Shown here in pieces: positions 1-64,000 of a DNA stretch of 64,000 nucleotides (position 1 is the stretch's first letter; every line of letters begins with the position of its first letter). A model generated the notes under the pieces. That model saw nothing but the letters and a program-made list of their open reading frames with translations. It was not told where the DNA came from and did no database searches. This DNA is from an uncultured archaeon (lineage in GTDB: Archaea; Thermoplasmatota; Thermoplasmata; Thermoplasmatales; Thermoplasmataceae): contig CP009479.1 of assembly GCA_000965745.1 (NCBI GenBank), positions 124,001 to 188,000 of the forward strand. Reading direction: 5' to 3'. The translations under genes were made by a program, and so were the position numbers.

Positions 1-1253
1 GCGAACCACTCCCCGACGAGCATGTGAGGGCCATCATGGTCGTCCGGGCCAACAACCTCTCGAAGGGATACTCCGGTGTCAGGGTTGAGCTTGTCCAGAT
101 GGTCATCAATATGCTCAACAGAGGAATACACCCCATAGTCCCAAGATTTGGTTCTGTTGGAGCCAGCGGAGACCTGGCACCTCTCGCCCATATTGCACTC
201 TGCATGATGGGTGAAGGGAAGGTCAAGTACAACAACAATGCAACGGAAGCGCAGGAAGTATTCACCGAACTCTCCATTGCCCCGCATGAGTTTGTAGAGA
301 AAGAGGGCGTGGCCTTTATCAACGGAACCTCAGCGATTTCAGGGATCCTTTCGGTAGAACTGCACAGATCATACGAGATGTTCAGGAATTCAATCCTTTC
401 TGCATCACTGTCGTTCGAAGGGCTTAAGGGAACCGACAGGGCGATCAGGGAATGGGCGATGAAGGTGAGGCCTTACAGGGGCCAGGAACTTGTTTCCAAG
501 TCGCTGAGAGAGCTCATTAAAGACAGTGAAATCATAAGGAAATCAAGCGAACGGAAGGTGCAGGATGCATACAGCCTCAGATGCATCCCCCAGGTTTACG
601 GGGCGGTCCTCGATACGCTCGATTATGGACGGTCTGTTCTCTCTACCGAGATAAATTCTGCAACTGACAACCCGCTGATCGGTGAGGAGGAAATAATTTC
701 CGCAGGCAATTTCCACGGCGAGCCGGTTTCCCTGATATGTGACTTCGTTGCGATCGCATTGACAGACCTGGGCAACATCATAGAAAGAAGGATAGCGAGA
801 ATAGTCGATGCAAGCCTGAGCGGGCTTCCGCCGTTCCTGGTTTCAAACAGCGGCTACAACTCCGGGTATATGATACCGCAATACACGGCCGCTGCATTGT
901 GCAACAGGAACAAGACGCTTTCAATGCCTTCTACAGCAGACAACATACCCACGTCTGCAAACCAGGAGGACCATGTGAGCATGGGGGCCAACGCCGCAAT
1001 AAAACTTTCAGAGGTAGTGGCAAATCTTCAGCAGATTGTTGCCATAGAATACCTTCTCGGCGCCCAGTCACTTGAATTTGCCCTAGATTCACCTTCCCCG
1101 AATACCACCGCGATATGGAAGAAGATAAGGGAGCAGGTTCCGGCACTGGAAGAGGACAGGGCGCACTACGCGGATATTGAAAAAATTGCGGAAATGATGA
1201 GAAAGGGTGAGATCCTTTCAGAGCTCAGCTACCTGGAGAGCCTTTACTTCTAG
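1..1253 (+). CDS. hutH: Histidine ammonia-lyase, 5'-truncated by the window edge
   Basis: Deaminates L-histidine to trans-urocanate and ammonia, the first step of histidine breakdown, in the cytoplasm. The reading frame is open from position 3, so the true start lies upstream; about 417 codons are seen against roughly 500 in the family, so about 80-90 N-terminal residues are missing. The segment SKGYSGVR and the Ala-Ser-Gly triad inside GSVGASGDLAPL (codons at 162-170) are diagnostic; the triad cyclises to the MIO electrophile. The downstream TDNPL and QEDHVSMG stretches are also typical of the aromatic amino acid lyase family. No other hut gene is visible in the window. Identification is strong; histidine rather than another aromatic substrate is inferred from overall similarity. 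Confidence 0.93.
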   Translation, partial: EPLPDEHVRAIMVVRANNLSKGYSGVRVELVQMVINMLNRGIHPIVPRFGSVGASGDLAPLAHIALCMMGEGKVKYNNNATEAQEVFTELSIAPHEFVEKEGVAFINGTSAISGILSVELHRSYEMFRNSILSASLSFEGLKGTDRAIREWAMKVRPYRGQELVSKSLRELIKDSEIIRKSSERKVQDAYSLRCIPQVYGAVLDTLDYGRSVLSTEINSATDNPLIGEEEIISAGNFHGEPVSLICDFVAIALTDLGNIIERRIARIVDASLSGLPPFLVSNSGYNSGYMIPQYTAAALCNRNKTLSMPSTADNIPTSANQEDHVSMGANAAIKLSEVVANLQQIVAIEYLLGAQSLEFALDSPSPNTTAIWKKIREQVPALEEDRAHYADIEKIAEMMRKGEILSELSYLESLYF

Positions 1254-1267
1254 CCGGACACGACCAA

Positions 1268-1279
1268 ATTATATATATT
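1268..1279 (+). promoter_or_regulatory. TATA box for thrS
   Basis: AT-rich box ATTATATATATT centred about 25 bases before the thrS ATG at 1299. This spacing puts transcription initiation at or next to the start codon, implying a leaderless mRNA. No Shine-Dalgarno-like motif precedes the ATG. Confidence 0.6.
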
Positions 1280-1298
1280 CATTTTAGCTGAAGGTTTA

Positions 1299-3320
1299 AT
1301 GCCAGAGACCCTTTCTAAAGCATATATAGAAGTAGAGAAGGGGGAATCCTACGCGGATGCCCTCAAGAGAAACAGGATACGCGATGCCATAGCGGTAGAA
1401 GTAGACGGCAAGCTGACAGACCTGTCCGATGTGGCAGAAACGAAAGTCGGTGCAAAGCCGGTTACCGTTGACACAAGAGAGGGTCTCACAATTCTAAGGC
1501 ACTCAGCAGCACACCTTCTGGCTAATGCCATAATGGACATTTACAAGGGGGCACTGCCAAATGCAGGCCCTCCGACTGAGGATGGCTTCTATTACGATTT
1601 CGACATGGAGCCTGTCTCCACCGATGACTTCGGAAAGATAGAGGAAAGGATGAGGGAGATAGTCAGGGAAAACAGGCCCATTGAAAAGTTGAGGCTATCG
1701 AAGGATGAACTGAAGGAACTCTTCTCAAACAATGTCTACAAGCTTGACAAGATAGACGAGAACCTCAAGGAAGGAGGGTCCTCCACGGCGTACAGGCAGG
1801 GGGACTACGTGGACTTTTGCACCGGGCCACATGTCCCGTCCACAGGCTACATAAAGAGTTACAAGCTGCTCTCACTTTCAAGCGCACATTACAAGGCTGA
1901 CGAGTCCAGGCAGAAGATGGTAAGGATATACGGAACCGCTTTTCCCAGCGAGAAACAGTTGAATCAATATCTCAGGAACAGGGAGGAGGCTGCCAGGAGG
2001 GATCACCGGAGGCTCGCCCAGGAGATGGACCTTCTTGTTCTCGATCCTGAAAGGGCTCCAGGTTTCCCGCTATACACGCCGAACGGGACCGTTATACGAA
2101 ACGAACTCATAGGCTTCATGAGGGAAATGAACACCAGGAGAGGCTGGTCTGAAGTTTCAACACCCCATGCCTACAAGACCAGCATGTGGAAGCAGTCCGG
2201 ACATTACGCAAAGTACAAGGACGACATGTACCTGTTCACCCTGGAGGACGGTGAAAGCTATGGGCTTAAGCCCATGAACTGCCCCGGCCACGTCACCATA
2301 TTCGAGAGAATGCCCCATTCCTACAGGGAGATGCCAGTTAAGTATTCAGAGGCGGGAACTGTTTACAGGTATGAAAAGTGGGGAGAGGTTTCAGGCCTTA
2401 CCAGGCCGAGGTCTTTCACCATAGATGATGGACATGCCTTCCTCAGGATTGACCAGATACTCGAGGAGATGCAGTCCATTCTGGGAATGGTGAAGGAGAC
2501 CTTCGACACCATTCTGGGTGAGTCGGAGATACTGTACGACCTTAGCCTTATTGACAGGGAGCACCCTGAGAATTACCTGCTCACCTACGTCTGCTCAAAA
2601 TGCGGCTCTACAATTGAGGCCAGGAAGGCTGCATCCAGTGGTGAGCTCAAATGCAGCAGCTGCGGCTCAAGTTCCCTGAATCCTGACTTCACCCCATGGG
2701 ACCAGGCCTCCGGCCAGCTCAAGGAAGCCCTTGACAAATCAGGGATTCAATACAGGGAGTTTCCCGGTGAGGCTGCGTTCTACGGCCCAAAGATCGACAT
2801 TCATGTGAAAGATGCCCTTGGGAGAAGCTGGCAGCTGTCAACAATCCAGCTCGACTTTTTCCTCCCCATTAACTTCAACCTCAACTACATAAACAGCGAG
2901 AGCAAGCCCGAGAGGCTGGTGATGATCCACAGGGCAATCTTCGGCAGTTATGAGAGGTTCATGGCGATACTGCTTGAACATTACGCGGGGAAGCTACCAA
3001 CCTGGATCGCACCCATGCAGGTTTATGTCATCCCGGTCAGTGAAGGGTTCAACGGGTACGCGACAAAGGTCCATGAGAGGCTCAGGGAAATGGGTATCAG
3101 GTCAGAACTGGACCTCTCGCCGGACACCATAAGCAAGAAGATCAAGCTGATCAGGAGCAAGAGGCCGGCATATATCGCGGTCCTTGGTGAGAGAGAGCAG
3201 GAAAAGGGCACAGTGACCATCAGGAACAGGAGCAACAGGCAGAACCAGTACTCGCTGGATGATCTTGTTTCAAAACTGGGAGAAGAAGTCAGGGGAAGGT
3301 CTATAGGCCAGACTCTCTGA
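1299..3320 (+). CDS. thrS: Threonyl-tRNA synthetase, bacterial-type with inserted zinc ribbon
   Basis: Charges tRNA-Thr with threonine (class II synthetase). 673 residues: an N-terminal TGS domain (about 1-65), then the bacterial/eukaryotic-type editing domain with HxxxH (His68, His72) and CTGPH (Cys174, His178), then the class II core with LKPMNCPGHV, a motif 2 region ending GLTRPRSFTIDDGHAF, motif 3 around RLVMIHRAIFGSYERF, and a C-terminal anticodon-binding domain. Many archaea instead use a D-Tyr-deacylase-like editing domain, so this is the bacterial architecture. Odd feature: between motifs 2 and 3 there is an extra segment carrying two CxxC pairs (Cys432/435 and Cys452/455) that looks like a zinc ribbon, at a place where bacterial enzymes have none that I know of. 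The TATA-ATG distance supports this start. Confidence 0.96.
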   Translation: MPETLSKAYIEVEKGESYADALKRNRIRDAIAVEVDGKLTDLSDVAETKVGAKPVTVDTREGLTILRHSAAHLLANAIMDIYKGALPNAGPPTEDGFYYDFDMEPVSTDDFGKIEERMREIVRENRPIEKLRLSKDELKELFSNNVYKLDKIDENLKEGGSSTAYRQGDYVDFCTGPHVPSTGYIKSYKLLSLSSAHYKADESRQKMVRIYGTAFPSEKQLNQYLRNREEAARRDHRRLAQEMDLLVLDPERAPGFPLYTPNGTVIRNELIGFMREMNTRRGWSEVSTPHAYKTSMWKQSGHYAKYKDDMYLFTLEDGESYGLKPMNCPGHVTIFERMPHSYREMPVKYSEAGTVYRYEKWGEVSGLTRPRSFTIDDGHAFLRIDQILEEMQSILGMVKETFDTILGESEILYDLSLIDREHPENYLLTYVCSKCGSTIEARKAASSGELKCSSCGSSSLNPDFTPWDQASGQLKEALDKSGIQYREFPGEAAFYGPKIDIHVKDALGRSWQLSTIQLDFFLPINFNLNYINSESKPERLVMIHRAIFGSYERFMAILLEHYAGKLPTWIAPMQVYVIPVSEGFNGYATKVHERLREMGIRSELDLSPDTISKKIKLIRSKRPAYIAVLGEREQEKGTVTIRNRSNRQNQYSLDDLVSKLGEEVRGRSIGQTL

Positions 3321-3325
3321 TTCCT

Positions 3326-3481
3326 CTATTTCTTTATGTAACAGATTGCGAATTCATCGCCGTCAAAGAAAACTTCCCTGTTCGGGTGCTTCGATCTGTA
3401 CTTGTCCATTCGGACCATGACCTGCCTTATGGTCATGTCTGAATTTTTCTTTGGTTTGTAGACTATTACGGATTTAGGCAA
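3326..3481 (-). CDS. Small conserved-looking protein downstream of etfA (51 aa)
   Basis: Short reading frame after etfA on the same strand. From the TTG at 3481 it gives 51 residues; an internal ATG at 3436 would give 36. The product is rich in charged residues (VIVYKPKKNSDMTIRQVM near the N-terminus, NREVFFDGDEFAICYIKK at the C-terminus) and reads like real protein rather than random translation. A TATA-like TTTATAAT lies at 3489-3496, so it may have its own promoter or be cotranscribed with the etf operon 35 bases upstream. No family recognised and no motif that gives a function. Start choice is uncertain. Confidence 0.45.
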   Translation of the reverse strand: MPKSVIVYKPKKNSDMTIRQVMVRMDKYRSKHPNREVFFDGDEFAICYIKK

Positions 3482-3516
3482 CGGGTAAATTATAAAAAGA
3501 GTGTATTTAACTCTTT

Positions 3517-4584
3517 TCAGGCAGCTTTTTCTGGAGATTCTCCCACAACTGCCTTCCCGTTTTTGTATTTCTGCACTTCCTCTATGATCTTCGGGATGGC
3601 ATCGTACAGGTCTGCTTTGATGAAATAGTCCGAAACCTTGGCGATCTCAGCCTCGGGGTCATTGTTGATTGAAACAATGTTCTCGCTGTTTATCATTCCC
3701 ACCGTGTGCTGTATCTTTCCTGATATTCCGGCCGCGATGTAGAGCTTTGCCCTGACAGTCTGGCCCGTCTGCCCGACCTGGTGCTCATAGGGTATCCATC
3801 CGAGGTCCACCACCGGCCTTGAAGCTCCAACCTCAGCATTGAGCTCGTCCGCGAGGTTTCTGATTAGCTCAAAGCCTTCCGGCTTTCCGAGCCCCAGCCC
3901 GCCAGAAACAATCTTCTTGGCTGATGTGAGGTCAAGCCTGTCCTTGGGCCTGAAGCTCAGGATTTTCCTTTTCTTCATGGCTTCGGGCACAGTGACTTTC
4001 TTGATCTTTATGTCGCACTTGTTTCCCGGCTGCTTCTCTGCAACCTTGTAGCTGCCTGGCCTGGACGTGATTGTCTGAGGCCTGTGCTTCCGGCAGAGGA
4101 TCTGGTCGATTGTCTTGTCCCCGAATGATGGCCTCCACGCACTGAGTATCTTTGTGTTTTCCACAATGTCGAGCTCTATGCAGTCTGCAGCCACCCCGGT
4201 CATGACCCTGATCGCGATCCTTGACACAAGGTCCCTTCCTTCCCTTGTTCCGGACATGAGGAATATGTTCGGCTTGTAATCCTCGATCATCTCTGCAAGG
4301 TAGTTTGTGTATGGCACGCTTGCAAAGTCCTTCAGGTCCGGAGATTCTGTGCCGAGGAAAATGTCACAGCCGTACTCTTCAGCCTCCTTTGCAATTGGCG
4401 TGAGCTCTTCACCAACTGCAACTCCGACCAGCTTTTCGTCAGTCTTCTTTGCGAGCTTTTTCCCTTCTCCGAGCATTTCAAGTGTGGACTTCTTTATGTG
4501 CCCGTCGCTGTGCTCAATGTACACGAACACATCCCTGTATTCATCAAGGTTTTCGGGTACAACACAGTTTATGAGTTCACGCAT
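3517..4584 (-). CDS. etfA: Electron transfer flavoprotein alpha subunit
   Basis: FAD-binding subunit that, with EtfB, carries electrons from acyl-CoA or other flavin dehydrogenases toward FixC/FixX and the quinone pool. 355 residues from the ATG at 4584: an N-terminal alpha/beta domain shared with EtfB and the conserved C-terminal FAD domain (VVDLGWIPYEHQVGQTGQ, then KLYIAAGISG and HTVGMINSENIVSINND). The start at 4584 overlaps the etfB stop by 8 bases and follows a GGGGATGATGA purine-rich stretch; a longer frame to 4605 exists but would run into etfB. Last main gene of fixC-fixX-etfB-etfA. Confidence 0.95.
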   Translation of the reverse strand: MRELINCVVPENLDEYRDVFVYIEHSDGHIKKSTLEMLGEGKKLAKKTDEKLVGVAVGEELTPIAKEAEEYGCDIFLGTESPDLKDFASVPYTNYLAEMIEDYKPNIFLMSGTREGRDLVSRIAIRVMTGVAADCIELDIVENTKILSAWRPSFGDKTIDQILCRKHRPQTITSRPGSYKVAEKQPGNKCDIKIKKVTVPEAMKKRKILSFRPKDRLDLTSAKKIVSGGLGLGKPEGFELIRNLADELNAEVGASRPVVDLGWIPYEHQVGQTGQTVRAKLYIAAGISGKIQHTVGMINSENIVSINNDPEAEIAKVSDYFIKADLYDAIPKIIEEVQKYKNGKAVVGESPEKAA

Positions 4585-5383
4585 CTTCATCATCCCCCAG
4601 GACAATTGCCTTGTTCTCTATGAGCTCCTTTACCATTTCCGGGATCTCCTCCAGGGTGATCGTCTTATTGAGCCTCTTCTTCTCCTCGGGTATCTTGAGG
4701 GACCCGACAATGGTGGGCGAACCCTTGATGCCGACCCATTCCGGCGGCAATCCGAGAGATTCGTGGTCCATGGTCTCGATTCCTTTCCTCATGGCGTCAA
4801 TCCTCCTTCTAAGGCTTGACCTTCTGGGAATGTTTGCGTTAATCAGCATGGTGACCAGTGCAGGCATTGGAGTCTGAACAACCTCTATGCCATGCTCCAG
4901 TTCCCTTTCCGCGATAATAGTGTCCCCCTCAATTTTCACCGACGTTGAATAGGTGACCTGGTCTGCCTGCATGAACTCTGCGACTCCCGGGCCCACGTGT
5001 CCCGTGCCTGAATCAGTTGTGCTCTCACCTGCAAGGATCAGGTCGAATCTGCCGATCTTTTTCACAGCGGCCGCAAGGGTCAGTGAAGTTGCATAGGTAT
5101 CCGCTGCAGCAAAGGCACGGTCTGTTATCAGTATCCCCCTGTCAGCCCCCCTTCCCATGCACTCGAGCAGGGCAGATTCAGCTGCAGGCGGCCCCATGGT
5201 TATGACGGTGATCTTTGCAGGAGTCTTGTCCTTTATCATGAGGGCAGCCTCCAGGGCATTTTCATCGGCAGGGTTTATAACCCCACGGGCCTGGGATCTG
5301 TTCAGCGTAAACTTTACAGGATCGATGAATATTTCTTCAGCATCTGGCACCTGCTTGATCATAACAATAATGTCCAACACCAT
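4577..5383 (-). CDS. etfB: Electron transfer flavoprotein beta subunit
   Basis: Partner of EtfA; binds the second nucleotide (AMP or FAD) of the ETF dimer. 268 residues starting MVLDIIVMIKQVPDAEE, the usual EtfB N-terminus; a longer upstream frame was discarded because it overlaps fixX. Family features: RGVINPADENALEAAL, ITMGPPAAESAL and the beta-subunit loop ESTTDSGTGHVGPGVAEF. The VGP form of that loop resembles the flavin-bifurcating Etf/Fix group (DGDTAQVGP) more than canonical ETF, but this is only a motif-level impression. The gene starts 5 bases after the fixX stop and overlaps etfA, so it is translationally coupled. Confidence 0.94.
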   Translation of the reverse strand: MVLDIIVMIKQVPDAEEIFIDPVKFTLNRSQARGVINPADENALEAALMIKDKTPAKITVITMGPPAAESALLECMGRGADRGILITDRAFAAADTYATSLTLAAAVKKIGRFDLILAGESTTDSGTGHVGPGVAEFMQADQVTYSTSVKIEGDTIIAERELEHGIEVVQTPMPALVTMLINANIPRRSSLRRRIDAMRKGIETMDHESLGLPPEWVGIKGSPTIVGSLKIPEEKKRLNKTITLEEIPEMVKELIENKAIVLGDDEDA

Positions 5384-5388
5384 CAGTA

Positions 5389-5661
5389 TCACCCGTACTT
5401 GTATTTGACTCCGTGGCCACCTTTGGTATTGGTCCAGCTTACACTCCCGTGTGAGCAGGCTACGGCACACGTGCCACATTCAACACAGTCCTCGTACTTG
5501 AAATTGAGCTTGCCTTCTATGATCGTGTAGCATTTTGCCGGGCAGGCAAAAGTGCAGAAGTGATCCGGGCATTCCTCGCAGATGTTCGGATTAACCGTGA
5601 TGTGTTCGTATGACTTGTCCGTTTTATAATTGAGAAGTGACAACCTTTCCTCTATTTTCAT
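5389..5661 (-). CDS. fixX: Ferredoxin-like protein FixX
   Basis: Small ferredoxin that fuses functionally to FixC to make an ETF:quinone oxidoreductase equivalent. 90 residues with CEECPDHFCTFACPAKC followed by CVECGTCAVACSHGSV; the second group provides the CxxCxxCxxxC-type [4Fe-4S] ligands. The N-terminus IEERLSLLNYKTDK and the length match FixX. The stop of fixC is 2 bases before its start, and etfB follows 5 bases later. Confidence 0.93.
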   Translation of the reverse strand: MKIEERLSLLNYKTDKSYEHITVNPNICEECPDHFCTFACPAKCYTIIEGKLNFKYEDCVECGTCAVACSHGSVSWTNTKGGHGVKYKYG

Positions 5662-5663
5662 GA

Positions 5664-6956
5664 CTACATCCTCCTGAGCATTCTGTAACCCTGAAGCAGC
5701 ATGTCCTTGCTCTTTATTTTGGAAGATGACATTGAGTCGAGGACCAGCTGCATCATGTGCTTCTTTGGTTTCCCTTCCTCTTTGAAGAGTCCCATCATGA
5801 CGTTTTCAAGCATGCTTGGGAAAGTCTTGTGGATCATCTTGCTCCAGGTTACATTTTCTATTCCCTTAAAAGTTCTCATGTCCTTCATTACGTAGCTTTC
5901 CTCAAGTTTCTGCTGGTATCTTGAAAGTGATGCCGATGAAAAGTCGCTTTTCTGCTTCGCTTCAACAAGTGCCTCAGCTGCAGATATTCCCGATGATATG
6001 GCATAGTTCATGCCCTGGAGAACAAGGCCGTTGCTGAATGAGAAACCTGCGGCATCGCCAGCTATCATGTATCCGTCACCGTACAGCTTGGGTATGGATG
6101 AGAGGCCTCCCTCCTGCACCAGGTGTGCGCTGTACTCGTCCACTCTACCCTCCTCGAGGAGAGGTGCAATGAACGGGTGGCTGGCAAACTCTTCCATTAT
6201 GTCGAATGAGTATACCTGGTTGCTCTGCCTTAGATGCTTCATCGATATCACCGCACCTATTGAGATGCTGTCCTTGTTTGTATAAAGGAATCCCCCGGCC
6301 TCTACTCCGTCCTTCAGGAATCCGAGGACATATTCACAGGCATATCCGGCTTTTCCCCTCAGGTTGAACCTCTCGTTTATTGTCTTCTCCGGGAGCTTTA
6401 TGACTTCCTTTACGCCAATGGCCACATCGTGGTCCTTCAGTGGTTCCCTCAACCCTGAGTCAATAGCCACCCTCGGGTTTGCCCCCTCGGCCAGTATCAC
6501 TGCATCAGCGGTTATCTCATCGCCGTCCTGGATCACTCCCACGACTTTGCCGTCCTTCTTGCTCAGCCTGTCAACAGTGACTCCTGTGACGACCATCGCT
6601 CCGGCTTCCCTTGCCTTCTTGACGAGCCACGGGTCAAGTTTTGCCCTCAGTACAGTATATCCAGTTTTCTGCTCCTCAAAATTCTTTGTGCTGAAATCGA
6701 TGTTAATCTTGGATTTTTCAGTAAGAAATGCAACTGATTTTGACTCAAGGTACCTCTCCAGCGGCGCCGTTTTCTCCCAGTCATCGCTCAATTCCCCCAG
6801 GCCGGTACCCCAGAGAACTCCTCCGGAAACGTTCTTGCTTCCGGGCGGATCTCCGCGTTCCACCAGAAGTACATTCATGTTATTTTGTGCAAGCTTAATC
6901 GCGGCGGAAGCACCCGCGGGTCCTCCTCCCACCACAATAGCATCAAACTCACTCAT
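5664..6956 (-). CDS. fixC: FixC-type flavoprotein dehydrogenase (ETF:quinone oxidoreductase family)
   Basis: FAD-dependent oxidoreductase of the geranylgeranyl-reductase/ETF-QO superfamily; with FixX it passes electrons from ETF to quinone. 430 residues: an N-terminal Rossmann GxGxxG (VVGGGPAGASAAIKLAQ), a middle substrate region, and the second FAD-contact GDAAGFSFSNGLVLQGMNYA. The start at 6956 is preferred over a longer frame to 7082: MSEFDAIVVGGG is the normal N-terminus and a TATA box sits 25 bases upstream, so the mRNA is probably leaderless. First gene of the fixC-fixX-etfB-etfA operon. Confidence 0.93.
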   Translation of the reverse strand: MSEFDAIVVGGGPAGASAAIKLAQNNMNVLLVERGDPPGSKNVSGGVLWGTGLGELSDDWEKTAPLERYLESKSVAFLTEKSKINIDFSTKNFEEQKTGYTVLRAKLDPWLVKKAREAGAMVVTGVTVDRLSKKDGKVVGVIQDGDEITADAVILAEGANPRVAIDSGLREPLKDHDVAIGVKEVIKLPEKTINERFNLRGKAGYACEYVLGFLKDGVEAGGFLYTNKDSISIGAVISMKHLRQSNQVYSFDIMEEFASHPFIAPLLEEGRVDEYSAHLVQEGGLSSIPKLYGDGYMIAGDAAGFSFSNGLVLQGMNYAISSGISAAEALVEAKQKSDFSSASLSRYQQKLEESYVMKDMRTFKGIENVTWSKMIHKTFPSMLENVMMGLFKEEGKPKKHMMQLVLDSMSSSKIKSKDMLLQGYRMLRRM

Positions 6957-6976
6957 CGTCGAGTTATAGCAAAATA

Positions 6977-6985
6977 ATTTATAAT
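6977..6985 (-). promoter_or_regulatory. TATA box of the fixCX-etfBA operon
   Basis: Read on the minus strand the region gives TTATAAATT about 25 bases before the fixC ATG at 6956. The spacing fits a leaderless transcript and decides the fixC start. Confidence 0.55.
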
Positions 6986-7151
6986 CATTTTCTAGAATGT
7001 GAGAAATTTTGTCGAATATTGATATTATGTGTCGGATAACGACATGTCTTATACTCTTCTCGACCCTCCATGCACATTCCATTTGACGCCCACTTCAGCG
7101 TATTGCGTCCAGAAATTCAATTTAACCAGTTTTGCATGATGTCAATGAAAG

Positions 7152-7808
7152 ATGAACGTCAAGGAAATCTACAGAGTGCTGTACTCTGACATGGGCGATC
7201 TTGGCTGGTGGCCGGCAGAATCTCCGGATGAGGTTGTGATAGGGACTGTACTGACCCAGAATACAAGCTGGAAGAATGTTGAGAAATCTCTTGAGAAATT
7301 GAGGGAGTCGGGGATGATGTCCCTAAGGAGGATATCAGAAGCCGATGTTGAAAATCTTTCCTTGCTCATAAAGAGTTCCGGCTTCTACAACCAGAAGTCT
7401 ATGAGGCTCAAGGACCTTGCCTCAAGAATAGTGGAGAGATACGGGTCGGTTGGCATGATGTCCATGGACCGTACTGATAGCCTCGCTGAGTTTCTGAAAA
7501 ACATCAAGGGGGTCGGGCAGGAAACCATGGATTCGATTCTCCTCTATGCGCTGGAAAAGCCTGTCTTCGTGATCGATAAATACACGGAGAGGGTGTTCTC
7601 ACGAGTGGGTGTATTGGATTCCGGTATGACCGCAGGCGATTTCAGGGACATTACCCCGGTTGACCTTGATCATGACGTGGGAAAACTGAAGAATTTTCAC
7701 GGCATGATAGTCCAGCTTGCCAAGGAACACTGCAAAAAAGAGCCGTTGTGTGAGGGGTGCCCTTTATCCGGCAATTGCAGATATTATACAGAAGTGATGT
7801 TGCCGTAG
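7152..7808 (+). CDS. HhH-GPD DNA glycosylase, endonuclease III-related (MagIII-like)
   Basis: Base-excision repair glycosylase. 218 residues: a six-helix domain with TVLTQNTSWKNVEKSL, the helix-hairpin-helix IKGVGQETMDSILLYAL, the catalytic Asp region VFVIDKYTERVFSRVG, and a C-terminal Cys cluster CKKEPLCEGCPLSGNC for a [4Fe-4S] cluster (first spacing x5 rather than the usual x6). The catalytic lysine of bifunctional endonuclease III (GVGRKTA) is replaced by Glu (GVGQETM), so it is probably a monofunctional glycosylase. The GxGxE(S/T)xDxILxYA pattern resembles the 3-methyladenine glycosylase MagIII subgroup. Its 3' end overlaps the convergent eIF2-gamma gene by 25 bases. Confidence 0.85.
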   Translation: MNVKEIYRVLYSDMGDLGWWPAESPDEVVIGTVLTQNTSWKNVEKSLEKLRESGMMSLRRISEADVENLSLLIKSSGFYNQKSMRLKDLASRIVERYGSVGMMSMDRTDSLAEFLKNIKGVGQETMDSILLYALEKPVFVIDKYTERVFSRVGVLDSGMTAGDFRDITPVDLDHDVGKLKNFHGMIVQLAKEHCKKEPLCEGCPLSGNCRYYTEVMLP

Positions 7809-9007
7809 CCGATAAGTCTCCATCTGTTCGAGATTCTCCTGCCTATTGCAACCCTCTCATTGAGTTCGGCTGCCACTGGGTATTTCAGCATTATCTCGAC
7901 TTTATCGTCCCTTGCGGAAGTAACAACACCGACTGTGTTTGATGTTCCCACGGTGATCATTATGCTTTCCTTGGACCTGATAGGCTCAACATTCAGCTCT
8001 TCCTCAAAGCCCACTACACGCTTGAGAAGGAATGTGTCAAGTGAAAGGTTGAACAGCAGTGGCGGCACTTTTCCAACTGCACCTGCAATTCTGCCGGTGA
8101 ATGAATCACCCTTGGTGAGGAAAGGGTCAAGTTTTGTTCCTACCGCTGCGAGGCCTCCGGGCTTTATTGTGTCGTAATGGTAGCTTCCGGCCATGAGGCT
8201 CACTATTTCTGTGGTAACGTTTTCCCATACCTGCTTGCCGCCTTTTCCAGTCTGGATGCCGGGGACTATTTCAATTTCCTGGCCCATCCTGAGCTCCCCC
8301 TCAACCAATGAGCCCCCGAGGACTCCGCCAACAAGCTTCTCCGGTGGTGTACCGGGCTTGTTCACATCGAAGGATCTGGCTATGAACATCTTTGGGTCAT
8401 GGGACTTGTCCAGTTTTGGTGGCTGGATCATTTCCACTATCATTTTGTATAGAACGTCTATGTTCGTGTTGTGGTATGCACTTACAGGTATGATGGGTGC
8501 AGATTCTGCAATGCTTCCCTTAAGGAACTGCTTTATTTCGTTGAAGCTCTCTACTGCCCTTTCCCTGGTGACAAGGTCGATCTTGTTCTGCACTACAATG
8601 ATGTTCTTTATCCCCATTATCTCAAGGGCTGTTAGGTGTTCCCTTGTCTGGGGCTGGGGGCACTTTTCATTTGCGGCTATTACGAGGAGGGCTCCGTTCA
8701 TTATAGAGGATCCTGAAAGCATTGTCGCCATCAGGGTCTCATGCCCCGGTGCATCCACGATTGATATTACTCTTGCCAGTTCGCACTCGCCTTCCTTGGA
8801 TTCGTTGGAATAATATTCCCCGCCTTCAGCGCTTGTGCATTTGTATATAGGTGAGTCCGCATATCCAAGCTTGATTGATATGCCCCTCTTGATTTCCTCA
8901 GAATGAATGTCAGTTTTTTTACCAGTTAAGGCCTTGGTCAGCGTGCTTTTGCCATGGTCGACATGGCCGACCATCCCTACATTAACTGAAGGTTGTGGCA
9001 GGCTCAT
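7784..9007 (-). CDS. eif2g: Translation initiation factor 2, gamma subunit
   Basis: GTPase core of archaeal eIF2 that brings initiator Met-tRNA to the small ribosomal subunit. 407 residues: G1 GHVDHGKSTLTKALTG, switch region RGISIKLGYA, G3 DAPGHETLMATMLSG, G4 NKID, then two beta-barrel domains ending in a typical eIF2-gamma tail (RRISNRWRLIGYGNI). The zinc knuckle seen in many orthologues (four Cys) is degenerate: only two cysteines remain between YADSPIYKC and GECELARV. It overlaps the upstream S6e gene by 4 bases (ATGA), so the two are cotranscribed. Confidence 0.97.
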   Translation of the reverse strand: MSLPQPSVNVGMVGHVDHGKSTLTKALTGKKTDIHSEEIKRGISIKLGYADSPIYKCTSAEGGEYYSNESKEGECELARVISIVDAPGHETLMATMLSGSSIMNGALLVIAANEKCPQPQTREHLTALEIMGIKNIIVVQNKIDLVTRERAVESFNEIKQFLKGSIAESAPIIPVSAYHNTNIDVLYKMIVEMIQPPKLDKSHDPKMFIARSFDVNKPGTPPEKLVGGVLGGSLVEGELRMGQEIEIVPGIQTGKGGKQVWENVTTEIVSLMAGSYHYDTIKPGGLAAVGTKLDPFLTKGDSFTGRIAGAVGKVPPLLFNLSLDTFLLKRVVGFEEELNVEPIRSKESIMITVGTSNTVGVVTSARDDKVEIMLKYPVAAELNERVAIGRRISNRWRLIGYGNITSV

Positions 9008-9399
9008 TGAGCTTCCTTCGGTTCTTCTTCCTGCTGCTGCTCAATGGGCTTTGGTCCGTACTGTGTCACCTTAAGGTTGAGTTGTGCTATATCTGTCCCT
9101 ATAACTGACCCCCTGAATGTAACTCTCTTCCTATATCCGTTCTTGGCTCTCCTTCCAAGGGAATATGTCCTGAGAATTCTCTTCCGGCCGGATACCTGTA
9201 GATCGGACTTCATCGGGAAGCCGTCTATGGATGTTCCGCCAGTTATCTTGAGCTTATATCCGGGGAGTTCGAAGAATATCCCGTCAACTTCCTCGCCTAT
9301 TCTCCTTCCGACGAGAGCATTCAGATTATCAGATGATACTTCTTTCTTGTGTGTTTTTCCACTTTTTGGATCTGCGATAACCGCTACTGAATTTGCCAT
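9004..9399 (-). CDS. rps6e: 30S ribosomal protein S6e
   Basis: Archaeal/eukaryotic-type small-subunit protein. 131 residues with the S6e core (VIADPKSGKTHKKEV, GRRIGEEVDGIFFELPGY, KITGGTSIDGFPM, GRKRILRTYSLGRRAKNG) and an acidic Gln/Glu-rich tail. It leads a two-gene translation operon with eIF2-gamma, an arrangement common in archaea. A TATA-like CTTTATAAAG is at 9463-9472 on the minus strand, about 65 bases upstream, so this mRNA may carry a short leader unlike many of its neighbours. Confidence 0.96.
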   Translation of the reverse strand: MANSVAVIADPKSGKTHKKEVSSDNLNALVGRRIGEEVDGIFFELPGYKLKITGGTSIDGFPMKSDLQVSGRKRILRTYSLGRRAKNGYRKRVTFRGSVIGTDIAQLNLKVTQYGPKPIEQQQEEEPKEAQ

Positions 9400-9578
9400 A
9401 TTTACCTAACCTTTGCGATACGTTTTTAGCGTCTTTTTTCGGCTTGAGTGAATTATATTGTTCTTTATAAAGGTTAAGCAATCCATTTACAGGGCTCAAA
9501 CTGGCATGGATTACAGCGGGGATTCCGGTTCCTGATTTAGGTCAAGAATATATCATGTGATGCAATCAACCATGAAAA

Positions 9579-11174
9579 ATGATAGTGCTTGGACTGGAAG
9601 GTACAGCTCATACTGTCAGTGCAGGAATCATCGACGAAGAAAGAATACTGTCAACAGTTTCTTCCACGTACGTCTCCGGAAACGGGGGGATACATCCTAG
9701 AGAGGCTGCTGTACACCATTCAGATAAGATTGTGCCAATAATCCGGGAAGCCCTGTCCAAGGCAGGCATCTCCATGAATGACGTGGACCTTATTTCATTC
9801 TCCAGGGGTCCTGGCCTGGGCCCATGCCTGCGGGTTGTCGGGACGGCGGCCAGGTCACTGGCCCTCAAGTTTGACAGGAAGATAGTGGGTGTGAACCACC
9901 CTCTTGGCCACGTGGAAATAGGCAGAAGGCTTGGGAAAATGAGCGACCCCATAGTGCTCTACGTTTCCGGCGGAAATACACAGGTTCTGGCACACTCAAA
10001 CGGAAGGTACAGAGTCATGGGGGAGACCATGGATATCGGCCTCGGAAACATGCTCGACAAGTTTGCCAGGGATATAGGGATAGGATTTCCTGGAGGGCCA
10101 AAAATAGAAGAGATGGCCCGGGATGGAAAAAAGCTGCTCGACCTTCCATATTCAGTCAAAGGGATGGACACCTCGTTCTCCGGCATTTACACTGCCGCAA
10201 AGGCGTACCTGGGGAAGGGCGAGTCCGTTGAGGATGTCTCATACAGCATACAGGAAACCGCCTTTTCCATGCTGGTCGAGGTTCTGGAGAGGGCCCTTTA
10301 CTACTTCAACAAGCGCGAGATCCTGCTTGCGGGCGGAGTTGCTGCAAACGGGAGGCTCAGGGACATGCTGTCATCCATGGCTCAGGACAACGGGGTTGAC
10401 ATATACCTTACGGACAGGAAGTACTGCATGGACAACGGGGCCATGATTGCACAGGCCGGCATGCTCATGTACCAGAACGGGGAACACCACAGCATAGATG
10501 AAACCACTGTAGATCAGAGATTCAGGATAGACCAGGTTGAAACTCCCTGGATAAGGAGCAGCGACGATGCAGTTGACAGAATGAAAGGTGCCGAATCAAA
10601 AATATTCCTTGATACCTACTTCGACAGGGACATTGTCCTGAAGAAGAGGCTACAGAAAAGCTATCGCGTTGCAGGGATGGATTCAAGGCTCAGAAAGGAG
10701 AGGACGAGAAACGAGGCTGCAACACTTATCAGGCTCAATGAGGCCGGAATAAGGGTCCCGAAGGTGTATGATGTTGACGGCTACAATTTCGAGATAAAAA
10801 TGGAGCATATCAATGGAGTCACAATGAGAAGTTTCCTCAGGTCTGGCAATGATGGAGTTGACAAGGTATCAGAACTCGCAGGCATGGTATCAAGGATGCA
10901 TTCGATGGGGATATCTCACGGGGACCTTACAACGAATAACATCATAGTCTCCGACAGTGTATATCTCATAGATACCAGCTTAAGCAGGCTTTCCACAGGA
11001 GATGAGGATCTTGCAACCGACCTCTTCCTCCTCTTTGAATCCTTCAAGAGCAACCACAGCGACAGGCCTGAACTGCCAAAGCACTTCTGGGAAAATTACA
11101 AGAAAAGCTTTCCGGATTACCAGAGGGTTTCAGATGTTCTTGAAGCCATAGAAAAACGGAGAAGATACGTGTGA
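9579..11174 (+). CDS. Fused Kae1-Bud32: tRNA t6A threonylcarbamoyltransferase plus kinase/ATPase
   Basis: Makes the N6-threonylcarbamoyladenosine at position 37 of ANN-decoding tRNAs (KEOPS core). 531 residues. Kae1 part (about 1-325): ASKHA ATPase fold with metal-binding His107 and His111 ([10 protein letters not shown]), VSGGNTQV and [12 protein letters not shown]. Bud32 part (about 340-531): a small RIO-like kinase with lysine region VLKKRLQK, catalytic loop SHGDLTTNN (Asp449) and a metal-binding Asp465. The usual DFG is DTS (LIDTSLSRL) here. The Kae1-Bud32 fusion is known from Thermoplasma and methanogens. Its stop overlaps the next gene's GTG start by 4 bases. A TATA-like AATATATC lies about 29 bases upstream. 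Confidence 0.96.
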
Positions 11175-11722
11175 TCACTTTTGTTACAAGCAACAGGCAC
11201 AAATTCGAGGAAGTCAGTGCAATATTCAATGATGCGGGCATAGAACTTTCATGGGAGCAGATGAAGTATGAGGAGATCCAGGCAGACACGACCGAAGAGG
11301 TGTCCAGAAACAGCTGCATCAAGTTGATCGGGCAAATCCACGGCGATTTCTTCATTGAAGATACCGGCCTTTTCATAGATTCTCTCAAGGGCTTTCCGGG
11401 AGTCTATTCATCCTATGTCCAGAAAACCATTGGAAACGATGGCATAATCAGGCTCCTGAAAGACAGGCCGGACAATGCAATGTTCAAGACCGTTCTGACT
11501 GCATACATAAACGGTACGATCAAGCAGTTCACCGGAATTCTGGAAGGAAGCATAGCCTCTGATGAGAGGGGTGAGGGAGGATTCGGCTACGACCCTGTTT
11601 TTATTCCCTCCGGCTACGGCAAGACCCTGTCAGAAATGGATCTCACAGAGAAGAACAGGGTATCCCACAGGTTCAGGGCGGTGAAAGGCCTCGTCGAAAG
11701 CCTTGCCCGCAATGATCATTAG
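11171..11722 (+). CDS. Non-canonical purine NTP pyrophosphatase (RdgB/HAM1/Ham1-like)
   Basis: Hydrolyses dITP, XTP and similar damaged nucleotides to the monophosphate, keeping them out of DNA and RNA. 183 residues, starting with the family motif [13 protein letters not shown], followed by [12 protein letters not shown] (catalytic Asp), FPGVYSSYV and [11 protein letters not shown], then the C-terminal SHRFRAVK. The GTG start forms a GTGA overlap with the Kae1-Bud32 stop, so translation is coupled. Confidence 0.95.
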
Positions 11723-11805
11723 AGAGTGCCTCCGGGCCTAACTCCCCTTCGTCTCTTCAGCCTGACCCTAAATTATTATAGCGCCTAAATGCTTACTTTG
11801 ACAGA

Positions 11806-12168
11806 ATGACTTCAAAGATAAGGGAGTATCAGAGTTTTCTATACATACTTGGGGCAGCGATAGGCGTCGTGCTGTTTGTGCTCACATCAAACGAGCTCAT
11901 TTTCAAGAGCAGTGCCCTCCCTGGACTTTCATCTCTTGGAAACTGGGGGTACTGGGTCTTCACCCTGGGGCTTGTCATGATGATAGCATTCTTCTATCTT
12001 TACTACAGACTCCTGTCAGATACAAAGAAGTTCGAAACTCTTATCAACAGTGAGAGCAAGAATACCTTTTCCAAGAATCTCAGGGAGCTTGACAGGATAT
12101 CAAAAAAGCTCGGGCCCAGATACGTGACTGAGCTGAAAGAGACAAAGGAAAAATGGAAATTAAGATAG
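11806..12168 (+). CDS. Small two-span membrane protein, unknown function
   Basis: 120 residues. Two hydrophobic segments are clear: about 14-32 (ILGAAIGVVLFVLTS) and about 49-68 (VFTLGLVMMIAFFYLYYRL). A charged, probably helical cytoplasmic tail rich in Lys/Glu follows (about 75-120). Looks like a lineage-specific Thermoplasmata membrane protein; no function can be assigned. A TATA-like AATTATTATAG lies at about 11771-11781, some 30 bases before the ATG. Its 3' end converges on spermidine synthase with only 4 bases between the stops. Confidence 0.75.
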   Translation: MTSKIREYQSFLYILGAAIGVVLFVLTSNELIFKSSALPGLSSLGNWGYWVFTLGLVMMIAFFYLYYRLLSDTKKFETLINSESKNTFSKNLRELDRISKKLGPRYVTELKETKEKWKLR

Positions 12169-12172
12169 AAAA

Positions 12173-12997
12173 TTATGTTTTTTTCAATAATTCCCTGACA
12201 AACTGTGGGAGCTTGAAGGATCCCTCCAGCACCTCACCGTTGAAGTACTGCATGCTTTTTACTTCCTCATTTCTAGGGGAAAGGGTGCCGCTTGATGCCA
12301 TGGTAAATGACCAGAACCCGCTCGGGTACGTCGGTATGAAGGCCGTGTATACCCTGACGTCATCGAAAACTTCCTTCATTCCGCTGTATGCCAGTTTGAG
12401 CGCATTTGGCTGGTAAAAAGGAGAACCGGACTGTGAAACTACCACACCCCGATCAGAAATCAGGTTCTTCACGCCCTTGTAGAACTCCTTGTTGAAGAGG
12501 CCCTCTGCAGGACCAACCGGGTCGGTGGAGTCGATTATCACAACATCAAATTTCTCATCAGAAGTCTTGGCATACTTGATCCCGTCGCCTATTATCAGCT
12601 CAACTTTCGGATCATCGAATGCAGAGGAGAGTTCCGGGAAGAATCTCTTTGAGACTTCCACCACCTGGCTGTCAATCTCAACGTTGACAATCCTCTTGAA
12701 GCCAAGGCCCAGCAGTGTCTTGGCGGCACCACCGTCTCCTCCCCCTATGATAAGGGCCTTTTCAGGCTTTTTCTTAGTGAAGTAGTAGGGCACCATCGTT
12801 ATCATTTCATGGTACACGAATTCATCCCTGTCGGTAAGCTGAACAGTTCCGTCTATTGTCAGGAGCTTTCCAAAATCATAGGTATCAAAAAGATCGATCC
12901 TCTGGAAATCTGTTTTGACCGAGAGCAATTGATCCTTTATCCTGAATGAAAGCTGAAGATTGTCTGAATAACGCTCTGAGAACCAGTTCTCTATCAT
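12173..12997 (-). CDS. speE: Polyamine aminopropyltransferase (spermidine synthase)
   Basis: Transfers aminopropyl from decarboxylated S-adenosylmethionine to a diamine or agmatine. 274 residues from the ATG at 12997 (GTG at 13003 is an alternative two codons earlier). N-terminal beta domain, then the MTase-like core: [52 protein letters not shown], and [17 protein letters not shown] with the catalytic Asp. C-terminal GFWSFTMAS is also typical. A TATA-like GATATATAAC (13022-13030) is 25-29 bases upstream. Whether the natural substrate is putrescine or agmatine cannot be read from sequence. Confidence 0.94.
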
Positions 12998-13136
12998 TTT
13001 CACAACATTGGATAATTACACGATATATAACCCTGTCCGAGAAATTTCGCAATGAATCTGACCGAAATTATATCTAGAGGCTGGAATTTTCAGCCCCGGA
13101 ATGAACTACCTGTGCATGTGATGATGTAGCAGTCCC

Positions 13137-13177
13137 GGTGCGTTCACTTTTCCCCGCTTTTTTTCTTCTGACGCACC
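13137..13177 (+). repeat. Inverted repeat with pyrimidine-rich loop
   Basis: GGTGCGT at 13137-13143 pairs with ACGCACC at 13171-13177, leaving a 27-base C/T-rich loop. Could be a small RNA element, a leader hairpin or chance; the loop is long for a simple terminator. Confidence 0.3.
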
Positions 13178-13359
13178 ATTTGCTGTGTTTTAAGAGGTAC
13201 CAATCCATCTTAAAATACGGATGACTTGGGGTGAATATGCAATTTAAATGTATTTAGATTATTTTATTATAATATTGGAATATCCGCAGAGTCACTTTTA
13301 GATGCTATCTACTAAAAATGCGATACAAATATTTTAATACAAGCAATCATATTATCAAT

Positions 13360-13366
13360 AGGAGGA
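13360..13366 (+). promoter_or_regulatory. Strong Shine-Dalgarno site of hta
   Basis: AGGAGGA placed 7 bases before the hta ATG at 13374. It stands out because many genes in this window have no ribosome binding site, so hta mRNA has a real 5' leader. Confidence 0.75.
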
Positions 13367-13373
13367 TTTAAAA

Positions 13374-13643
13374 ATGGTAGGAATAAGCGAGATCTCTAAG
13401 ACAGTTTCCAAGAAGACGGGAACAACACAGAAGGTTGCCAGAAATGTTATTAAGCACTTCCTGGACACCGTGATTGCAGAGGCAGACAAGGGAAACAAGA
13501 TCAACCTTGCCGGATTTGGAATCTTTGAGAGAAGAACTCAGATGGCAAGAAAGGCTAGAAACCCACAGACAAAGAAAATCATTGAAGTACCATCAAAGAA
13601 GAAATTTGTCTTTAGAGCCTCAAGCAAAGTAAAGTACAAGTAA
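13374..13643 (+). CDS. hta: HTa, HU-family DNA-binding protein (archaeal chromatin protein)
   Basis: Abundant DNA-packaging protein that replaces histones in Thermoplasmatales; a homologue of bacterial HU/IHF acquired by ancient transfer. 89 residues, very basic: N-terminal helical dimerisation half (SEISKTVSKKTGTTQKVARN), then NLAGFGIFERRTQMARKARN with the conserved beta-arm (ARNPQTKK) and the C-terminal KKFVFRASSKVK. It is a single-gene unit with a strong Shine-Dalgarno site and a hairpin/T-run terminator right at its stop codon. This gene is the best lineage marker in the window. Confidence 0.96.
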   Translation: MVGISEISKTVSKKTGTTQKVARNVIKHFLDTVIAEADKGNKINLAGFGIFERRTQMARKARNPQTKKIIEVPSKKKFVFRASSKVKYK

Positions 13644-13680
13644 TTCTGAAAAGAATTCCAATTTTTTTTGATCTTTTTTT
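13642..13680 (+). terminator. Hairpin and T-tracts after hta
   Basis: AATTCT-GAAA-AGAATT is a perfect 6-bp stem with a GAAA tetraloop overlapping the hta stop, followed by runs of eight and seven T and more T downstream. Archaeal termination relies mainly on the T-tracts; the small hairpin may protect the 3' end. Confidence 0.6.
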
Positions 13681-13792
13681 AACCTGTTTTTTTACGATTT
13701 TTCAAGTTCTTTACTGTAGTTCCGTACAGCAAATCATGCATATTGACTCAAATAGTATTGTCACAGAAAAAGGGAACTGTGGCATAATGGGA

Positions 13793-14086
13793 TTAGGACT
13801 TGGAATACTTCTTTTTCCTTTCCTTGGACGAGTATCCGGTAAGATTCTCAATCAACTGGTTGTACAATTTTATCGTCTGTGAAAAATCCTTGTGAGTAGT
13901 GTCGGCTTCGGTTTCAGCAAAGAGGCCCTTGCCGTCTGTGTAGAGGTCTACAACCTTCATTCCGGGTATGTAAGCCAGGACATGCTCGTCCTTTATCTCT
14001 GCGCTTTCTGCAAGCTTCTTTGTTTCTTCCAGTATGTAATCCGGAGTTATCTTGATTCCTTTCTTCACGGGATATTGCCTTGCCAT
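13793..14086 (-). CDS. Small conserved protein of unknown function (97 aa)
   Basis: 97 residues beginning MARQYPVKKGIKITPDY, followed by a mixed alpha/beta region (VLAYIPGMKVVDLYTDGKGL) and a basic tail. It resembles a small uncharacterised Thermoplasmata family (possibly DUF5611; recalled, not verified). It is the second gene of a two-gene unit, starting 9 bases after the TIM-barrel gene stop, with a good AGGTGA site before its ATG. It may serve the same pathway as the upstream gene, but nothing in the sequence shows which. Confidence 0.75.
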   Translation of the reverse strand: MARQYPVKKGIKITPDYILEETKKLAESAEIKDEHVLAYIPGMKVVDLYTDGKGLFAETEADTTHKDFSQTIKLYNQLIENLTGYSSKERKKKYSKS

Positions 14087-14095
14087 ATTTTCACC

Positions 14096-15118
14096 TCATG
14101 CTACCTGTTTTTTTACCGATGCTTTTCTCTGCATCTTCTTTCCCAGAGCTCTCAGATATATAAGGTACATATACTGAGCATCATGTTCAAGAAGCGGGGA
14201 ACTTGAAATTATTGTCATGTCATCCTGGAAGTCAACAAGGCTTTCGGCAAGGGTTTCAAACTTCAAATCCCCATGTTTTATCGCCGTCAGTTTCACTTCA
14301 TTATTGTCTTTGTACTCCACCCCGGCAAATTCGCTGTAGAGGTCTCCCTTGCTGTATTTCTTGAATTCGCTGACCACAGCTTCAAAGTCCTTTATCTCTA
14401 TCAGTGACCCATCACCCTGGGAGTGGACATGTGGGAAATTCAGGATTGGCTCGATATCCTTGACTTTCTTTGCCAGAGAGATTAAATCGCTCGAATTCCC
14501 AAAGATTTCGGATTTTCCCGCGACTTCGACTCCAATGTGGGGGAAACCCTTCGATACGGGGAACGCCTTAGAAATATTCTTATATACAGATGTGGCCTTC
14601 TCAATGCTCTCTTTCTTGGTCTGCTTGTAAAATCCGGTGTGGGTAACTACACGCTTGCATCCCATTGCCTTCCCTATTATCAGGGTCCACTTCAGGTGGT
14701 TGTATGATTTGTCCCCAATCTCCCCTTCATCCAGGAGGTCCATGTAGTAAGGTGCGTGGAGGGACAACTGCACATCAAGCTCCTTTGCCAACTTGCCGCC
14801 ATCAAATAGATCATCATAATTCCGGGCCATATTCCAGAAAAGCTCCTGGACAATGTCGTCCTCCTCGATGATTGTGTCCACGCCAACCCCTTCATAGTTG
14901 CCGTCCTCATTCTGCCTGAGGACATCAACTATTATTGATCCGCCCACATCATGGGGCCGCATTCCGGCAAGGTCGAGTGCCGGCCTCTCTTCGACGTTGA
15001 CCCTTAGCAGCTGAACCTCCAGTGCATTAAGACCGAGCATGTTTGTATCTTCAACCGATTCAATAAAAGTTCTGCCCTTGCTAGTAAGAGGTATACCTGC
15101 TATGCCGAATCTAATCAT
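14096..15118 (-). CDS. TIM-barrel protein of the endonuclease IV / sugar isomerase fold
   Basis: 340 residues starting MIRFGIAGIPLTSKGR. Barrel signatures of AP endonuclease IV-like proteins are present: LGLNALEVQLLRV, LSLHAPYYMDLL, CKRVVTHTGFY, GVEVAGKSEIFG and FPHVHSQGDG, whose His/Glu/Asp residues could bind the metal ions. It could be an archaeal deoxyribonuclease IV relative or a different xylose-isomerase-like enzyme; the central region around residues 55-85 is not standard for Nfo. The start at 15118 is chosen because the TATA-like CTTATATAAC (about 15150-15159) is too close to the alternative ATG at 15142. Confidence 0.8.
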   Translation of the reverse strand: MIRFGIAGIPLTSKGRTFIESVEDTNMLGLNALEVQLLRVNVEERPALDLAGMRPHDVGGSIIVDVLRQNEDGNYEGVGVDTIIEEDDIVQELFWNMARNYDDLFDGGKLAKELDVQLSLHAPYYMDLLDEGEIGDKSYNHLKWTLIIGKAMGCKRVVTHTGFYKQTKKESIEKATSVYKNISKAFPVSKGFPHIGVEVAGKSEIFGNSSDLISLAKKVKDIEPILNFPHVHSQGDGSLIEIKDFEAVVSEFKKYSKGDLYSEFAGVEYKDNNEVKLTAIKHGDLKFETLAESLVDFQDDMTIISSSPLLEHDAQYMYLIYLRALGKKMQRKASVKKQVA

Positions 15119-15350
15119 AACTAAATCAGTGATCTCTATCATCTCGAGTTATATAAGTCTTAGAGCGAAGTTTTTGTCGAATCACCTGAATCCCTTGGCA
15201 GAGTGACATCCAGGCCGCCCATCACTGTTAAGGATCCACATGTTGAAAATATAGCAATCCGGACTGGCATTTTACGCAATTTTTCCTGCCAGCCACCATG
15301 TGAAAGGCCTCGCCAACAGAGTTAAATACCGTTTTTGTATACATTCTTCA

Positions 15351-15485
15351 ATGGTGATGGAACAAAGAGGCAATTATTCAATTGTTATCTCAAAAAACAC
15401 CATTTCGGGTGATACTATTGAACGTAGATCCAAATATAACAAAATACATGATCAAAGCAAAGATATTTACAGATGGGGTGGTTGA
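15351..15485 (+). other. Possible leaderless upstream ORF overlapping the dnaG start
   Basis: ATG at 15351 lies 25 bases after TTAAATAC (15322-15329) and opens a 44-codon frame (MVMEQRGNYSIVISKN...) that ends at 15485, 67 bases inside dnaG in another frame. Either it is a short leader peptide that couples dnaG translation or it is just part of a transcribed leader. The spacing is the only positive evidence. Confidence 0.25.
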
Positions 15486-16740
15486 AAAACCAGATGTCGT
15501 AGGAGCTATTTTTGGTCAGACCGAGGGTCTTCTTGGAGAGGAACTTGATCTCAGAGATCTTCAAAAAAGTGGCAAAATTGGAAGAATTGAAGTCGAGATA
15601 GACAGTAAGAAAGGCAGAACAGAAGGTTTTGCTTTAATTCCCTCCGGCCTTGACCAGGTTGAAAGCTCCATACTCGCGGCATCCCTTGAAACCATAGACA
15701 GAATAGGGCCATGCAAAGCTAAGGTAGAAATCGAGATAATCGAGGACGTAAGGATTCAGAAGAGACAGAAAGTTGTCGAGCGCGCTGAGGAACTCTACAA
15801 GAGAATGAGTGAGGCAGGAAAGAGTGTCAGCGAGAGCATAATCCAATCCGTGAGGGAAGAGGTTGAGCTTGGCGAGATCCTCTCATACGGTGAGGAAAAG
15901 CTGCCTGCCGGACCCGCCATAAAGGATTCAGATTCTATCATCGTGGTTGAAGGAAGAAGCGATGTCCTGAATCTTCTGAAGTATGGAATAAAGAATACAA
16001 TCGCTGTCCAGGGGACAAACATACCGAAGACTGTTCAGAAACTTTCAAAGGAGAGGACCGTCACAGTATTCCTGGATGGAGACAGAGGCGGAGACCTGAT
16101 TCTCAGGGAAATGCTCCAGGTTGCAGAAGTGGACTTCGTTGCAAGGGCACCTCCCGGTACTGAGGTGGAGGAGCTTACCTACAAGCAGATCGTAAAAGCT
16201 CTCAGGTACAAGACACCAGTAGAGCAGTACCTTTCCATGAAGGGGATGTCAGAGGAGCTGAAGGAACTCACGGAGAAGACAAGATCAGAGGAGCCAAAGC
16301 ACCAGAGACCTGCCCCAAAGGAAAAGGAGCGCGAAATAAAGGAGATTAAAGTAGCCAAAGTTGAGAAGAAGCAGCAGCAGCCTGAAGTTGTTGAGCAGAA
16401 GAAAGAGAACGGATTCAAGGAAGAGGAAGATCCTGGAAAAGTCTCGCTTGACAATCCTAAGTCCATAGAGAAAAGGGCTGAGTTTCTCCTTCAGGAGAAA
16501 ACAACGGAAATATACTCGGACGGCGGGGAAGTTGTCGCTTCATTCCCGGTTGCTGATGCAATCGACAAACTTGCTGAAGTAGCAAACGGAAATACCATCA
16601 TTACCGGCGGCGTTATTTCACAGAGATTAGTGGATGTGGCTTACAAGATAGGAATCAAGAATATATATGGAGTCAAGCTAGGACACATTACAAAGAAGCC
16701 GACCGAGGTAAGGGTAGTAGCATGGGATCATCATACGTAA
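15418..16740 (+). CDS. dnaG: Archaeal DnaG-type primase (TOPRIM)
   Basis: TOPRIM-domain protein, either a primase or part of the archaeal exosome. 440 residues from the TTG at 15418, which follows a near-perfect ribosome binding site GGTGAT and gives NVDPNITKYMIKAKI, the form expected for Thermoplasma-type DnaG; an ATG at 15382 would add 12 residues. N-terminal VEKPDVVGAIFGQTEGLLG, TOPRIM glutamate in VVEGRSDVLNLLKYGI and the acidic FLDGDRGGDL. A long charged linker (residues about 270-370, rich in Glu/Lys) precedes the C-terminal domain with ITGGVISQRLVDVAYKIG. It overlaps the following AAA ATPase gene by 19 bases. Confidence 0.94.
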   Translation: MNVDPNITKYMIKAKIFTDGVVEKPDVVGAIFGQTEGLLGEELDLRDLQKSGKIGRIEVEIDSKKGRTEGFALIPSGLDQVESSILAASLETIDRIGPCKAKVEIEIIEDVRIQKRQKVVERAEELYKRMSEAGKSVSESIIQSVREEVELGEILSYGEEKLPAGPAIKDSDSIIVVEGRSDVLNLLKYGIKNTIAVQGTNIPKTVQKLSKERTVTVFLDGDRGGDLILREMLQVAEVDFVARAPPGTEVEELTYKQIVKALRYKTPVEQYLSMKGMSEELKELTEKTRSEEPKHQRPAPKEKEREIKEIKVAKVEKKQQQPEVVEQKKENGFKEEEDPGKVSLDNPKSIEKRAEFLLQEKTTEIYSDGGEVVASFPVADAIDKLAEVANGNTIITGGVISQRLVDVAYKIGIKNIYGVKLGHITKKPTEVRVVAWDHHT

Positions 16741-18227
16741 ACGTGGATTTTGACAAATTTCCGGACACATCATACATAAGTATACCATCAAATCCCCTTG
16801 AGAGGGTGATTGGCCAGGCAGAAGCTGTCAGAATGGCCAAGATTGCAGCCAGACAGAGAAGGCACCTGTTGCTTGTAGGCCCTCCCGGTGTCGGCAAGTC
16901 AATGATCGCCCAGGCCATGTCGTTTTATGTGGAGAGGCCAAAGGAAGAGATACGCGTGGTGCATAACCCCCAGTACCCCGAAAGGCCTTTCACTGAAGTC
17001 AAGACATTTCAGGAGATCAATAAGGAAAAGGAGGAGATGAACTCCGTTGAGGGGGAGACGATAGATCCGAGGGATGCCCCGACATCAGTAGCGGAGAGGC
17101 TTGGATACAGATGCCCCAGATGCAGTTTTTATTCTCAGCCTTCAGACAGTATATGCCCCAACTGCAACAATCCGAAGGTGCAGGGGGGAGTTACCCAGCA
17201 GGGCCCCTTTGGTGACGTTTTCAATGTCATAGGCGCGGCCTTTGGAGTCCAGAACAACACAGAAAGGGTTACATCTACGAGAAGGACTGGCGACCACGAG
17301 GAAGTGATCGTTTACGAGAGGGCCGGCGAAAGAATAAAGATCCTGGATGAAAAGACTCTTGAAAGAAAGAGGAGGATGGAGAAGAAAAGCCCAAGCAAGA
17401 CAATAGTGCCAATCAGCAGGAACCCGTTCGTTCTTGCGACAGGGGCCAGCGAGACTGAATTGCTTGGAGACGTAAGGCATGACCCATATGGAGGGCATCC
17501 GCAACTCGGAACTCTCCCCTATGAGAGGGTCATCTCAGGAGCAATTCATGAGGCCCATGAAGGGGTGCTTTTCATAGACGAGGTCACCCACCTCGGAAAC
17601 ATACAGAGGTTCATACTTACAGCCATGCAGGAGAGAAACTTCCCCATAACAGGAAGAAATCCACAGAGCGCAGGAGCAAGCGTGAGAGTTGACAATGTGC
17701 CCACTGATTTCATACTGGTTGCTGCGTGCAACATACAGGACCTTCGGCATATTCTCAGCCCCCTGAGGTCAAGAATAGTCGGGAGCGGTTACGAAATACT
17801 TATGGAAATCGCAATCCCGGACACTCCTGAGAACAGGATGAGGTATCTTCAGTTCATAGCACAGGAGATAATCATAGACGGGAAGATACCCCACATGACA
17901 ATAGATGCTGCGAAGCTGATAATCGATGAAGGCAAGAGAAGGGCCAAGGAAATAGACCACAAGGACAATGCTCTGACACTCAGGCTGAGGGAACTCGGCG
18001 GGCTGATAAGGGCCTCAGGCGACATCGCTGTTTCCAAGGAAAAGAAGCTCATCGACATAGAAGACGTGAATGAGGCACTCCAGACTTACCTACCGGTGGA
18101 AGAGAAGATCAAGAAGTACTATGGGAACATGGGTGCAGCACTATCCACTGAAACTACGATTTCCCAGAGGGCGGAAGAGTATTATTTCAATTACCACGAC
18201 TACAACAGCGACCGGTCATACGACTGA
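16722..18227 (+). CDS. Lon-like AAA+ ATPase with zinc-finger insert, no protease domain
   Basis: 501 residues. Walker A LVGPPGVGKSMIAQAM (about residues 50-65), a zinc-finger-like insert CPRCSFYSQPSDSICPNC (about 129-146), Walker B VLFIDEVTHLG, and sensor/arginine-finger region ILSPLRSRIVGSGYE. The ATPase core is like archaeal LonB, but the frame ends about 15 residues after KKYYGNMGAALSTE, with no Ser-Lys protease domain and no membrane segments. It may act as an unfoldase, remodeller or DNA-linked ATPase. The start overlaps dnaG by 19 bases, so it is translationally coupled to a replication/RNA-processing protein, which argues against a proteolytic role. Confidence 0.82.
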   Translation: MGSSYVNVDFDKFPDTSYISIPSNPLERVIGQAEAVRMAKIAARQRRHLLLVGPPGVGKSMIAQAMSFYVERPKEEIRVVHNPQYPERPFTEVKTFQEINKEKEEMNSVEGETIDPRDAPTSVAERLGYRCPRCSFYSQPSDSICPNCNNPKVQGGVTQQGPFGDVFNVIGAAFGVQNNTERVTSTRRTGDHEEVIVYERAGERIKILDEKTLERKRRMEKKSPSKTIVPISRNPFVLATGASETELLGDVRHDPYGGHPQLGTLPYERVISGAIHEAHEGVLFIDEVTHLGNIQRFILTAMQERNFPITGRNPQSAGASVRVDNVPTDFILVAACNIQDLRHILSPLRSRIVGSGYEILMEIAIPDTPENRMRYLQFIAQEIIIDGKIPHMTIDAAKLIIDEGKRRAKEIDHKDNALTLRLRELGGLIRASGDIAVSKEKKLIDIEDVNEALQTYLPVEEKIKKYYGNMGAALSTETTISQRAEEYYFNYHDYNSDRSYD

Positions 18228-18385
18228 TATTGCAGAATTACTCCCATCCCCCCACCATCTTTTAATCATTTCTAGAGCAGGAATTCACAGCCTCTGAACA
18301 GACCATGCACTGCATTTTTTTCACTATCCCGAATGCAATTGCAATAACTAATATATTGTAATTCGTTTGCCGAGACGGAGATCAA

Positions 18386-20152
18386 ATGAATATATCATAC
18401 ACTGTTGAAATGAAAAAACCACAAACACATTTCTTCCAAATCACAATGGTCGTTGACGAGGTCGGGGAGGACTCCGTTACAGCAACAATGCCGGTCTGGA
18501 CTCCGGGAGCCTATGAAATAGCCGATTTTCCAAGGCATGTAAGGAACCTCAGGGTCGTTACAGGCGAAAAGAAGCCTCTGCCTGTGCAGAGAAAGGACAA
18601 GGCTTCATGGAAAATACTCAACGGTAATGTAAGATCATTCAAGGTGACCTACGAAGTATACGCGAACGAGCTTTCAGTCCACACAAGCCATCTTGATTCA
18701 TCACATGGGTACATAAACGGCGCTGGAATGTTCCTCTACCTTGACGGATACAAGGACCAGGTATCCGAAGTGAATATCAAGCCGCCACAGAACTGGAAGA
18801 TATCCACAGGGATGGAAAAAACAGGGGATAACAAGTACAGGGCAATCAATTATGATATCCTGATAGATTCGCCAATAGAGATAGGGACGCACAGATCCCT
18901 CTTCTTCGAGGTGGCTGGAAAAGAGCATGAGATCGTCCTCTACGGAAGTGGAAACGAGAACGAGGAGAAGCTCAAGCAGGATGTCCAGAAGCTTGTTGAA
19001 TCATATTACGGGCTTATGGGGTCACTTCCGTACAAGAGATATGTGTTCATTTACCACCTTGTCAATGAGCCGGATTTTTTCGGTGGACTCGAGCACCTGA
19101 ATTCTACCTCTATAGACGTATACAGCCAGACATTCGCGCCGAAGGACGAATACAACAAGTTTCTCAGTGTTACTTCCCATGAATTCTTCCACCTCTGGAA
19201 CGTAAAAAGGCTGAAGCCCGTTGAGCTTGGGCCCTTCAACTACCAGCAGGAAGTCTACACAACGCTTCTCTGGCTCAGCGAGGGAGTTACAAACTTCTAC
19301 ACATGGGTCATGATGCTCAGGTCGGGAGTTGCAACAAAGGAGGAATACCTTGAACACCTGATGGAGACCATAAGATACTACGACATTCTCCCGGGCACTG
19401 CAGTGGAATCTGCCGCAGACTCTTCATTTGATTCGTGGATAAAGCTCTACAGGCCGTCCCCCAATAATGTGAACAGTTACGTCTCATACTACCTGAAGGG
19501 CGAGATCCTGGGCATGATGCTGAGTGCAAGGATTGTTGAGGCAACAAACGGGTCCAAGTCACTGGACGAGTTCTTCAGGCTGCTTCTCGACAGGTACAAC
19601 AAAGACGGGAAGGGGTTTACCGAGAAGGACATACTCGGCGCCCTGAAAGAAGTGTCAGGGAAGGATTTCATCGAATTCTTTGACAAATACGTACGCGGCA
19701 CGCAAAAGATAGATTTTGATGATGAGCTCAAGAGAATTGGCTACAATATAAAGAGGGGTTACAAGAAGGTTGATAATGTGGAACCCGAGACCAAGGCATT
19801 CATGGGTCTTTTCGTAAAGGGAAACGGAGGAAAATTCTCAGTGGAAGCTGTTCTTGAAGGGACACCCGCCTTCGAATACGGGATAAATTACAAGGACGAG
19901 CTTGTCTCGATCAACAAGCAGAAATTCGGCGACAGATACCTGAAGAACATCAGGGAAGATTTCCGCAGGTTCAAGATCGATGACCTCAAGGATTACATGC
20001 CCGGAGACAGGGTAAAAGTCCATCTCTTCAGGAGGGGGCTGCTCACGGATGTTGATGTTGTGCTCGGAAAAGCCCCGTTTGAATATTATAAGGCAGAGGA
20101 AATTGATGACGATGCCTTCAGAAAGTACTCTGAAAAATTCCTGATTGGGTAA
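18386..20152 (+). CDS. M61-family metallopeptidase with C-terminal PDZ domain
   Basis: Zinc aminopeptidase of the glycyl-aminopeptidase family. 588 residues: an N-terminal beta domain (TMPVWTPGAYEIADFPRHVR), a catalytic domain with HEFFH (His265, Glu266, His269) and the third ligand Glu299 in WLSEGVTNFY, then a C-terminal PDZ-like domain from about 480 (GTPAFEYGINYKDELVSIN). No signal peptide, so probably cytosolic, perhaps working on peptides left by the proteasome or tricorn. Monocistronic; AT-rich promoter sequence around 18343-18362. Confidence 0.9.
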   Translation: MNISYTVEMKKPQTHFFQITMVVDEVGEDSVTATMPVWTPGAYEIADFPRHVRNLRVVTGEKKPLPVQRKDKASWKILNGNVRSFKVTYEVYANELSVHTSHLDSSHGYINGAGMFLYLDGYKDQVSEVNIKPPQNWKISTGMEKTGDNKYRAINYDILIDSPIEIGTHRSLFFEVAGKEHEIVLYGSGNENEEKLKQDVQKLVESYYGLMGSLPYKRYVFIYHLVNEPDFFGGLEHLNSTSIDVYSQTFAPKDEYNKFLSVTSHEFFHLWNVKRLKPVELGPFNYQQEVYTTLLWLSEGVTNFYTWVMMLRSGVATKEEYLEHLMETIRYYDILPGTAVESAADSSFDSWIKLYRPSPNNVNSYVSYYLKGEILGMMLSARIVEATNGSKSLDEFFRLLLDRYNKDGKGFTEKDILGALKEVSGKDFIEFFDKYVRGTQKIDFDDELKRIGYNIKRGYKKVDNVEPETKAFMGLFVKGNGGKFSVEAVLEGTPAFEYGINYKDELVSINKQKFGDRYLKNIREDFRRFKIDDLKDYMPGDRVKVHLFRRGLLTDVDVVLGKAPFEYYKAEEIDDDAFRKYSEKFLIG

Positions 20153-20196
20153 AAACCATTTAACCTATATATATTCGGACAATATTGTCAACCAAT

Positions 20197-20796
20197 ATGA
20201 TCCTCATACTTGAAGAATACTTCAAAGATCTGCCAGTCAAGAAGAGGATTGTGGAAGGTCTCTACAGCCATGGCATTTCAGTAAGGAACGGAAAGTTCTA
20301 CGTGGGGGATATGGAGCTCTCCGTCACGGAGGTCTCCAAGGCCTTCAACGTAAACAGGAGAACGGTATACGATACCATAAGGGTCATTGAGGAAAGGGAG
20401 GAGATCAGGAAGGTAATGGCAGAACTCCGCCCGGTTGCAGACATCGCGGACATTGCACCACTCCTCGGAAACCAGGTGGTCCTGGCCTACACCTCCCCTG
20501 GGTCATTTACCGCAAGCTACGGCAAGTTTGTGGACGTGATACAGAAATACGGCTGCTACGTAAAGGAAGTCACGGGAAGGAACATAGGCAAATCAGAGAG
20601 CTTCATGAGGGCCATATTCTACCGCACTGTGCCCGCAAGAATTTTTGACGAAATGGCTGCAATAGAAGGAATCCAGAAGATGATCATAACAACCCCCGAA
20701 AACATCCACGTTGAGCCTGTCTGCAACAAATGCGTCGTCAAGGTCTGCCCAAACAAGATTTCCACCGGGGTCGCAGAATCCATGTACGATCTCTGA
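20197..20796 (+). CDS. HTH regulator with C-terminal ACT-like domain
   Basis: 199 residues. N-terminal helix-turn-helix (VTEVSKAFNVNRRTVYDTIR, about 40-60) and a C-terminal region that looks like a ligand-binding ACT-type domain (VLAYTSPGSFTASYGKFVDV), ending in a short Cys-containing tail (CNKCVVKVCPNK). Resembles the archaeal class of amino-acid-metabolism regulators with an ACT domain; that match is from memory. The ATG at 20197 is chosen over a TTG at 20185 because CTATATATATTC (20165-20175) is centred about 27 bases upstream. The cysteines near the C-terminus could bind metal. Confidence 0.78.
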   Translation: MILILEEYFKDLPVKKRIVEGLYSHGISVRNGKFYVGDMELSVTEVSKAFNVNRRTVYDTIRVIEEREEIRKVMAELRPVADIADIAPLLGNQVVLAYTSPGSFTASYGKFVDVIQKYGCYVKEVTGRNIGKSESFMRAIFYRTVPARIFDEMAAIEGIQKMIITTPENIHVEPVCNKCVVKVCPNKISTGVAESMYDL

Positions 20797-20823
20797 AATT
20801 TTCTGTCTTTGCAGCCTTCTCTC

Positions 20824-21261
20824 CTACTGGACTGTGTTAATGCTTACCCTGCCGTCCGGAAGTATGATGGCTTCAAGTGAAACAGTTACGATCCCGTTGT
20901 CGAGGTATGATGATGCAGCAGCCTGGATAAGTGTCATTATGCCCAGCGCGGTGCTCTTGATTTTAACTTGCTCCCCGTCTGCGAACCTTATGATCTCCTT
21001 AGCGACATCCAGTATGTGAAGGCCGGATCCGATCCTTGCCCTTTTTATTAAACCAACATTTTCAGCCATCTGGATCGTGTCCGCTGCAGTGTTTATGTTT
21101 CTCAGGGCCCTTCTTTCAAGTATTGAGACGTCCTGCCTCGATATGCCCAGCTTCCTTGCTGTCTCTTCCTGAGTAAGATTCTGTTTTCTCAGTTCGAGGA
21201 TCTGAAGCTGCCTCTCAGTCAGTAGCCCGCCGATCCTGTGCTGCCTGTCCCCTTCGCTCAA
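20824..21261 (-). CDS. Tfx-family DNA-binding regulator
   Basis: 145 residues with an N-terminal sigma-like HTH (LTERQLQILELRKQNLTQEE, then RKLGISRQDVSILERRALRN) and the characteristic Tfx C-terminal domain (IRFADGEQVKIKS, IILPDGRVSINTV). The prototype Tfx of Methanothermobacter binds the promoter of the molybdenum formylmethanofuran dehydrogenase operon. Here the gene is divergent from a tungstate/molybdate transporter and is therefore its likely regulator; the C-terminal domain is a candidate oxyanion or cofactor sensor. The start is a TTG at 21261, with a TATA-like AACATAAATAC about 27 bases upstream. Confidence 0.87.
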   Translation of the reverse strand: MSEGDRQHRIGGLLTERQLQILELRKQNLTQEETARKLGISRQDVSILERRALRNINTAADTIQMAENVGLIKRARIGSGLHILDVAKEIIRFADGEQVKIKSTALGIMTLIQAAASSYLDNGIVTVSLEAIILPDGRVSINTVQ

Positions 21262-21346
21262 CAGGGTGGAATATTCTGCTAGTATTTATGTTTACAGTGA
21301 TAACAGAATCTAACACTATCGTAATCATTAATAAATCCATCATATT
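21262..21346. promoter_or_regulatory. Divergent promoter region tfx / wtpA
   Basis: 85 bases hold the promoters of both the Tfx-type regulator and the transporter operon. TATA-like sequence TAGTATTTATG around 21280-21290 may serve both strands. No perfect palindrome was found, but this is where a Tfx operator would be expected. Confidence 0.5.
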
Positions 21347-22396
21347 ATGAGGTTCGTGAAGAAGCTAACAGCACAGACAACTTCAGTAATAGTGGCCCTG
21401 ATTGTTGTGGGAGTTGCAGCCTATGCAATCACTGAACACAACAGCACTGGAAAGGCATCGTCACCGCTTATCGTCTATTCCGCAGATGCGTATGTCAAGG
21501 AATCCAGCACGCTGTTGAGCCAGTTCCACAACAAGAGTGGCGCATCAGTCGCGCCAGTGAAGGGGGGAGGTTCCCTAACGGATGCAAGGCAGATAGGCCA
21601 GGGATCGCCAAGTGATGTTTTCATATCAGTCTCGCTCAGCTCCTATGGAAAATCATATCTGCATAGCCGTTACAGCGGATGGGCAGTCGCCTTTGCTTCT
21701 GACCAGATGGTTCTTGCATATTCTTCAGCCACCAAGGCCAATTCATCTGCAGGCAGTATAATCAGCCAGTTCAGCAACGCGTCAAGATCCAACAGCACAT
21801 CTGGATACAATGCAGCATTCACCAGCCTTACGTCGGGAAATGTGAAAGTCGGAATCGCAAATCCCAACAGCGATCCTGCGGGGTTCAGGGGATGGCTTAC
21901 CCTCGAGATAGCCGGGTATGTGTTCCATGACAACAATACATCATACTACACGCACAGGATTTCAGCCAACGGGGGGAACATATCGGCAGGAGATGCGTCA
22001 CAGCTTGTATCGCCACTTGAAAGCGGAAACATCCAGTTCCTCTTCATATACAGGTCTGCTGCCATTGTCAAGGGGCTGAATTATATAGCCCTGCCGGCAT
22101 CGGTGAACCTGGGCAGCGTGAACTATGCAGGGTTCTACTCCGGGTTCAGCTACAATCTTTCCTCCGGGAGCGCAACTGGAGCGCCAATTTACCTCTACAT
22201 CACTGCCCTCAACGGCTCTTCAGACATGCAGACAGCAATGAGCTTCACTGAGTACGTGCTCAACAACACGGCGCTGCTCAAGGCCTACGGGCTTACGCCG
22301 ATAACGCCTGCACTTTTGTACAACAGCACCGCCCCTCCTCCGGGGATATCGGAGTACCTTAGCTCTGGAAAGGCGGCACATGCAGGGGGCATCTGA
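21347..22396 (+). CDS. wtpA: Molybdate/tungstate ABC transporter substrate-binding protein
   Basis: 349 residues. N-terminal membrane anchor (about 12-28, SVIVALIVVGVAAYAI), then a type II periplasmic-binding fold: IVYSADAYVKES, KGGGSLTDARQIGQGSPSD, and GIANPNSDPAGFRG, a signature of WtpA/ModA oxyanion-binding proteins. Many Asn-x-Ser/Thr sequons fit a glycosylated outer surface. It has no lipobox Cys, so it is anchored by the N-terminal helix. First gene of wtpA-wtpB-wtpC. Tungstate versus molybdate specificity cannot be read here. Confidence 0.88.
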   Translation: MRFVKKLTAQTTSVIVALIVVGVAAYAITEHNSTGKASSPLIVYSADAYVKESSTLLSQFHNKSGASVAPVKGGGSLTDARQIGQGSPSDVFISVSLSSYGKSYLHSRYSGWAVAFASDQMVLAYSSATKANSSAGSIISQFSNASRSNSTSGYNAAFTSLTSGNVKVGIANPNSDPAGFRGWLTLEIAGYVFHDNNTSYYTHRISANGGNISAGDASQLVSPLESGNIQFLFIYRSAAIVKGLNYIALPASVNLGSVNYAGFYSGFSYNLSSGSATGAPIYLYITALNGSSDMQTAMSFTEYVLNNTALLKAYGLTPITPALLYNSTAPPPGISEYLSSGKAAHAGGI

Positions 22397-22454
22397 TTCC
22401 TGCATCATAAATAATTTAGAGGCGCCCCCACTATGGGTATTTGAGGTATGACAG

Positions 22455-23276
22455 ATGGTTCAGAGGAGAAAAAGGCAGCCGGACAGCCTGAGCATCATAT
22501 CGGGCATTTCCGTTTTCCTCCTTTCAATACCAGTCATCATTATCCTCATTTACGGCTTCATTGTTTTCAGGAGCGCCCAGGGCTTCTCCCACACAGTCCT
22601 GCTGTCTATCTCACTGACCCTTGCCTCTTCCGCAACTGCAGCGGCAATAGTTTTCGCTGTTTTTACACCCCTGGCCTATGAGCTTGCACGGAGAAGGAAT
22701 TCGCTTCTAGAGACTGCTTCTGACATTCCGGCTTCAATTCCACACCCTATAATCGGGATTGCACTCCTGATACTTGATTCGCCTATCACTCCTACTGGCA
22801 GATTCCTGAACTACATAGGGATAAATTTCTTCGATACCTTCCAGGGGCTCGTTGCAGCACTGGTGATTGTCTCAGCCCCGGTTTACATCCGTGCCGCACA
22901 GTCATTATTCTCTTCACGCAGGGTGGAGCCTGAGCTACTTGCCTCCTCACTGGGGGCATCACGGCTGAAAGTACTTTACACTGTTGTTGTTGCGGATTCG
23001 CTGCGGGGAGTCATGTCCGCCTCGCTTACTGCCATGAGCAGGGCCATGAGCGAGTTCGGATCCATTGCCATAGTTGCATATTACGTTCTTCAGGCACCCT
23101 TCAGCGGCGTGGAGCCGGCATCCGTGCTGATCTATGAATACTACGGGTATTACGGGCCGCAGGTTGCAGTAACCGTTTCAGCGTTGATGATTCTGATCTC
23201 CATGGCAGTGATTATCGCAATGCGCATAGTCAGCAGGGCAAAACGGAAGTATTCGTCCGGCAGGGTGGTGAGATGA
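22455..23276 (+). CDS. wtpB: Molybdate/tungstate ABC transporter permease
   Basis: 273 residues with about six membrane spans (for instance ISVFLLSIPVIIILIYGFIV and LTLASSATAAAIVFAVFTPL). The EAA-like coupling loop reads ELLASSLGASRLKVLYTVVV, and IPHPIIGIALL is typical of ModB/WtpB. It forms the membrane channel of the importer with WtpA and the ATPase. The start is the ATG at 22455; a GAGG-type site precedes it. It sits 58 bases after wtpA and 1 base before the ATPase. Confidence 0.9.
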   Translation: MVQRRKRQPDSLSIISGISVFLLSIPVIIILIYGFIVFRSAQGFSHTVLLSISLTLASSATAAAIVFAVFTPLAYELARRRNSLLETASDIPASIPHPIIGIALLILDSPITPTGRFLNYIGINFFDTFQGLVAALVIVSAPVYIRAAQSLFSSRRVEPELLASSLGASRLKVLYTVVVADSLRGVMSASLTAMSRAMSEFGSIAIVAYYVLQAPFSGVEPASVLIYEYYGYYGPQVAVTVSALMILISMAVIIAMRIVSRAKRKYSSGRVVR

Positions 23277-23277
23277 A

Positions 23278-23871
23278 GTGATTGACATCCAGGTTCAATT
23301 CACCAGGGGGGAGTTCTCCCTTGAAGCCTCACTTAAGGATTCCGGGTTTGTTGGGCTTACGGGGGCAAACGGTTCCGGGAAAACAACCCTCCTGCACCTG
23401 GTTGCAGGTGTCGAGGTTCCGGACAGCGGGCGCATAATCGTTGGCAGCCGGGACATAACATTCCTGCCTATCAACGAGAGAAGAGTTGTTTACCTAAATC
23501 CGGAGACCTACTTCGGCCATGTTGATGTGGAAAGGCACCTTGCATGGGGAATCCGCGGCGGAAAAGAGCAGCATGAGGATTCCATAAACGAGATGAAGAG
23601 GGCCCTGGGAATAACATATACAGGAAAAGTATCCGTCCTCAGCCTTGGCCAGAGGGCGAGGGTCATACTAGGCACAGCTATGCTCGCACAGCCTGACCTG
23701 GTTTTGATTGACGAGCTCTTTGCAAACATAAGTGAGGCGGAGAGTGTTGTTGAATATGTGAAGGAGTATGCCGGAGGCGGGGGTTCGGACGTGATTTTCG
23801 TCTCCCAGGAACAGGGGGCACTGAGAGCTGCCGACACCGTCTACAGAATGGAAAATGGCAGAATTGTGTAA
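23278..23871 (+). CDS. wtpC: ABC transporter ATPase of the wtp/mod operon, atypical
   Basis: 197 residues, short for ModC/WtpC (no TOBE/oxyanion-sensing C-terminal domain). Walker A GLTGANGSGKTTLLHLVAG, signature LSLGQRARV and Walker B LVLIDELFA are intact. Two conserved catalytic positions are changed: the Q-loop Gln is Asn (VVYLNPETYFGH) and the switch His is Gln (IFVSQEQGALRAAD). It starts with GTG one base after the permease stop, and GGTGAG serves as its ribosome binding site. It probably still powers the importer, but with unusual ATPase chemistry; loss of TOBE means oxyanion feedback must come from elsewhere, possibly Tfx. Confidence 0.85.
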   Translation: MIDIQVQFTRGEFSLEASLKDSGFVGLTGANGSGKTTLLHLVAGVEVPDSGRIIVGSRDITFLPINERRVVYLNPETYFGHVDVERHLAWGIRGGKEQHEDSINEMKRALGITYTGKVSVLSLGQRARVILGTAMLAQPDLVLIDELFANISEAESVVEYVKEYAGGGGSDVIFVSQEQGALRAADTVYRMENGRIV

Positions 23872-23996
23872 TCAATTGCGGTAGTGGGAAATGTTCGGGA
23901 TGCCCTTCCTGTACTGACCTGAACAGGACCTCCGGGCATGGGAAATTCGAAGATCCGATAAAAATTTTAATATATGAGTTGCAATACAATATATTC

Positions 23997-24950
23997 GTGG
24001 AAGATCCAAGAAGGTCGATGATCAAGACCCTTCGTGACCGTCTGGAGTCAAGGGGATTCAGGGTATCGGATCCGGAACTGGAAGGATTTGTCAGCTTCGA
24101 TCTGATTGCCAGGAGAGATTCTGAGCGGTACATACTCAAGGTGCTGCAGAACGTTGACACGTTCAAGAGCATCAATGCGGGCGAGATCATCAGGCTGGCC
24201 AGGATGACTTCATCAGCCGCAATCGTGATTGGCGGAAGGGGAGGAAGCGGCAGCCTGCAGAGGGGTGTAGTCTACTACAGGCACCATGTGCCGATACTTT
24301 CGCTTAAGACCTATCTGGACTACATCGATGGAGATGTGCCGTATGTTTACTCGGGCCCCGGAGGTTTCTACATCCCAATAGACGGCGAAGCAATGAGGTC
24401 CGCCCGTGAGGAAATGGGTTTTTCCATAGGCTTTGTTTCAAACAAGATTGGAACATCTAGAAGATCCATATCCCTCTATGAGTCCGGGAACGCAGCCACT
24501 GTGGATATATTTCTCAAGCTTGAGAACCTTCTCCTGCGTGACATAAGGAGGAGGCTTGACATGCTCAATGTACGCTCGGAAGCACCCATAACGAGCCCGG
24601 CAGAATTTGCCAACAGCTTCATTGAAGAAGTATTCAACATAATGATGCGGGGTGGCTACGATTTCCAGTCCGTGAAGAAGTCCCCATTCGATGCGATAGC
24701 CTACGAGACGCTGGAAACGCTCATGCTTGTCGGCCTCTTCGAAGACATGAGCAGCAGGACAGAGAGGGCTGTAGCGATACGGAACGTGAGCGAGATTTTT
24801 GAGAACATACCGCTGATAATCAGCAAGACGAATACTGACAAGGAACACATTGGCGGGTGCCCAGTGATAAACCTGTCAGAGCTGAGGCATGCACAGGACA
24901 AGAGAGATATAGTAAAAATACTGGTAAAGAAGAACAGATATGACATCTGA
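23997..24950 (+). CDS. Archaeal HTH-type transcriptional regulator (Cro/C1-type HTH)
   Basis: 317 residues. N-terminal nuclease-like alpha/beta domain (IKTLRDRLESRGFRVSD, SFDLIARRDSERYILKVLQN), a central Cro/C1 helix-turn-helix (MRSAREEMGFSIGFVSNKIG, then SRRSISLYESG) and a C-terminal helical region. Belongs to a euryarchaeal family annotated only as putative HTH-type regulatory protein; no target known. The GTG at 23997 is preferred: TAATATATGAG (23969-23979) is 25 bases upstream, giving a leaderless mRNA; a TTG at 23979 would be inside the promoter. It overlaps the next gene by 11 bases. Confidence 0.85.
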   Translation: MEDPRRSMIKTLRDRLESRGFRVSDPELEGFVSFDLIARRDSERYILKVLQNVDTFKSINAGEIIRLARMTSSAAIVIGGRGGSGSLQRGVVYYRHHVPILSLKTYLDYIDGDVPYVYSGPGGFYIPIDGEAMRSAREEMGFSIGFVSNKIGTSRRSISLYESGNAATVDIFLKLENLLLRDIRRRLDMLNVRSEAPITSPAEFANSFIEEVFNIMMRGGYDFQSVKKSPFDAIAYETLETLMLVGLFEDMSSRTERAVAIRNVSEIFENIPLIISKTNTDKEHIGGCPVINLSELRHAQDKRDIVKILVKKNRYDI

Positions 24951-25587
24951 GTCAACCTACACAATCAACGGTACCAGGGTGACTCTCTTTGGGGGAATAA
25001 AGGGACTAGTATCTGAGGGTGAGGCTCTGAGGCGCGGCCTGATCATAAACAGGCCGGATGTTATTTTAATTACCATATCGGAAGAACATGTTGAAGGGCT
25101 TTCAGAGTTCATGAAAGACCCGTTCGAGATGATCCTTTCCGATTATGAGATAATCTATGGGGTGCACCTTTCCGTTTATGGTGAAGTCATGACTCCGCCC
25201 CCCATATACACTGAAAGCGTAAGGTATGCCGAAGACAACGGGATAGAAATCATCGGCCTGGACATGAACGAGGGCGAGTTTTCAAAGCTTTATTCCAAGA
25301 AAGTTGGAACATTTGCACTGGTGCGCCATTCAGTAAGGAAGAGAAGGCTCATAAAGAAGGAGTTCAAGGATCGGACGCCTGATGAATTCGTGAAATCCTG
25401 GGAAGAAAGGGTGAACAACATAAGGGCCCTGAGAGAGGTTGATCGGATACGCGTGGAGAAGATGGAAAACTCCCTCATGGAACACCTTGAAGGATCGCGA
25501 TGGAAGAATGCATTTGTTGTCGTGGACTTTGAATTCTTTGACCATTTCAACGCTTTCCTGAAAGCTATGCCTTCTGGGAATGAGTGA
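24940..25587 (+). CDS. Uncharacterised protein cotranscribed with the HTH regulator
   Basis: 215 residues. The N-terminal half (VTLFGGIKGLVSEGEALRRG, NRPDVILITISEEHVEGLSE) recalls the opening of TraB/PrgY-type proteins, where a strand is followed by a helix and a PDxxxxE-like motif, but the resemblance is weak. The C-terminal half is charged and helical (RKRRLIKKEFKDRTPDEF), then ends in AFVVVDFEFFDHFNAFLKAM. No function assigned. Its start overlaps the regulator and its end overlaps the convergent rlmE gene by 23 bases. Confidence 0.75.
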   Translation: MTSESTYTINGTRVTLFGGIKGLVSEGEALRRGLIINRPDVILITISEEHVEGLSEFMKDPFEMILSDYEIIYGVHLSVYGEVMTPPPIYTESVRYAEDNGIEIIGLDMNEGEFSKLYSKKVGTFALVRHSVRKRRLIKKEFKDRTPDEFVKSWEERVNNIRALREVDRIRVEKMENSLMEHLEGSRWKNAFVVVDFEFFDHFNAFLKAMPSGNE

Positions 25588-26182
25588 TCCTGCCCTTCCT
25601 CTTTCCAGCGAATATCATGTAGAGTTCGCTGCTTCCCGAACGTGATGCTTTTGGCGTAGTCTTCTTTTTGAACCTGTACTTCCTCGCCCATTCCCTGAAG
25701 AACTCTTCTGTCATGTCCCCCTGGAACTGTTTGACTATGGCCTTTCCATCCTGCTCAAGAAATTCATCCGCGAGTTCCATGACCCTCCTGCATAGCAGGT
25801 ATGACGAAGAGTGGTCAATGTTCCTGTCACCGCTTGTCTTGACCATTGCGTCCGACAGGATAGCATCAAAATGGTCCCTGCCAAGCTCTGCAAGGATCTC
25901 CTTGAGCTTCCCTTCCAGTTCTCTGTTGAAAACGTTGCTCTTTATGAAAATAATGCCGGGGATCGGCTCCATCTTCTCGACGTCTACGGAAACCACGGTC
26001 TCTCCCGTTATTTCCCTGATTATCTGGGTCCAGCCGCCGGGTGAAGAGCCAATCTCCAGGACCAGGTCACCTTCCTGCAGCAGCTCGAATTTTTCCTGTA
26101 TTTCAAGGATCTTGAAGGATGCCCTGCTTCGAAAGCCCGCGTTCTTTGCCTTGTGATAGAACGAGTCTTTTCTCCTGTTCAT
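25565..26182 (-). CDS. rlmE: RlmE/FtsJ-type rRNA 2'-O-methyltransferase
   Basis: 205 residues. Methylates a ribose 2'-OH in the 23S rRNA A-loop using SAM. RSRASFKILEIQEKFELL and LEIGSSPGGWTQIIREI (SAM motif I) are typical; the catalytic tetrad can be followed as Lys near the N-terminus (HKAKNAGFRSR), Asp in ILSDAMVKTSGD, Lys in AIVKQFQGD and Glu in SRSGSSELYMI. It starts 4 bases after the gcvH stop on the same strand, so both are one unit. Confidence 0.94.
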   Translation of the reverse strand: MNRRKDSFYHKAKNAGFRSRASFKILEIQEKFELLQEGDLVLEIGSSPGGWTQIIREITGETVVSVDVEKMEPIPGIIFIKSNVFNRELEGKLKEILAELGRDHFDAILSDAMVKTSGDRNIDHSSSYLLCRRVMELADEFLEQDGKAIVKQFQGDMTEEFFREWARKYRFKKKTTPKASRSGSSELYMIFAGKRKGRITHSQKA

Positions 26183-26186
26183 CTGA

Positions 26187-26567
26187 TTAATTTTCGCCTA
26201 TGATCTTCCTGTACTCGGGAGCGGACATTCCCTTCTCCGAGCCCGGGGAATCCAGCTTGATCTTCACAATCCAGTTGCTGTAGCTGTCTTCATTGACGAG
26301 TTCCGGCTTATCCTCCAGCGCACTGTTGACTTCCAGGACTGTTCCTGAGACTGGGGCATAGACATCTTCAGCTGACTTGACCGATTCGATTGTGAGAAGA
26401 ACATCTCCCAGCTTCTTCTTGTCCCCGACAGAGGGGACCTCAATGTAAACAATATCGGTCAGCTGGTTCTGGGCATAATCCGTGACACCAATGGTTGCAA
26501 TGTCTCCTTCAACTTTGAACCACTCGTGGCTTTTCGTATAGTTAAGGTCTTCCGGGACTTTTGACAT
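26187..26567 (-). CDS. gcvH: Glycine cleavage system H protein
   Basis: Lipoyl carrier of the glycine cleavage complex. 126 residues; SKVPEDLNYTKSHEWFKV opens the family, and the lipoylated lysine lies in ESVKSAEDVYAPVSG. The ATG at 26567 is chosen over 26588 because TTTATAAGT on the minus strand (26588-26596) is centred 26 bases upstream and actually overlaps the alternative start. Other gcv genes and lipoate ligase are not in the window. Confidence 0.95.
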   Translation of the reverse strand: MSKVPEDLNYTKSHEWFKVEGDIATIGVTDYAQNQLTDIVYIEVPSVGDKKKLGDVLLTIESVKSAEDVYAPVSGTVLEVNSALEDKPELVNEDSYSNWIVKIKLDSPGSEKGMSAPEYRKIIGEN

Positions 26568-26587
26568 GGTTACGAAATGCTTTGACA

Positions 26588-26596
26588 CTTATAAAA
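26588..26596 (-). promoter_or_regulatory. TATA box of gcvH-rlmE
   Basis: Minus-strand TTTTATAAG, centred 25-26 bases before the gcvH ATG at 26567; fixes that start and implies leaderless transcription. Confidence 0.6.
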
Positions 26597-26701
26597 ATGA
26601 TTTCTTGTTTTTCAAATTCCATGCTTCCGTTGCTGAATCCACACTTCCCTCTGGACAAAGTAATTGAATGCGGCAATCTTCCGCTGCCTGCAGTCAAAGG
26701 T

Positions 26702-27526
26702 TCACGAATAGTGGGTGAGGGACTTCTGCATCTCCCTGGACTTCTTTCTGTTCGAATGCAGGGGAGCGACATAATTTTCCATGGCTTCAACAATCTCCAT
26801 GGACGAGCCGTTGAGCTCGGGTATGACAATGGATCTCACCGCCCTTTGCTCCGGCACTTCTCTGCACCGGTTGTAGACTGTGCCGTCCACTTTCAGTCCC
26901 ATGTTTTCTATGTCTTCCTTAATCTCCCCGGTCTGTACAAGGCTCAGTTCATCCATTGTTGTAACAATATGGAATCGTGTTTCCTGCATCCTGTCCCAGA
27001 CCCTGTTGGCGAGATTCTTCCATTCCTCCAGTATATTGAAAGTTTTTGATATCCGGAAACGGTTTTTTAATCTGAGGTATATCTTTATGTCCCTGTCGAG
27101 GTGCTCGTAAAATTCCCTTTCCAGGAGCAGAAGATGCATTGTTGATGAAGAAGCTGCCGTGTCCCACACCACATAGTCATACTTCCCGGATTCCTCAAGC
27201 TCGACGATGTTGGCAATCATGAATTCCTCTGCCACACCTGGACTGCTCGCGATATGGTCTATTATCCAGTCTTCAACTTCCACAAACTCCTTCAGAACCG
27301 CTGCGACCTGATCGCCGTAGCGGAACTTCCACCTCCCCGAGACTTCTTTCTCGGAGAGCTCGATAACATCCAGGTTTTCACGCTCCTCCCTGAAAATGTA
27401 CCTGAGTGATGGCATGAAATCGCTTGATACGATAGCCGTCCTGCCCCTCCTGGAGCAATACAGCGCGTATGCTGATGCCACACTGGTCTTTCCCACTCCA
27501 CCCTTTCCAAGGAAGGCGGTTATCAT
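26702..27526 (-). CDS. ArsA/Get3-like P-loop ATPase
   Basis: 274 residues from the ATG at 27526. Deviant Walker A TAFLGKGGVGKTSVASAYAL, followed by a switch region (YDYVVWDTAASSSTMHLLL) and NRCREVPEQRAVRS near the adenine-binding end. The family includes arsenite pump ATPases and tail-anchored-protein targeting factors; no arsB neighbour is present and the protein has a single ATPase domain. A long helical segment (about 130-190) could bind a client. The frame could start 7 codons earlier at 27547, but the P-loop is normally within a few residues of the N-terminus. Confidence 0.82.
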   Translation of the reverse strand: MITAFLGKGGVGKTSVASAYALYCSRRGRTAIVSSDFMPSLRYIFREERENLDVIELSEKEVSGRWKFRYGDQVAAVLKEFVEVEDWIIDHIASSPGVAEEFMIANIVELEESGKYDYVVWDTAASSSTMHLLLLEREFYEHLDRDIKIYLRLKNRFRISKTFNILEEWKNLANRVWDRMQETRFHIVTTMDELSLVQTGEIKEDIENMGLKVDGTVYNRCREVPEQRAVRSIVIPELNGSSMEIVEAMENYVAPLHSNRKKSREMQKSLTHYS

Positions 27527-27636
27527 CGTTAAATTAAATATCAACACGGAGAACTTAATAGTCTAACCTTAAATATTGCAAGTATTGGCGAAAAGCCTGC
27601 GCAAAGTATTTTGCCGGGTGTGGCCTACAATAACCC

Positions 27637-28158
27637 ATGAGGTCCTTTATTGCCGTTTCCATCCAGCCCAACGATGCAATAACTTCTTTGATGAAAGCCA
27701 TTGAACCCCTGAAGGGGTCAAAGGTCCCGCACAACAGGCTTATGCACATGACACTCGCGTTCCTTGACGAGATTTCTGAAGATGAAAAGAACCTGATTTG
27801 CAGCATTTTATCCGGCATAACCTACCAGTCATTTCAGCTCAAAACAACACATGTAGGCGCATTTCCCGACCTCAGGAAAGCCAGGGTTGCGTTCATAGGG
27901 GTGGACTCCCCTGAGGTTGTGCAGCTCCAGAAGATCCTTATGGAAAGGCTTCCTGAAAAGTTCAGGGAAAAAAGGGATTTCGTCCCCCATCTCACTGTCT
28001 CGCGCTTCAAGAGGCCCCCGGACATCAGAGGGCTTATCGGGGAAACAGGGAATGCCGATTTTGGAGACTATAAAGTGGATAAGCTTACACTTTACAGGAG
28101 TGAGCTTACCCCCCAGGGGGCTATTTACACAGAGATCTGCAGCGCTCAGCTGATATAA
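27637..28158 (+). CDS. thpR: RNA 2',3'-cyclic phosphodiesterase (2'-5' RNA ligase family)
   Basis: 173 residues of the 2H phosphoesterase family. Two HxTx motifs are seen: HMTLAFLDE and HLTVSRFKR. It opens cyclic phosphates on RNA ends and can join 2'-5' ends in vitro. Its 3' end overlaps the convergent small gene at 28146 by 13 bases. Confidence 0.94.
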   Translation: MRSFIAVSIQPNDAITSLMKAIEPLKGSKVPHNRLMHMTLAFLDEISEDEKNLICSILSGITYQSFQLKTTHVGAFPDLRKARVAFIGVDSPEVVQLQKILMERLPEKFREKRDFVPHLTVSRFKRPPDIRGLIGETGNADFGDYKVDKLTLYRSELTPQGAIYTEICSAQLI

Positions 28159-28457
28159 TTTGTCCTGTCGCCGTCTTCCTTGGCCTGCTTCGGCTTCAGG
28201 AGGTCCTCATCGCTGAACTCTATTGCGATAAGCCCGGATACAGGAATGAGCCTGAGAAATGACTTTTCGCCTTCCGTTATCCTGAAGCATATTGCCCCTT
28301 CCTCACCGAGAATCGTGTAGCCCACGAATTCCCCTTCTGTCTTCATTGGCTCGTCTCTTCCGCTGTTCGATATAACTACGTATTTTCCCCCTTTTCTTAT
28401 CTCAATCATTTCCATATTCATCATCAACTGTCGAATTAATTTGCTCTCAATTCCCAC
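28146..28457 (-). CDS. Small conserved archaeal protein of unknown function
   Basis: 103 residues from a GTG at 28457, or about 87-92 from ATGs at 28424-28409. The core MIEIRKGGKYVVISNSGRD and the segment KTEGEFVGYTILGEEGAICF look like a small all-beta domain. The minus-strand TATA-like TTAAGAATAT (28481-28490) is about 25 bases before the GTG and supports the longer, leaderless form, but conservation would more likely begin at the internal methionines. No function assigned. Confidence 0.7.
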   Translation of the reverse strand: MGIESKLIRQLMMNMEMIEIRKGGKYVVISNSGRDEPMKTEGEFVGYTILGEEGAICFRITEGEKSFLRLIPVSGLIAIEFSDEDLLKPKQAKEDGDRTNYIS

Positions 28458-28543
28458 GTGAATCTGGTACCTACATTAGTATATTCTTAAAAAAATATTT
28501 CTTTGGGCTATCCGGAATTCAGGGGATGAAAAGGCCTGACTCT

Positions 28544-28990
28544 TCATTGGCCTTTTTCCGCCCTTGCCTTGAGTTCAGATATCCTCTCTACATTCTTCCT
28601 GTAGTTGTCCAGCGCCATCTTTACGTTGACTTCGACCCAGCTCCAGGCCTTGAGGAGATCCCCTGATCTAAGCCTGTACTTCTTCATCTTTCCCTCCTGA
28701 ATCTCTTCAAGCATGTCCATGGATTTCAGCTTGTTCATGTGCCGGTAAAGCGTTGTCCTGCTCGTGTGAAGATATGACATAAGCTCATCTCCTGTCCAGT
28801 AACGGTCGCTGCGCATCAGGAAGCAATCCTTGAACAGCCTGAAATAGGCGGACTTAGAAATGGAATTGAAGTCAGTTTGGATATTGAGCCTGGGAATGTA
28901 CCCGATGTCGGAGAGGAAATAAGCTATGTTTCTGTCAAGATCATCACCGGGATCCCTTGTGGGGCTGGATACAATGGTCATTTTAAACAT
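28544..28990 (-). CDS. Winged-helix transcriptional regulator (ArsR/TrmB-like)
   Basis: 148 residues. A winged helix is visible at about 60-115: YFRLFKDCFLMRSDRY, WTGDELMSYLHTSRTTLYRH and a wing-like MLEEIQEGKMKKYRLR, followed by a C-terminal helix rich in charged residues, possibly for dimerisation. The minus-strand TATA-like CTTTATTAAAATAG is about 29 bases before the ATG. It is divergent from aroD; target unknown. Confidence 0.78.
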   Translation of the reverse strand: MFKMTIVSSPTRDPGDDLDRNIAYFLSDIGYIPRLNIQTDFNSISKSAYFRLFKDCFLMRSDRYWTGDELMSYLHTSRTTLYRHMNKLKSMDMLEEIQEGKMKKYRLRSGDLLKAWSWVEVNVKMALDNYRKNVERISELKARAEKGQ

Positions 28991-29142
28991 AGGGAATCCA
29001 AGAGATAGCTACGCTATTTTAATAAAGTTGTTTATCAGAACCTCATGATGTTTATGAGCCGGACATCCTGCAAATACGTGAAAGGCGAAAGAATATTACT
29101 TATAAGCTGCAAGCGATAAACCTGCGGGGAGCAGGAGGAACA

Positions 29143-29838
29143 TTGCCGCTCATAAAATGCAACAGGACCAGTATAGGAAGGGTTGTGCTTGACGGGAGCC
29201 GAACTGAGATTGCAGCCTCCATCTTTGATGATGATTCCGCTTCATTAATGCGCAGCTTTGAAAGCGGAAGAAGGGATTTTTCCACCCTGTATGAGGTCAG
29301 GTACGACCTTTTTTCCAGCAGAAGCGGCAAGGAGCTGCAGAATGTTCTGGATTACCTCAACCACTACGGTGCGGACTACATTTTCACCTTCAGATCGGAG
29401 GATCCTGAATTGCTTTCCCAATACTACGGGATAGCTGCAGATTCCGGTGTCCCCGCAGCTGACATTGAGATCGCCGTGTATGAGGCGATAAGGAACGATG
29501 CGGGCTTCAACACCCTAATGCTCTCGCACCACTCCTATTCCGGGGAGAGCGTTGTGCCTGCCTATGAGGCAATAATGAAACAGGCACCCGATATTGTAAA
29601 ACTGGCTTCAAGATACGATGAGTACAGCTCATTCCAGGACGACTTTCTGAAACTGCAGGAGCTCAAGCAGGACAGCGGAAAATGCATGAGCTACATACCC
29701 ATGGGCCGGCCGAATTCATTCCTGAGGATCATGTCAGCATATGTTCTTTCAGACTTAGTGTATGCAAAGGAATCCGGTGAAACCGGCGAAGGCCAGCTCA
29801 CCGGGGAAGAGTATGCAGGATTCTTCAAACTTTTCTAG
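29143..29838 (+). CDS. aroD: 3-dehydroquinate dehydratase, type I
   Basis: Third step of the shikimate pathway, through a Schiff base. 231 residues of an alpha/beta barrel: YEVRYDLF, YIFTFRSEDPELL, LMLSHHSYSGES with the catalytic His (129 or 130), APDIVKLASR with the Schiff-base Lys153, and SYIPMGRPNSFLRIMS with the phosphate/carboxylate-contacting region. It starts with TTG, set by a strong GGAGG site at 29133-29138. No other aro gene is adjacent. Sequence is divergent from bacterial AroD, but the active-site residues are all in place. Confidence 0.85.
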   Translation: MPLIKCNRTSIGRVVLDGSRTEIAASIFDDDSASLMRSFESGRRDFSTLYEVRYDLFSSRSGKELQNVLDYLNHYGADYIFTFRSEDPELLSQYYGIAADSGVPAADIEIAVYEAIRNDAGFNTLMLSHHSYSGESVVPAYEAIMKQAPDIVKLASRYDEYSSFQDDFLKLQELKQDSGKCMSYIPMGRPNSFLRIMSAYVLSDLVYAKESGETGEGQLTGEEYAGFFKLF

Positions 29839-30473
29839 ATCCCCAGGGTCACCAGAACCCCGGCTATGCCCGATACTATAAACTCTATCCCTATTGCCGC
29901 CAGCAGGAGGCCCATTATCCTTGAAATTATGAGTGACCCCGTCTTTCCTATGCGGTTAAGGATATTCATCGAGAACTTGAGTATGAAGAACGCTATTATC
30001 ATTACGACAATAATGGCTATTATAACCGAAAACCTGTCAAGTATTCCGTTGCTCCTGGAATTGAAATATATGATAGCAGTTGTTATGGAGCCTGGACCTG
30101 CAAGCAGCGGCACTCCGATTGGCACTATCCCAACGGCCTCCCTCTCAACGTAGTCCTGCTGTTCGAGCGGGGTCAGCTTAGTCGTTGACAGCTTCCCCTG
30201 AATCATGTCGAAGGCGACCTTGAAAAGGAGTATGCCGCCGGCAATCTTGAAATCTGAAATGTCTATGCCGAGAACGCTGAATATATATTCCCCGAGGAAC
30301 ATGAAGCCCAGAATCATTCCGCCGGCCACCATTATTGCCTTTCTGATGACGCGGTTCAGTTCCTCTCTGGAAAATCCCTCCGTAAGCGCAACCAGAGTCG
30401 GCACTGCCCCTAGTGGGTTGACCAGGGCAAATATTGCCGCAACTACCGTGAGCATGAATATCACCGGGGACAT
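29835..30473 (-). CDS. MarC family membrane protein
   Basis: 212 residues, about six membrane spans. MarC signatures: AIFALVNPLGAVPTLVAL at the N-terminus, FKIAGGILLFKVAFDMIQG, and GIVPIGVPLLAGPGSITT. Despite the name, no antibiotic-resistance role is established for the family; function unknown. Its 3' end overlaps aroD by 4 bases. Confidence 0.92.
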   Translation of the reverse strand: MSPVIFMLTVVAAIFALVNPLGAVPTLVALTEGFSREELNRVIRKAIMVAGGMILGFMFLGEYIFSVLGIDISDFKIAGGILLFKVAFDMIQGKLSTTKLTPLEQQDYVEREAVGIVPIGVPLLAGPGSITTAIIYFNSRSNGILDRFSVIIAIIVVMIIAFFILKFSMNILNRIGKTGSLIISRIMGLLLAAIGIEFIVSGIAGVLVTLGI

Positions 30474-30548
30474 CGACCCTAGCCATGTTTCGGCCTCTAT
30501 TAATCCTATGCCATAGAGTGTCCATGCCCCATTCAGATTTTCTTAAAA

Positions 30549-30559
30549 CAATATAAATA
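30549..30559 (+). promoter_or_regulatory. TATA box of the DUF47-pit operon
   Basis: CAATATAAATA centred 26 bases before the ATG at 30580, implying a leaderless mRNA for the phosphate-transport pair. Confidence 0.6.
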
Positions 30560-30579
30560 GAAATTCCTGTTGTAGAACA

Positions 30580-31260
30580 ATGGTCAACGTAAGCTTCCTT
30601 AAGCGTCTCCTCAGTGTGGGGGAGAAAAACGTCCTGAACCAGTTGACTGAATTCACTGATCTCGGCGGAGAGGCGAGTGATCTGCTCAAGATCATGCTTT
30701 CGGCAGAGGACAGCCTTGATCAGCTTAATGACGAGATCAGGGAGGTTGAAAGGAACGGAGACGATGTAGCGATCCGTGTGAAGAGAGATATAACAGGAGG
30801 AGCCATCAGCTCTAACCTGATGGAGAACCTGGTAACTGTCACGGAGACCTTTGATGACATCATTGACAAGGCTTACTTCATCAGCAGGGAACTCAGGAGG
30901 ATGAATCTTTACCACAGGGAGAGAAACGATACGGCCATAGACCTGATTGGAAGCTCGTACGAGATTTTTTCCAGGATGCTTGATCTCATAAAAGAGGCCC
31001 TCTCCTACGTGAAGAGGATGCTGAAGGCCAGCGACATTGACATCATGCGGGGCATCAGGGAGGACATTGAAGTTCTTGAGGAAAAGGGCGACGAGCTCAA
31101 GGACGACCTTATCGATGAAATATACAGGGTTGCCGATTCAATATCGTACCTCGTTTTCACGCACCTGACAGGGGTGGTCCACAAGATTGATGATATGCTT
31201 GACGGCTGCGAGGATATCTCTGACCTCGTTCTCACGATAAACCTCTCTCTTACAAAATGA
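30580..31260 (+). CDS. PhoU-like DUF47 protein, phosphate transport accessory
   Basis: 226 residues, almost all alpha-helical, with PhoU-like repeated helices (GEASDLLKIMLSAEDSLDQL, VKRDITGGAISSNLMENLVT, HLTGVVHKIDDMLDGCEDIS). Members of this family usually sit next to low-affinity phosphate permeases and regulate them. Here the stop overlaps the pit permease start by 4 bases (ATGA), confirming the pairing. Confidence 0.92.
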   Translation: MVNVSFLKRLLSVGEKNVLNQLTEFTDLGGEASDLLKIMLSAEDSLDQLNDEIREVERNGDDVAIRVKRDITGGAISSNLMENLVTVTETFDDIIDKAYFISRELRRMNLYHRERNDTAIDLIGSSYEIFSRMLDLIKEALSYVKRMLKASDIDIMRGIREDIEVLEEKGDELKDDLIDEIYRVADSISYLVFTHLTGVVHKIDDMLDGCEDISDLVLTINLSLTK

Positions 31261-32159
31261 TGCTTTACTTCATCCTGGTGGTCATCACCGCCGGAATTCT
31301 TACCGCGTTTGTAGCAGGAAACAACCTTTCAGCGGCCGTTGGTATGGTCATAGGGGGGAGGATAGTCACAAAATCCACAGGACTGGCTATAGGGATCGCA
31401 GGTTTTCTTGCCGGGCTATACCTCCAGGGGGCTGACCTGAGAACCGCTTCGGAAGCACTCCTGCCACATTCGTACAACATCATATTCTATGCACTCCTGA
31501 TCTCCTCGCTTATTTTTGCCATGGCATCCTTTGTGAGGGCGCCGCTTTCACTCATAATGGCCCTGCTTGGTGCGGCTGTGGGGCTATCGCTGCATTACGG
31601 CCACAGCATAGACATTGGTTTTGTGAGGTTCACCGTCCTCACCTGGGTCATTGCGCCGGTCGTATCCATCGCATCAGCATTTGCCCTGAACAGGGCCCTT
31701 ACAAGGCATGAGTTCAAGGATTCCTGGAGAACTGCTGTCATCTTCAAGGTGCTTCTGATCATCGTCTCCTTTTTCACTGCCTTTACCCTTGGGGCAAACA
31801 CCCTTGGCTTTATTGATGAAGTTTCAGGTTCCGGATACCTTGTGCTCGGAAGCATGACGGCAGGGATAATCGTTGGTTCTGTCTTTCTCAGCAGTGGCGT
31901 GATAAAGAGAGTAGGGCAGGAGATATACCTCATGAGGTACACGAATGCCTTTTCCGCCCTCTTCGTTTCGTCCATGATTGTAGAGGCTGCCACATTCTTC
32001 GGGATACCCGTCTCAAACACGCAGACCCTGACATCAAGCGTTTTCGGGACGGGAATATCATATAAGTTCAAGGCAATATACCTGAGGCCGTTCCTTATGA
32101 TAGTTATAACATGGGCCATATCCCCGGTTGCGGGATTTGTTCTCGGCTGGATAATATGA
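31257..32159 (+). CDS. pit: Inorganic phosphate transporter, Pit/PiT family
   Basis: 300 residues with about eight to ten membrane helices. The duplicated PiT signature can be seen: AGNNLSAAVGMVIGGRI near the N-terminus and FTLGANTLGF / GIPVSNTQTLTSSVFGTGI in the second half. Imports phosphate with cations across the cytoplasmic membrane. Shorter than E. coli PitA, as usual for archaeal members. Coupled to the upstream DUF47 gene. Confidence 0.92.
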   Translation: MMLYFILVVITAGILTAFVAGNNLSAAVGMVIGGRIVTKSTGLAIGIAGFLAGLYLQGADLRTASEALLPHSYNIIFYALLISSLIFAMASFVRAPLSLIMALLGAAVGLSLHYGHSIDIGFVRFTVLTWVIAPVVSIASAFALNRALTRHEFKDSWRTAVIFKVLLIIVSFFTAFTLGANTLGFIDEVSGSGYLVLGSMTAGIIVGSVFLSSGVIKRVGQEIYLMRYTNAFSALFVSSMIVEAATFFGIPVSNTQTLTSSVFGTGISYKFKAIYLRPFLMIVITWAISPVAGFVLGWII

Positions 32160-32170
32160 AAAAATAGGTT

Positions 32171-33844
32171 TTACTGTTCTGATAGGTCCTCGAGAACAGC
32201 TCCTCTTGAAGCAGAGGTAACGAGCCTGGCATACTGGGCGAGGAGTCCCTTCCTGTGCTTGGGAGGCGGGGCTTTCCAGTCTGCAAGCCTTCTGTTTATT
32301 TCCTCTTCAGCAAGGTGAAGGTCGATCTTCCCGGTTGCTATATCAATTGTTATCATGTCGCCTTCCTTGACGATAGCCATGGGTCCGCCGACATATGCTT
32401 CCGGTGCCACATGCCCAACCATCATTCCTCTTGTGGCGCCTGAAAATCTTCCGTCGGTCACAAGTGCAACCGACTCTCCGAGGTCCTGGCCCACTATAGC
32501 TGCCGTGACTGCAAGCATCTCCCTCATTCCGGGCCCGCCCTTCGGCCCCTCGTACCTTATCACTACAACGTCCCCGCTCTTGATCTTCCTGTCGAGCACT
32601 GCCTGGAATGCTCCGTCCTCTGAATCAAAGACCTTCGCTGGACCGGTGTGCTTCTTTATCTTTGAGGCTGAACTCTTCAGGACACACCCCTCAGGCGCAA
32701 GCGATCCTTTCAGTATGCTTATGCCTCCTGTAGGCTGGTATGCAGAATCCATGTTCTTCACCACCTTTTCAGAGACCGCTGCCACTCTTACATCTGAGAG
32801 GTTCTGTGCAACAGTCTTTCCAGATACCGTGATGCTGTCGCCGTTCAGCAGGCCGGCATCAAGGAGTTTCTTCATTATTATCGGGACTCCGCCAACCCTG
32901 TTCAGGTCCGCCATTACGTATTCCCCTCCGGGTTTCATATTTACAATCTCTGGTATGCGCCTGCTTATTCTTTCAAAATCTTCGATTTCAAGCCTGACCC
33001 CTGCTTCATGTGCTATGCCAAGAAGGTGAAGGACGGCGTTTGTTGAACCGCCTGATGCCATGAGAAGGGCTATTGCGTTCTCAAAGGATTCGAACCCGAG
33101 GATATCCCTTGGCTTTAGGTCCGTTTCCAGCAGGTGCATGAGGGTCTCGCCAGTCTTGTGCGCGTATATGGACTTCTGCCCGTCAACAGCAGGAGGCGAT
33201 GCGCTTCCCGGAAGTGCAAGGCCGAGCGCTTCAGTCATCATTGCCATCGTGTTTGCAGTGTAGAGGCCGCCACATGCTCCGGACGTGGGTATAGCCTTAT
33301 CCTCCATGAGCTTCAGGTCTTCTATGCTCATCTTTGATGCGCTGAATGCGCCAACTGCTTCGTAGACATCCCCGATTGCTATGTCCTTCTCGAAGAAGGT
33401 CCCCGGAAGTGTTGTTCCTGCGTACATGACAACGGATGGTATGTTCATCCTGGCCATTGCCATCATCATTCCCGGATTTGTCTTGTCGCAGCCTGAGAGG
33501 GCTGCGAAGCCATCGTATCCATGGGCATTGACAGTCATCTCCACAGTATTGGCAACCATCTCCCTGCTTACGAGAGAGTATTTCATTCCTTCCGTTCCCA
33601 TGGCTATTCCATCTATAACAACGGGGGCGGTGAATGTCCTTGGGGTTCCCCCTGCAGATTCTATCCCTGCTTTTGTGTGCTGTGAAAGTGAAAGTGCATG
33701 TATGTTGCAGGGACCCGCCTCGTTCCAGGCAACAGCTATGCCGACAATGGGCTTTTCCAGGTCATTGTCGGATAATCCCATAGCCTTCATGAAAGCACGG
33801 TTAGGCGCACGTTCAGGTCCGCCGTAAACAACCTTAGATCTCAT
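32171..33844 (-). CDS. ilvD: Dihydroxy-acid dehydratase
   Basis: Fe-S enzyme that dehydrates 2,3-dihydroxy acids in branched-chain amino acid synthesis. 557 residues: [17 protein letters not shown] at the N-terminus, cluster ligands in [16 protein letters not shown] and [20 protein letters not shown], and [17 protein letters not shown] near the C-terminus. The ATG at 33844 is favoured over one at 33862: a minus-strand TATA (33863-33872) is 25 bases before 33844 and abuts the alternative. Homologues in thermoacidophiles also act on gluconate/glycerate in the non-phosphorylated Entner-Doudoroff route, so substrate is not certain. Confidence 0.95.
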
Positions 33845-33862
33845 ATACCCGTATCCTTCCAT

Positions 33863-33872
33863 TATTTTATAA
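33863..33872 (-). promoter_or_regulatory. TATA box of ilvD
   Basis: Minus-strand ATTATAAAAT centred about 25 bases before the ATG at 33844; decides between two possible starts. Confidence 0.55.
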
Positions 33873-34092
33873 TGACGTGTTATTGATGATCATTCCGCAG
33901 TTAGCGGAGGGCTGTTGATGCGGAGAAGGCTTGGAACCGCCAGGGCTGATCCTTTTTTTGCGGAGATACAAAGATTTAAATCTTCTGTTATGGAATACAG
34001 GTCTGCAATATTGCCTGGTACAGTTATGGTCTGATCATACAGTACAGTTTCAAGCCAGCAGGTCTTGCAACAAAAGGGGGTTTCTTGAGGAT

Positions 34093-35658
34093 ATGGGCAC
34101 TTTTTCGTATGAACTTAGAAGGACTCTGTCCAGTAAGACTGTCATTATTCTAACTGCTGCAGTTATAGCTATTTCAGTTTTTTCAGCCATAAATACCGCG
34201 ACCAGTTCTCCAGGCCCCATCGGATTCAACAACAGTGTTGCTTATGGATACGGCTCAAACGGCAGCTACAGCATTGTAGTTTATATCCACAACGGATTTG
34301 GCCAGCCGATACAGGGTTCCAGGGTGATCGTCGGCCTGGGTAACAGTTCCACACTGACGGGGACATCTGATGCGATGGGCTATGCAAATTTCACGCTTTC
34401 AGGCGTCAACAGCACTGTGATAGAAAACCCGTCAAACTCCACCCAATGGGGCTTGCCGTTCAATTATACGACAAGCCGGGGAATGGTCAATTTCGGGATG
34501 CTGGATATGTACAGCAACTATTCCAATCCCTATTTCTTCAGTATCAGTTACTCGTACAAATTGCCCAATGGAACCCTGTACAATAAATCTCAGGATATAT
34601 CCAGGTACAGCATGAATTCCGTCAGCGTTCCCAACCAGCCTACTAAGTCCGCTCTGGATGTACTTTACGAAGGAGATGTCAGCCAGGGGTCACCGGAGGT
34701 TCTCTTGTATGTGATGCCCGTGAACGGAACTATTGAGCAGAACGGATACTCTGTCGGCTATTCCGCTCTCAACATCTCAGAGCAGAATATGACCTACTTT
34801 GGCACATACAGAAGCTTTTCCCATGTTGAGCTGAATCCGAAGAACCTTACAGGATCCAACGTAAACTACTACGTTTTTGCACTTTTCACCCCCTCTGGAA
34901 AACTTCTAACATCATTGGGGTTGGCCATAAACACACCCGAACAGGGAAACCAGGTAAGTGAAGCGTTCTACGGAACCCAGATGTCCATCATGGGGCTGTT
35001 CATTCCACTGATCGCGGCGGTATCGGCTTACGCAACCTATGGAAAGGATAAGACCCTAGGGGTTCTGGAATCAGTCCTGGCACGGCCGGTATCGAGAAAA
35101 GGCCTGATCCTGTCCAGATACCTTGCAAACCTGTCAGCGGTATTTGCAGCAACCTTTGTGGCGTTCCTGGTTTCGTCTCTTGTTTATGGAATTTATCTTG
35201 GAAACAGGATACCGGCAGATACTTTCCTTTCAGGATTATGGTCACTGTTTGCCGCAAGTGCTGCATACATAGGCCTGGTATACATGGCTTCGAATTTTAC
35301 CAAATCCAGCGGGGCGCTCCTTGGATTTGCAATCGGGATTTTCATTGTGTTTGATTTCCTATGGACATTTGCTGGAGCAGACCTCATTCCGTTTCTGATC
35401 ACTTCGTTGTTGCTGCATATACCTTCAGGGAGCCTGCAGTATGTCCAGTCGTTCGTGGACTTGTATTACATATCCCCGGCTGGCCTTCCGAACATAACCA
35501 GCCTTATTATCACCGGTTCTGCCTACTCCACGATTTATGCCAGGAGCTCAGAATTTGTGCAGGTAGGCCTCACCTACTTCAATGTCATACTCATAGGTAT
35601 CCTTTGGAGCGTGGTTCCACTTGTACTGAGCGTCATAGCCTTCGTGAAGAGAGGGTGA
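34093..35658 (+). CDS. ABC-2 type permease with large external domain (copy 1)
   Basis: 521 residues from the ATG at 34093 (a longer upstream frame lacks coding character). N-terminal span (TVIILTAAVIAISVFSAI), then about 270 external residues rich in Asn-x-Ser/Thr sequons and containing an Ig/carboxypeptidase-regulatory-like repeat (GFGQPIQGSRVIVGLGNS, GYANFTLSGVNS). A cytoplasmic coupling stretch (TYGKDKTLGVLESVLARPVS) and five C-terminal spans follow. Paralogue of the permease at 36710, with the same order of domains. It is separated from the ATPase gene by 122 bases with a TATA-like AACATTTAAATTT before the ATPase, so it may be transcribed separately. Confidence 0.83.
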   Translation: MGTFSYELRRTLSSKTVIILTAAVIAISVFSAINTATSSPGPIGFNNSVAYGYGSNGSYSIVVYIHNGFGQPIQGSRVIVGLGNSSTLTGTSDAMGYANFTLSGVNSTVIENPSNSTQWGLPFNYTTSRGMVNFGMLDMYSNYSNPYFFSISYSYKLPNGTLYNKSQDISRYSMNSVSVPNQPTKSALDVLYEGDVSQGSPEVLLYVMPVNGTIEQNGYSVGYSALNISEQNMTYFGTYRSFSHVELNPKNLTGSNVNYYVFALFTPSGKLLTSLGLAINTPEQGNQVSEAFYGTQMSIMGLFIPLIAAVSAYATYGKDKTLGVLESVLARPVSRKGLILSRYLANLSAVFAATFVAFLVSSLVYGIYLGNRIPADTFLSGLWSLFAASAAYIGLVYMASNFTKSSGALLGFAIGIFIVFDFLWTFAGADLIPFLITSLLLHIPSGSLQYVQSFVDLYYISPAGLPNITSLIITGSAYSTIYARSSEFVQVGLTYFNVILIGILWSVVPLVLSVIAFVKRG

Positions 35659-35780
35659 GTGTATGTTAATATTTTCCATACATGCAATGACTGAACAATG
35701 GGAACGACATAGCAATTAACCACCAAATATTACATTCTTGCTACCTATTTTGCCTCCGTAAGAACATTTAAATTTTATGA

Positions 35781-36713
35781 ATGGGAATACCTACTGTGAT
35801 AGAGGTAGAAGATTTTACTAAGACCTTCGGCAGGAATGATGAGCCTGCTGTAAAGAGCATAAGTTTTGAGGTCCAGAATGGCGAGATACTCGGACTCGCC
35901 GGGTTGAACGGTGCAGGAAAAACTACTACAATTCGCGCCATTAGTGGCATAATCCTACCATCAACGGGAACAATAACTGTTGACGGGCACAACATAGTAA
36001 CCGATAAGATACAGGCATCAAGGGGCATTGGCTGGGTACCTGAGTTCCCAAATTTCGAGCCGAATGCACGGGCCATACCGCTACTGAAATATTATGCGGG
36101 ATTCTATGGCATAAAGGGGCAGGAGGCCGAAAAGCTGGCCAGGGAACTGCTTAGGCAGGTTGACCTTGAACCGGCGGTGAGGAAGAAACTTCGCTCATAT
36201 TCACAGGGAATGAAGAAGAGGTTCGCACTCGCATCTGCAATGTTCTCTTCCCCCCAGAACTTCCTCTTTGACGAGACCCTCAATGGCCTGGACCCTGAGG
36301 GCATAAATTATCTCAGGAAACTGATAGTAAAATTCAAAGAAGAGGGGAAGGCGATTTTTCTTTCATCGCACATATTGAATGAGCTCGAAAACCTTGCCGA
36401 CAGGACAATCATAATACACAGGGGAGAGATAATTGAAACTCTGAGCAGAGACAGGATGAGGAACCTTGGAAAGCCTGTCCTGAAGGTGAGGCTCAACAAG
36501 GTTGATAGTCAAGCAATAAAGCTTCTCGAAGAGTACGGCACAGTGTCAGTTGAAGGCGACACCCTCACCGTTATTAACCTCAAATCGGGCCCGGGTTCAG
36601 CGGATGATGTTAATGCTGAACTGATAAAGGCAGGCTACAAAGTCTCGATGTTCAACGTGCAGGGAGCCAGCCTCGAAGAGTATTTCTTCCAGCTTGTGGG
36701 TGAGAAGAAATGA
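35781..36713 (+). CDS. ABC transporter ATPase for the ABC-2 permeases
   Basis: 310 residues. Walker A GLAGLNGAGKTTTIRAISG, Q-loop-region GWVPEFPNFEPNA, signature YSQGMKKRFALASAM, Walker B NFLFDETLNGLDP, and switch His in IFLSSHILNELE. A C-terminal 80-residue extension is typical of drug/lipid exporter subunits. The stop overlaps the second permease by 4 bases. It probably energises one or both flanking ABC-2 permeases; export of a cell-surface component, an antimicrobial or a lipid is possible. Confidence 0.93.
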   Translation: MGIPTVIEVEDFTKTFGRNDEPAVKSISFEVQNGEILGLAGLNGAGKTTTIRAISGIILPSTGTITVDGHNIVTDKIQASRGIGWVPEFPNFEPNARAIPLLKYYAGFYGIKGQEAEKLARELLRQVDLEPAVRKKLRSYSQGMKKRFALASAMFSSPQNFLFDETLNGLDPEGINYLRKLIVKFKEEGKAIFLSSHILNELENLADRTIIIHRGEIIETLSRDRMRNLGKPVLKVRLNKVDSQAIKLLEEYGTVSVEGDTLTVINLKSGPGSADDVNAELIKAGYKVSMFNVQGASLEEYFFQLVGEKK

Positions 36714-38251
36714 TACCTCTCTTGTATGAATTTATTCGCGCAATTAAAAGCAAAACAGTCATAATACTGACCGTTGTGATAATCCTTTTCTCTCTAGGTA
36801 TAGCGTTTGGCCTTGCGACGGGCGTTACTACAACCTCTCCACAGAACCAGTACCAGACCTACGCCTATGGGTACGGATACAACGGAAGTTACAACTTCAC
36901 TGTTATAATCCAAAACGGATACGGTGACCCTGTGCAGGGGTCAGTGGTGAACGTTAGCCTTCAAGACGGAGTAGTTCTCCATAAGCCAACAAATGCCAAT
37001 GGAATTGCAAATTTTACACTGACAAATGTGAATAGTTCAGTTCTGAGTCCTCAGCCGGGAACAAACTTCGCACTCCTTCAATTTAACTACACAACTACCC
37101 TTGGATTTCCAATTACTAATTCCATGATAGTATACACTACCGAGCAGAACAATTCCTATTTCTTCCATCAATACAGCGGTCTGGACTCCCCGAAGTCGAA
37201 CCTGTACAACAGTAGCAGATACTCCATGAATACGGTTTCAATCCATAATTTGCAGAACAGAAGAGGCATAAGTTTCCAGTATATGGGTGGATACAACAGT
37301 TCCATTCCAACGGTGAGCCTGTACTACGAGAAGTTCAACGTCAGCAATGGATACAGTCTTAATTTCAGCGCGCTCACTGAAAACAACATGACTCATTACG
37401 GCACCTACAACTCATACTTCCAGAAACTCAATCTTGAGAACCTGTCAGGTGGGAATAATGAAATGTATGTTTTCGCACTGTTCACACCATCAGGACAGAG
37501 GGTCTCTATTGTGCAGGTATTTGTCCAAACCAGTGCAAGCAGCACTAATGTAAACAGCCTCTTCTTCTCCGGTGAGATGCTTCTCTTGGGTCTTTTTGTT
37601 CCTTTGATGGCTGCGGTTTCTGCGTATATGACGTATGGCAAGGATCGAACCGGTAATGTTCTGGAGTCCGTTCTGGTAAGGCCGGTATCTAGACGTGGGT
37701 TGTTGTTTTCCAGGTATGTTGCAAATACACTTGCTGTGCTGATAGCTGCTGTTGCTTCATTTGCCGTGACATCGATTGTTTTTGAACACTATCTGGGAAG
37801 AAGCCTGCCGGTAGATACCTTTACCTACGGCCTATGGGCATTATTCATAGGAATAGCCGGGTTCATAGGACTGGTTTATCTTGCTTCCAACTTCATGAAG
37901 TCGCAGGGAGCATTGCTTGGATTTGCGATGGCGATCTTCTTCGTGCTGGATTTCTTCTGGACATTCCTTGCCCTGATCCCAAACTTACTGGTGTCATATG
38001 TCCTCAGGCTCCCCATTGGAAGCCTTGCGTACGGAAAAGCACTCATCGCACTGGATTATTCCACGCCGGTGGGATTTGGCCAAATTGCAAACTACATACT
38101 CAGTGGAAGCACTGCGAGTCTTGTTGGGAATGTTCAAGGTGCAACGCTGGCTGATCTGGGCCTTACACCAACAGTTATGATTGCTCTTGGAATAGTGTGG
38201 ATAGTGGTCCCTATTGCCCTGGCAATATATTTCTTCTCCAAGAGGGATTGA
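36710..38251 (+). CDS. ABC-2 type permease with large external domain (copy 2)
   Basis: 513 residues. Same plan as the 34093 protein: a TM helix (TVIILTVVIILFSLGIAF), an external domain starting with a paralogous repeat (GYGDPVQGSVVNVSLQDG, GIANFTLTNVNS) and many N-glycosylation sequons, a coupling segment TYGKDRTGNVLESVLVRPVS, and five C-terminal spans ending in a basic tail (FFSKRD). Its ATG overlaps the ATPase stop. The external part is clearly more diverged than the coupling helix region. Function as an exporter half is inferred; the substrate is unknown. Confidence 0.85.
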   Translation: MIPLLYEFIRAIKSKTVIILTVVIILFSLGIAFGLATGVTTTSPQNQYQTYAYGYGYNGSYNFTVIIQNGYGDPVQGSVVNVSLQDGVVLHKPTNANGIANFTLTNVNSSVLSPQPGTNFALLQFNYTTTLGFPITNSMIVYTTEQNNSYFFHQYSGLDSPKSNLYNSSRYSMNTVSIHNLQNRRGISFQYMGGYNSSIPTVSLYYEKFNVSNGYSLNFSALTENNMTHYGTYNSYFQKLNLENLSGGNNEMYVFALFTPSGQRVSIVQVFVQTSASSTNVNSLFFSGEMLLLGLFVPLMAAVSAYMTYGKDRTGNVLESVLVRPVSRRGLLFSRYVANTLAVLIAAVASFAVTSIVFEHYLGRSLPVDTFTYGLWALFIGIAGFIGLVYLASNFMKSQGALLGFAMAIFFVLDFFWTFLALIPNLLVSYVLRLPIGSLAYGKALIALDYSTPVGFGQIANYILSGSTASLVGNVQGATLADLGLTPTVMIALGIVWIVVPIALAIYFFSKRD

Positions 38252-38485
38252 GAGCCTTAATATGAATGAGTTAAATTTTATTCCCTTTTTTATATTTATT
38301 TTCCTCTGAATTTTTCTTGTTCCTACAAGAGCAAATGGTAAAGCATTTACACAATTCAGCTAGTTTTCAATATAATAAAAGTTGTTATTCCTCCAACGGA
38401 TTAATGAACCTGCAGGGAGAGAGCCGACATACCCTCTGTCTACTGCGGTCCTGCTGATATCTGGTTTAGCGTTGAACTTTAATAT

Positions 38486-39740
38486 GGGTGTCCCCTAAAA
38501 GTTGGGGGTAACCTGAGACATCCTGCCAACAGATAGCTTATATTCTTGGGCACTGAAGCCATAGGACCGCTTGAATGCGATACGGATCCTGTTTTTTCAG
38601 GCCTTCAACAATGCCTGAACTTATGCCCGATCTTATTGCTTCGAGAATGCCTTCCATGTGCCGCCACATGGACTTTGCAAGCCTGATGATCTCGGGCATC
38701 CTTGACCTTCTTGCCCAGGATATCCACTTTGCAAGATAGTCCACAACCATCTCATTTCTCAGGGACCAGAGCCTCTGCAGTGACTCCTTGAAATGATATG
38801 CATGTGTGACCTGGAGATCGAGCTTCCTGATATCTTTCAGCTTCTCCTTCTGCTTTTCACTGAGCTTATCAGGATTCATGAACAATGTGTACCGAGTGCC
38901 CTTGAGTATGACATTCTCCCTGGCCTCCTTCCTCCTGATTTTATCAAGTGCATCGTTCATCATCTTGATCACATGGAAGTGATCAAAGACGATCTGAGAG
39001 TCGGGGATATACTTCTCAGCACCGGATATGAACGATGGATCCATGTCCATGGAGACATGCTCTATTCCTTTCGGATCAATGAACGGATTCTTCTGCAGGA
39101 ATCTGAGGAACACCTCCGATTCCTTTCCCTCCTCGATGTGAATTATCCTGCTGTTCCTTATGTCGTAGAACAGCGTCGCATAAACATGATGCTTTTCAAC
39201 TGAGAATTCATCAACTCCCGGCACTGAAATATCCGAGATATCCTGCTCCTTTCTTGCCTCTTCAACATAGTGCCTGAGGATTCTCCACACAGAATCGTCG
39301 CTTATTCCGATCATTCTTGATACGGCGAGTGGAGGCATTTCCCTGCACATCTCCACTATCATCGCCTCGAAGTGAAGGGAGAAGCCTGATCCCCTGCTTG
39401 CCCATGGCATGTCCACCGTCTTCTTCCCATGCTCGGAGCAGAGTATCCTAAGCTCCCTTGCATGCACGTACGTGGGGTACTGGAAAATGTTCAGGTGCCT
39501 CCATGTCCTCTCAGTTGTGTCGTGCACTCCCGCCGATTCATGACACACGGGACATGGGAATTTAGAGCCTCTGGGGAAATCAATGGTGATGTCCACCCTC
39601 TTCTCATTGTGATCAAACCTTATTTCCTTTATTTTCCAGGGTTCCTCAAGGCATAGAAGCTTACTGAACAATCCCTCTGAATCCATGGATTGTGATCGAA
39701 AAGGAATTTATTATTTACCCCCAGTGATCGAGAGAGAACC
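38486..39740 (-). mobile_element. ISL3-family insertion sequence (near-complete copy)
   Basis: 1255 bp. The outermost 26 bases of each end form an imperfect inverted repeat: both begin GG and share the inner GGGGGTAA; about 15 of 26 positions match. The element encodes one transposase (frameshifted). An 8-bp target duplication, usual for ISL3, is not seen (TTTAATAT on the left, TCTTTTAT on the right). The right end lies inside a neighbouring gene. A second, truncated copy is at 52224-52838 in the same orientation; homology to it ends at the same right tip, which confirms the boundary. Confidence 0.8.
38495..39686 (-). pseudogene. ISL3 transposase with frameshift near the 3' end
   Basis: Reads as 382 residues ending at 38538, but the true C-terminus is in the +1 frame. 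At the A-run on the coding strand (T6 at 38592-38597) removing one A turns the tail into VEGLKNRIRIAFKRSYGF..., the normal ISL3 ending, which then stops at 38495 for about 396 residues. N-terminal zinc-finger Cys pair FPCPVCHE, HTH around LAVSRMIGISDDSVWRILRH, and DDE residues in PGVDEFSV, SMDMDPSFISG and SSGIVEG. Either a real frameshift or rescued by slippage on the A-run. A 12-bp palindrome AATCCATGGATT covers the start codon. Confidence 0.8.
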
Positions 39741-40373
39741 TCTTTTATTCAACACATCCTGAACCAATGGCATGAGTTCTTCAGGTATACGCAGGTCCCT
39801 CTTATCAAAATCTATAATTTTTGACAGCTCAAGTTCAGACAGCAATGTGTTGTAGCCCTGGCCTTTTACACCTTGTTTGAACCCTTTCCTCCCCGCCAGT
39901 GTCTGGTTCTCGTAGTAGTTTCTATATCTTCTCCCCTCTTCATTAAGTTCTAAAATCGCATTGAGGACTGATCCTCCTTGGTTTCCAAATTTTTCAAGGA
40001 ATTCTTTGATCCGATCTCTGAACATGTCCCAATTTGAACTTTGTGTGAACTCCTTATTTTTTCCATTAAACGTGTAATATTCCCCGTTGAAATCATAGAA
40101 ATCGTTGAGCATCTCCTTGTTTTGTGATAGCCAGTCATTTAACTTCTGATCTGAAATCAGCCTTGCAACCTCTTTGGTCACTTTGTCACTATCAAATCCT
40201 TTGTATTTGTCGTCGTAGCCGTTATCATTGAAGCCAAGACAGTAGTCCGATTTCAGTTCTCTGCACAACTTGAACAGTAGGTTTTCCTCCAGGGTTCTGC
40301 CAGAATAAGACTGAGGACATATTTTTGAAAGGAGAAGAAATCGCTCTTCCTCTTTAGAATTATGTCTGCTCAT
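39711..40373 (-). CDS. Unknown protein whose C-terminus is supplied by the IS end
   Basis: 220 residues. Acidic, tyrosine-rich middle (NDWLSQNKEMLNDFYDFNGE), with no family recognised. The last nine codons (GSLSITGGK) lie within the ISL3 terminal inverted repeat, so the IS has replaced the native 3' end; the original protein was probably longer. Base composition is more AT-rich than the neighbouring chromosomal genes, as in other island genes. Confidence 0.6.
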   Translation of the reverse strand: MSRHNSKEEERFLLLSKICPQSYSGRTLEENLLFKLCRELKSDYCLGFNDNGYDDKYKGFDSDKVTKEVARLISDQKLNDWLSQNKEMLNDFYDFNGEYYTFNGKNKEFTQSSNWDMFRDRIKEFLEKFGNQGGSVLNAILELNEEGRRYRNYYENQTLAGRKGFKQGVKGQGYNTLLSELELSKIIDFDKRDLRIPEELMPLVQDVLNKRGSLSITGGK

Positions 40374-40815
40374 ATTTTGTTAGCAGTAATCTGGATAAAT
40401 ATCTTTCCCTTCATGACATAATGTATTGACTCATGTGTTCCGACCCGTTAAAATCGCTTCTAATCGAACCAGAATGACACCTTGAGTTGAGTCTATGGGG
40501 CACCCTTTTTCTTTCCATTAATCTTCCATCACTTGTAACTTCACGGGTCAAGCTTGCACGGAATTCAAGAAGTCATTTCTTTCAGAGTAGACGCCGAGTA
40601 GGCAAGGATCAGACTGGAAAATGCAAATCACATGGTATCAGCAAAAGTAACCAAAAAATAGCGTAACAAAACTTCTCCCTGATGTCGGTGATTATGTGAG
40701 GGGGAAAGATCATCTGGAGTTCATATCATGCCTGATTAGTGCTTCACCGAATAGCTCTCGCCCTTCTGAATGGTAAAAATGTTTATATTCTATATCACGT
40801 AAATCCCGATAGAGG
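40374..40815. other. 442-bp intergenic stretch in the island
   Basis: No convincing gene. Holds the promoter of the 40816 operon: TTTATATTC around 40780-40790, about 28-30 bases before the GTG. A short open stretch (LLPDVGDYVRGKDHLEF, about 40675-40780) may be a remnant of a lost gene. Sequence is AT-rich and shows no tRNA or repeat array. Confidence 0.45.
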
Positions 40816-41913
40816 GTGTTTTTAATCGAGACTCAGAAGTTGACTGCAAAACTAAAATATGCTTTTAATGAACTGTCGAAAGACAGGGGTGTTGGATATA
40901 ACCTATTTTTCGTTTGGCCTGTATTCTCGCAAAACCTGATTTATACACTTCAGAAGGCTGGAGCAGAAAAGATCTCACCAAACCAATATCGTGTTATGTG
41001 TACTCAGAACGATGTCAGTTTCTATAGAACGAGGAAACTGTTCGGATCTGATTTTGTTGTAAATGTCTTGGAAGGTGATCAGTATGGCGTTGTAAATGGA
41101 GTTATTAATAAAACGAATTGGAGGGATATTGGAAAAGCAAAATTGGCATTACGCGAGGTTGGACTTAACAACGTTAGCATAACACCTACCTCGTTGTACA
41201 ATTTTTTACTTAACACTCATAATTACGAAGGTTTTCTTCTGAAAGAGTACAGAGCAGGTGCCCCCAAGCTTCAATCTTACTTTAAGGATGACCATGTAGA
41301 TGTTAATCAGAGAATTGTGCTAGAAAAATTAGAAAATGATTGGGCATACGGAATCCGCCCCTATCAAGCAACGCTTAAAGAACCCAGTAAGAGTGTCGAG
41401 ATAAGATTTTACAGTCAAGGTTTTATTTCTATGGCTGTTCTTCCAAAGAGCTTTGGTGTTGTTACAAAACTTATAAGCCACATGTTTAAGGATCATCAAA
41501 AGGCTTTAAATAAGGTATCAGAAGCTGGTAGAGAGCGTTTAAAAACTCCCTCGGTCAACTTGGTTAGACACAAGAATTTGATCCTAAGGCTTGAAGATTA
41601 TGATACTGCATCGAACGGCAAATCACAATCGGCCTTGAGTTACGATGAGGACCGTTTAAATAGCCTTCTTTTGTATCTATCGGAATTTGCCGAGATCTAT
41701 GGAAAGAGGATAGAGGGGCGTTCGTTGGTTTTTAACCTATTATATGAGAAGACACCAGAAAGCGATGAAGTTAATCCAACATTTTCAGTAGACATAACCC
41801 CTAAAAGAGTTCTCGTTAGCCCTACGGGCCCTGTGAACAAAGAGAACTTGATCCATCTGTATTACGGAATAGAAAGGTTCTATAACGTAACTTCAAAGAG
41901 TGATGTAAATTAA
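40816..41913 (+). CDS. Unknown island protein, first gene of a two-gene operon
   Basis: 365 residues from a GTG. No known domain recognised. Mixed alpha/beta character, with a conserved-looking middle (NDWAYGIRPYQATLKE, SVEIRFYSQGFISMAVLP) and a C-terminal SLLLYLSEFAEIYGKRIE. No membrane segment or signal peptide. Lower GC and different codon use (TTA, ATA, AAA frequent) from the flanking chromosome indicate transfer. Coupled to a downstream gene with a nuclease-like pattern, so a defence role is plausible, but it is inference from position only. Confidence 0.7.
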   Translation: MFLIETQKLTAKLKYAFNELSKDRGVGYNLFFVWPVFSQNLIYTLQKAGAEKISPNQYRVMCTQNDVSFYRTRKLFGSDFVVNVLEGDQYGVVNGVINKTNWRDIGKAKLALREVGLNNVSITPTSLYNFLLNTHNYEGFLLKEYRAGAPKLQSYFKDDHVDVNQRIVLEKLENDWAYGIRPYQATLKEPSKSVEIRFYSQGFISMAVLPKSFGVVTKLISHMFKDHQKALNKVSEAGRERLKTPSVNLVRHKNLILRLEDYDTASNGKSQSALSYDEDRLNSLLLYLSEFAEIYGKRIEGRSLVFNLLYEKTPESDEVNPTFSVDITPKRVLVSPTGPVNKENLIHLYYGIERFYNVTSKSDVN

Positions 41914-42952
41914 ATCTCCAAACAAAGAGAAGAGGGAAACTCATATCCGAAGAGCAATCGAACATGCAAAATTCAAATATGTAATTCAAAGGTTGTTCAA
42001 CGACGAAAATGCTACACACGGACACGCTTATCTGGCGTCAGACATTTTTACCTCATTAGAGGATAAGAAGGATGGGTCATGGGACCTCTTAATATGTGAA
42101 ATAGAGGGCTTAGTAAAGAATGAGATCCACCCTATATTTATTGAGGTCAAGTCAACCTTCGAAGACAATGAAAAGTTAGTGGGAGAGATTGTAGCCAAGA
42201 TCAAAAAAACTGAAGAGCTGGCCAAGAACAACGTTCAAGACCTGATACTATCTCAAATATCGGCTGTTGACCCAAAGAAATTCACAATGAGGTGGGATAA
42301 AGCCGAATATGTTGTATTCATTCCAGGCAGACTTTCCATGGGCATCGTTGACTATATTGCCTCTAATTCAAAGAAATGGAAGAATAAAACAGGACTGGTG
42401 ATTTGGTCATACGACAAGGGAGACACTGAACGAGATGTAATACAAATTCCTTATAACCATAGAAATGATATCAAGACTTGTCGAAATATTGACAATGCCA
42501 AATGTAACCTATGCCTATGTAATCATTATAGCTCAAAGATGGCCTCGTTCTTCAGGCATGTTGACAAGCAGGAATTGGAAAAGCCAAGAATAATGCCTTC
42601 TAAGCACAAGTATGTAGACCCAGTTGTAAACATTATTTCAATACTTCACGTGGGAAAATTATTCAGATCTAATGAGAAGAATCTCACCTTGAACGACATC
42701 AAGGAACGTGTTAAACGTTTTTTTATTGATTATAGTATCGAATTGGACAAACAAGAGATTGAATTTTTGATTTACCTGATGAATCGCGGAAAGATTATCC
42801 TTAAAACAAAGGGAGATCCAATGGGAGCTTATCACTTGAATAAGGATATTGCAGATGCTCTAGAAGATGAGAAGCTATTAACGGAAGAAATCGTGAAGCG
42901 AACAGTAAACAACAAGCTGCCTGACACCTTCCTCGAACAATTTGATAAATAG
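41909..42952 (+). CDS. Putative PD-(D/E)xK nuclease, second gene of the operon; possible ATT start
   Basis: About 347 residues if started at the ATT at 41909, 319 from a TTG at 41993. The extra upstream codons (IKSPNKEKRETHIRRAIEHA) read like protein, and AGAGTGAT, a Shine-Dalgarno-like site, is 4 bases before the ATT, which also overlaps the upstream stop. Near residue 60-85: SWDLLICEIEG then PIFIEVKSTFEDNE, giving D-x(17-20)-ExK of the PD-(D/E)xK nuclease superfamily. A later Cys cluster (CRNIDNAKCNLCLCNH) may bind zinc, and the C-terminal third looks like winged helix. Probable DNA-cleaving component of an undescribed two-gene system. Confidence 0.65.
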   Translation: MKSPNKEKRETHIRRAIEHAKFKYVIQRLFNDENATHGHAYLASDIFTSLEDKKDGSWDLLICEIEGLVKNEIHPIFIEVKSTFEDNEKLVGEIVAKIKKTEELAKNNVQDLILSQISAVDPKKFTMRWDKAEYVVFIPGRLSMGIVDYIASNSKKWKNKTGLVIWSYDKGDTERDVIQIPYNHRNDIKTCRNIDNAKCNLCLCNHYSSKMASFFRHVDKQELEKPRIMPSKHKYVDPVVNIISILHVGKLFRSNEKNLTLNDIKERVKRFFIDYSIELDKQEIEFLIYLMNRGKIILKTKGDPMGAYHLNKDIADALEDEKLLTEEIVKRTVNNKLPDTFLEQFDK

Positions 42953-43034
42953 CCAAATCCCAGTCTTCACGTTAGAGAATTGTAACAGGTACAGAGACGA
43001 TGAGGAATGCATATAGATTTATCTGTGAGACATA

Positions 43035-43096
43035 TTCAGGGCCTCCAGGGTAGGTAAAACCTGAACAGCGTGCATGGCATTGGCCTCGGCCATGCA
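43035..43096. repeat. Two adjacent hairpins between convergent genes
   Basis: TTCAGG (43035-43040) pairs with CCTGAA (43060-43065); then TGCATGGC (43071-43078) pairs with GCCATGCA (43089-43096). The second is a strong 8-bp stem. Lies between the convergent 41909 and 43153 genes, so it may mark a bidirectional transcript end or a small structured RNA. Confidence 0.4.
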
Positions 43097-43152
43097 TATT
43101 GCCTTATTATTTAAAATTCTCAACCAGATAGATCTACTTCTGAATTACTGAA

Positions 43153-43353
43153 TTAACTGTGAGTTAATTCGTATTCTGCCAGTCTAAGGGCTGAAGTCAC
43201 CAAAGGATTGTACTCTCCATGTATGACATTTTCAAATAACCCTTCAACTTCCTTTACTGATCTTTTTGTAAGACCTGCATAATAATGCACAGCAATATCT
43301 CTGACGGCTTTTCCTGTTGATATTCTCGACTCTTCGGCTGTCAATTTTCTCAC
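43153..43353 (-). CDS. Small unknown island protein (66 aa)
   Basis: 66 residues from a GTG at 43353 or 63 from a TTG at 43344, the latter 4 bases after GGTGAG. Predicted all-alpha: EESRISTGKAVRDIAVHYYA, then KEVEGLFENVIHGEYNPLV. Size and composition would fit an antitoxin or small regulator, but no partner toxin is adjacent and no family is recognised. Downstream of the hsd operon on the same strand with a 190-base gap, so likely its own transcript. Confidence 0.5.
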   Translation of the reverse strand: MRKLTAEESRISTGKAVRDIAVHYYAGLTKRSVKEVEGLFENVIHGEYNPLVTSALRLAEYELTHS

Positions 43354-43543
43354 CCGATATTCTTTAAATGAGAGGTAGATAAATATTTATGGACTTCCGT
43401 TAGGTCATTACGGCAAAAATTGAAAATACATTAGGTGAGATGTATCCATGTGTAAATGCCGGATCATAATCTCACTGAACATTTCTAGTTTATCTTCGAC
43501 GTCCTGACAAATAGGGTTTTATATCTACAAAGCTGGGATAGGA

Positions 43544-43912
43544 TCAGTATTGTTTTCTTTCTCTGGACTTATTTTCTAATCCGTATTTTTTAATTTTTTC
43601 GTAGAATGACTTTGGTTTGTTATCCACCTTCAATATAACAACTTTGATGTTATGTGGGCAGTCACCGTGCAGTCCTGAGTGCGCAATTTCACCGTCAATG
43701 TAGGAATCGCAACTCGCGTATGCATACAAGGATTCAAAGGGTGCCCGCATCCCAACTCCGCCACTGATAATGTCTCTGTGAAATCCGTTAAGGCTACTAA
43801 GCCTATATGTTGCTATCCGCCAGTCATTCCATTGTCTTCTTACCTTTACCAGAGTCTCTCTAGGATTCATCTCTTCGTTAGGCTTGCCCTTATCACTTTT
43901 CACTAAAATCAC
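43544..43912 (-). CDS. Unknown protein Y, last gene of the type I R-M operon
   Basis: 122 residues. Its GTG overlaps the hsdR stop by 4 bases (GTGA), so it is translated with the restriction subunit. Contains [20 protein letters not shown] and [20 protein letters not shown], a mixed alpha/beta fold with several His/Cys/Asp residues but no recognised family. Could be an anti-restriction control, an accessory nuclease or a passenger. Confidence 0.55.
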
Positions 43913-46900
43913 TCTCCCTTGGCAATCAATTCAGCCTGCTTGATGACAGTTTCTGTTGCCTTCTTCTGCTTATCAGGAGGATAGCCATATTTCCTGAGTA
44001 TTCTCTTGACAGCTGCCCTGAGCTTAGCACGAACGTTCTCCCTCACTGTCCAGTCTATTGTTTTATTCTTCTTTACAGTGTCAACGAGTTCCAGAGCAAT
44101 CTCCCTCAGCGTTTCGTCTCCGAGAACCTTTACTGCAGAGTCGTTCACTTCAAGGGCATCATAGAATGCGAGTTCCTCTTCCGTCATCTTGAGGTCCGAA
44201 CCACGATCCGCGGATGCCTTGACCTCCCTGGCGAGTCCTATGAGTTCCTCTATTACCTGTGCTGCTTCCACTGTGTGGTTCTCATATCTCTTTATTGCAT
44301 CTTTGAGCATATCGGAAAACAATCTGGATTGAACCAGGTTCTTCCTCATGTGCGTACGAAGTTCATCGTTGATGAGTTTTTCAAGCAGTTCGAGTGCGAG
44401 ATTCCTCTGCCGCATGCTCTTGATTGAATTCAGGAACTCATCAGACATTATGGGGGATACATCCGGTTTCTTTATGCCGGCAGCCTCGAATATGTCAATA
44501 ATGCCCCTAGAACCTATGGCTTCAGAAATGATCTGCCTTATGGCTGTATCTGTCTCCTCCCTGCTTCTTTCCGTCGATACCGTGTGCTTGACGATCTGTG
44601 CCTTTATCGCCTGCAGGAATCCAACCTCGTCTCTCACCTCCAGAGCTTCCCTCATGGGAACTGCAAGGGAAAATGCCCTTGACAGTTCCGTTACTGCCTT
44701 TACAAATCTCTCCTTCCCCTGATCAACGCCGAGAATGAAGTTCAGAGCGTTGACAATAATGGTCATCCTCTGGCTACTGCCGGATCTGAAATATATGGAA
44801 TAATCAAAGCCGTGGAAGATATCCCTGCATACTTCCAGTTTCTCCAGCATGACCTTTACTGCTTCTTCCTGGTCAATACCAACGTCCCTCCTGTCTGATG
44901 GAGAATATGAGATAAGAGCACTCTTGAGATTGTATCCTATGCCGATGTAATCGACAATGAGGCCTCCCTGTTTATCCTTGAATACCCTGTTAACGCGGGC
45001 AATGGCCTGCATCAGATTATGCCCTTGCATGATCTTGTCAACATACATCGTATGAAGGATAGGAGCGTCAAATCCTGTGAGCCACATATCCCTGACTATT
45101 ACAATCTCAAGTGGATCATTGGGTCTCTTCAATCTTGAGGCAATATGCTCCCTTCTTGCCTTGTTTCTGATATGAGGTTGCATTTTCTGGGGATCGCTAG
45201 CAGATCCTGTCATTATGACTTTAATAGCACCTGTATCATCCTGATCGGAGTGCCATTCCGGTTTGATCCTGGTGATTGCATCATACATTTCAACGCAGAT
45301 CCTTCTGCTTGTGCATACGACAAGGGCTTTGCCAACCAATGCTGATTCTCTGGCTTCAAAATGCCTGACAATATCAGAAGCGATCTCGTCAATCCTGCTC
45401 TGTGTTCCGACAATGGCTTCTAATCGGGACCACTTGCTTTTCAATCGATCCTGGACTTGTTCTCCCTCCCCTTCTGTTATTTCATCAATCTCCTTGTTGA
45501 TGGAATCCAGTTCATCACGCTTGACATGCAGCTTGACAAGCCTCGCCTCATAGTATATGGGCACGGTGAATTTATCCTCGACAGACCTTTCGATATCATA
45601 GATGTCGATGTAGTCGCCAAATATCTGGACAGTTGTTCTGTCGCTCAGTTCAAGAGGAGTTGCGGTGAACCCGATGAAGGAAGCATTCGGCAGTGCGTCA
45701 TGGAGGTGCCTTGCAAATCCGTCTATGAAATCATACTGCGAGCGGTGTGCTTCATCCGCTATGACGATAACGTTCCTTCTCCCGGTGAGGAGAGGATCCA
45801 TATCATCAGTATCTGGTACAAACTTCTGAATTGTCGTGAAAATTATGCCACCTGAAGCAACCTTGAGCAATTCACGGAGGTTCTTTCTAGTTTCGGCCTG
45901 CACAGGTGTCTGTCTCAGCACCTCATGGCATCTTGAGAAACCATCGAAGAGCTGATTGTCAAGATCATTCCGGTCGGTCATAACGACAATGGTTGGGTTT
46001 TCAAGCGCGGGGTGCTGAATGATCTTACCGGCGTAGAATATCATGGTGATGCTCTTGCCGCTTCCCTGGGTGTGCCATACAACGCCTATCTTCCGATCGC
46101 CATTTTCCGATATGGCATTGAGAGTATTGTTCACAGTGGCATTGACCGCATTGTACTGGTGATAGCCTGCAATCTTCTTTGAAATATTGGATTTATCAAC
46201 CTCGAACAGAATGAAATTAACAATGATATCAAGAATCCTGTCCTTTGAAAAGACATCGTGAACCACTGTGTTCAGATCCGGCTTCCCCACTGGAACATTG
46301 CTCTTCCCCTGAACTGATCTCCACGGCATGAATCTCTGCCAGTCTGAGGTTATGGCCCCAATCTTTGCATCAATTCCGTCTGAGATTACAACGATCTCAT
46401 TGTAATGGAATATGGTGGGTATGTCGTTCTTGTATGTCTGGATCTGGTTGAATGCATCCTCCATGGTTGCATTTTCATTTGCAGGGTTTTTCAGCTCCAT
46501 TATCGCAATGGGAATGCCGTTGATGAAGACAACAACATCAGGCCTGCGTTCCTGCTTCTCCGCAACTGTAAACTGATTCACTACAAGGAAGTCATTATTT
46601 CCAATGTTCTTTGAATCGATCAACTTGAGTGTATCATACCTTACCCTCCCATCTTGATCCTTTGATTCTATTGTGATCCCGTCTGTGAGGTAGCGATGAA
46701 AAATGTGATTGTTCTCAACGATGCTTGGAGCATGATATGTTGTGATCTTCTTGACAGCCTCTTCCCACAAATTGCTGTCAATATTGTTTATTCTTGATAG
46801 GGCAGATTTTAGCCTGTCATACAGGATAACTGACCTGTAATCTCTCCTTTCAGGTGCTGAACCATCATATGCAATGTCCGGTCCGTTCTTCACATCGTAA

Positions 46901-46965
46901 CCTACCTCTCTGAACCATTCAAGGGTAGCATTCTCTGCATCAGATTCAGTGAAGAAACTACTCAT
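43909..46965 (-). CDS. hsdR: Type I restriction enzyme, R (HsdR) subunit
   Basis: Motor/nuclease subunit of a type I restriction-modification complex; cuts unmodified DNA after translocation. 1018 residues. N-terminal PD-(D/E)xK endonuclease domain with [20 protein letters not shown]; helicase motif [18 protein letters not shown], motif [12 protein letters not shown], motif [11 protein letters not shown], motif [16 protein letters not shown]-terminal helical domain. All expected motifs are present, so the enzyme is probably active. It overlaps hsdS by 8 bases and gene Y by 4. Confidence 0.96.
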
Positions 46966-48175
46966 CCGTATCTCCCAGTGGTACGCGGATTTTTCCTGAC
47001 ATAAGCTTTGGAAGAAGAAAATCTCTTATTGAGACCAGCAATGTGCTTTCTCTTTGCGATAGATCTATTTTTTCAAGGATTTTTGCAGATATGGCACCAA
47101 ACAAATTCACCAAAGAGGATGGTGGCTTTATGGATTTTCTATCCAATACTTGATTCTTATTCAATCCTGGAACAGCGCTATGGGAGTTCATCCGATCCAA
47201 ATTTAAGAAACTCAAGAGGTAGTACCAGAAAGTAATGTTTGTCCCGTTTTTTACTTCGACATAATATGTAGTATCAATAGGCCAGAAATCTGTGAAGGAA
47301 AACCTTACTTCGCCAACTGTACCCTTCCTTCCTATTATTATGCCCGGACCTTCAACAAGATGTTTATCGTTATATCCCACTACACCATTTGACCCGAAGA
47401 CCGGTACATAGCCTTCTTGCCTTCTGTCTTGGCGTAGAGATTTTCCATAACGCAGGTCGATAGACTGCGCAATTTTCTCAACATTCCATCCCTTTGGTAT
47501 CTCTCCGAGTTCAGAATCAACCATTTCTCCTTCACTCGACTTATATGGATTTCCATTCTCATCTGGAAACTCAAAATCGATGAACCAGTGCTTGAATATT
47601 GCCTGTGCAGTGGATTCTAAGGTTTTGTTCATTTGTTGGTTGAGTTCGATTTTGGAATCGAGGTCAGCAAGTATCTTGGATATTACCTTTTGTTCCTTTT
47701 CCGGGGGACAGGGTACGATAGATTCTGCTATGACTTCTGCGGTTATTGATGGATACGCAGTCGTGCTGGTCTCAGCTATAGCTGACAAATAACTTGTGTA
47801 TTCATTAGTTGTAATAGAATAGTACAAAAAATCCGAATCTATTTTTCTTGGAGTCAAAACAACGAACCCGGTTGAGGCGATAGTACACGACTTGGAGCCC
47901 TTAATCCTACAGTAATGCTTCAAGTTTGGTCTCACAGAAGAAATCAAGATGTCTTTGTCTTGGACCACTCTTTTTGCTCTAGTTGGAGCTTCATTCAAGG
48001 ATAAATTTGTAGTTTTCCTGATTACCCCCTCCTCTACAGAATCAATGTCAATGTACTCTATGTACCGACAAGCTGTGTTTTTTTTCAGATTCTTTTCATT
48101 GATTGAGGCGAGTTCCTTCACAATTCTAGCGCTCCAACCATTGGGCAAATCGAGAGGAGAGCCATTTTGGTTCAA
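46958..48175 (-). CDS. hsdS: Type I restriction enzyme, S (specificity) subunit
   Basis: 405 residues: two target-recognition domains separated and followed by conserved coiled helices. The first ends in [20 protein letters not shown] plus [20 protein letters not shown], the classical spacer; the second begins [21 protein letters not shown]. The recognition sequence cannot be predicted. Together with HsdM and HsdR it forms the complete enzyme. Coding density and GC resemble the other hsd genes. Confidence 0.94.
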
Positions 48176-48211
48176 GAGTAGCCATCTCCGTTATAACTTT
48201 CAGATTTGCGT

Positions 48212-49018
48212 TCAATTTTCACTCTCAGTTTCCCCCACAATAACCATTGTTAAATCAAATGCTGCATTCAGCAAATTGGCGACATAATATAATTCATCAG
48301 AAATACTCTCCGATTGCTTTGTCTCAATCAATTTTTCGATATTCTTTTGTTTCTTTGGTTCCGTGATTTTCATCACGGAATCCTCTGCTTTCTTAGCCAA
48401 TTTCTTTGTAAAATTGGCATTTATTGACTCAAAGCCTTGTTGCTTTTGTTCATAAACTTGGAACAATTCTTTCCCAAGAATAGAGCCACTTTTTTTGATC
48501 CGTTCTGAATGCTGAACGAAATCTTTCTCCCCTTCTTTAAACGTAATGTAGTGCTGTTTTTTCTCATCAATCGCGTAATCTTCGCAATCTCGCAACGGAA
48601 TAAGCCTAGAGTTCTTAGTAACTTGCCGACTTAGGAATGCATCCTCAAATCTTTCGCCAGAAGAAACTTCTGGTGCCACATAATATGTTTCTTCATTACC
48701 AAGAATCTGTGCGTGCGCCCATAGGTGTCGATGTTGTTGGTTGTTGTTGGCTTTGTGAAGCTTAAATCTATAATAAGGACCACTGTATGTGCCATCTGCA
48801 ATGAACATCGAATTGCCTCTCGAATATCGTTCACTCAGCTTGAATTGGTAATAAAAGTCCTTTCCTCTAGTTGGTAGTTTAACATCCCATCCTAATTTCG
48901 CTTCTCCTCTTAGGCTTGGGAGAATTGGAACTCCGATGACTTTTCTCCATTTACGAAGGGTTTGTTCGTGAAGGAATGCATAGCCAAAGGAAAACTCAGA
49001 TAAACCTATATCTGCCAT
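48212..49018 (-). CDS. Unknown protein X between hsdM and hsdS
   Basis: 268 residues. Starts inside the last 13 bases of hsdM, so it is coupled to it. An N-terminal segment [11 protein letters not shown] ... [19 protein letters not shown] then [11 protein letters not shown] has a D-x(10-12)-QxK pattern similar to Mrr/Vsr-type variants of PD-(D/E)xK nucleases, though this is a motif-level reading. Lys/Glu-rich helical C-terminal third. Not a normal Hsd subunit; its place inside the operon suggests an additional effector, inhibitor or nuclease. Confidence 0.65.
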
Positions 49019-50637
49019 CCTATATTCTCCAGATTTACCTTTATCTCTTCATCCAATCTATTGCTCTCTTCCATCTGCTGTTTCAATTCAGAAGTTAGCT
49101 TCTGCATCTTTTTCTGGAATTCTTCATCATCGTCCTCCTGCTCTTCAGAACCGACATATCTTCCAGGTGTGAGGACATAGTTGTTCTGTCTGACCTCGTC
49201 AAGCTTCGAAGAATTGCAGAATCCGGGAACGTTTTCATAATGCCCGAATTCTGACTCGCCCCTCCATGCATGATAAGTGTCTGATATCTTCTTTATATCA
49301 TCCGGGCAGAATACTCTGTGTGTTCTGTCCGTCATTGTGCCCGATTTCCTGGCATCGATGAAGAGAGTTTCTCCTCTCCTGTCCCTGAAGTTGTGATTCT
49401 GCCGGTCTCTGGAAAGAAACCATAAACACGCGGGGATGGCAACATTATAAAACAGATTCGTCGGCAGTGCGACAATGCAGTCAACAAGGTCAGCTTCAAC
49501 CATCCCCTTCCTTATGTTGCCTTCATTGCTTGTGTTTGATGATAATGAACCGTTTGCCAGAACAAAACCTGCTGTACCACCGGGAGCAAGGTGATGTATG
49601 AAGTGCTGCACCCAAGCAAAGTTGGCACTTCCCGCTGGTGGTATGCCATATTTCCATCTCATGTCTTCCCTGTGGTTCTGGCCGTTCCAGTCGCTGTCAT
49701 TGAAAGGCGGATTCGCAAGAACGAAATCAGCCTTCAGGTCCCTGTGCTGATCCCTGGAAAATGTATCTGCATTGGTCTCTCCCAGATTGCCGTCGATGCC
49801 CCTGATGGCAAGGTTCATTTTGGCAAGTCTCCAGGTTGTTGGATTTGATTCCTGTCCGTAGACGGATATGTCGCCGATTCTGCCCCCATGGGCCTGTATG
49901 AACTTCTCGGATTGAACGAACATTCCTCCAGAACCACAGCATGGATCGTAAACCCTCCCGTGATACGGTTCAATCATTTCCACCAGCAATCTGACGATGG
50001 ATGCAGGTGTGTAGAACTGTCCCCCCTTCTTTCCCTCGGCAGATGCAAACTGACCGAGAAAGTATTCGTAAACTCTCCCAAGAATATCCTTTGATCTGTT
50101 TGACGAATCACCGAGGCCAATGCTGCCAACTATATCGATCAGCTGCCCGAGTCTCTCCTTATCCAGGGTTGGCCTGTTGTAATCCTTTGGCAGTACTCCT
50201 CTAAGTGAGGTGTTTTCCTTCTCTATTGAGTCCATTGCCTCGTCTATCATCTTCCCTATGAGGGGTGTTTTGGCAGCATTCTGTATCACATGCCATCTCG
50301 CATTTTTTGGAACCCAGAATATATTCTCACCAACATACTCATCACGGTCTTCAGGGTCCGCACCTTCCACTTTTTCCTCAAGCAATGCATTGTAGCGTTC
50401 TTCGAATGAGTCAGATATGTATTTTAAAAAAATCAATCCCAGGACAACATGTTTGTACTCAGCTGCATCCATATTGCTTCTCAGCTTGTCAGCAGCAGCC
50501 CATAGTTTTTTTTCTAGGTCGTGACCCCGGAATTCCTTAATGCAATCTTCCTTGTCTTTGTTGGGAGACGTCCGACCTTGTGATTGGACATTGTTTTGGG
50601 TATTGGTGTAATTGTCTAGTTTTGAATCTACCACCAC
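49006..50637 (-). CDS. hsdM: Type I restriction enzyme, M (HsdM) adenine methyltransferase
   Basis: 543 residues from a GTG at 50637 (or 554 from an ATG at 50670). N-terminal HsdM helical domain ([20 protein letters not shown]), SAM motif [12 protein letters not shown], catalytic [11 protein letters not shown] (NPPF), and a C-terminal target-binding region. It methylates N6 of adenine at the sites defined by HsdS. AAAATTTTATAC at 50656-50667 could serve as a TATA box 25 bases before the GTG, so I favour the shorter start. It leads the hsdM-X-hsdS-hsdR-Y operon. Confidence 0.95.
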
Positions 50638-50666
50638 TGCATACCGATTTAACGGGTATAAAATTT

Positions 50667-50927
50667 TCATCCTGCAACGATGTAGTTTTGTTTCTTCTTG
50701 AATATGAAATCAAACTGTTCAAACGTCAACTTGTTCTTGGTCTTCTCGATTTCTTAAGCCAGTTTCATAGCCTTTGTCTTCAGATCCTCTCTTGCTTCCT
50801 CACCCTTATTATATGCATCGAACGCGGTTTCACTCAGCATATTGTTCCAGAGAGGACATACAACAACAAATGTGCCTATCCTGTCCAGAATGAGGGGGAC
50901 CAAACCAATTGTACTTTTGAATTTCAC
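50667..50927 (-). pseudogene. Remnant of a small gene upstream of hsdM
   Basis: A frame from a GTG at 50927 gives 57 residues (with NNMLSETAFDAYNKGEEARE) to a TAA at 50754-50756, and protein-like sequence continues in the same frame after the stop ([20 protein letters not shown]) until 50667. The same character on both sides of the stop suggests a decayed gene, or a short gene with a readable stop. No family recognised. It ends at the hsdM leader, so it may once have been the first gene of the operon. Confidence 0.4.
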
Positions 50928-50987
50928 ATGGAATGTTCAACTTTCTGTATCCTGCAACTAAAAGATGGAAACATTAAAGTTTAGATA

Positions 50988-50997
50988 GCTTATATTT
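50988..50997 (+). promoter_or_regulatory. TATA box of the Pycsar-like operon
   Basis: GCTTATATTT, centred 25 bases before the ATG at 51018. This places the membrane-protein start at 51018 and implies a leaderless mRNA. Confidence 0.6.
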
Positions 50998-51017
50998 AGG
51001 GAAGATTGTCAGAATAT

Positions 51018-51497
51018 ATGCCAGACTCAAAGGTTCCCATTAGTACGTTCATAGAATTGTATAAGATCGAGAGTGGGCTGATTCAAAGGAAGGTTAATCA
51101 GATATTGACCATTCGTTCGATTTCTGTCACTTTTTTGGTTGGAATTCTTACTCTGATTGGGGTTCTTGGTCAAACTTCAATATCAATGGGTGTAGCTTAC
51201 GCATTGATTCTCTTGTTCATACCATTTTATTTACTAGAATCGGTTTACGATTCTCACCTTATACCAATGCATAACCGTGAACTTCTTTTGAAGGAGGAAA
51301 TAGCAAAAATGTTGAACTCGATTTACCCGGGAAATACCATTTCAGACGCCTACAAGACAAGTGGAGTAAGCCTATTTGATTTGTCACTTCACTGGCCCCT
51401 TTTCTATGCCCTGACGAGAAAGATTAGGATAGTATACTACGCGATAATCGTAATAATTTATGTATTAGTTGTCACTCTTATCACAAGCGTTATTTGA
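51018..51497 (+). CDS. Multi-pass membrane protein, candidate Pycsar effector
   Basis: 159 residues. A short polar N-terminus (about 25 residues) is followed by two hydrophobic helices (ISVTFLVGILTLIGVLG, about 34-50, and GVAYALILLFIPFYLL, about 58-75), a 60-residue polar, mostly helical stretch (HNRELLLKEEIAKML), and a C-terminal helix (IVYYAIIVIIYVLVVTLITS). This layout, and a stop that overlaps a nucleotidyl cyclase gene, match membrane effectors of the Pycsar class, which permeabilise the membrane when a cyclic pyrimidine nucleotide is made. No cyclic-nucleotide-binding domain is evident. A TTG at 51006 would add four residues. Confidence 0.65.
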   Translation: MPDSKVPISTFIELYKIESGLIQRKVNQILTIRSISVTFLVGILTLIGVLGQTSISMGVAYALILLFIPFYLLESVYDSHLIPMHNRELLLKEEIAKMLNSIYPGNTISDAYKTSGVSLFDLSLHWPLFYALTRKIRIVYYAIIVIIYVLVVTLITSVI

Positions 51498-51508
51498 GGG
51501 GAATGGAA

Positions 51509-52219
51509 ATGGCATCATGGGCAGACTATTCAAGAGCATCAAGATCTAGAATTAATGAATATGATCGGAAACGAAAAAAATACCCACCTAAGACCGGTTT
51601 GACAATGCCAGATCTCGAAGATTTGCAAATCGGTGGATCTAGGATGTTTCAATTGGCGGTATTGTCGATTGATATAAGGGGATTCACAAAAATAGCCATG
51701 GCTTACAACAACAAGGGAGTTGAAAGTTTAGCGAGAATTCAAGCCTTGTATCTGGCTGAAATGTCTAACATCATTAAAGAATATGATGGAGTTACTGAGA
51801 AATATACCGGGGACGGAGTAATGGGACTATTTGGAACTGAGTCTGATACTAACGCTATAAACGATGTTTCTAATGCGATAAAGGCTGCACTGACAGTGAA
51901 GTTAGTTCTCAAGAACTCTTTGAATCCATATCTAAAAGAGTCAGGACTGACTGAAATTCAACTTGGAATGGGGATCGATTATGGAACCGTCATGATGGAG
52001 AGAGTTGGTCTTAGAGGAGAAAACCAATTCTCGCTTGCTGGGCCTACTGTCAGCCTAGCTTCCAAAATGCAAGCCCAGGCCGAACCGGGGCAAATTATAA
52101 TCGGAGAAGATGTGAAGAAGAGGGTTCAGGGAAACGACTTGAAATTTGTAAAACCTCATAAAATCAATTGGGACTTCACATACCCATTATACCTTTATGA
52201 TGCTACCTGGAAAGAATAG
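51509..52219 (+). CDS. Class III nucleotidyl cyclase, candidate Pycsar cyclase (PycC-like)
   Basis: 236 residues. A 45-residue leader (MPDLEDLQIGGSRMFQLAVL) runs into the cyclase domain. Metal-binding Asp55 (LSIDIRGFT) and Asp102 (EKYTGDGVMGLFG) are present, so two-metal catalysis should work. The Lys used by adenylate cyclases in this loop is kept (Lys98), the second base-selecting position is Ser175 rather than Asp/Thr (FSLAGPTVS), and the transition-state Asn/Arg pair is Ser182/Lys186 (TVSLASKM). Base preference therefore cannot be inferred. Start: ATG at 51509 after GAGGGG; TTG at 51494 would overlap the effector stop. Ends 5 bases before an IS remnant. Confidence 0.85.
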   Translation: MASWADYSRASRSRINEYDRKRKKYPPKTGLTMPDLEDLQIGGSRMFQLAVLSIDIRGFTKIAMAYNNKGVESLARIQALYLAEMSNIIKEYDGVTEKYTGDGVMGLFGTESDTNAINDVSNAIKAALTVKLVLKNSLNPYLKESGLTEIQLGMGIDYGTVMMERVGLRGENQFSLAGPTVSLASKMQAQAEPGQIIIGEDVKKRVQGNDLKFVKPHKINWDFTYPLYLYDATWKE

Positions 52220-52223
52220 TCAA

Positions 52224-52838
52224 TTCCCTCCTCGATGTGAATTATCCTGCTGTTCCTTATGTCGTAGAACAGCGTCACATAGACATGATGCTTCTCCACC
52301 GAGAATTCATCAACTCCCGGCACTGAGGTGCCAGAATAACCCTCTTTTCACGTGCTTCATCAACATAGTGTCTCATGATTCTCCACACAGAATCGTCGCT
52401 CATCCCGATCATTCTTGATACAGCGAGTGGAGGCATTTCTCTGCACATTTCGACTATCAATGCTTCAAAATGAAGGAAGAAACCTGATCCCCTGCTTGCC
52501 CATGGTACGTTCACAGTCTTCTTTCCATGCTCATTGCACAGTATTCTGGTATCTCTGGCGTGTACATAGGCTGGATACCGGAACACATTCAGGTGTCTCA
52601 ATGTCCTCTCTGTTGTGTCGTGCACTCCGGACGGCTCATGGCACACAGGAAATGGGAATTTCGATCCCCTGGGGAAATCTGTTGTGATGCCAACTCTCTT
52701 CTCGCTGTGATCAACGCTGATACCCTTTATTTTCCAGGGTTACTCAAGGCCTAGAAGCTTCCTGAACAGTTCCTCTGAATCCATGGATTGTGATCGAAAA
52801 GGAGCTTATTATTTACCCCGAATGATCGAGAGAGAACC
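52224..52838 (-). mobile_element. Truncated ISL3 copy with decayed transposase
   Basis: 615 bp of the same ISL3 element as 38486-39740, in the same orientation. Retains the right end (26-bp tip GGTTCTCTCTCGATCATT...) and the transposase N-terminal half, but lacks everything beyond about residue 190. Coding is destroyed by TAA at codon 15 (52740-52742), a frameshift around 52320-52370 and the loss of one zinc-finger Cys (FPVC for CPVC). It marks the right edge of the accessory island. Confidence 0.85.
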
Positions 52839-52846
52839 AGTTTTAT

Positions 52847-53683
52847 TCAGAACGGGCTTTCAAAGTCAAAAAGTGTTCTTTTCCCAAGTTTTTCCACGTA
52901 ATCCCAGTATCTCCTGATAAAAGACCTCTGGAATTTCTTGCTGTTCTTCGGGAAATATATCTCATTGGCCCTTGCTGTTATCAGGCCAGCCTTGTCCAGG
53001 TCCTGGAGAAGCTCTGAAAAATCTGCCCTGATCATCTCCCTTTCCTCACCGACCGAGAATGCGTACGCCTCTGCAGAGGACTCGTAAAGGATGGTTGGAA
53101 GTGATGCTTTTCCCGTCCTTGCATAGTTGAGCGATATGAATGCAAACTTTACCAGAGGGTCAAGCTGGCTGATGTATGGATGAGGGAAGTTGCCTATAAT
53201 CCGCATACCCTCGTCAGAGGAAAGCTTCTTCAGGAATTCATCTGATGTTTCACCCTTGATCATTGCCCTGGCCGTAGATTTTTCTGTCGAGATCAGCCAG
53301 ATCATCTCAACCGGAAACAGATCAAAGGTTGATTCTCTCTTCAGGGGCTTCCCGTCTGCAATAATCAGGATGGAAGTGACCTTGTCCCTGCTTCCGGAGG
53401 TATCCTGCCTGTCATTTTCCATCTTCACCCTAAGGCCTTCTGCATCCTCAAGGTCGTCGGTGGTAGCATATGCGTAAAAAAACTCGTTTGATTCACTCCT
53501 AGAGACTGTCCGGACTGCCTTTATTCTTGAGTAGCCCTCCTCGATCCGGACATCTTTGACTGAAAGCTGGAGTTCACCGTAATTCTGCTGGATAAGGGAG
53601 TATGCTGCAGAGAGCAGCTCATGCTGCCCCAGGTTCCTCTCAGATTCTTCCTGGCGCTCCCTGATGATTTTCGGCGAGGTCAT
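52847..53683 (-). CDS. Unknown protein, second gene of a two-gene unit at the island edge
   Basis: 278 residues. Segments: HELLSAAYSLIQQNYGELQL, ADGKPLKRESTFDLFPVEMI, LLQDLDKAGLITARANEIYF; the C-terminus has a winged-helix flavour. The stop at 52847-52849 lies 9 bases beyond the IS tip, so the gene appears complete or only slightly trimmed. GC and codon use resemble the chromosome. Overlaps the upstream gene by 4 bases. No function assigned. Confidence 0.7.
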   Translation of the reverse strand: MTSPKIIRERQEESERNLGQHELLSAAYSLIQQNYGELQLSVKDVRIEEGYSRIKAVRTVSRSESNEFFYAYATTDDLEDAEGLRVKMENDRQDTSGSRDKVTSILIIADGKPLKRESTFDLFPVEMIWLISTEKSTARAMIKGETSDEFLKKLSSDEGMRIIGNFPHPYISQLDPLVKFAFISLNYARTGKASLPTILYESSAEAYAFSVGEEREMIRADFSELLQDLDKAGLITARANEIYFPKNSKKFQRSFIRRYWDYVEKLGKRTLFDFESPF

Positions 53684-54567
53684 CTAACAACATCTCCTTC
53701 AATGCTTTCAAGAATGTCCAGGAGCCCTTCCATCTTGGAGTTAAGGGTCGGCAGGAATTCCAGCGAGTTCCGGTCAAGGTCTATCCTGTATGTTGACCGC
53801 TCATTTCCCCTGTGGAATGCGTAAAACGAAGTGACGCTCCCGGAGCTTCTTATCTCCCCAACGTTGAAATTCCTCCTTATTCTTGAGAAAAATTCCTCTT
53901 TCTGCAGTTCACTTGCAAGCCTGACCGAAAGCTTCTCGACGGGGACAAATTCCTGGTGGTCCAGTTTCATCTTGAGCCTGAGGTGGCTCAGTTTCTCCAG
54001 CATGTCCATATCAGCCTCTATCACGGCAGTTGAGGTCCTGTAAATAAGTTCCATCGCGTCCCAGTACCCACCGTGTATGAAATAATTGAAATCCTTCCTG
54101 ACAGTGACCTTCGAGCTGTCCTTGCTGAACGTCAACAGGAATGGTTTCATCCCCTTCTCCTCGTTCTCCTTCATCAGGTTTATAATGTCTTCTGAATGCC
54201 CTGCACTCCCCGGGGACTTGACATCAAGCCTACCGTTTCCTGATGAGCTGAACCCGTAGAGATCGTATCCCATTAATTTCGCAATATCCATCAGCCTGGA
54301 AAATGAGCTCCCCCGGATCTTCAGGAAGTCAAAATCGTCATAAAAATCCTCCCTGAATGTGGCATACTCGCCATGGGTGAGGGAGGACTGAATAAATCTG
54401 TAATTCTTAATGACAGGTATCGACCTGAGATCGAGATACTGCTGCCTGTGGATCTTGCTTATGAAAAACTCGCCAGGCGTACGGACAAGCGTGTATCTAA
54501 CTGTTCTCCCGCGCGAGAGTTTCGGGAGTGATTGCAGTGCAAGTTCCCTGAATTCTTCAAGCTCCAC
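53680..54567 (-). CDS. Unknown protein, first gene of the two-gene unit
   Basis: 295 residues from a GTG at 54567. Motifs: HRQQYLDLRSIPVIKNYRFI, YATFREDFYDDFDFLKIRG, GGYWDAMELIYRTSTAVIEA. Two parts (about 1-150 and 150-295) of alpha/beta and helical type; no family recognised. The partner gene starts in the ATGA overlap at 53680-53683, so the pair probably forms a complex. AT-rich GATATATATG at 54571-54580 is unusually close to the start. Confidence 0.7.
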   Translation of the reverse strand: MELEEFRELALQSLPKLSRGRTVRYTLVRTPGEFFISKIHRQQYLDLRSIPVIKNYRFIQSSLTHGEYATFREDFYDDFDFLKIRGSSFSRLMDIAKLMGYDLYGFSSSGNGRLDVKSPGSAGHSEDIINLMKENEEKGMKPFLLTFSKDSSKVTVRKDFNYFIHGGYWDAMELIYRTSTAVIEADMDMLEKLSHLRLKMKLDHQEFVPVEKLSVRLASELQKEEFFSRIRRNFNVGEIRSSGSVTSFYAFHRGNERSTYRIDLDRNSLEFLPTLNSKMEGLLDILESIEGDVVR

Positions 54568-54636
54568 GCCGATATATATGAAATCAAAGTAAAAAGTTTG
54601 GCTCTCATCAGAGATCTGTTCAGGAAGAGAACTGGT

Positions 54637-55041
54637 TCAATGCCATTTCTTCCCGCCGGACGCTATTATGTCCTGTTTCCATATCGGAACTTCAGTCTTT
54701 ATGGTGTCAATCACGTGCCTGCACGCCTTGAATGCATCTCCCCTGTGCTCCGAAGAGACGCATATGACAACCGAATCCTCTGTGAGGGAAAGGTCTCCAA
54801 TCCTGTGGACCACATTTACATCATTCACGCCGAATCTGTCTACAGTGTCCTTAATGATCTGGTTCATTTTCTTCAGGGCCATATCCTCGTACGCTTCATA
54901 ATGCAGCGATACAACTTCTGTATCGCCCGAGAATCTCCTCACGGTTCCCTGGAATGTTACAAGTGCCCCGGAGTCCGCATTCCTGGTCGATTCTATCAGA
55001 TCAGAAAGATCGATCCTTTCCTTCTGTATTCTTGCAAACAT
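54637..55041 (-). CDS. moaE: Molybdopterin synthase catalytic subunit
   Basis: 134 residues. Forms molybdopterin from cPMP with sulfur from MoaD. Family motifs: ALVTFQGTVRRFSGD, HYEAYEDMAL, VHRIGDLSLTEDSV, SSEHRGDAFKACRHVID and the catalytic Lys in EVPIWKQD. Divergent from the moaC-moaB unit, so the promoter region 55042-55196 serves both. Confidence 0.95.
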   Translation of the reverse strand: MFARIQKERIDLSDLIESTRNADSGALVTFQGTVRRFSGDTEVVSLHYEAYEDMALKKMNQIIKDTVDRFGVNDVNVVHRIGDLSLTEDSVVICVSSEHRGDAFKACRHVIDTIKTEVPIWKQDIIASGGKKWH

Positions 55042-55196
55042 GAATAATGGCCTCCATTAAGTGGCTGATGCAAGGCAACTCAACCCCTGTTGTGCTGCTG
55101 CACCGGTTTGTGCCTGCTTTATGGTATTGCAACAGGAATATAACACTATTTGTGAGAGCCAAGAAACAGTTTTAACCGGATTGATCATCTGCATTC

Positions 55197-55628
55197 ATGA
55201 TCGACATTTCGGAGAAGAAGGTCCAGGCGAGAACTGCTGTTGCTGAAGGAACTATCAGGCTCAAGAAAGAGACTGTTGATGCCATCAGGGCCAGCACGGT
55301 CAAGAAGGGCGACGTTCTTGAGATCGCCAGGACAGCTGCCATTATGGCATCAAAGTCAACTCCGCAGATAATTCCTTACTGCCACATAATACCCCTTGAG
55401 AAGACCTCAGTGGACTTCGACGTTGCAGATTCCAGCGTAAAGGTGAGATGTGAAGTCGGCTCCTCGTACAAGACGGGCGTTGAGATGGAGGCCCTGACCT
55501 GTGCTTCTGTGGCCCTGCTGACAGTGTGGGACATGGTCAAGTACATAGAGAAGGACGAGACCGGGAACTACCCCCTTACCTCTATCGAGAATGTCCATGT
55601 TGTCTCAAAGGTGAAAAAGGATGCATGA
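55197..55628 (+). CDS. moaC: Cyclic pyranopterin monophosphate synthase
   Basis: 143 residues. Completes cPMP formation from the MoaA product. Motifs: MIDISEKKVQARTAVAEG, KSTPQIIPYCHIIPLEKTSV, KTGVEMEALTCASVALLTVWD. TATA-like GTTTTAACC is about 25 bases upstream, so the mRNA is probably leaderless. It overlaps moaB by 8 bases. Confidence 0.97.
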   Translation: MIDISEKKVQARTAVAEGTIRLKKETVDAIRASTVKKGDVLEIARTAAIMASKSTPQIIPYCHIIPLEKTSVDFDVADSSVKVRCEVGSSYKTGVEMEALTCASVALLTVWDMVKYIEKDETGNYPLTSIENVHVVSKVKKDA

Positions 55629-56109
55629 GCATAGAATCCCGGGTTTGAAGCCGAGGTTCGCAGTCCTTGTCACAAGCACCACAAGAAGCAGGGAGACGGA
55701 TACCTCAGGGCAGCCACTGATGGAGTTCCTCAAGGGGAAAGGGTACAAAGTCTCTGCCTATGATGTGATAACCGATGACCCTGATGCAATAAAGGCGAAA
55801 GCGCGGGAACTGCTCGAAAAAAGCGATGCACTGGTGATATCAGGAGGAACCGGCATATCGGCCAGTGATTTCACTGTACAGGCCATAAGGGGCATTTCAT
55901 CCAGGGAAATTGATGGTTTTTCCAACATCTTCTCCATGCTGTCCTTCGAGGAAATAGGGACATCGGCAATCATGTCGTCCGCAAGCGCGTTTGTTGTCAG
56001 CAACAAGCCGGTATTCTGCCTGCCCGGATCACCATCCGGAGCAAGGATGGGTGTGGAGAGGATTATCCTGCCCGAAATAGACCATATAATTCACGAACTC
56101 AGCAAGTGA
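55621..56109 (+). CDS. moaB: Molybdenum cofactor biosynthesis protein MoaB/Mog
   Basis: 162 residues; adenylylates molybdopterin before metal insertion. Motifs: FAVLVTSTTRSRETDTSGQ, ITDDPDAIKAKARELLEK, VISGGTGISASDFTVQAI and FCLPGSPSGARMGVER. Coupled to moaC by an 8-base overlap. No moeA is visible in the window, so metal insertion must be done by a gene elsewhere. Confidence 0.94.
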   Translation: MHEHRIPGLKPRFAVLVTSTTRSRETDTSGQPLMEFLKGKGYKVSAYDVITDDPDAIKAKARELLEKSDALVISGGTGISASDFTVQAIRGISSREIDGFSNIFSMLSFEEIGTSAIMSSASAFVVSNKPVFCLPGSPSGARMGVERIILPEIDHIIHELSK

Positions 56110-56118
56110 GACGCCGCA

Positions 56119-57363
56119 TCAGCCCTTTATATGCTCTGAAAGGTAGTTCGCAATATCCGTCACGTCCCTGTCCCTGTTGAGATTTGCATAGCAGATCGGG
56201 CAGGCTGTGACCACCCTCCTGCCACGTCCTGCCTCCAGCTGTTCCCTTCTTCGCTCCGACACGCTGTGAGCAAGTTCAGGGTACAGGAGTTCTGAAGGGC
56301 CTCCGCAGCAGAAGTTGTTTTTTCCACTCCTCCTTGGCTTGTGGACATTTCCCGCCAGTGACAGTGTTTTTTCCGGCTCCCTATAAACCGGCTCACGTAG
56401 TGTGAAGTAGCATGGCTCGTGATATTCAATGTCCTCTTCGCCCGGTTCAAACATCTTATTGTCAAGCAGGTCAAGGTAGTAGACGATCTCAAAGTCGAAA
56501 TTCTTGACCACGCCAGGGTAGTTGTTCTTCAGGACATTGTGAGTGTGGGGGTCGATGGTGATTATCCTCCTCACACCCTCGGACCTGAACAGGTCCGCCA
56601 CTGTGTTGGCATACTCCTTGAACTCCTCCATGTAGCCGAGGTCATAAAGAAATGTTCCCGGATAAGGCTCTTTTTCACCCAGATAGTTGAAATCGGCCCC
56701 GGATTTTCTCAGAAGCGCATAGATGTTCCTGAGGGAGTTCTCCATCTCTTCCCTTGTGGTGCGGTCCTGGAACATTCCGGAAAGCTTGATGAACTGCGGG
56801 TGGGACTTGAAGTACCCGGCGATCCTTTCAGCGGCCCGGTTTCCCAGTTTAGCCTTCATGGCGCCCATGGACTTGCTGAAAGGCATAAGCTGGTACATGT
56901 TGCCGGTGTAGAGGAGAGTTTTCGAAGAGCCGTCAAACTCAAGGCCTTCCGACCAGGACGCAGCCTTTTTCCTCAGTCCCAGCGGGTTACCGTACTTCAT
57001 AGTAGAGTTGACAATCATGGTGGCAACGTTCTTCTTCTGTGATTCAAGGGGTGATCCGGTTGCCGTGATGATCTCCTTTGCGATATCGCTCACTTCACCT
57101 GCATTTACACCCGCAGGGCAAACATGAACGCATGCGAAGCAGTCAAGGCATGAGTAGAACGAGTCGGCAACGTTAACCTCCGTAGCACCCTTCTCCTTCA
57201 GGTCCTTGTAAAGCGCCCTGCCCAATAGCACCCTCCCTCTGGCGCCCCTGCTAAGGTCATAGTCCGATGCAGGGAGCGTCGGGCAGACACTTTCACAGAA
57301 ACCGCAGCTGATGCAGTCTTTAGTCGCATTGTCAAGAGATTCCAGAAGTCTAGCATCAATCAT
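56119..57363 (-). CDS. Iron-sulfur subunit of a GlcF/lactate-dehydrogenase-type oxidase
   Basis: 414 residues. Two ferredoxin motifs (CISCGFCESVCP and CLDCFACVHVCP) near the N-terminus carry two [4Fe-4S] clusters. The C-terminal CCG-type cysteine domain has YHEPCYFTL, NNFCCGGPSELL and CPICYANL, as in GlcF and heterodisulfide reductase HdrB; the first CCG repeat is degenerate. It passes electrons from the flavin subunit encoded 42 bases upstream to the membrane quinone pool. Substrate is probably glycolate or D-lactate, not certain. Confidence 0.88.
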   Translation of the reverse strand: MIDARLLESLDNATKDCISCGFCESVCPTLPASDYDLSRGARGRVLLGRALYKDLKEKGATEVNVADSFYSCLDCFACVHVCPAGVNAGEVSDIAKEIITATGSPLESQKKNVATMIVNSTMKYGNPLGLRKKAASWSEGLEFDGSSKTLLYTGNMYQLMPFSKSMGAMKAKLGNRAAERIAGYFKSHPQFIKLSGMFQDRTTREEMENSLRNIYALLRKSGADFNYLGEKEPYPGTFLYDLGYMEEFKEYANTVADLFRSEGVRRIITIDPHTHNVLKNNYPGVVKNFDFEIVYYLDLLDNKMFEPGEEDIEYHEPCYFTLREPVYREPEKTLSLAGNVHKPRRSGKNNFCCGGPSELLYPELAHSVSERRREQLEAGRGRRVVTACPICYANLNRDRDVTDIANYLSEHIKG

Positions 57364-57405
57364 GATTCACCCACTCCATTGCATGAGGCATGTATGCAAG
57401 CATTC

Positions 57406-58800
57406 TCATCTCCTCAACAGCTTTCCCCTGTTCAGTATGTCCCCGGGATCGAACACCCTCTTTATCTTCTTCATCAACTCGAGTGTCCCCAGTGAGTGCT
57501 TGCCCTCAAACTCATCTATCAGAAGGTCCATCTTTTCCATTCCTATCCCATGCTCGGCCGATACACTCCCCTGATGCCTGATTGCAATGGCACCGAATTC
57601 TCGCTGGAACTTCTCCACCCGCTCCATCTCGTCTTCGTCTTCAAGATCGGCATATATGTTCGCGTGTATGTTCCCGTCCCCCACGTGCCCAACCAGGCCG
57701 GAGTGTATGCCAAGCTCCTTCATCTTCTCGATGGATTCCTTGAGCGTGTCCGCAAGTTTGCTCGCCGGGACCACAATATCGCCAATTACAACCCTCTGAG
57801 TTGAACGCTCCCTTTCTGTCAGAAGTGAGGCGTATGCCCCCTTCCTCGCCTCATACATGACTTCCATCTCACCACTGTCGGTGGTTGTTGTCACCTCAAT
57901 TGGGCCGAATTTTTTCAGCACGTCAGCGGCTCCCGACAATTCACGCTCAACAGACTCCCTGGTTGAAGCCACATCAATAATAAGCATGTATTCTGCATCC
58001 TGGGGGAACTTCAGCCCCTTGTTCCTGGTGATTGAATTCATTGTCAGCCTGTCAAGGAATTCCGCGATCATTGGCGTTATCCCGAGCCGCTTGAGCTCCG
58101 ATACCGCCTCTCCGACAGACTCTATTGATTTGTAGTATGCCACGGCCCGCCCTTTTGTCTCAGGCAGAGGCCAGATTTTCAGGATTGCCTTTGTTATTAT
58201 TCCCAGGGTACCCTCGGCGCCCACCATCAATGAGGTGAGGTCGTAGCCAGATGTCCTCTTCAGGGTTTTTCCGCCGAACTGCAGTACCTGGCCGTCAGGC
58301 ATGACCACCTCCATTCCAAGTACCCAATTCTTTGTAGTTCCGTACATTGCCGCCCTGAGCCCTCCCGCATTGGTGGACAGGCTTCCGCCTACAGTTGCAG
58401 CCCTTGAACTGGCTGGATCAGGGGGGTAGAAATGCCCGAACTGCTCAAGGTGGTAGTTAAGCTCGTCGAGCCTCACCCCGGGCTCCGCCACCACGTACTT
58501 GTCTTCGACACTAGTCTCAAGAACATGGTCGAACCTGTTCATGCTGATTACTATCCCATTCCCCTTCAGCACCGAGGCTCCGGTGAGGGATGTCCCGCCC
58601 CCTCTTACAACAACGGGCGTTTCAGTCCGGCTGCATACTGCCATGATTTTTGAAACCTCTTCGGCAGTTCCCGGAACTACCACTGCTATTGGCTCATCGC
58701 CTGTGAAATATGATGCGTCTGACAGGAACGGAATTATCTCCTCCTTTGCTGAAAAAACGTGGTTACCTGCAATGCTCCTCAATTCATCTTTTAAGTCCAT
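57406..58800 (-). CDS. FAD-linked 2-hydroxyacid oxidase (GlcD/D-lactate dehydrogenase family)
   Basis: 464 residues. FAD-binding PCMH domain: VVRGGGTSLTGASVLKGNG, VVAEPGVRLDELNYHLEQF, AATVGGSLSTNAGGLRAA, LMVGAEGTLGIITKAILKIW. C-terminal GHVGDGNIHANIYADL and SAEHGIGMEKMDLL complete the family. It works with the Fe-S protein next to it. Upstream of the ATG the same frame stays open for about 35 codons and reads plausibly (EFLYTLATDSFEEVKSL), but there is no start codon in it. Confidence 0.92.
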   Translation of the reverse strand: MDLKDELRSIAGNHVFSAKEEIIPFLSDASYFTGDEPIAVVVPGTAEEVSKIMAVCSRTETPVVVRGGGTSLTGASVLKGNGIVISMNRFDHVLETSVEDKYVVAEPGVRLDELNYHLEQFGHFYPPDPASSRAATVGGSLSTNAGGLRAAMYGTTKNWVLGMEVVMPDGQVLQFGGKTLKRTSGYDLTSLMVGAEGTLGIITKAILKIWPLPETKGRAVAYYKSIESVGEAVSELKRLGITPMIAEFLDRLTMNSITRNKGLKFPQDAEYMLIIDVASTRESVERELSGAADVLKKFGPIEVTTTTDSGEMEVMYEARKGAYASLLTERERSTQRVVIGDIVVPASKLADTLKESIEKMKELGIHSGLVGHVGDGNIHANIYADLEDEDEMERVEKFQREFGAIAIRHQGSVSAEHGIGMEKMDLLIDEFEGKHSLGTLELMKKIKRVFDPGDILNRGKLLRR

Positions 58801-58971
58801 CAGGGATTTTACCTCCTCAAAGCTATCAGTCGCCAGCGTGTACAGGAACTCATGATCCTGCTTTCCAGTGCATTGGGCGACGTTTCTAGACGGATAGTAC
58901 TAAACTGTGTTTCCTGATATTAATCTTGACGGTGCCGTTACCAAAATAACTATTTGCACCATAGGGGTAAC

Positions 58972-59616
58972 ATGAGTGATCGTAATATGGCTGCCTCCGG
59001 TATTCAGATAAGAAACAGTGACAAGAGGATGGAGAAGGTTGGAAAAGCATATGAGGAGTTGATCAGCAATCATGAGGATTTCTTTCCCCATAAGTCAACG
59101 TTCATAGACTGTGGAGCTGGCAGTGGCCTTTTCTCGCTTCTGTGCATTTCCGTGCTCAAGGCGGAGAGAGTCTATGCGTATGAAGGGTACTACAGGAATT
59201 TCAGCCTGCTTCTGGACAACATAACCGAAAACTCGGCATTCAATGTAACGGCAGATGATCACCACATAATGGGGGATACTGGAAGGGAATGGCTGAATGT
59301 TGAATCTGGAGTGGTCAACAGTCTTGGAATAGGTGAAAAGATCCTGGTTGAAACCAGGAAACTTGACGATCTGACCCTGCCCGGCGCAGGCTTCATAAAT
59401 ATAGCAGTCCCCGGAGCTGCAAAGGGCATAATCATGGGAGGCCGCCGGAGAATCGGGAAGGAACAGCCTTCAATGATGGTCGAAATAATGTCTGGAAAAG
59501 AAGAGAGGGAGGTAAGGAAGATTGTGGAGGAGCTTGGGCTCGCCCATGAATTCACCGAGACGATTCAGAGGCTGGAGGGGGCCGAAAGCAGGATACTTTT
59601 CTTTTCTGGCAAATAA
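58972..59616 (+). CDS. SAM-dependent methyltransferase, FkbM-like
   Basis: 214 residues. N-terminal helical lead, then motif I FIDCGAGSGLFSLL, motif II VYAYEGYYRNFSLLLDNI, and a later region of alternating strands (MMVEIMSGKEEREV, ESRILFFS). The substrate is unknown; Rossmann-type FkbM relatives act on sugars or lipids. The ATG at 58972 is chosen because an AT-rich box (about 58939-58948) is 27 bases upstream; a TTG at 58954 is in frame. Monocistronic, divergent from the glcD-like gene. Confidence 0.82.
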   Translation: MSDRNMAASGIQIRNSDKRMEKVGKAYEELISNHEDFFPHKSTFIDCGAGSGLFSLLCISVLKAERVYAYEGYYRNFSLLLDNITENSAFNVTADDHHIMGDTGREWLNVESGVVNSLGIGEKILVETRKLDDLTLPGAGFINIAVPGAAKGIIMGGRRRIGKEQPSMMVEIMSGKEEREVRKIVEELGLAHEFTETIQRLEGAESRILFFSGK

Positions 59617-59680
59617 CAGATTTTCATCCTCAGATCGTTGACATTAATCTACTAGATTATAATTGGGTATAAGCATGATA

Positions 59681-60115
59681 ATGGACGAAGAGATGCTCTT
59701 TGATTTCATGTCCCAGTACAAGGTGATCGGGGAGATCGCCTTCGGCGGGACAGGCACACGGGAGGAGGACATACTTGTAGGGTATATCTACGGAGTTCTG
59801 TCGTCGAATCCCGGCAGTACACTTGAAAAAGCGGAAGTAGACTACGAAATGTTTTCCTTCGGCGGATACAAATATATCGTGTGGATGGACGAGATAGACC
59901 ACGAGGATGAAGATGATGAGGCTGAGGAGCCTTTAGAGCCTGTTGAAGAGAATCCATTGGTGAGAATTGAACAGGTCAGAGGTTCTATTGACGATTTTAC
60001 TGACGAAGACCTTGAGGACTTCATGGAAAATGTTGATGATGATCTTTTCCCGGTTGCCGTGGAAGGGCCGCTCTCATCAGATGAAGTAAAGGAAAAATTT
60101 GGGGATGAGTTCTAG
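59681..60115 (+). CDS. Acidic protein of unknown function
   Basis: 144 residues from the ATG at 59681 (alternatives at 59675 and TTG 59663). N-terminal alpha/beta part (EEMLFDFMSQYKVIGEIAFG, GGYKYIVWMDEID), then a strongly acidic linker (HEDEDDEAEEPLEPVEENPL) and an acidic helical end (DFTDEDLEDFMENVDDD). GATTATAAT (59655-59663) suits the chosen start. May bind cationic partners or metal; no family recognised. Confidence 0.68.
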   Translation: MDEEMLFDFMSQYKVIGEIAFGGTGTREEDILVGYIYGVLSSNPGSTLEKAEVDYEMFSFGGYKYIVWMDEIDHEDEDDEAEEPLEPVEENPLVRIEQVRGSIDDFTDEDLEDFMENVDDDLFPVAVEGPLSSDEVKEKFGDEF

Positions 60116-60119
60116 AAAA

Positions 60120-60458
60120 TTATGATTTCCTGAATTCAGCTATTGCGTTTTCAAGGATGATCATGTGCATTGCCGCCGGGCCTCCGCCAAGTGCGGTAGC
60201 AACATAGCCGGATTCACGCAGTTCCTTTTCGGTTGCCTCAGCCTCGAGCGCCTGCCTTACATGATAAACAATGCACCACTCGCACTGCTGGACTATCGAT
60301 ACTGCAACCGCCATAAGTTCCTTGTTTTTCTGGGATATGGCGTCCCCCTTGAACATCTCCTGGTTGAAGGCCATGAATTTCTCGTTGTAGGAGGGCATGT
60401 GGGTTCCCATGTCCTGGAACTGTTTCCCGATCTCCTGCATTCTTTGAGTCGCTGTCAC
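60120..60458 (-). CDS. AhpD/carboxymuconolactone-decarboxylase-like thiol protein
   Basis: 112 residues, all-helical AhpD fold. The CxxC redox pair sits in QQCEWCIVYHVRQAL with the trailing His, matching the AhpD catalytic motif. It starts 11 bases after the peroxiredoxin stop, so it is the natural candidate for the thiol reductant of that one-cysteine enzyme. No lipoate or thioredoxin partner is next to it. Confidence 0.87.
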   Translation of the reverse strand: MTATQRMQEIGKQFQDMGTHMPSYNEKFMAFNQEMFKGDAISQKNKELMAVAVSIVQQCEWCIVYHVRQALEAEATEKELRESGYVATALGGGPAAMHMIILENAIAEFRKS

Positions 60459-60469
60459 TATTATTCCTC

Positions 60470-61081
60470 CTAAGCCTTAGCCCTCTTGAGGTACCATCTC
60501 TCGGCACCCTCTTCCTTCTCCCTGACCAGTGCTGCCTCGAAGGTGTTAGGCGCACCGACGATTCCCTTGTCTCCGGGTTCCCAGTTCACGGGAGTTGCGA
60601 GCTTGCTGTCCCAGTTGAACTGGAACGCCTTGATCACCCTTATGATCTCGTTGATGTTCCTCCCGATCTCAGCGGGATAGTAGATCATCCATCTCACTGT
60701 CTGGTTCGGGTCTATTATGAAGACGCCCCTGACTGTGACACCGCTCTTTGGATCGTACAGGTTGTACGCGTCCGCCACTTCCTTCTCTATGTCTGCTATT
60801 ACCGGGAAGGGTATCTCTACACCGTACTTCTCCTTGATGTCCTTGAGCCAGGCGATGTGCGAGTATATGCTGTCAACACTCAGTCCGATGAGTTCTACTC
60901 CGAGCTTCCTGAATTCATCGTACCTCTCAGCAAATCCCATGAATTCTGTCGTGCACACGGGCGTGAAGTCCGCCGGGTGTGAGAAGAGAAGTACCCACTT
61001 TCCCTTGAGGTCCGAGAACGTCATTGGCCCTTTGGTCGTATTTACGGTAAAATCCGGTGCTTTCATTCCTAGATAGACTGC
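60470..61081 (-). CDS. Peroxiredoxin, 1-Cys type (Prx6/AhpC-TSA family)
   Basis: 203 residues from the ATG at 61081 (longer frame to 61159 rejected because the family N-terminus MAVYLGMKAPDFTVNTTKG begins here and AGGAGA lies 8 bases upstream). Peroxidatic Cys in SHPADFTPVCTTEF; arginine in VRGVFIIDP. It is the only cysteine in the protein, so it must be reduced by another protein, plausibly the AhpD-like product that follows. Detoxifies hydrogen peroxide and organic peroxides. Confidence 0.95.
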   Translation of the reverse strand, partial: AVYLGMKAPDFTVNTTKGPMTFSDLKGKWVLLFSHPADFTPVCTTEFMGFAERYDEFRKLGVELIGLSVDSIYSHIAWLKDIKEKYGVEIPFPVIADIEKEVADAYNLYDPKSGVTVRGVFIIDPNQTVRWMIYYPAEIGRNINEIIRVIKAFQFNWDSKLATPVNWEPGDKGIVGAPNTFEAALVREKEEGAERWYLKRAKA

Positions 61082-61133
61082 CATTATTATCTCCTGCATA
61101 GAGGATACCGGCATTGGGTTAGACAGTTGGCAC

Positions 61134-61152
61134 GTGTGCATTATTTGCACAC
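61134..61152. promoter_or_regulatory. 19-bp palindromic operator at the peroxiredoxin promoter
   Basis: GTGTGCA-TTATT-TGCACAC is a perfect 7+5+7 inverted repeat. The peroxiredoxin TATA-like box (about 61157-61168 on the minus strand) predicts initiation near 61137, inside the palindrome, so a dimeric regulator bound here would block transcription. The winged-helix gene just upstream (61183) is the obvious candidate. Confidence 0.65.
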
Positions 61153-61182
61153 ATAGCAAATAATAAATGAGAGGAGATCAGG

Positions 61183-61410
61183 TCACTTCAATTTGACACA
61201 GTAGAACCTTTTTCTTGTGTCGGATAAGCAAATCCTTGTCTCTATGAAATCCATCTCTCCGAGAATTTTCAGTGCATACATAAGGGCCCTTCTTGAAAGA
61301 CCGGATTCGTTCTTCAGCCTGTTGAGGTCGCATATCTTCACTTCCTGAAGAATCCTCAAAACGAGCTTGGCTGAAGGGGGCATCTCCCTTATGGCCTCTA
61401 GCGATTCCAT
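61183..61410 (-). CDS. Small winged-helix regulator of the peroxide operon (candidate)
   Basis: 75 residues; a complete MarR/ArsR-type winged helix: AKLVLRILQEVKICDLNRLK, SGLSRRALMYALKILGEMDF and wing RICLSDTRKRFYCVKLK. Two or three cysteines (CDLN, ICLS, YCVK) could sense peroxide or metal. Its stop lies 31 bases upstream of the palindrome, so it runs into the peroxiredoxin gene and is likely cotranscribed with, or a repressor of, it. Target inferred from position. Confidence 0.75.
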   Translation of the reverse strand: MESLEAIREMPPSAKLVLRILQEVKICDLNRLKNESGLSRRALMYALKILGEMDFIETRICLSDTRKRFYCVKLK

Positions 61411-61530
61411 GGATCAAAAGTGTATAGATAAATTTAAATCATTCGTAAGGACGATAAATACAACATGAGATGAGATGAAACCGGAAACATCAAAATATCT
61501 GTGTTTCTGTCACGAGAGCTACGTCATAAA

Positions 61531-61540
61531 CCTTATTTAT
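61531..61540 (+). promoter_or_regulatory. TATA box of moaA-moaD
   Basis: CTTATTTATT centred 28 bases before the ATG at 61564; sets the moaA start and implies a leaderless mRNA. Confidence 0.55.
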
Positions 61541-61563
61541 TCTCTTTCATTTGTTATGACCAG

Positions 61564-62541
61564 ATGTCTTCGCTCCTTGATAATTATGGTAGGCCGGTAA
61601 AGAGCATGAGGGTTCAGGTGAATACCACGTGCAACTTCAAGTGCTTTTTCTGCCACATGGAGGGGACAGGCGTACATTCAGCATCCATGTCCCCAGAAGA
61701 GATAGAAAAAGTAGTCAAGGTGGCGTCAAAATGGGGCGTAAACAAAATAAAATTCACTGGCGGCGAGCCCACATTAAGAAGCGATATTGTTGAAATCGTT
61801 GAAAGAACCAGGAAGCACATTTCCGGAAACATTTCAATGACAACCAATGGGGTTATGCTGCCCAAGCTGGCAGAGAGGCTCAAGAAAGCAGGCCTTGATC
61901 GCGTTAACATATCAATGCACTCAATCGACAGGGAGGGATTTGAGTTCATAACAGGAACCGATTTTCTCGACAAGGTCATAGAAGGGATCAGGGCTGCAAA
62001 GAAAGCCGGCCTCTTTCCGATAAAGATCAATTTTGTTGTCCTGAAGGATGTAAACATTGACCAGATACCGAAGATGATAGAGCTAGCTGCAAAAGAGGAT
62101 GTGATCCTTCAGCTCATTGAGTTTGAGACAACACGGGAAGGGGAAGATTCCGATGAGTTCCTCAAGTACCACATGCCGCTGGAAGGCATAGAAAGAGAGG
62201 TGTCAAAGTCCTCTTTCAAGGTGGTGAAGAATGAGCTGCACAACAGGCCAAAATACTCAATGGAAACTGAAGACGGCATCGCCGAGGTGGAATTTGTAAA
62301 GCCCATGAGGAACGCAGATTTCTGCAGCCACTGCACAAGGATGAGGCTTACGTCCACGGGCCTGCTTAAGCCATGCCTCATGAGGGATGACAATTACACC
62401 AACATGATCGCCGGGATCAGGAACAGGAAAGATGATGGCTACCTTGATGATGTATTCATAAAAGCAGTCAAGAAGCGGGAACCATACTGGAAGCCGGAGG
62501 ATGAAATTGAAGGTAAAGATAAGATACTTCGCACTGTATAG
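61564..62541 (+). CDS. moaA: GTP 3',8-cyclase
   Basis: 325 residues, radical SAM. Converts GTP to 3',8-cyclo-H2GTP, the first step of molybdopterin synthesis. N-terminal cluster CNFKCFFC (CxxxCxxC) in [30 protein letters not shown], and the C-terminal substrate-side cluster with [19 protein letters not shown]. Starting at 61564 removes 21 poorly conserved residues; a TATA box 28 bases upstream agrees. It overlaps moaD by 41 bases. Confidence 0.96.
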
Positions 62542-62752
62542 AGACCTTTCAGGAAAGTCTGATGAGACAATGGACCTGAAAGACGGTTCAACCCTTGATT
62601 CACTCCTTGATGAGGTCAGGGAGTCTCACCCGATATTCAGAAAGCAGTCCGGGGAGTTCCTTCTGGCAGTCAATGAAGAGTATGCGGCGCCTGAGACTGT
62701 CCTGAAAGACGGTGATGAAGTTGCTATTTTCCCGAACGTAAGCGGGGGATAG
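62501..62752 (+). CDS. moaD: Molybdopterin synthase sulfur carrier subunit
   Basis: 83 residues, ubiquitin-like, ending with the thiocarboxylated Gly-Gly (NVSGG). Contains [20 protein letters not shown] and [20 protein letters not shown]. Gives sulfur to cPMP with MoaE. Starts within moaA, so synthesis is coupled. Confidence 0.95.
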
Positions 62753-62756
62753 GCGG

Positions 62757-63308
62757 TTATTTTTTCAGTATCTTCAGGCTCTCGAGGTCCTCCTTGTAGT
62801 TTATGTTAAAGAAGGAGTTCTCGTATACTGCCCCAATGAGGACAGTGTCGTGCCTGCAGGACCTTATCAGTCCCCTCAGGCTTTTGCACCCGGATTCCCT
62901 GTATTCCCCGAGAGCCGCAGCCATTGTTGAATTGTAAATTCCATGCAGAGGCTCGATCCGCCCGTCTGAATGCACCGGGAACAGCGGATAGCCCCTGTAC
63001 ATTGAGAGCATCTCCCTTATGAAGTCCCGGCTGATCAGCGGCATGTCACCCGCCGCCACAAACACTTCCCCGAATGATTCCAGCAATGAGGCTATTGAAT
63101 CCAGTGCCGTACCCGAAGCGGTGTCGCGAAGTATCCGTGCCCCCTCAGCTTTTACATCTGGGTCCTTCGTGAAGACCACAACGTCATCAAAAGTGCCAGC
63201 GGCGAGAAGGGCACTCACTACGGTGCCGATAAGTGTGCCCCCGTCAATCCTGCACATATGCTTTCCGGGAAAACGCCCACTCCTCTTGGCAAGTACTGCA
63301 GCGATCAT
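62757..63308 (-). CDS. mobA: Molybdenum cofactor guanylyltransferase-like protein
   Basis: 183 residues from the ATG at 63308, with GATATTTTTC on the minus strand about 25 bases upstream. NTP-transferase fold: AAVLAKRSGRFPGKH replaces the usual LAGGxSxRxGxDK, then VFVAAGDMPLISRDFI with the metal-binding Asp and PLHGIYNSTMAAAL. Attaches GMP to the cofactor (the MGD form used by formate dehydrogenase and related enzymes). The N-terminal Gly-rich loop is degenerate, so another pyrophosphorylase of the family is possible. Confidence 0.83.
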   Translation of the reverse strand: MIAAVLAKRSGRFPGKHMCRIDGGTLIGTVVSALLAAGTFDDVVVFTKDPDVKAEGARILRDTASGTALDSIASLLESFGEVFVAAGDMPLISRDFIREMLSMYRGYPLFPVHSDGRIEPLHGIYNSTMAAALGEYRESGCKSLRGLIRSCRHDTVLIGAVYENSFFNINYKEDLESLKILKK

Positions 63309-63503
63309 ACCCAAACCACGACTGAAAAATATCTCAAAAAGGTATTTGAAATGATGCAATCATTGGAAATGGTGAGATATCCGGTGTGGATAACCCATTG
63401 AAAAATTCAGTGTTGCTGAAAGCATCAGGCAGGGAGAAAAGTTTATTTTAGCACTCGCCGAATAGCACCAGGTGAGGCAGTATGATGAAGAGAGGGGGTT
63501 GCC

Positions 63504-64000
63504 TTGAGCAAAACGGGAAAGGCGCCCGACGGAAGATCGACCGTTGAAGTCAGCATCATGGCGTTCGTGGAACGAAATATGCCACGTGGTGCGAGGGATG
63601 AGCTGACAGTCGAGGAACCCATGGAAATAAGGATCTGCAGGGAAGGGATGGCAGACTGCAGGACCATCTCAGTTACGATGAGAACTCCCGGCAGGGATGT
63701 GGAGCTTTCCGCCGGGTTCCTTTTCACAGAAGGGATCATAAAGAGTGTTGAAGACATTTTATCCATAGGGCATCCAGGTCCGGACGATCCAAACAGCAGG
63801 AACGCGGTTGAGGCCAGCATTTCGGATGAGCGGTACAGGGAGAGTTCGGGTTACACCAGAAGCTTTAATGCCAATTCCAGCTGTGGTGTCTGCGGCAAGA
63901 GCAACATAAACGAGATATTCCTGAAAGGAAGAAAAGTCATCAGGAGCACCCTTTCTGTTTCAGCATCGACAATATTGTCACTTCCGGGAATAATGACAGG
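63504..64000 (+). CDS. fdhD: FdhD, formate dehydrogenase sulfur-carrier accessory protein (3'-truncated)
   Basis: 165 residues seen; the frame runs off the window. Transfers sulfur to the molybdenum/tungsten cofactor of formate dehydrogenase. TVEEPMEIRICREGM, SAGFLFTEGIIKSVEDI and the redox loop NSSCGVCGKSNI (CxxC) are diagnostic. The start is a TTG at 63504, 6-12 bases after a GAGGGGG stretch, with an in-frame stop at 63483. TATA-like TTTATTTTA at about 63442-63450. Confidence 0.9.
   Translation, partial: MSKTGKAPDGRSTVEVSIMAFVERNMPRGARDELTVEEPMEIRICREGMADCRTISVTMRTPGRDVELSAGFLFTEGIIKSVEDILSIGHPGPDDPNSRNAVEASISDERYRESSGYTRSFNANSSCGVCGKSNINEIFLKGRKVIRSTLSVSASTILSLPGIMT

Follow-up and report, generated by a model that had tools for sequence, protein, structure and literature searches.

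Here, we report that two adjacent genes, ORF1 and ORF2, lying in a window of 64,000 nucleotides (i.e., the whole stretch of DNA analyzed, positions 124001-188000 of G000, a genome of 2.23 Mb in one contig), form a rare mobile pair, and that u295/u278, another pair in the same window and a common one in the archaeal family of the source genome, appears to be its chromosomal relative. The ORF1/ORF2 module is real, mobile, patchy and often broken. What is new here is the remote homology of ORF1 with u295 and a probable link between ORF2 and u278. Our best guess, held tentatively, is that the mobile pair encodes a nuclease of two components that serves in defence.

The gene pair, its island and its recurrence

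ORF1 (40816-41913, + strand), the first gene of the pair, starts with GTG and encodes 365 aa; ORF2 (41909-42952, +) encodes up to 347 aa and would be a PD-(D/E)xK-like nuclease with a winged-helix-like tail. Both reading frames are intact in the window (365 and 347 codons) with all conserved residues present, and the two-gene operon proposed in an earlier sequence-only reading is found as described, the same gene order recurring in divergent loci. A TATA-like box, TTTATATT, was read from the sequence at 40782-40789 (+), 27-34 bases upstream of the ORF1 GTG, a position consistent with a leaderless archaeal transcript of ORF1; a similar box also precedes the second copy of the pair in this genome (copy 2). 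From 41909 on, where it overlaps the stop of ORF1, ORF2 has an open frame with no ATG, GTG or TTG upstream of 41993, i.e., a canonical start is absent. The TTG at 41993, which is the listed start, is probably too late, because ORF2 residues 1-28, encoded upstream of it, align with both other ORF2 copies. We infer that translation may instead begin at an ATT codon that overlaps the ORF1 stop and follows an SD-like GAGTGAT (41898-41911, +). The start of ORF2' in copy 2 is likewise non-canonical, an analogous ATA overlapping the stop of the first gene, and the second gene of the copy in the draft genome G028 has an ordinary ATG. A programmed frameshift fusing ORF1 and ORF2 is unsupported as a conserved shift, since in the genome's two copies ORF2 stands in different frames with respect to ORF1.

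The G+C content of ORF1 and ORF2 is about 38%, against 47% for the window, in agreement with the foreign base composition claimed earlier, and the claimed island location likewise holds, the pair lying between two ISL3 copies together with a type I restriction-modification (R-M) system. The left island edge is an ISL3-family transposase (38538-39686, -), and the right edge is a partial second ISL3 copy (52224-52849, -; 84% DNA identity to 39125-39751) that carries a transposase fragment (52275-52646). The two copies flank a low-G+C island of roughly 13 kb in a composite-transposon-like layout. The R-M system (43909-50670, -), which is context outside the pair, comprises HsdR (43909-46965), HsdS (46958-48175) and HsdM (49006-50670), and together with PycC-like genes it gives the window pair a defence-gene neighbourhood. 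Two orphan genes matched no family, one of 268 aa between hsdM and hsdS (48212-49018, -) and one of 220 aa and low G+C between the left ISL3 copy and ORF1 (39711-40373, -). Also inside the island is a Pycsar-like pair (51006-52219, +), consisting of a class III nucleotide cyclase (51494-52219; PADLOC PycC model, E 3.6e-30) and, before it with a 4-base overlap, a 163-aa protein that has hydrophobic segments of membrane type and is matched by neither PADLOC nor Pfam; Pycsar in Thermoplasmata deserves separate attention.

Copy 2, at 1.135 Mb of the same genome, has the pair in the same order at 24-29% identity, with ORF1' frameshifted near its N terminus. Two Thermoplasmata MAGs of the same family as the source genome, which places the host in the Thermoplasmata as well, carry further copies: G028 (JAJYRA010000004.1), with a full-length ORF1 and an ORF2 interrupted by two in-frame stops, and G020 (JAJZXT010000007.1), in which ORF1 runs off the contig end. 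A fourth genome, G011, retains a C-terminal ORF2 remnant alone, next to a gene that, on our reading of the frames, is apparently a transposase. Adjacency and gene order are shared by three divergent loci, and the ORF1 profile matches 3 of the 117 genomes of the order. This is a small family, the profiles resting on four ORF1s and three ORF2s, and draft-genome copies may carry assembly errors. One genome-contig scan found no relative of the pair and a second found the same two Thermoplasmata MAGs and no others; the searched phages and plasmids and four viral-contig scans yielded none, these collection scans being based on short peptide patterns that distant members can escape. The sampled phylum outside the family gave no convincing relative, and matches in G110 and G365, which were short and partial, were taken as chance.

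Most copies beyond the window are broken, a frequent fate of accessory nucleases that are costly to keep. This raises the question of whether the pair is a decaying hitchhiker of the island with no present function. The copy 2 frameshift, the stops in G028 and the G011 remnant would all fit, as would the missing canonical start of the window ORF2; the window frames, however, are both intact at their full 365 and 347 codons and keep every conserved residue, and we consider decay unlikely.

As to surroundings, the pair sits in mobile or defence settings. An association with hsd genes, as expected of accessory genes of a type I R-M system, was not seen in the relatives: neither the neighbourhood of copy 2 nor the examined stretch around the G028 copy revealed an R-M system. 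Copy 2 adjoins tRNA-Glu and a DUF5906 (primase/helicase-like) gene. That it might be an element integrated at the tRNA and flanked by a second attachment repeat was rejected, because the tRNA-Glu 3' end is present once in the whole genome. An NYN RNase with an OST-HTH/LOTUS domain is encoded in the copy 2 region (L006 1666-2493, -), and the G028 copy lies 1.2 kb from a DndB/DpdB-like (DGQHR) gene of 675 aa with a weak HEPN match (L020 11003-13030, -).

Proposed nuclease residues of ORF2 and the conserved block of ORF1

The segments WDLLICEIEG and IFIEVKST (D...ExK), to which attention had been drawn earlier, are present in ORF2, and the proposed catalytic set to which they contribute, i.e., E33 (42005-42007), D59 (42083-42085), E79 (42143-42145) and K81 (42149-42151), all on the + strand, is identical in three of three ORF2s, with E79 and K81 forming E79-x-K81. 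Invariant columns number 35 of 278 ungapped columns overall, so the chance that four given positions are all invariant is about 2e-4. The interrupted ORF2 of G028 was read through for search and folding alone. The hallmark of PD-(D/E)xK enzymes is one or more conserved acidic residues ahead of a (D/E)xK motif carried by a beta strand, and ORF2 has this arrangement. A profile of 23 Thermoplasmata Hjc proteins compared with ORF2 singled out the IEVKS strand (25.1 against a shuffled maximum of 22.2), and the weak AlphaFold model of ORF2 (mean pLDDT 37) agrees with the PD-(D/E)xK core in the order of helices and strands. Taken together, ORF2 is probably a PD-(D/E)xK nuclease.

No database family was recovered for either protein in Pfam, NCBIfam or PADLOC (PADLOC to E <= 1; Pfam for ORF2 to E 10), nor did PDB sequence searches with the pair return anything convincing, and PHROGs gave weak ORF2 matches without assigned function (best E 0.0028). 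This bears out the earlier remark that the 365-residue first product matches nothing known. Foldseek with the models, which were built from two or three sequences (mean pLDDT 37 for ORF2, and 43), returned nothing at E <= 0.001; models of this quality speak neither for nor against a single nuclease site. Hjc shares with ORF2 the E ... GS..D ... IEVKS arrangement and, in the profile comparison, an aligned ExK strand; unlike the ORF2 pair it is single-domain and has no such partner, and the genome encodes its own Hjc elsewhere (G000:C1:806399-806749). Hjc was rejected as the family of ORF2, since the ExK strand alone aligns, over eight columns. In TnsA of Tn7 a winged helix lies behind the PD-(D/E)xK domain, an order of domains that ORF2 would share; membership in the TnsA family found no support, there being no Pfam match for ORF2 (to E 10) and no DDE transposase partner, since ORF1 is no transposase by Pfam. 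The winged-helix-like character of the ORF2 tail (residues 261-310; 42689-42838, +) is tentatively suggested by how the helices follow one another in the weak model and by a comparable region of the relatives. Four clustered cysteines (191, 199, 202 and 204) are present in ORF2 as had been pointed out, but the cluster is not conserved among the other ORF2s, and a metal site there was therefore rejected.

In ORF1, 14 of the 19 invariant columns fall into one block, EYRA-x5-QSYFKD ... G[IL][KR]PYxAT (residues 141-188; 41236-41379, +), which looks like a working site. The likeness of ORF1 to RdgC and to RnlA/LsoA (TBP-like domains with a HEPN toxin) consists of weak fold matches of the ORF1 model, RdgC being the top PDB match (E 4.6e-3, TM about 0.25), while the sequence-profile scores equal shuffled controls. 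Both were rejected as relatives of ORF1: RnlA scored 14.6 against a shuffled mean of 14.0, and RdgC 14.2 against 15.3. Two further viral-contig scans supplied RnlA and RdgC relatives as sets for comparison. RdgC was also rejected for the u295 family, with 20.8, below the shuffled maximum of 25.

The chromosomal pair u295/u278

The genes u295 (53680-54567, -), first of its pair, and u278 (52847-53683, -), which starts within the end of u295 with a 4-base overlap, are situated just outside the right ISL3 copy. Like ORF1/ORF2, they form a two-gene operon whose members adjoin or overlap, are comparable in size and follow one another in the same way. The first clue to a link was the u295 motif GMKPFLLTF, which resembles GIRPYQATL of ORF1. 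The u295 profile (19-20 relatives) was then compared with an ORF1 profile of four members; the two align over 173-215 columns at a score of 53.6-55.2 and a probability of 91-92, and the controls stayed at 19 or below in 60 shuffles and at 18 with a reversed profile. The match persists when any one ORF1 is dropped (36-49) or the window u295 is dropped (54.3); single ORF1 sequences score 20-30 against the u295 profile. When the u295 profile was ranked against a pool of the window's frames plus the extra pair copies, the ORF1s of the window, G028 and copy 2 came directly behind u295 (E 1.3e-4 to 1e-3), and the truncated G020 ORF1 did not reach significance. We consider the link firm, ORF1 being a remote homologue of u295; u295 differs from it in having no QSYFKD block.

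For the second genes, the N-terminal halves of ORF2 and u278 are colinear over 126 columns (27.9 against a shuffled maximum of 11.8 in 60 shuffles); the C-terminal halves give no profile alignment, and the full-length match fades once one ORF2 is dropped. The nuclease half of ORF2 is thus probably homologous to u278, the link being modest. The u278 family differs from ORF2 at the decisive positions, with no conserved equivalents of E33, D59, E79 and K81. The two matches would place two versions of one operon type in the window.

Across the relatives, u295 was found in 20 of 121, within the sampled phylum exclusively in the same family, and an overlapping or abutting second gene is nearly always readable behind it, the exceptions being due to a contig end in one case and masked bases in another. 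In relatives it neighbours the gene for glutamine synthetase, accompanied in several genomes by aconitase genes; alternatively, it sits between a MoxR/DUF58 operon and the genes for Dph2 and class I LysRS. The position of u295/u278 looks vertical and housekeeping-like (loci L079-L110 in relatives), in contrast to ORF1/ORF2, which has no housekeeping chromosomal position and sits in the ISL3-bracketed island. From this position, and from the site just outside the right ISL3 copy, we take u295/u278 of the window to be native to the chromosome and ORF1/ORF2 to have been acquired; given the housekeeping surroundings and absent catalytic residues of the former, ORF1/ORF2 would be its mobile, catalytically equipped sibling.

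This relationship bears directly on the claim that the pair is a defence system, which is weakened, not refuted: defence genes share its island, but its nearest homologues are housekeeping-like and without catalytic residues, and for that reason the family would not be purely one of defence. No homologue with a known non-defence job was identified. A nuclease pair for DNA processing (repair, recombination or replication) in integrated elements, akin to u295/u278 and with no defence role, is worth weighing and in our estimate possible, if rather improbable. The conserved housekeeping loci occupied by the u295/u278 relatives speak for it, as do the tRNA-Glu and DUF5906 gene beside copy 2 and the Hjc-like ExK strand of ORF2; yet the window copy lies within a defence-rich island, the pair is patchy and frequently broken, and copy 2 lacks the second tRNA-end repeat that marks an integrated element.

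The two pairs may also be armed and disarmed siblings, i.e., ORF1/ORF2 an active nuclease and u295/u278 a domesticated, catalytically dead relative that guards the cell against that mobile nuclease or has become newly structural, which we regard as unlikely. u295 is present in G000 and G020, whose mobile pair shows no damage in its readable part, and none was detected in G028 and G011, where broken copies alone were found; this co-occurrence is consistent with such siblings but a tiny body of evidence.

Possible roles of the pair

Returning to the defence reading, the proteins of ORF1 and ORF2 may form a complex, in which ORF1, via its EYRA/QSYFKD/GxxPY block, would recognize or license a target and ORF2 would cut DNA, most likely that of invading viruses or plasmids, with its winged-helix tail possibly helping to bind DNA. 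Initiation at AUU, the probable start of ORF2, with coupling to the ORF1 stop, may hold the amount of nuclease below that of the partner protein. In favor of defence are the gene order kept despite 24-29% identity, the invariant catalytic set, the helix/strand order of the weak ORF2 model, the patchiness, the type I R-M, Pycsar-like, DndB/DpdB-like and DUF5906 genes and the tRNA-Glu nearby, and the mostly broken copies; against it stand the housekeeping-like u295/u278, the lack of a PADLOC match, models of too low quality to reveal a nuclease site, and the lack of a relative among the phages, plasmids and viral contigs searched.

Another reading is a toxin-antitoxin (addiction) pair, with ORF2 as nuclease toxin and ORF1 as antidote, translated first and in larger amount. 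Its gene order, the overlap with the upstream stop, the weak non-ATG nuclease start in both copies of this genome, the mobile setting and the broken copies elsewhere are all compatible with addiction. An antidote as large as its toxin, with one highly conserved block resembling a working site, fits less well, u295/u278 retains both genes despite the absent catalytic residues, and G028 has a full-length ORF1 beside a broken ORF2; we hold addiction to be unlikely.

The pair would enlarge the known content of archaeal islands by an uncharacterised nuclease module of two components, from a lineage in which defence has been little explored. The link to u295/u278 offers a first point of entry to this common pair of chromosomal genes, and with the same operon present in one genome with and without catalytic residues, domestication or self-protection becomes directly testable. 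With a chromosomal cousin that lacks the cutting residues, the role of ORF1/ORF2 is itself now testable, and defence against viruses is the leading guess.
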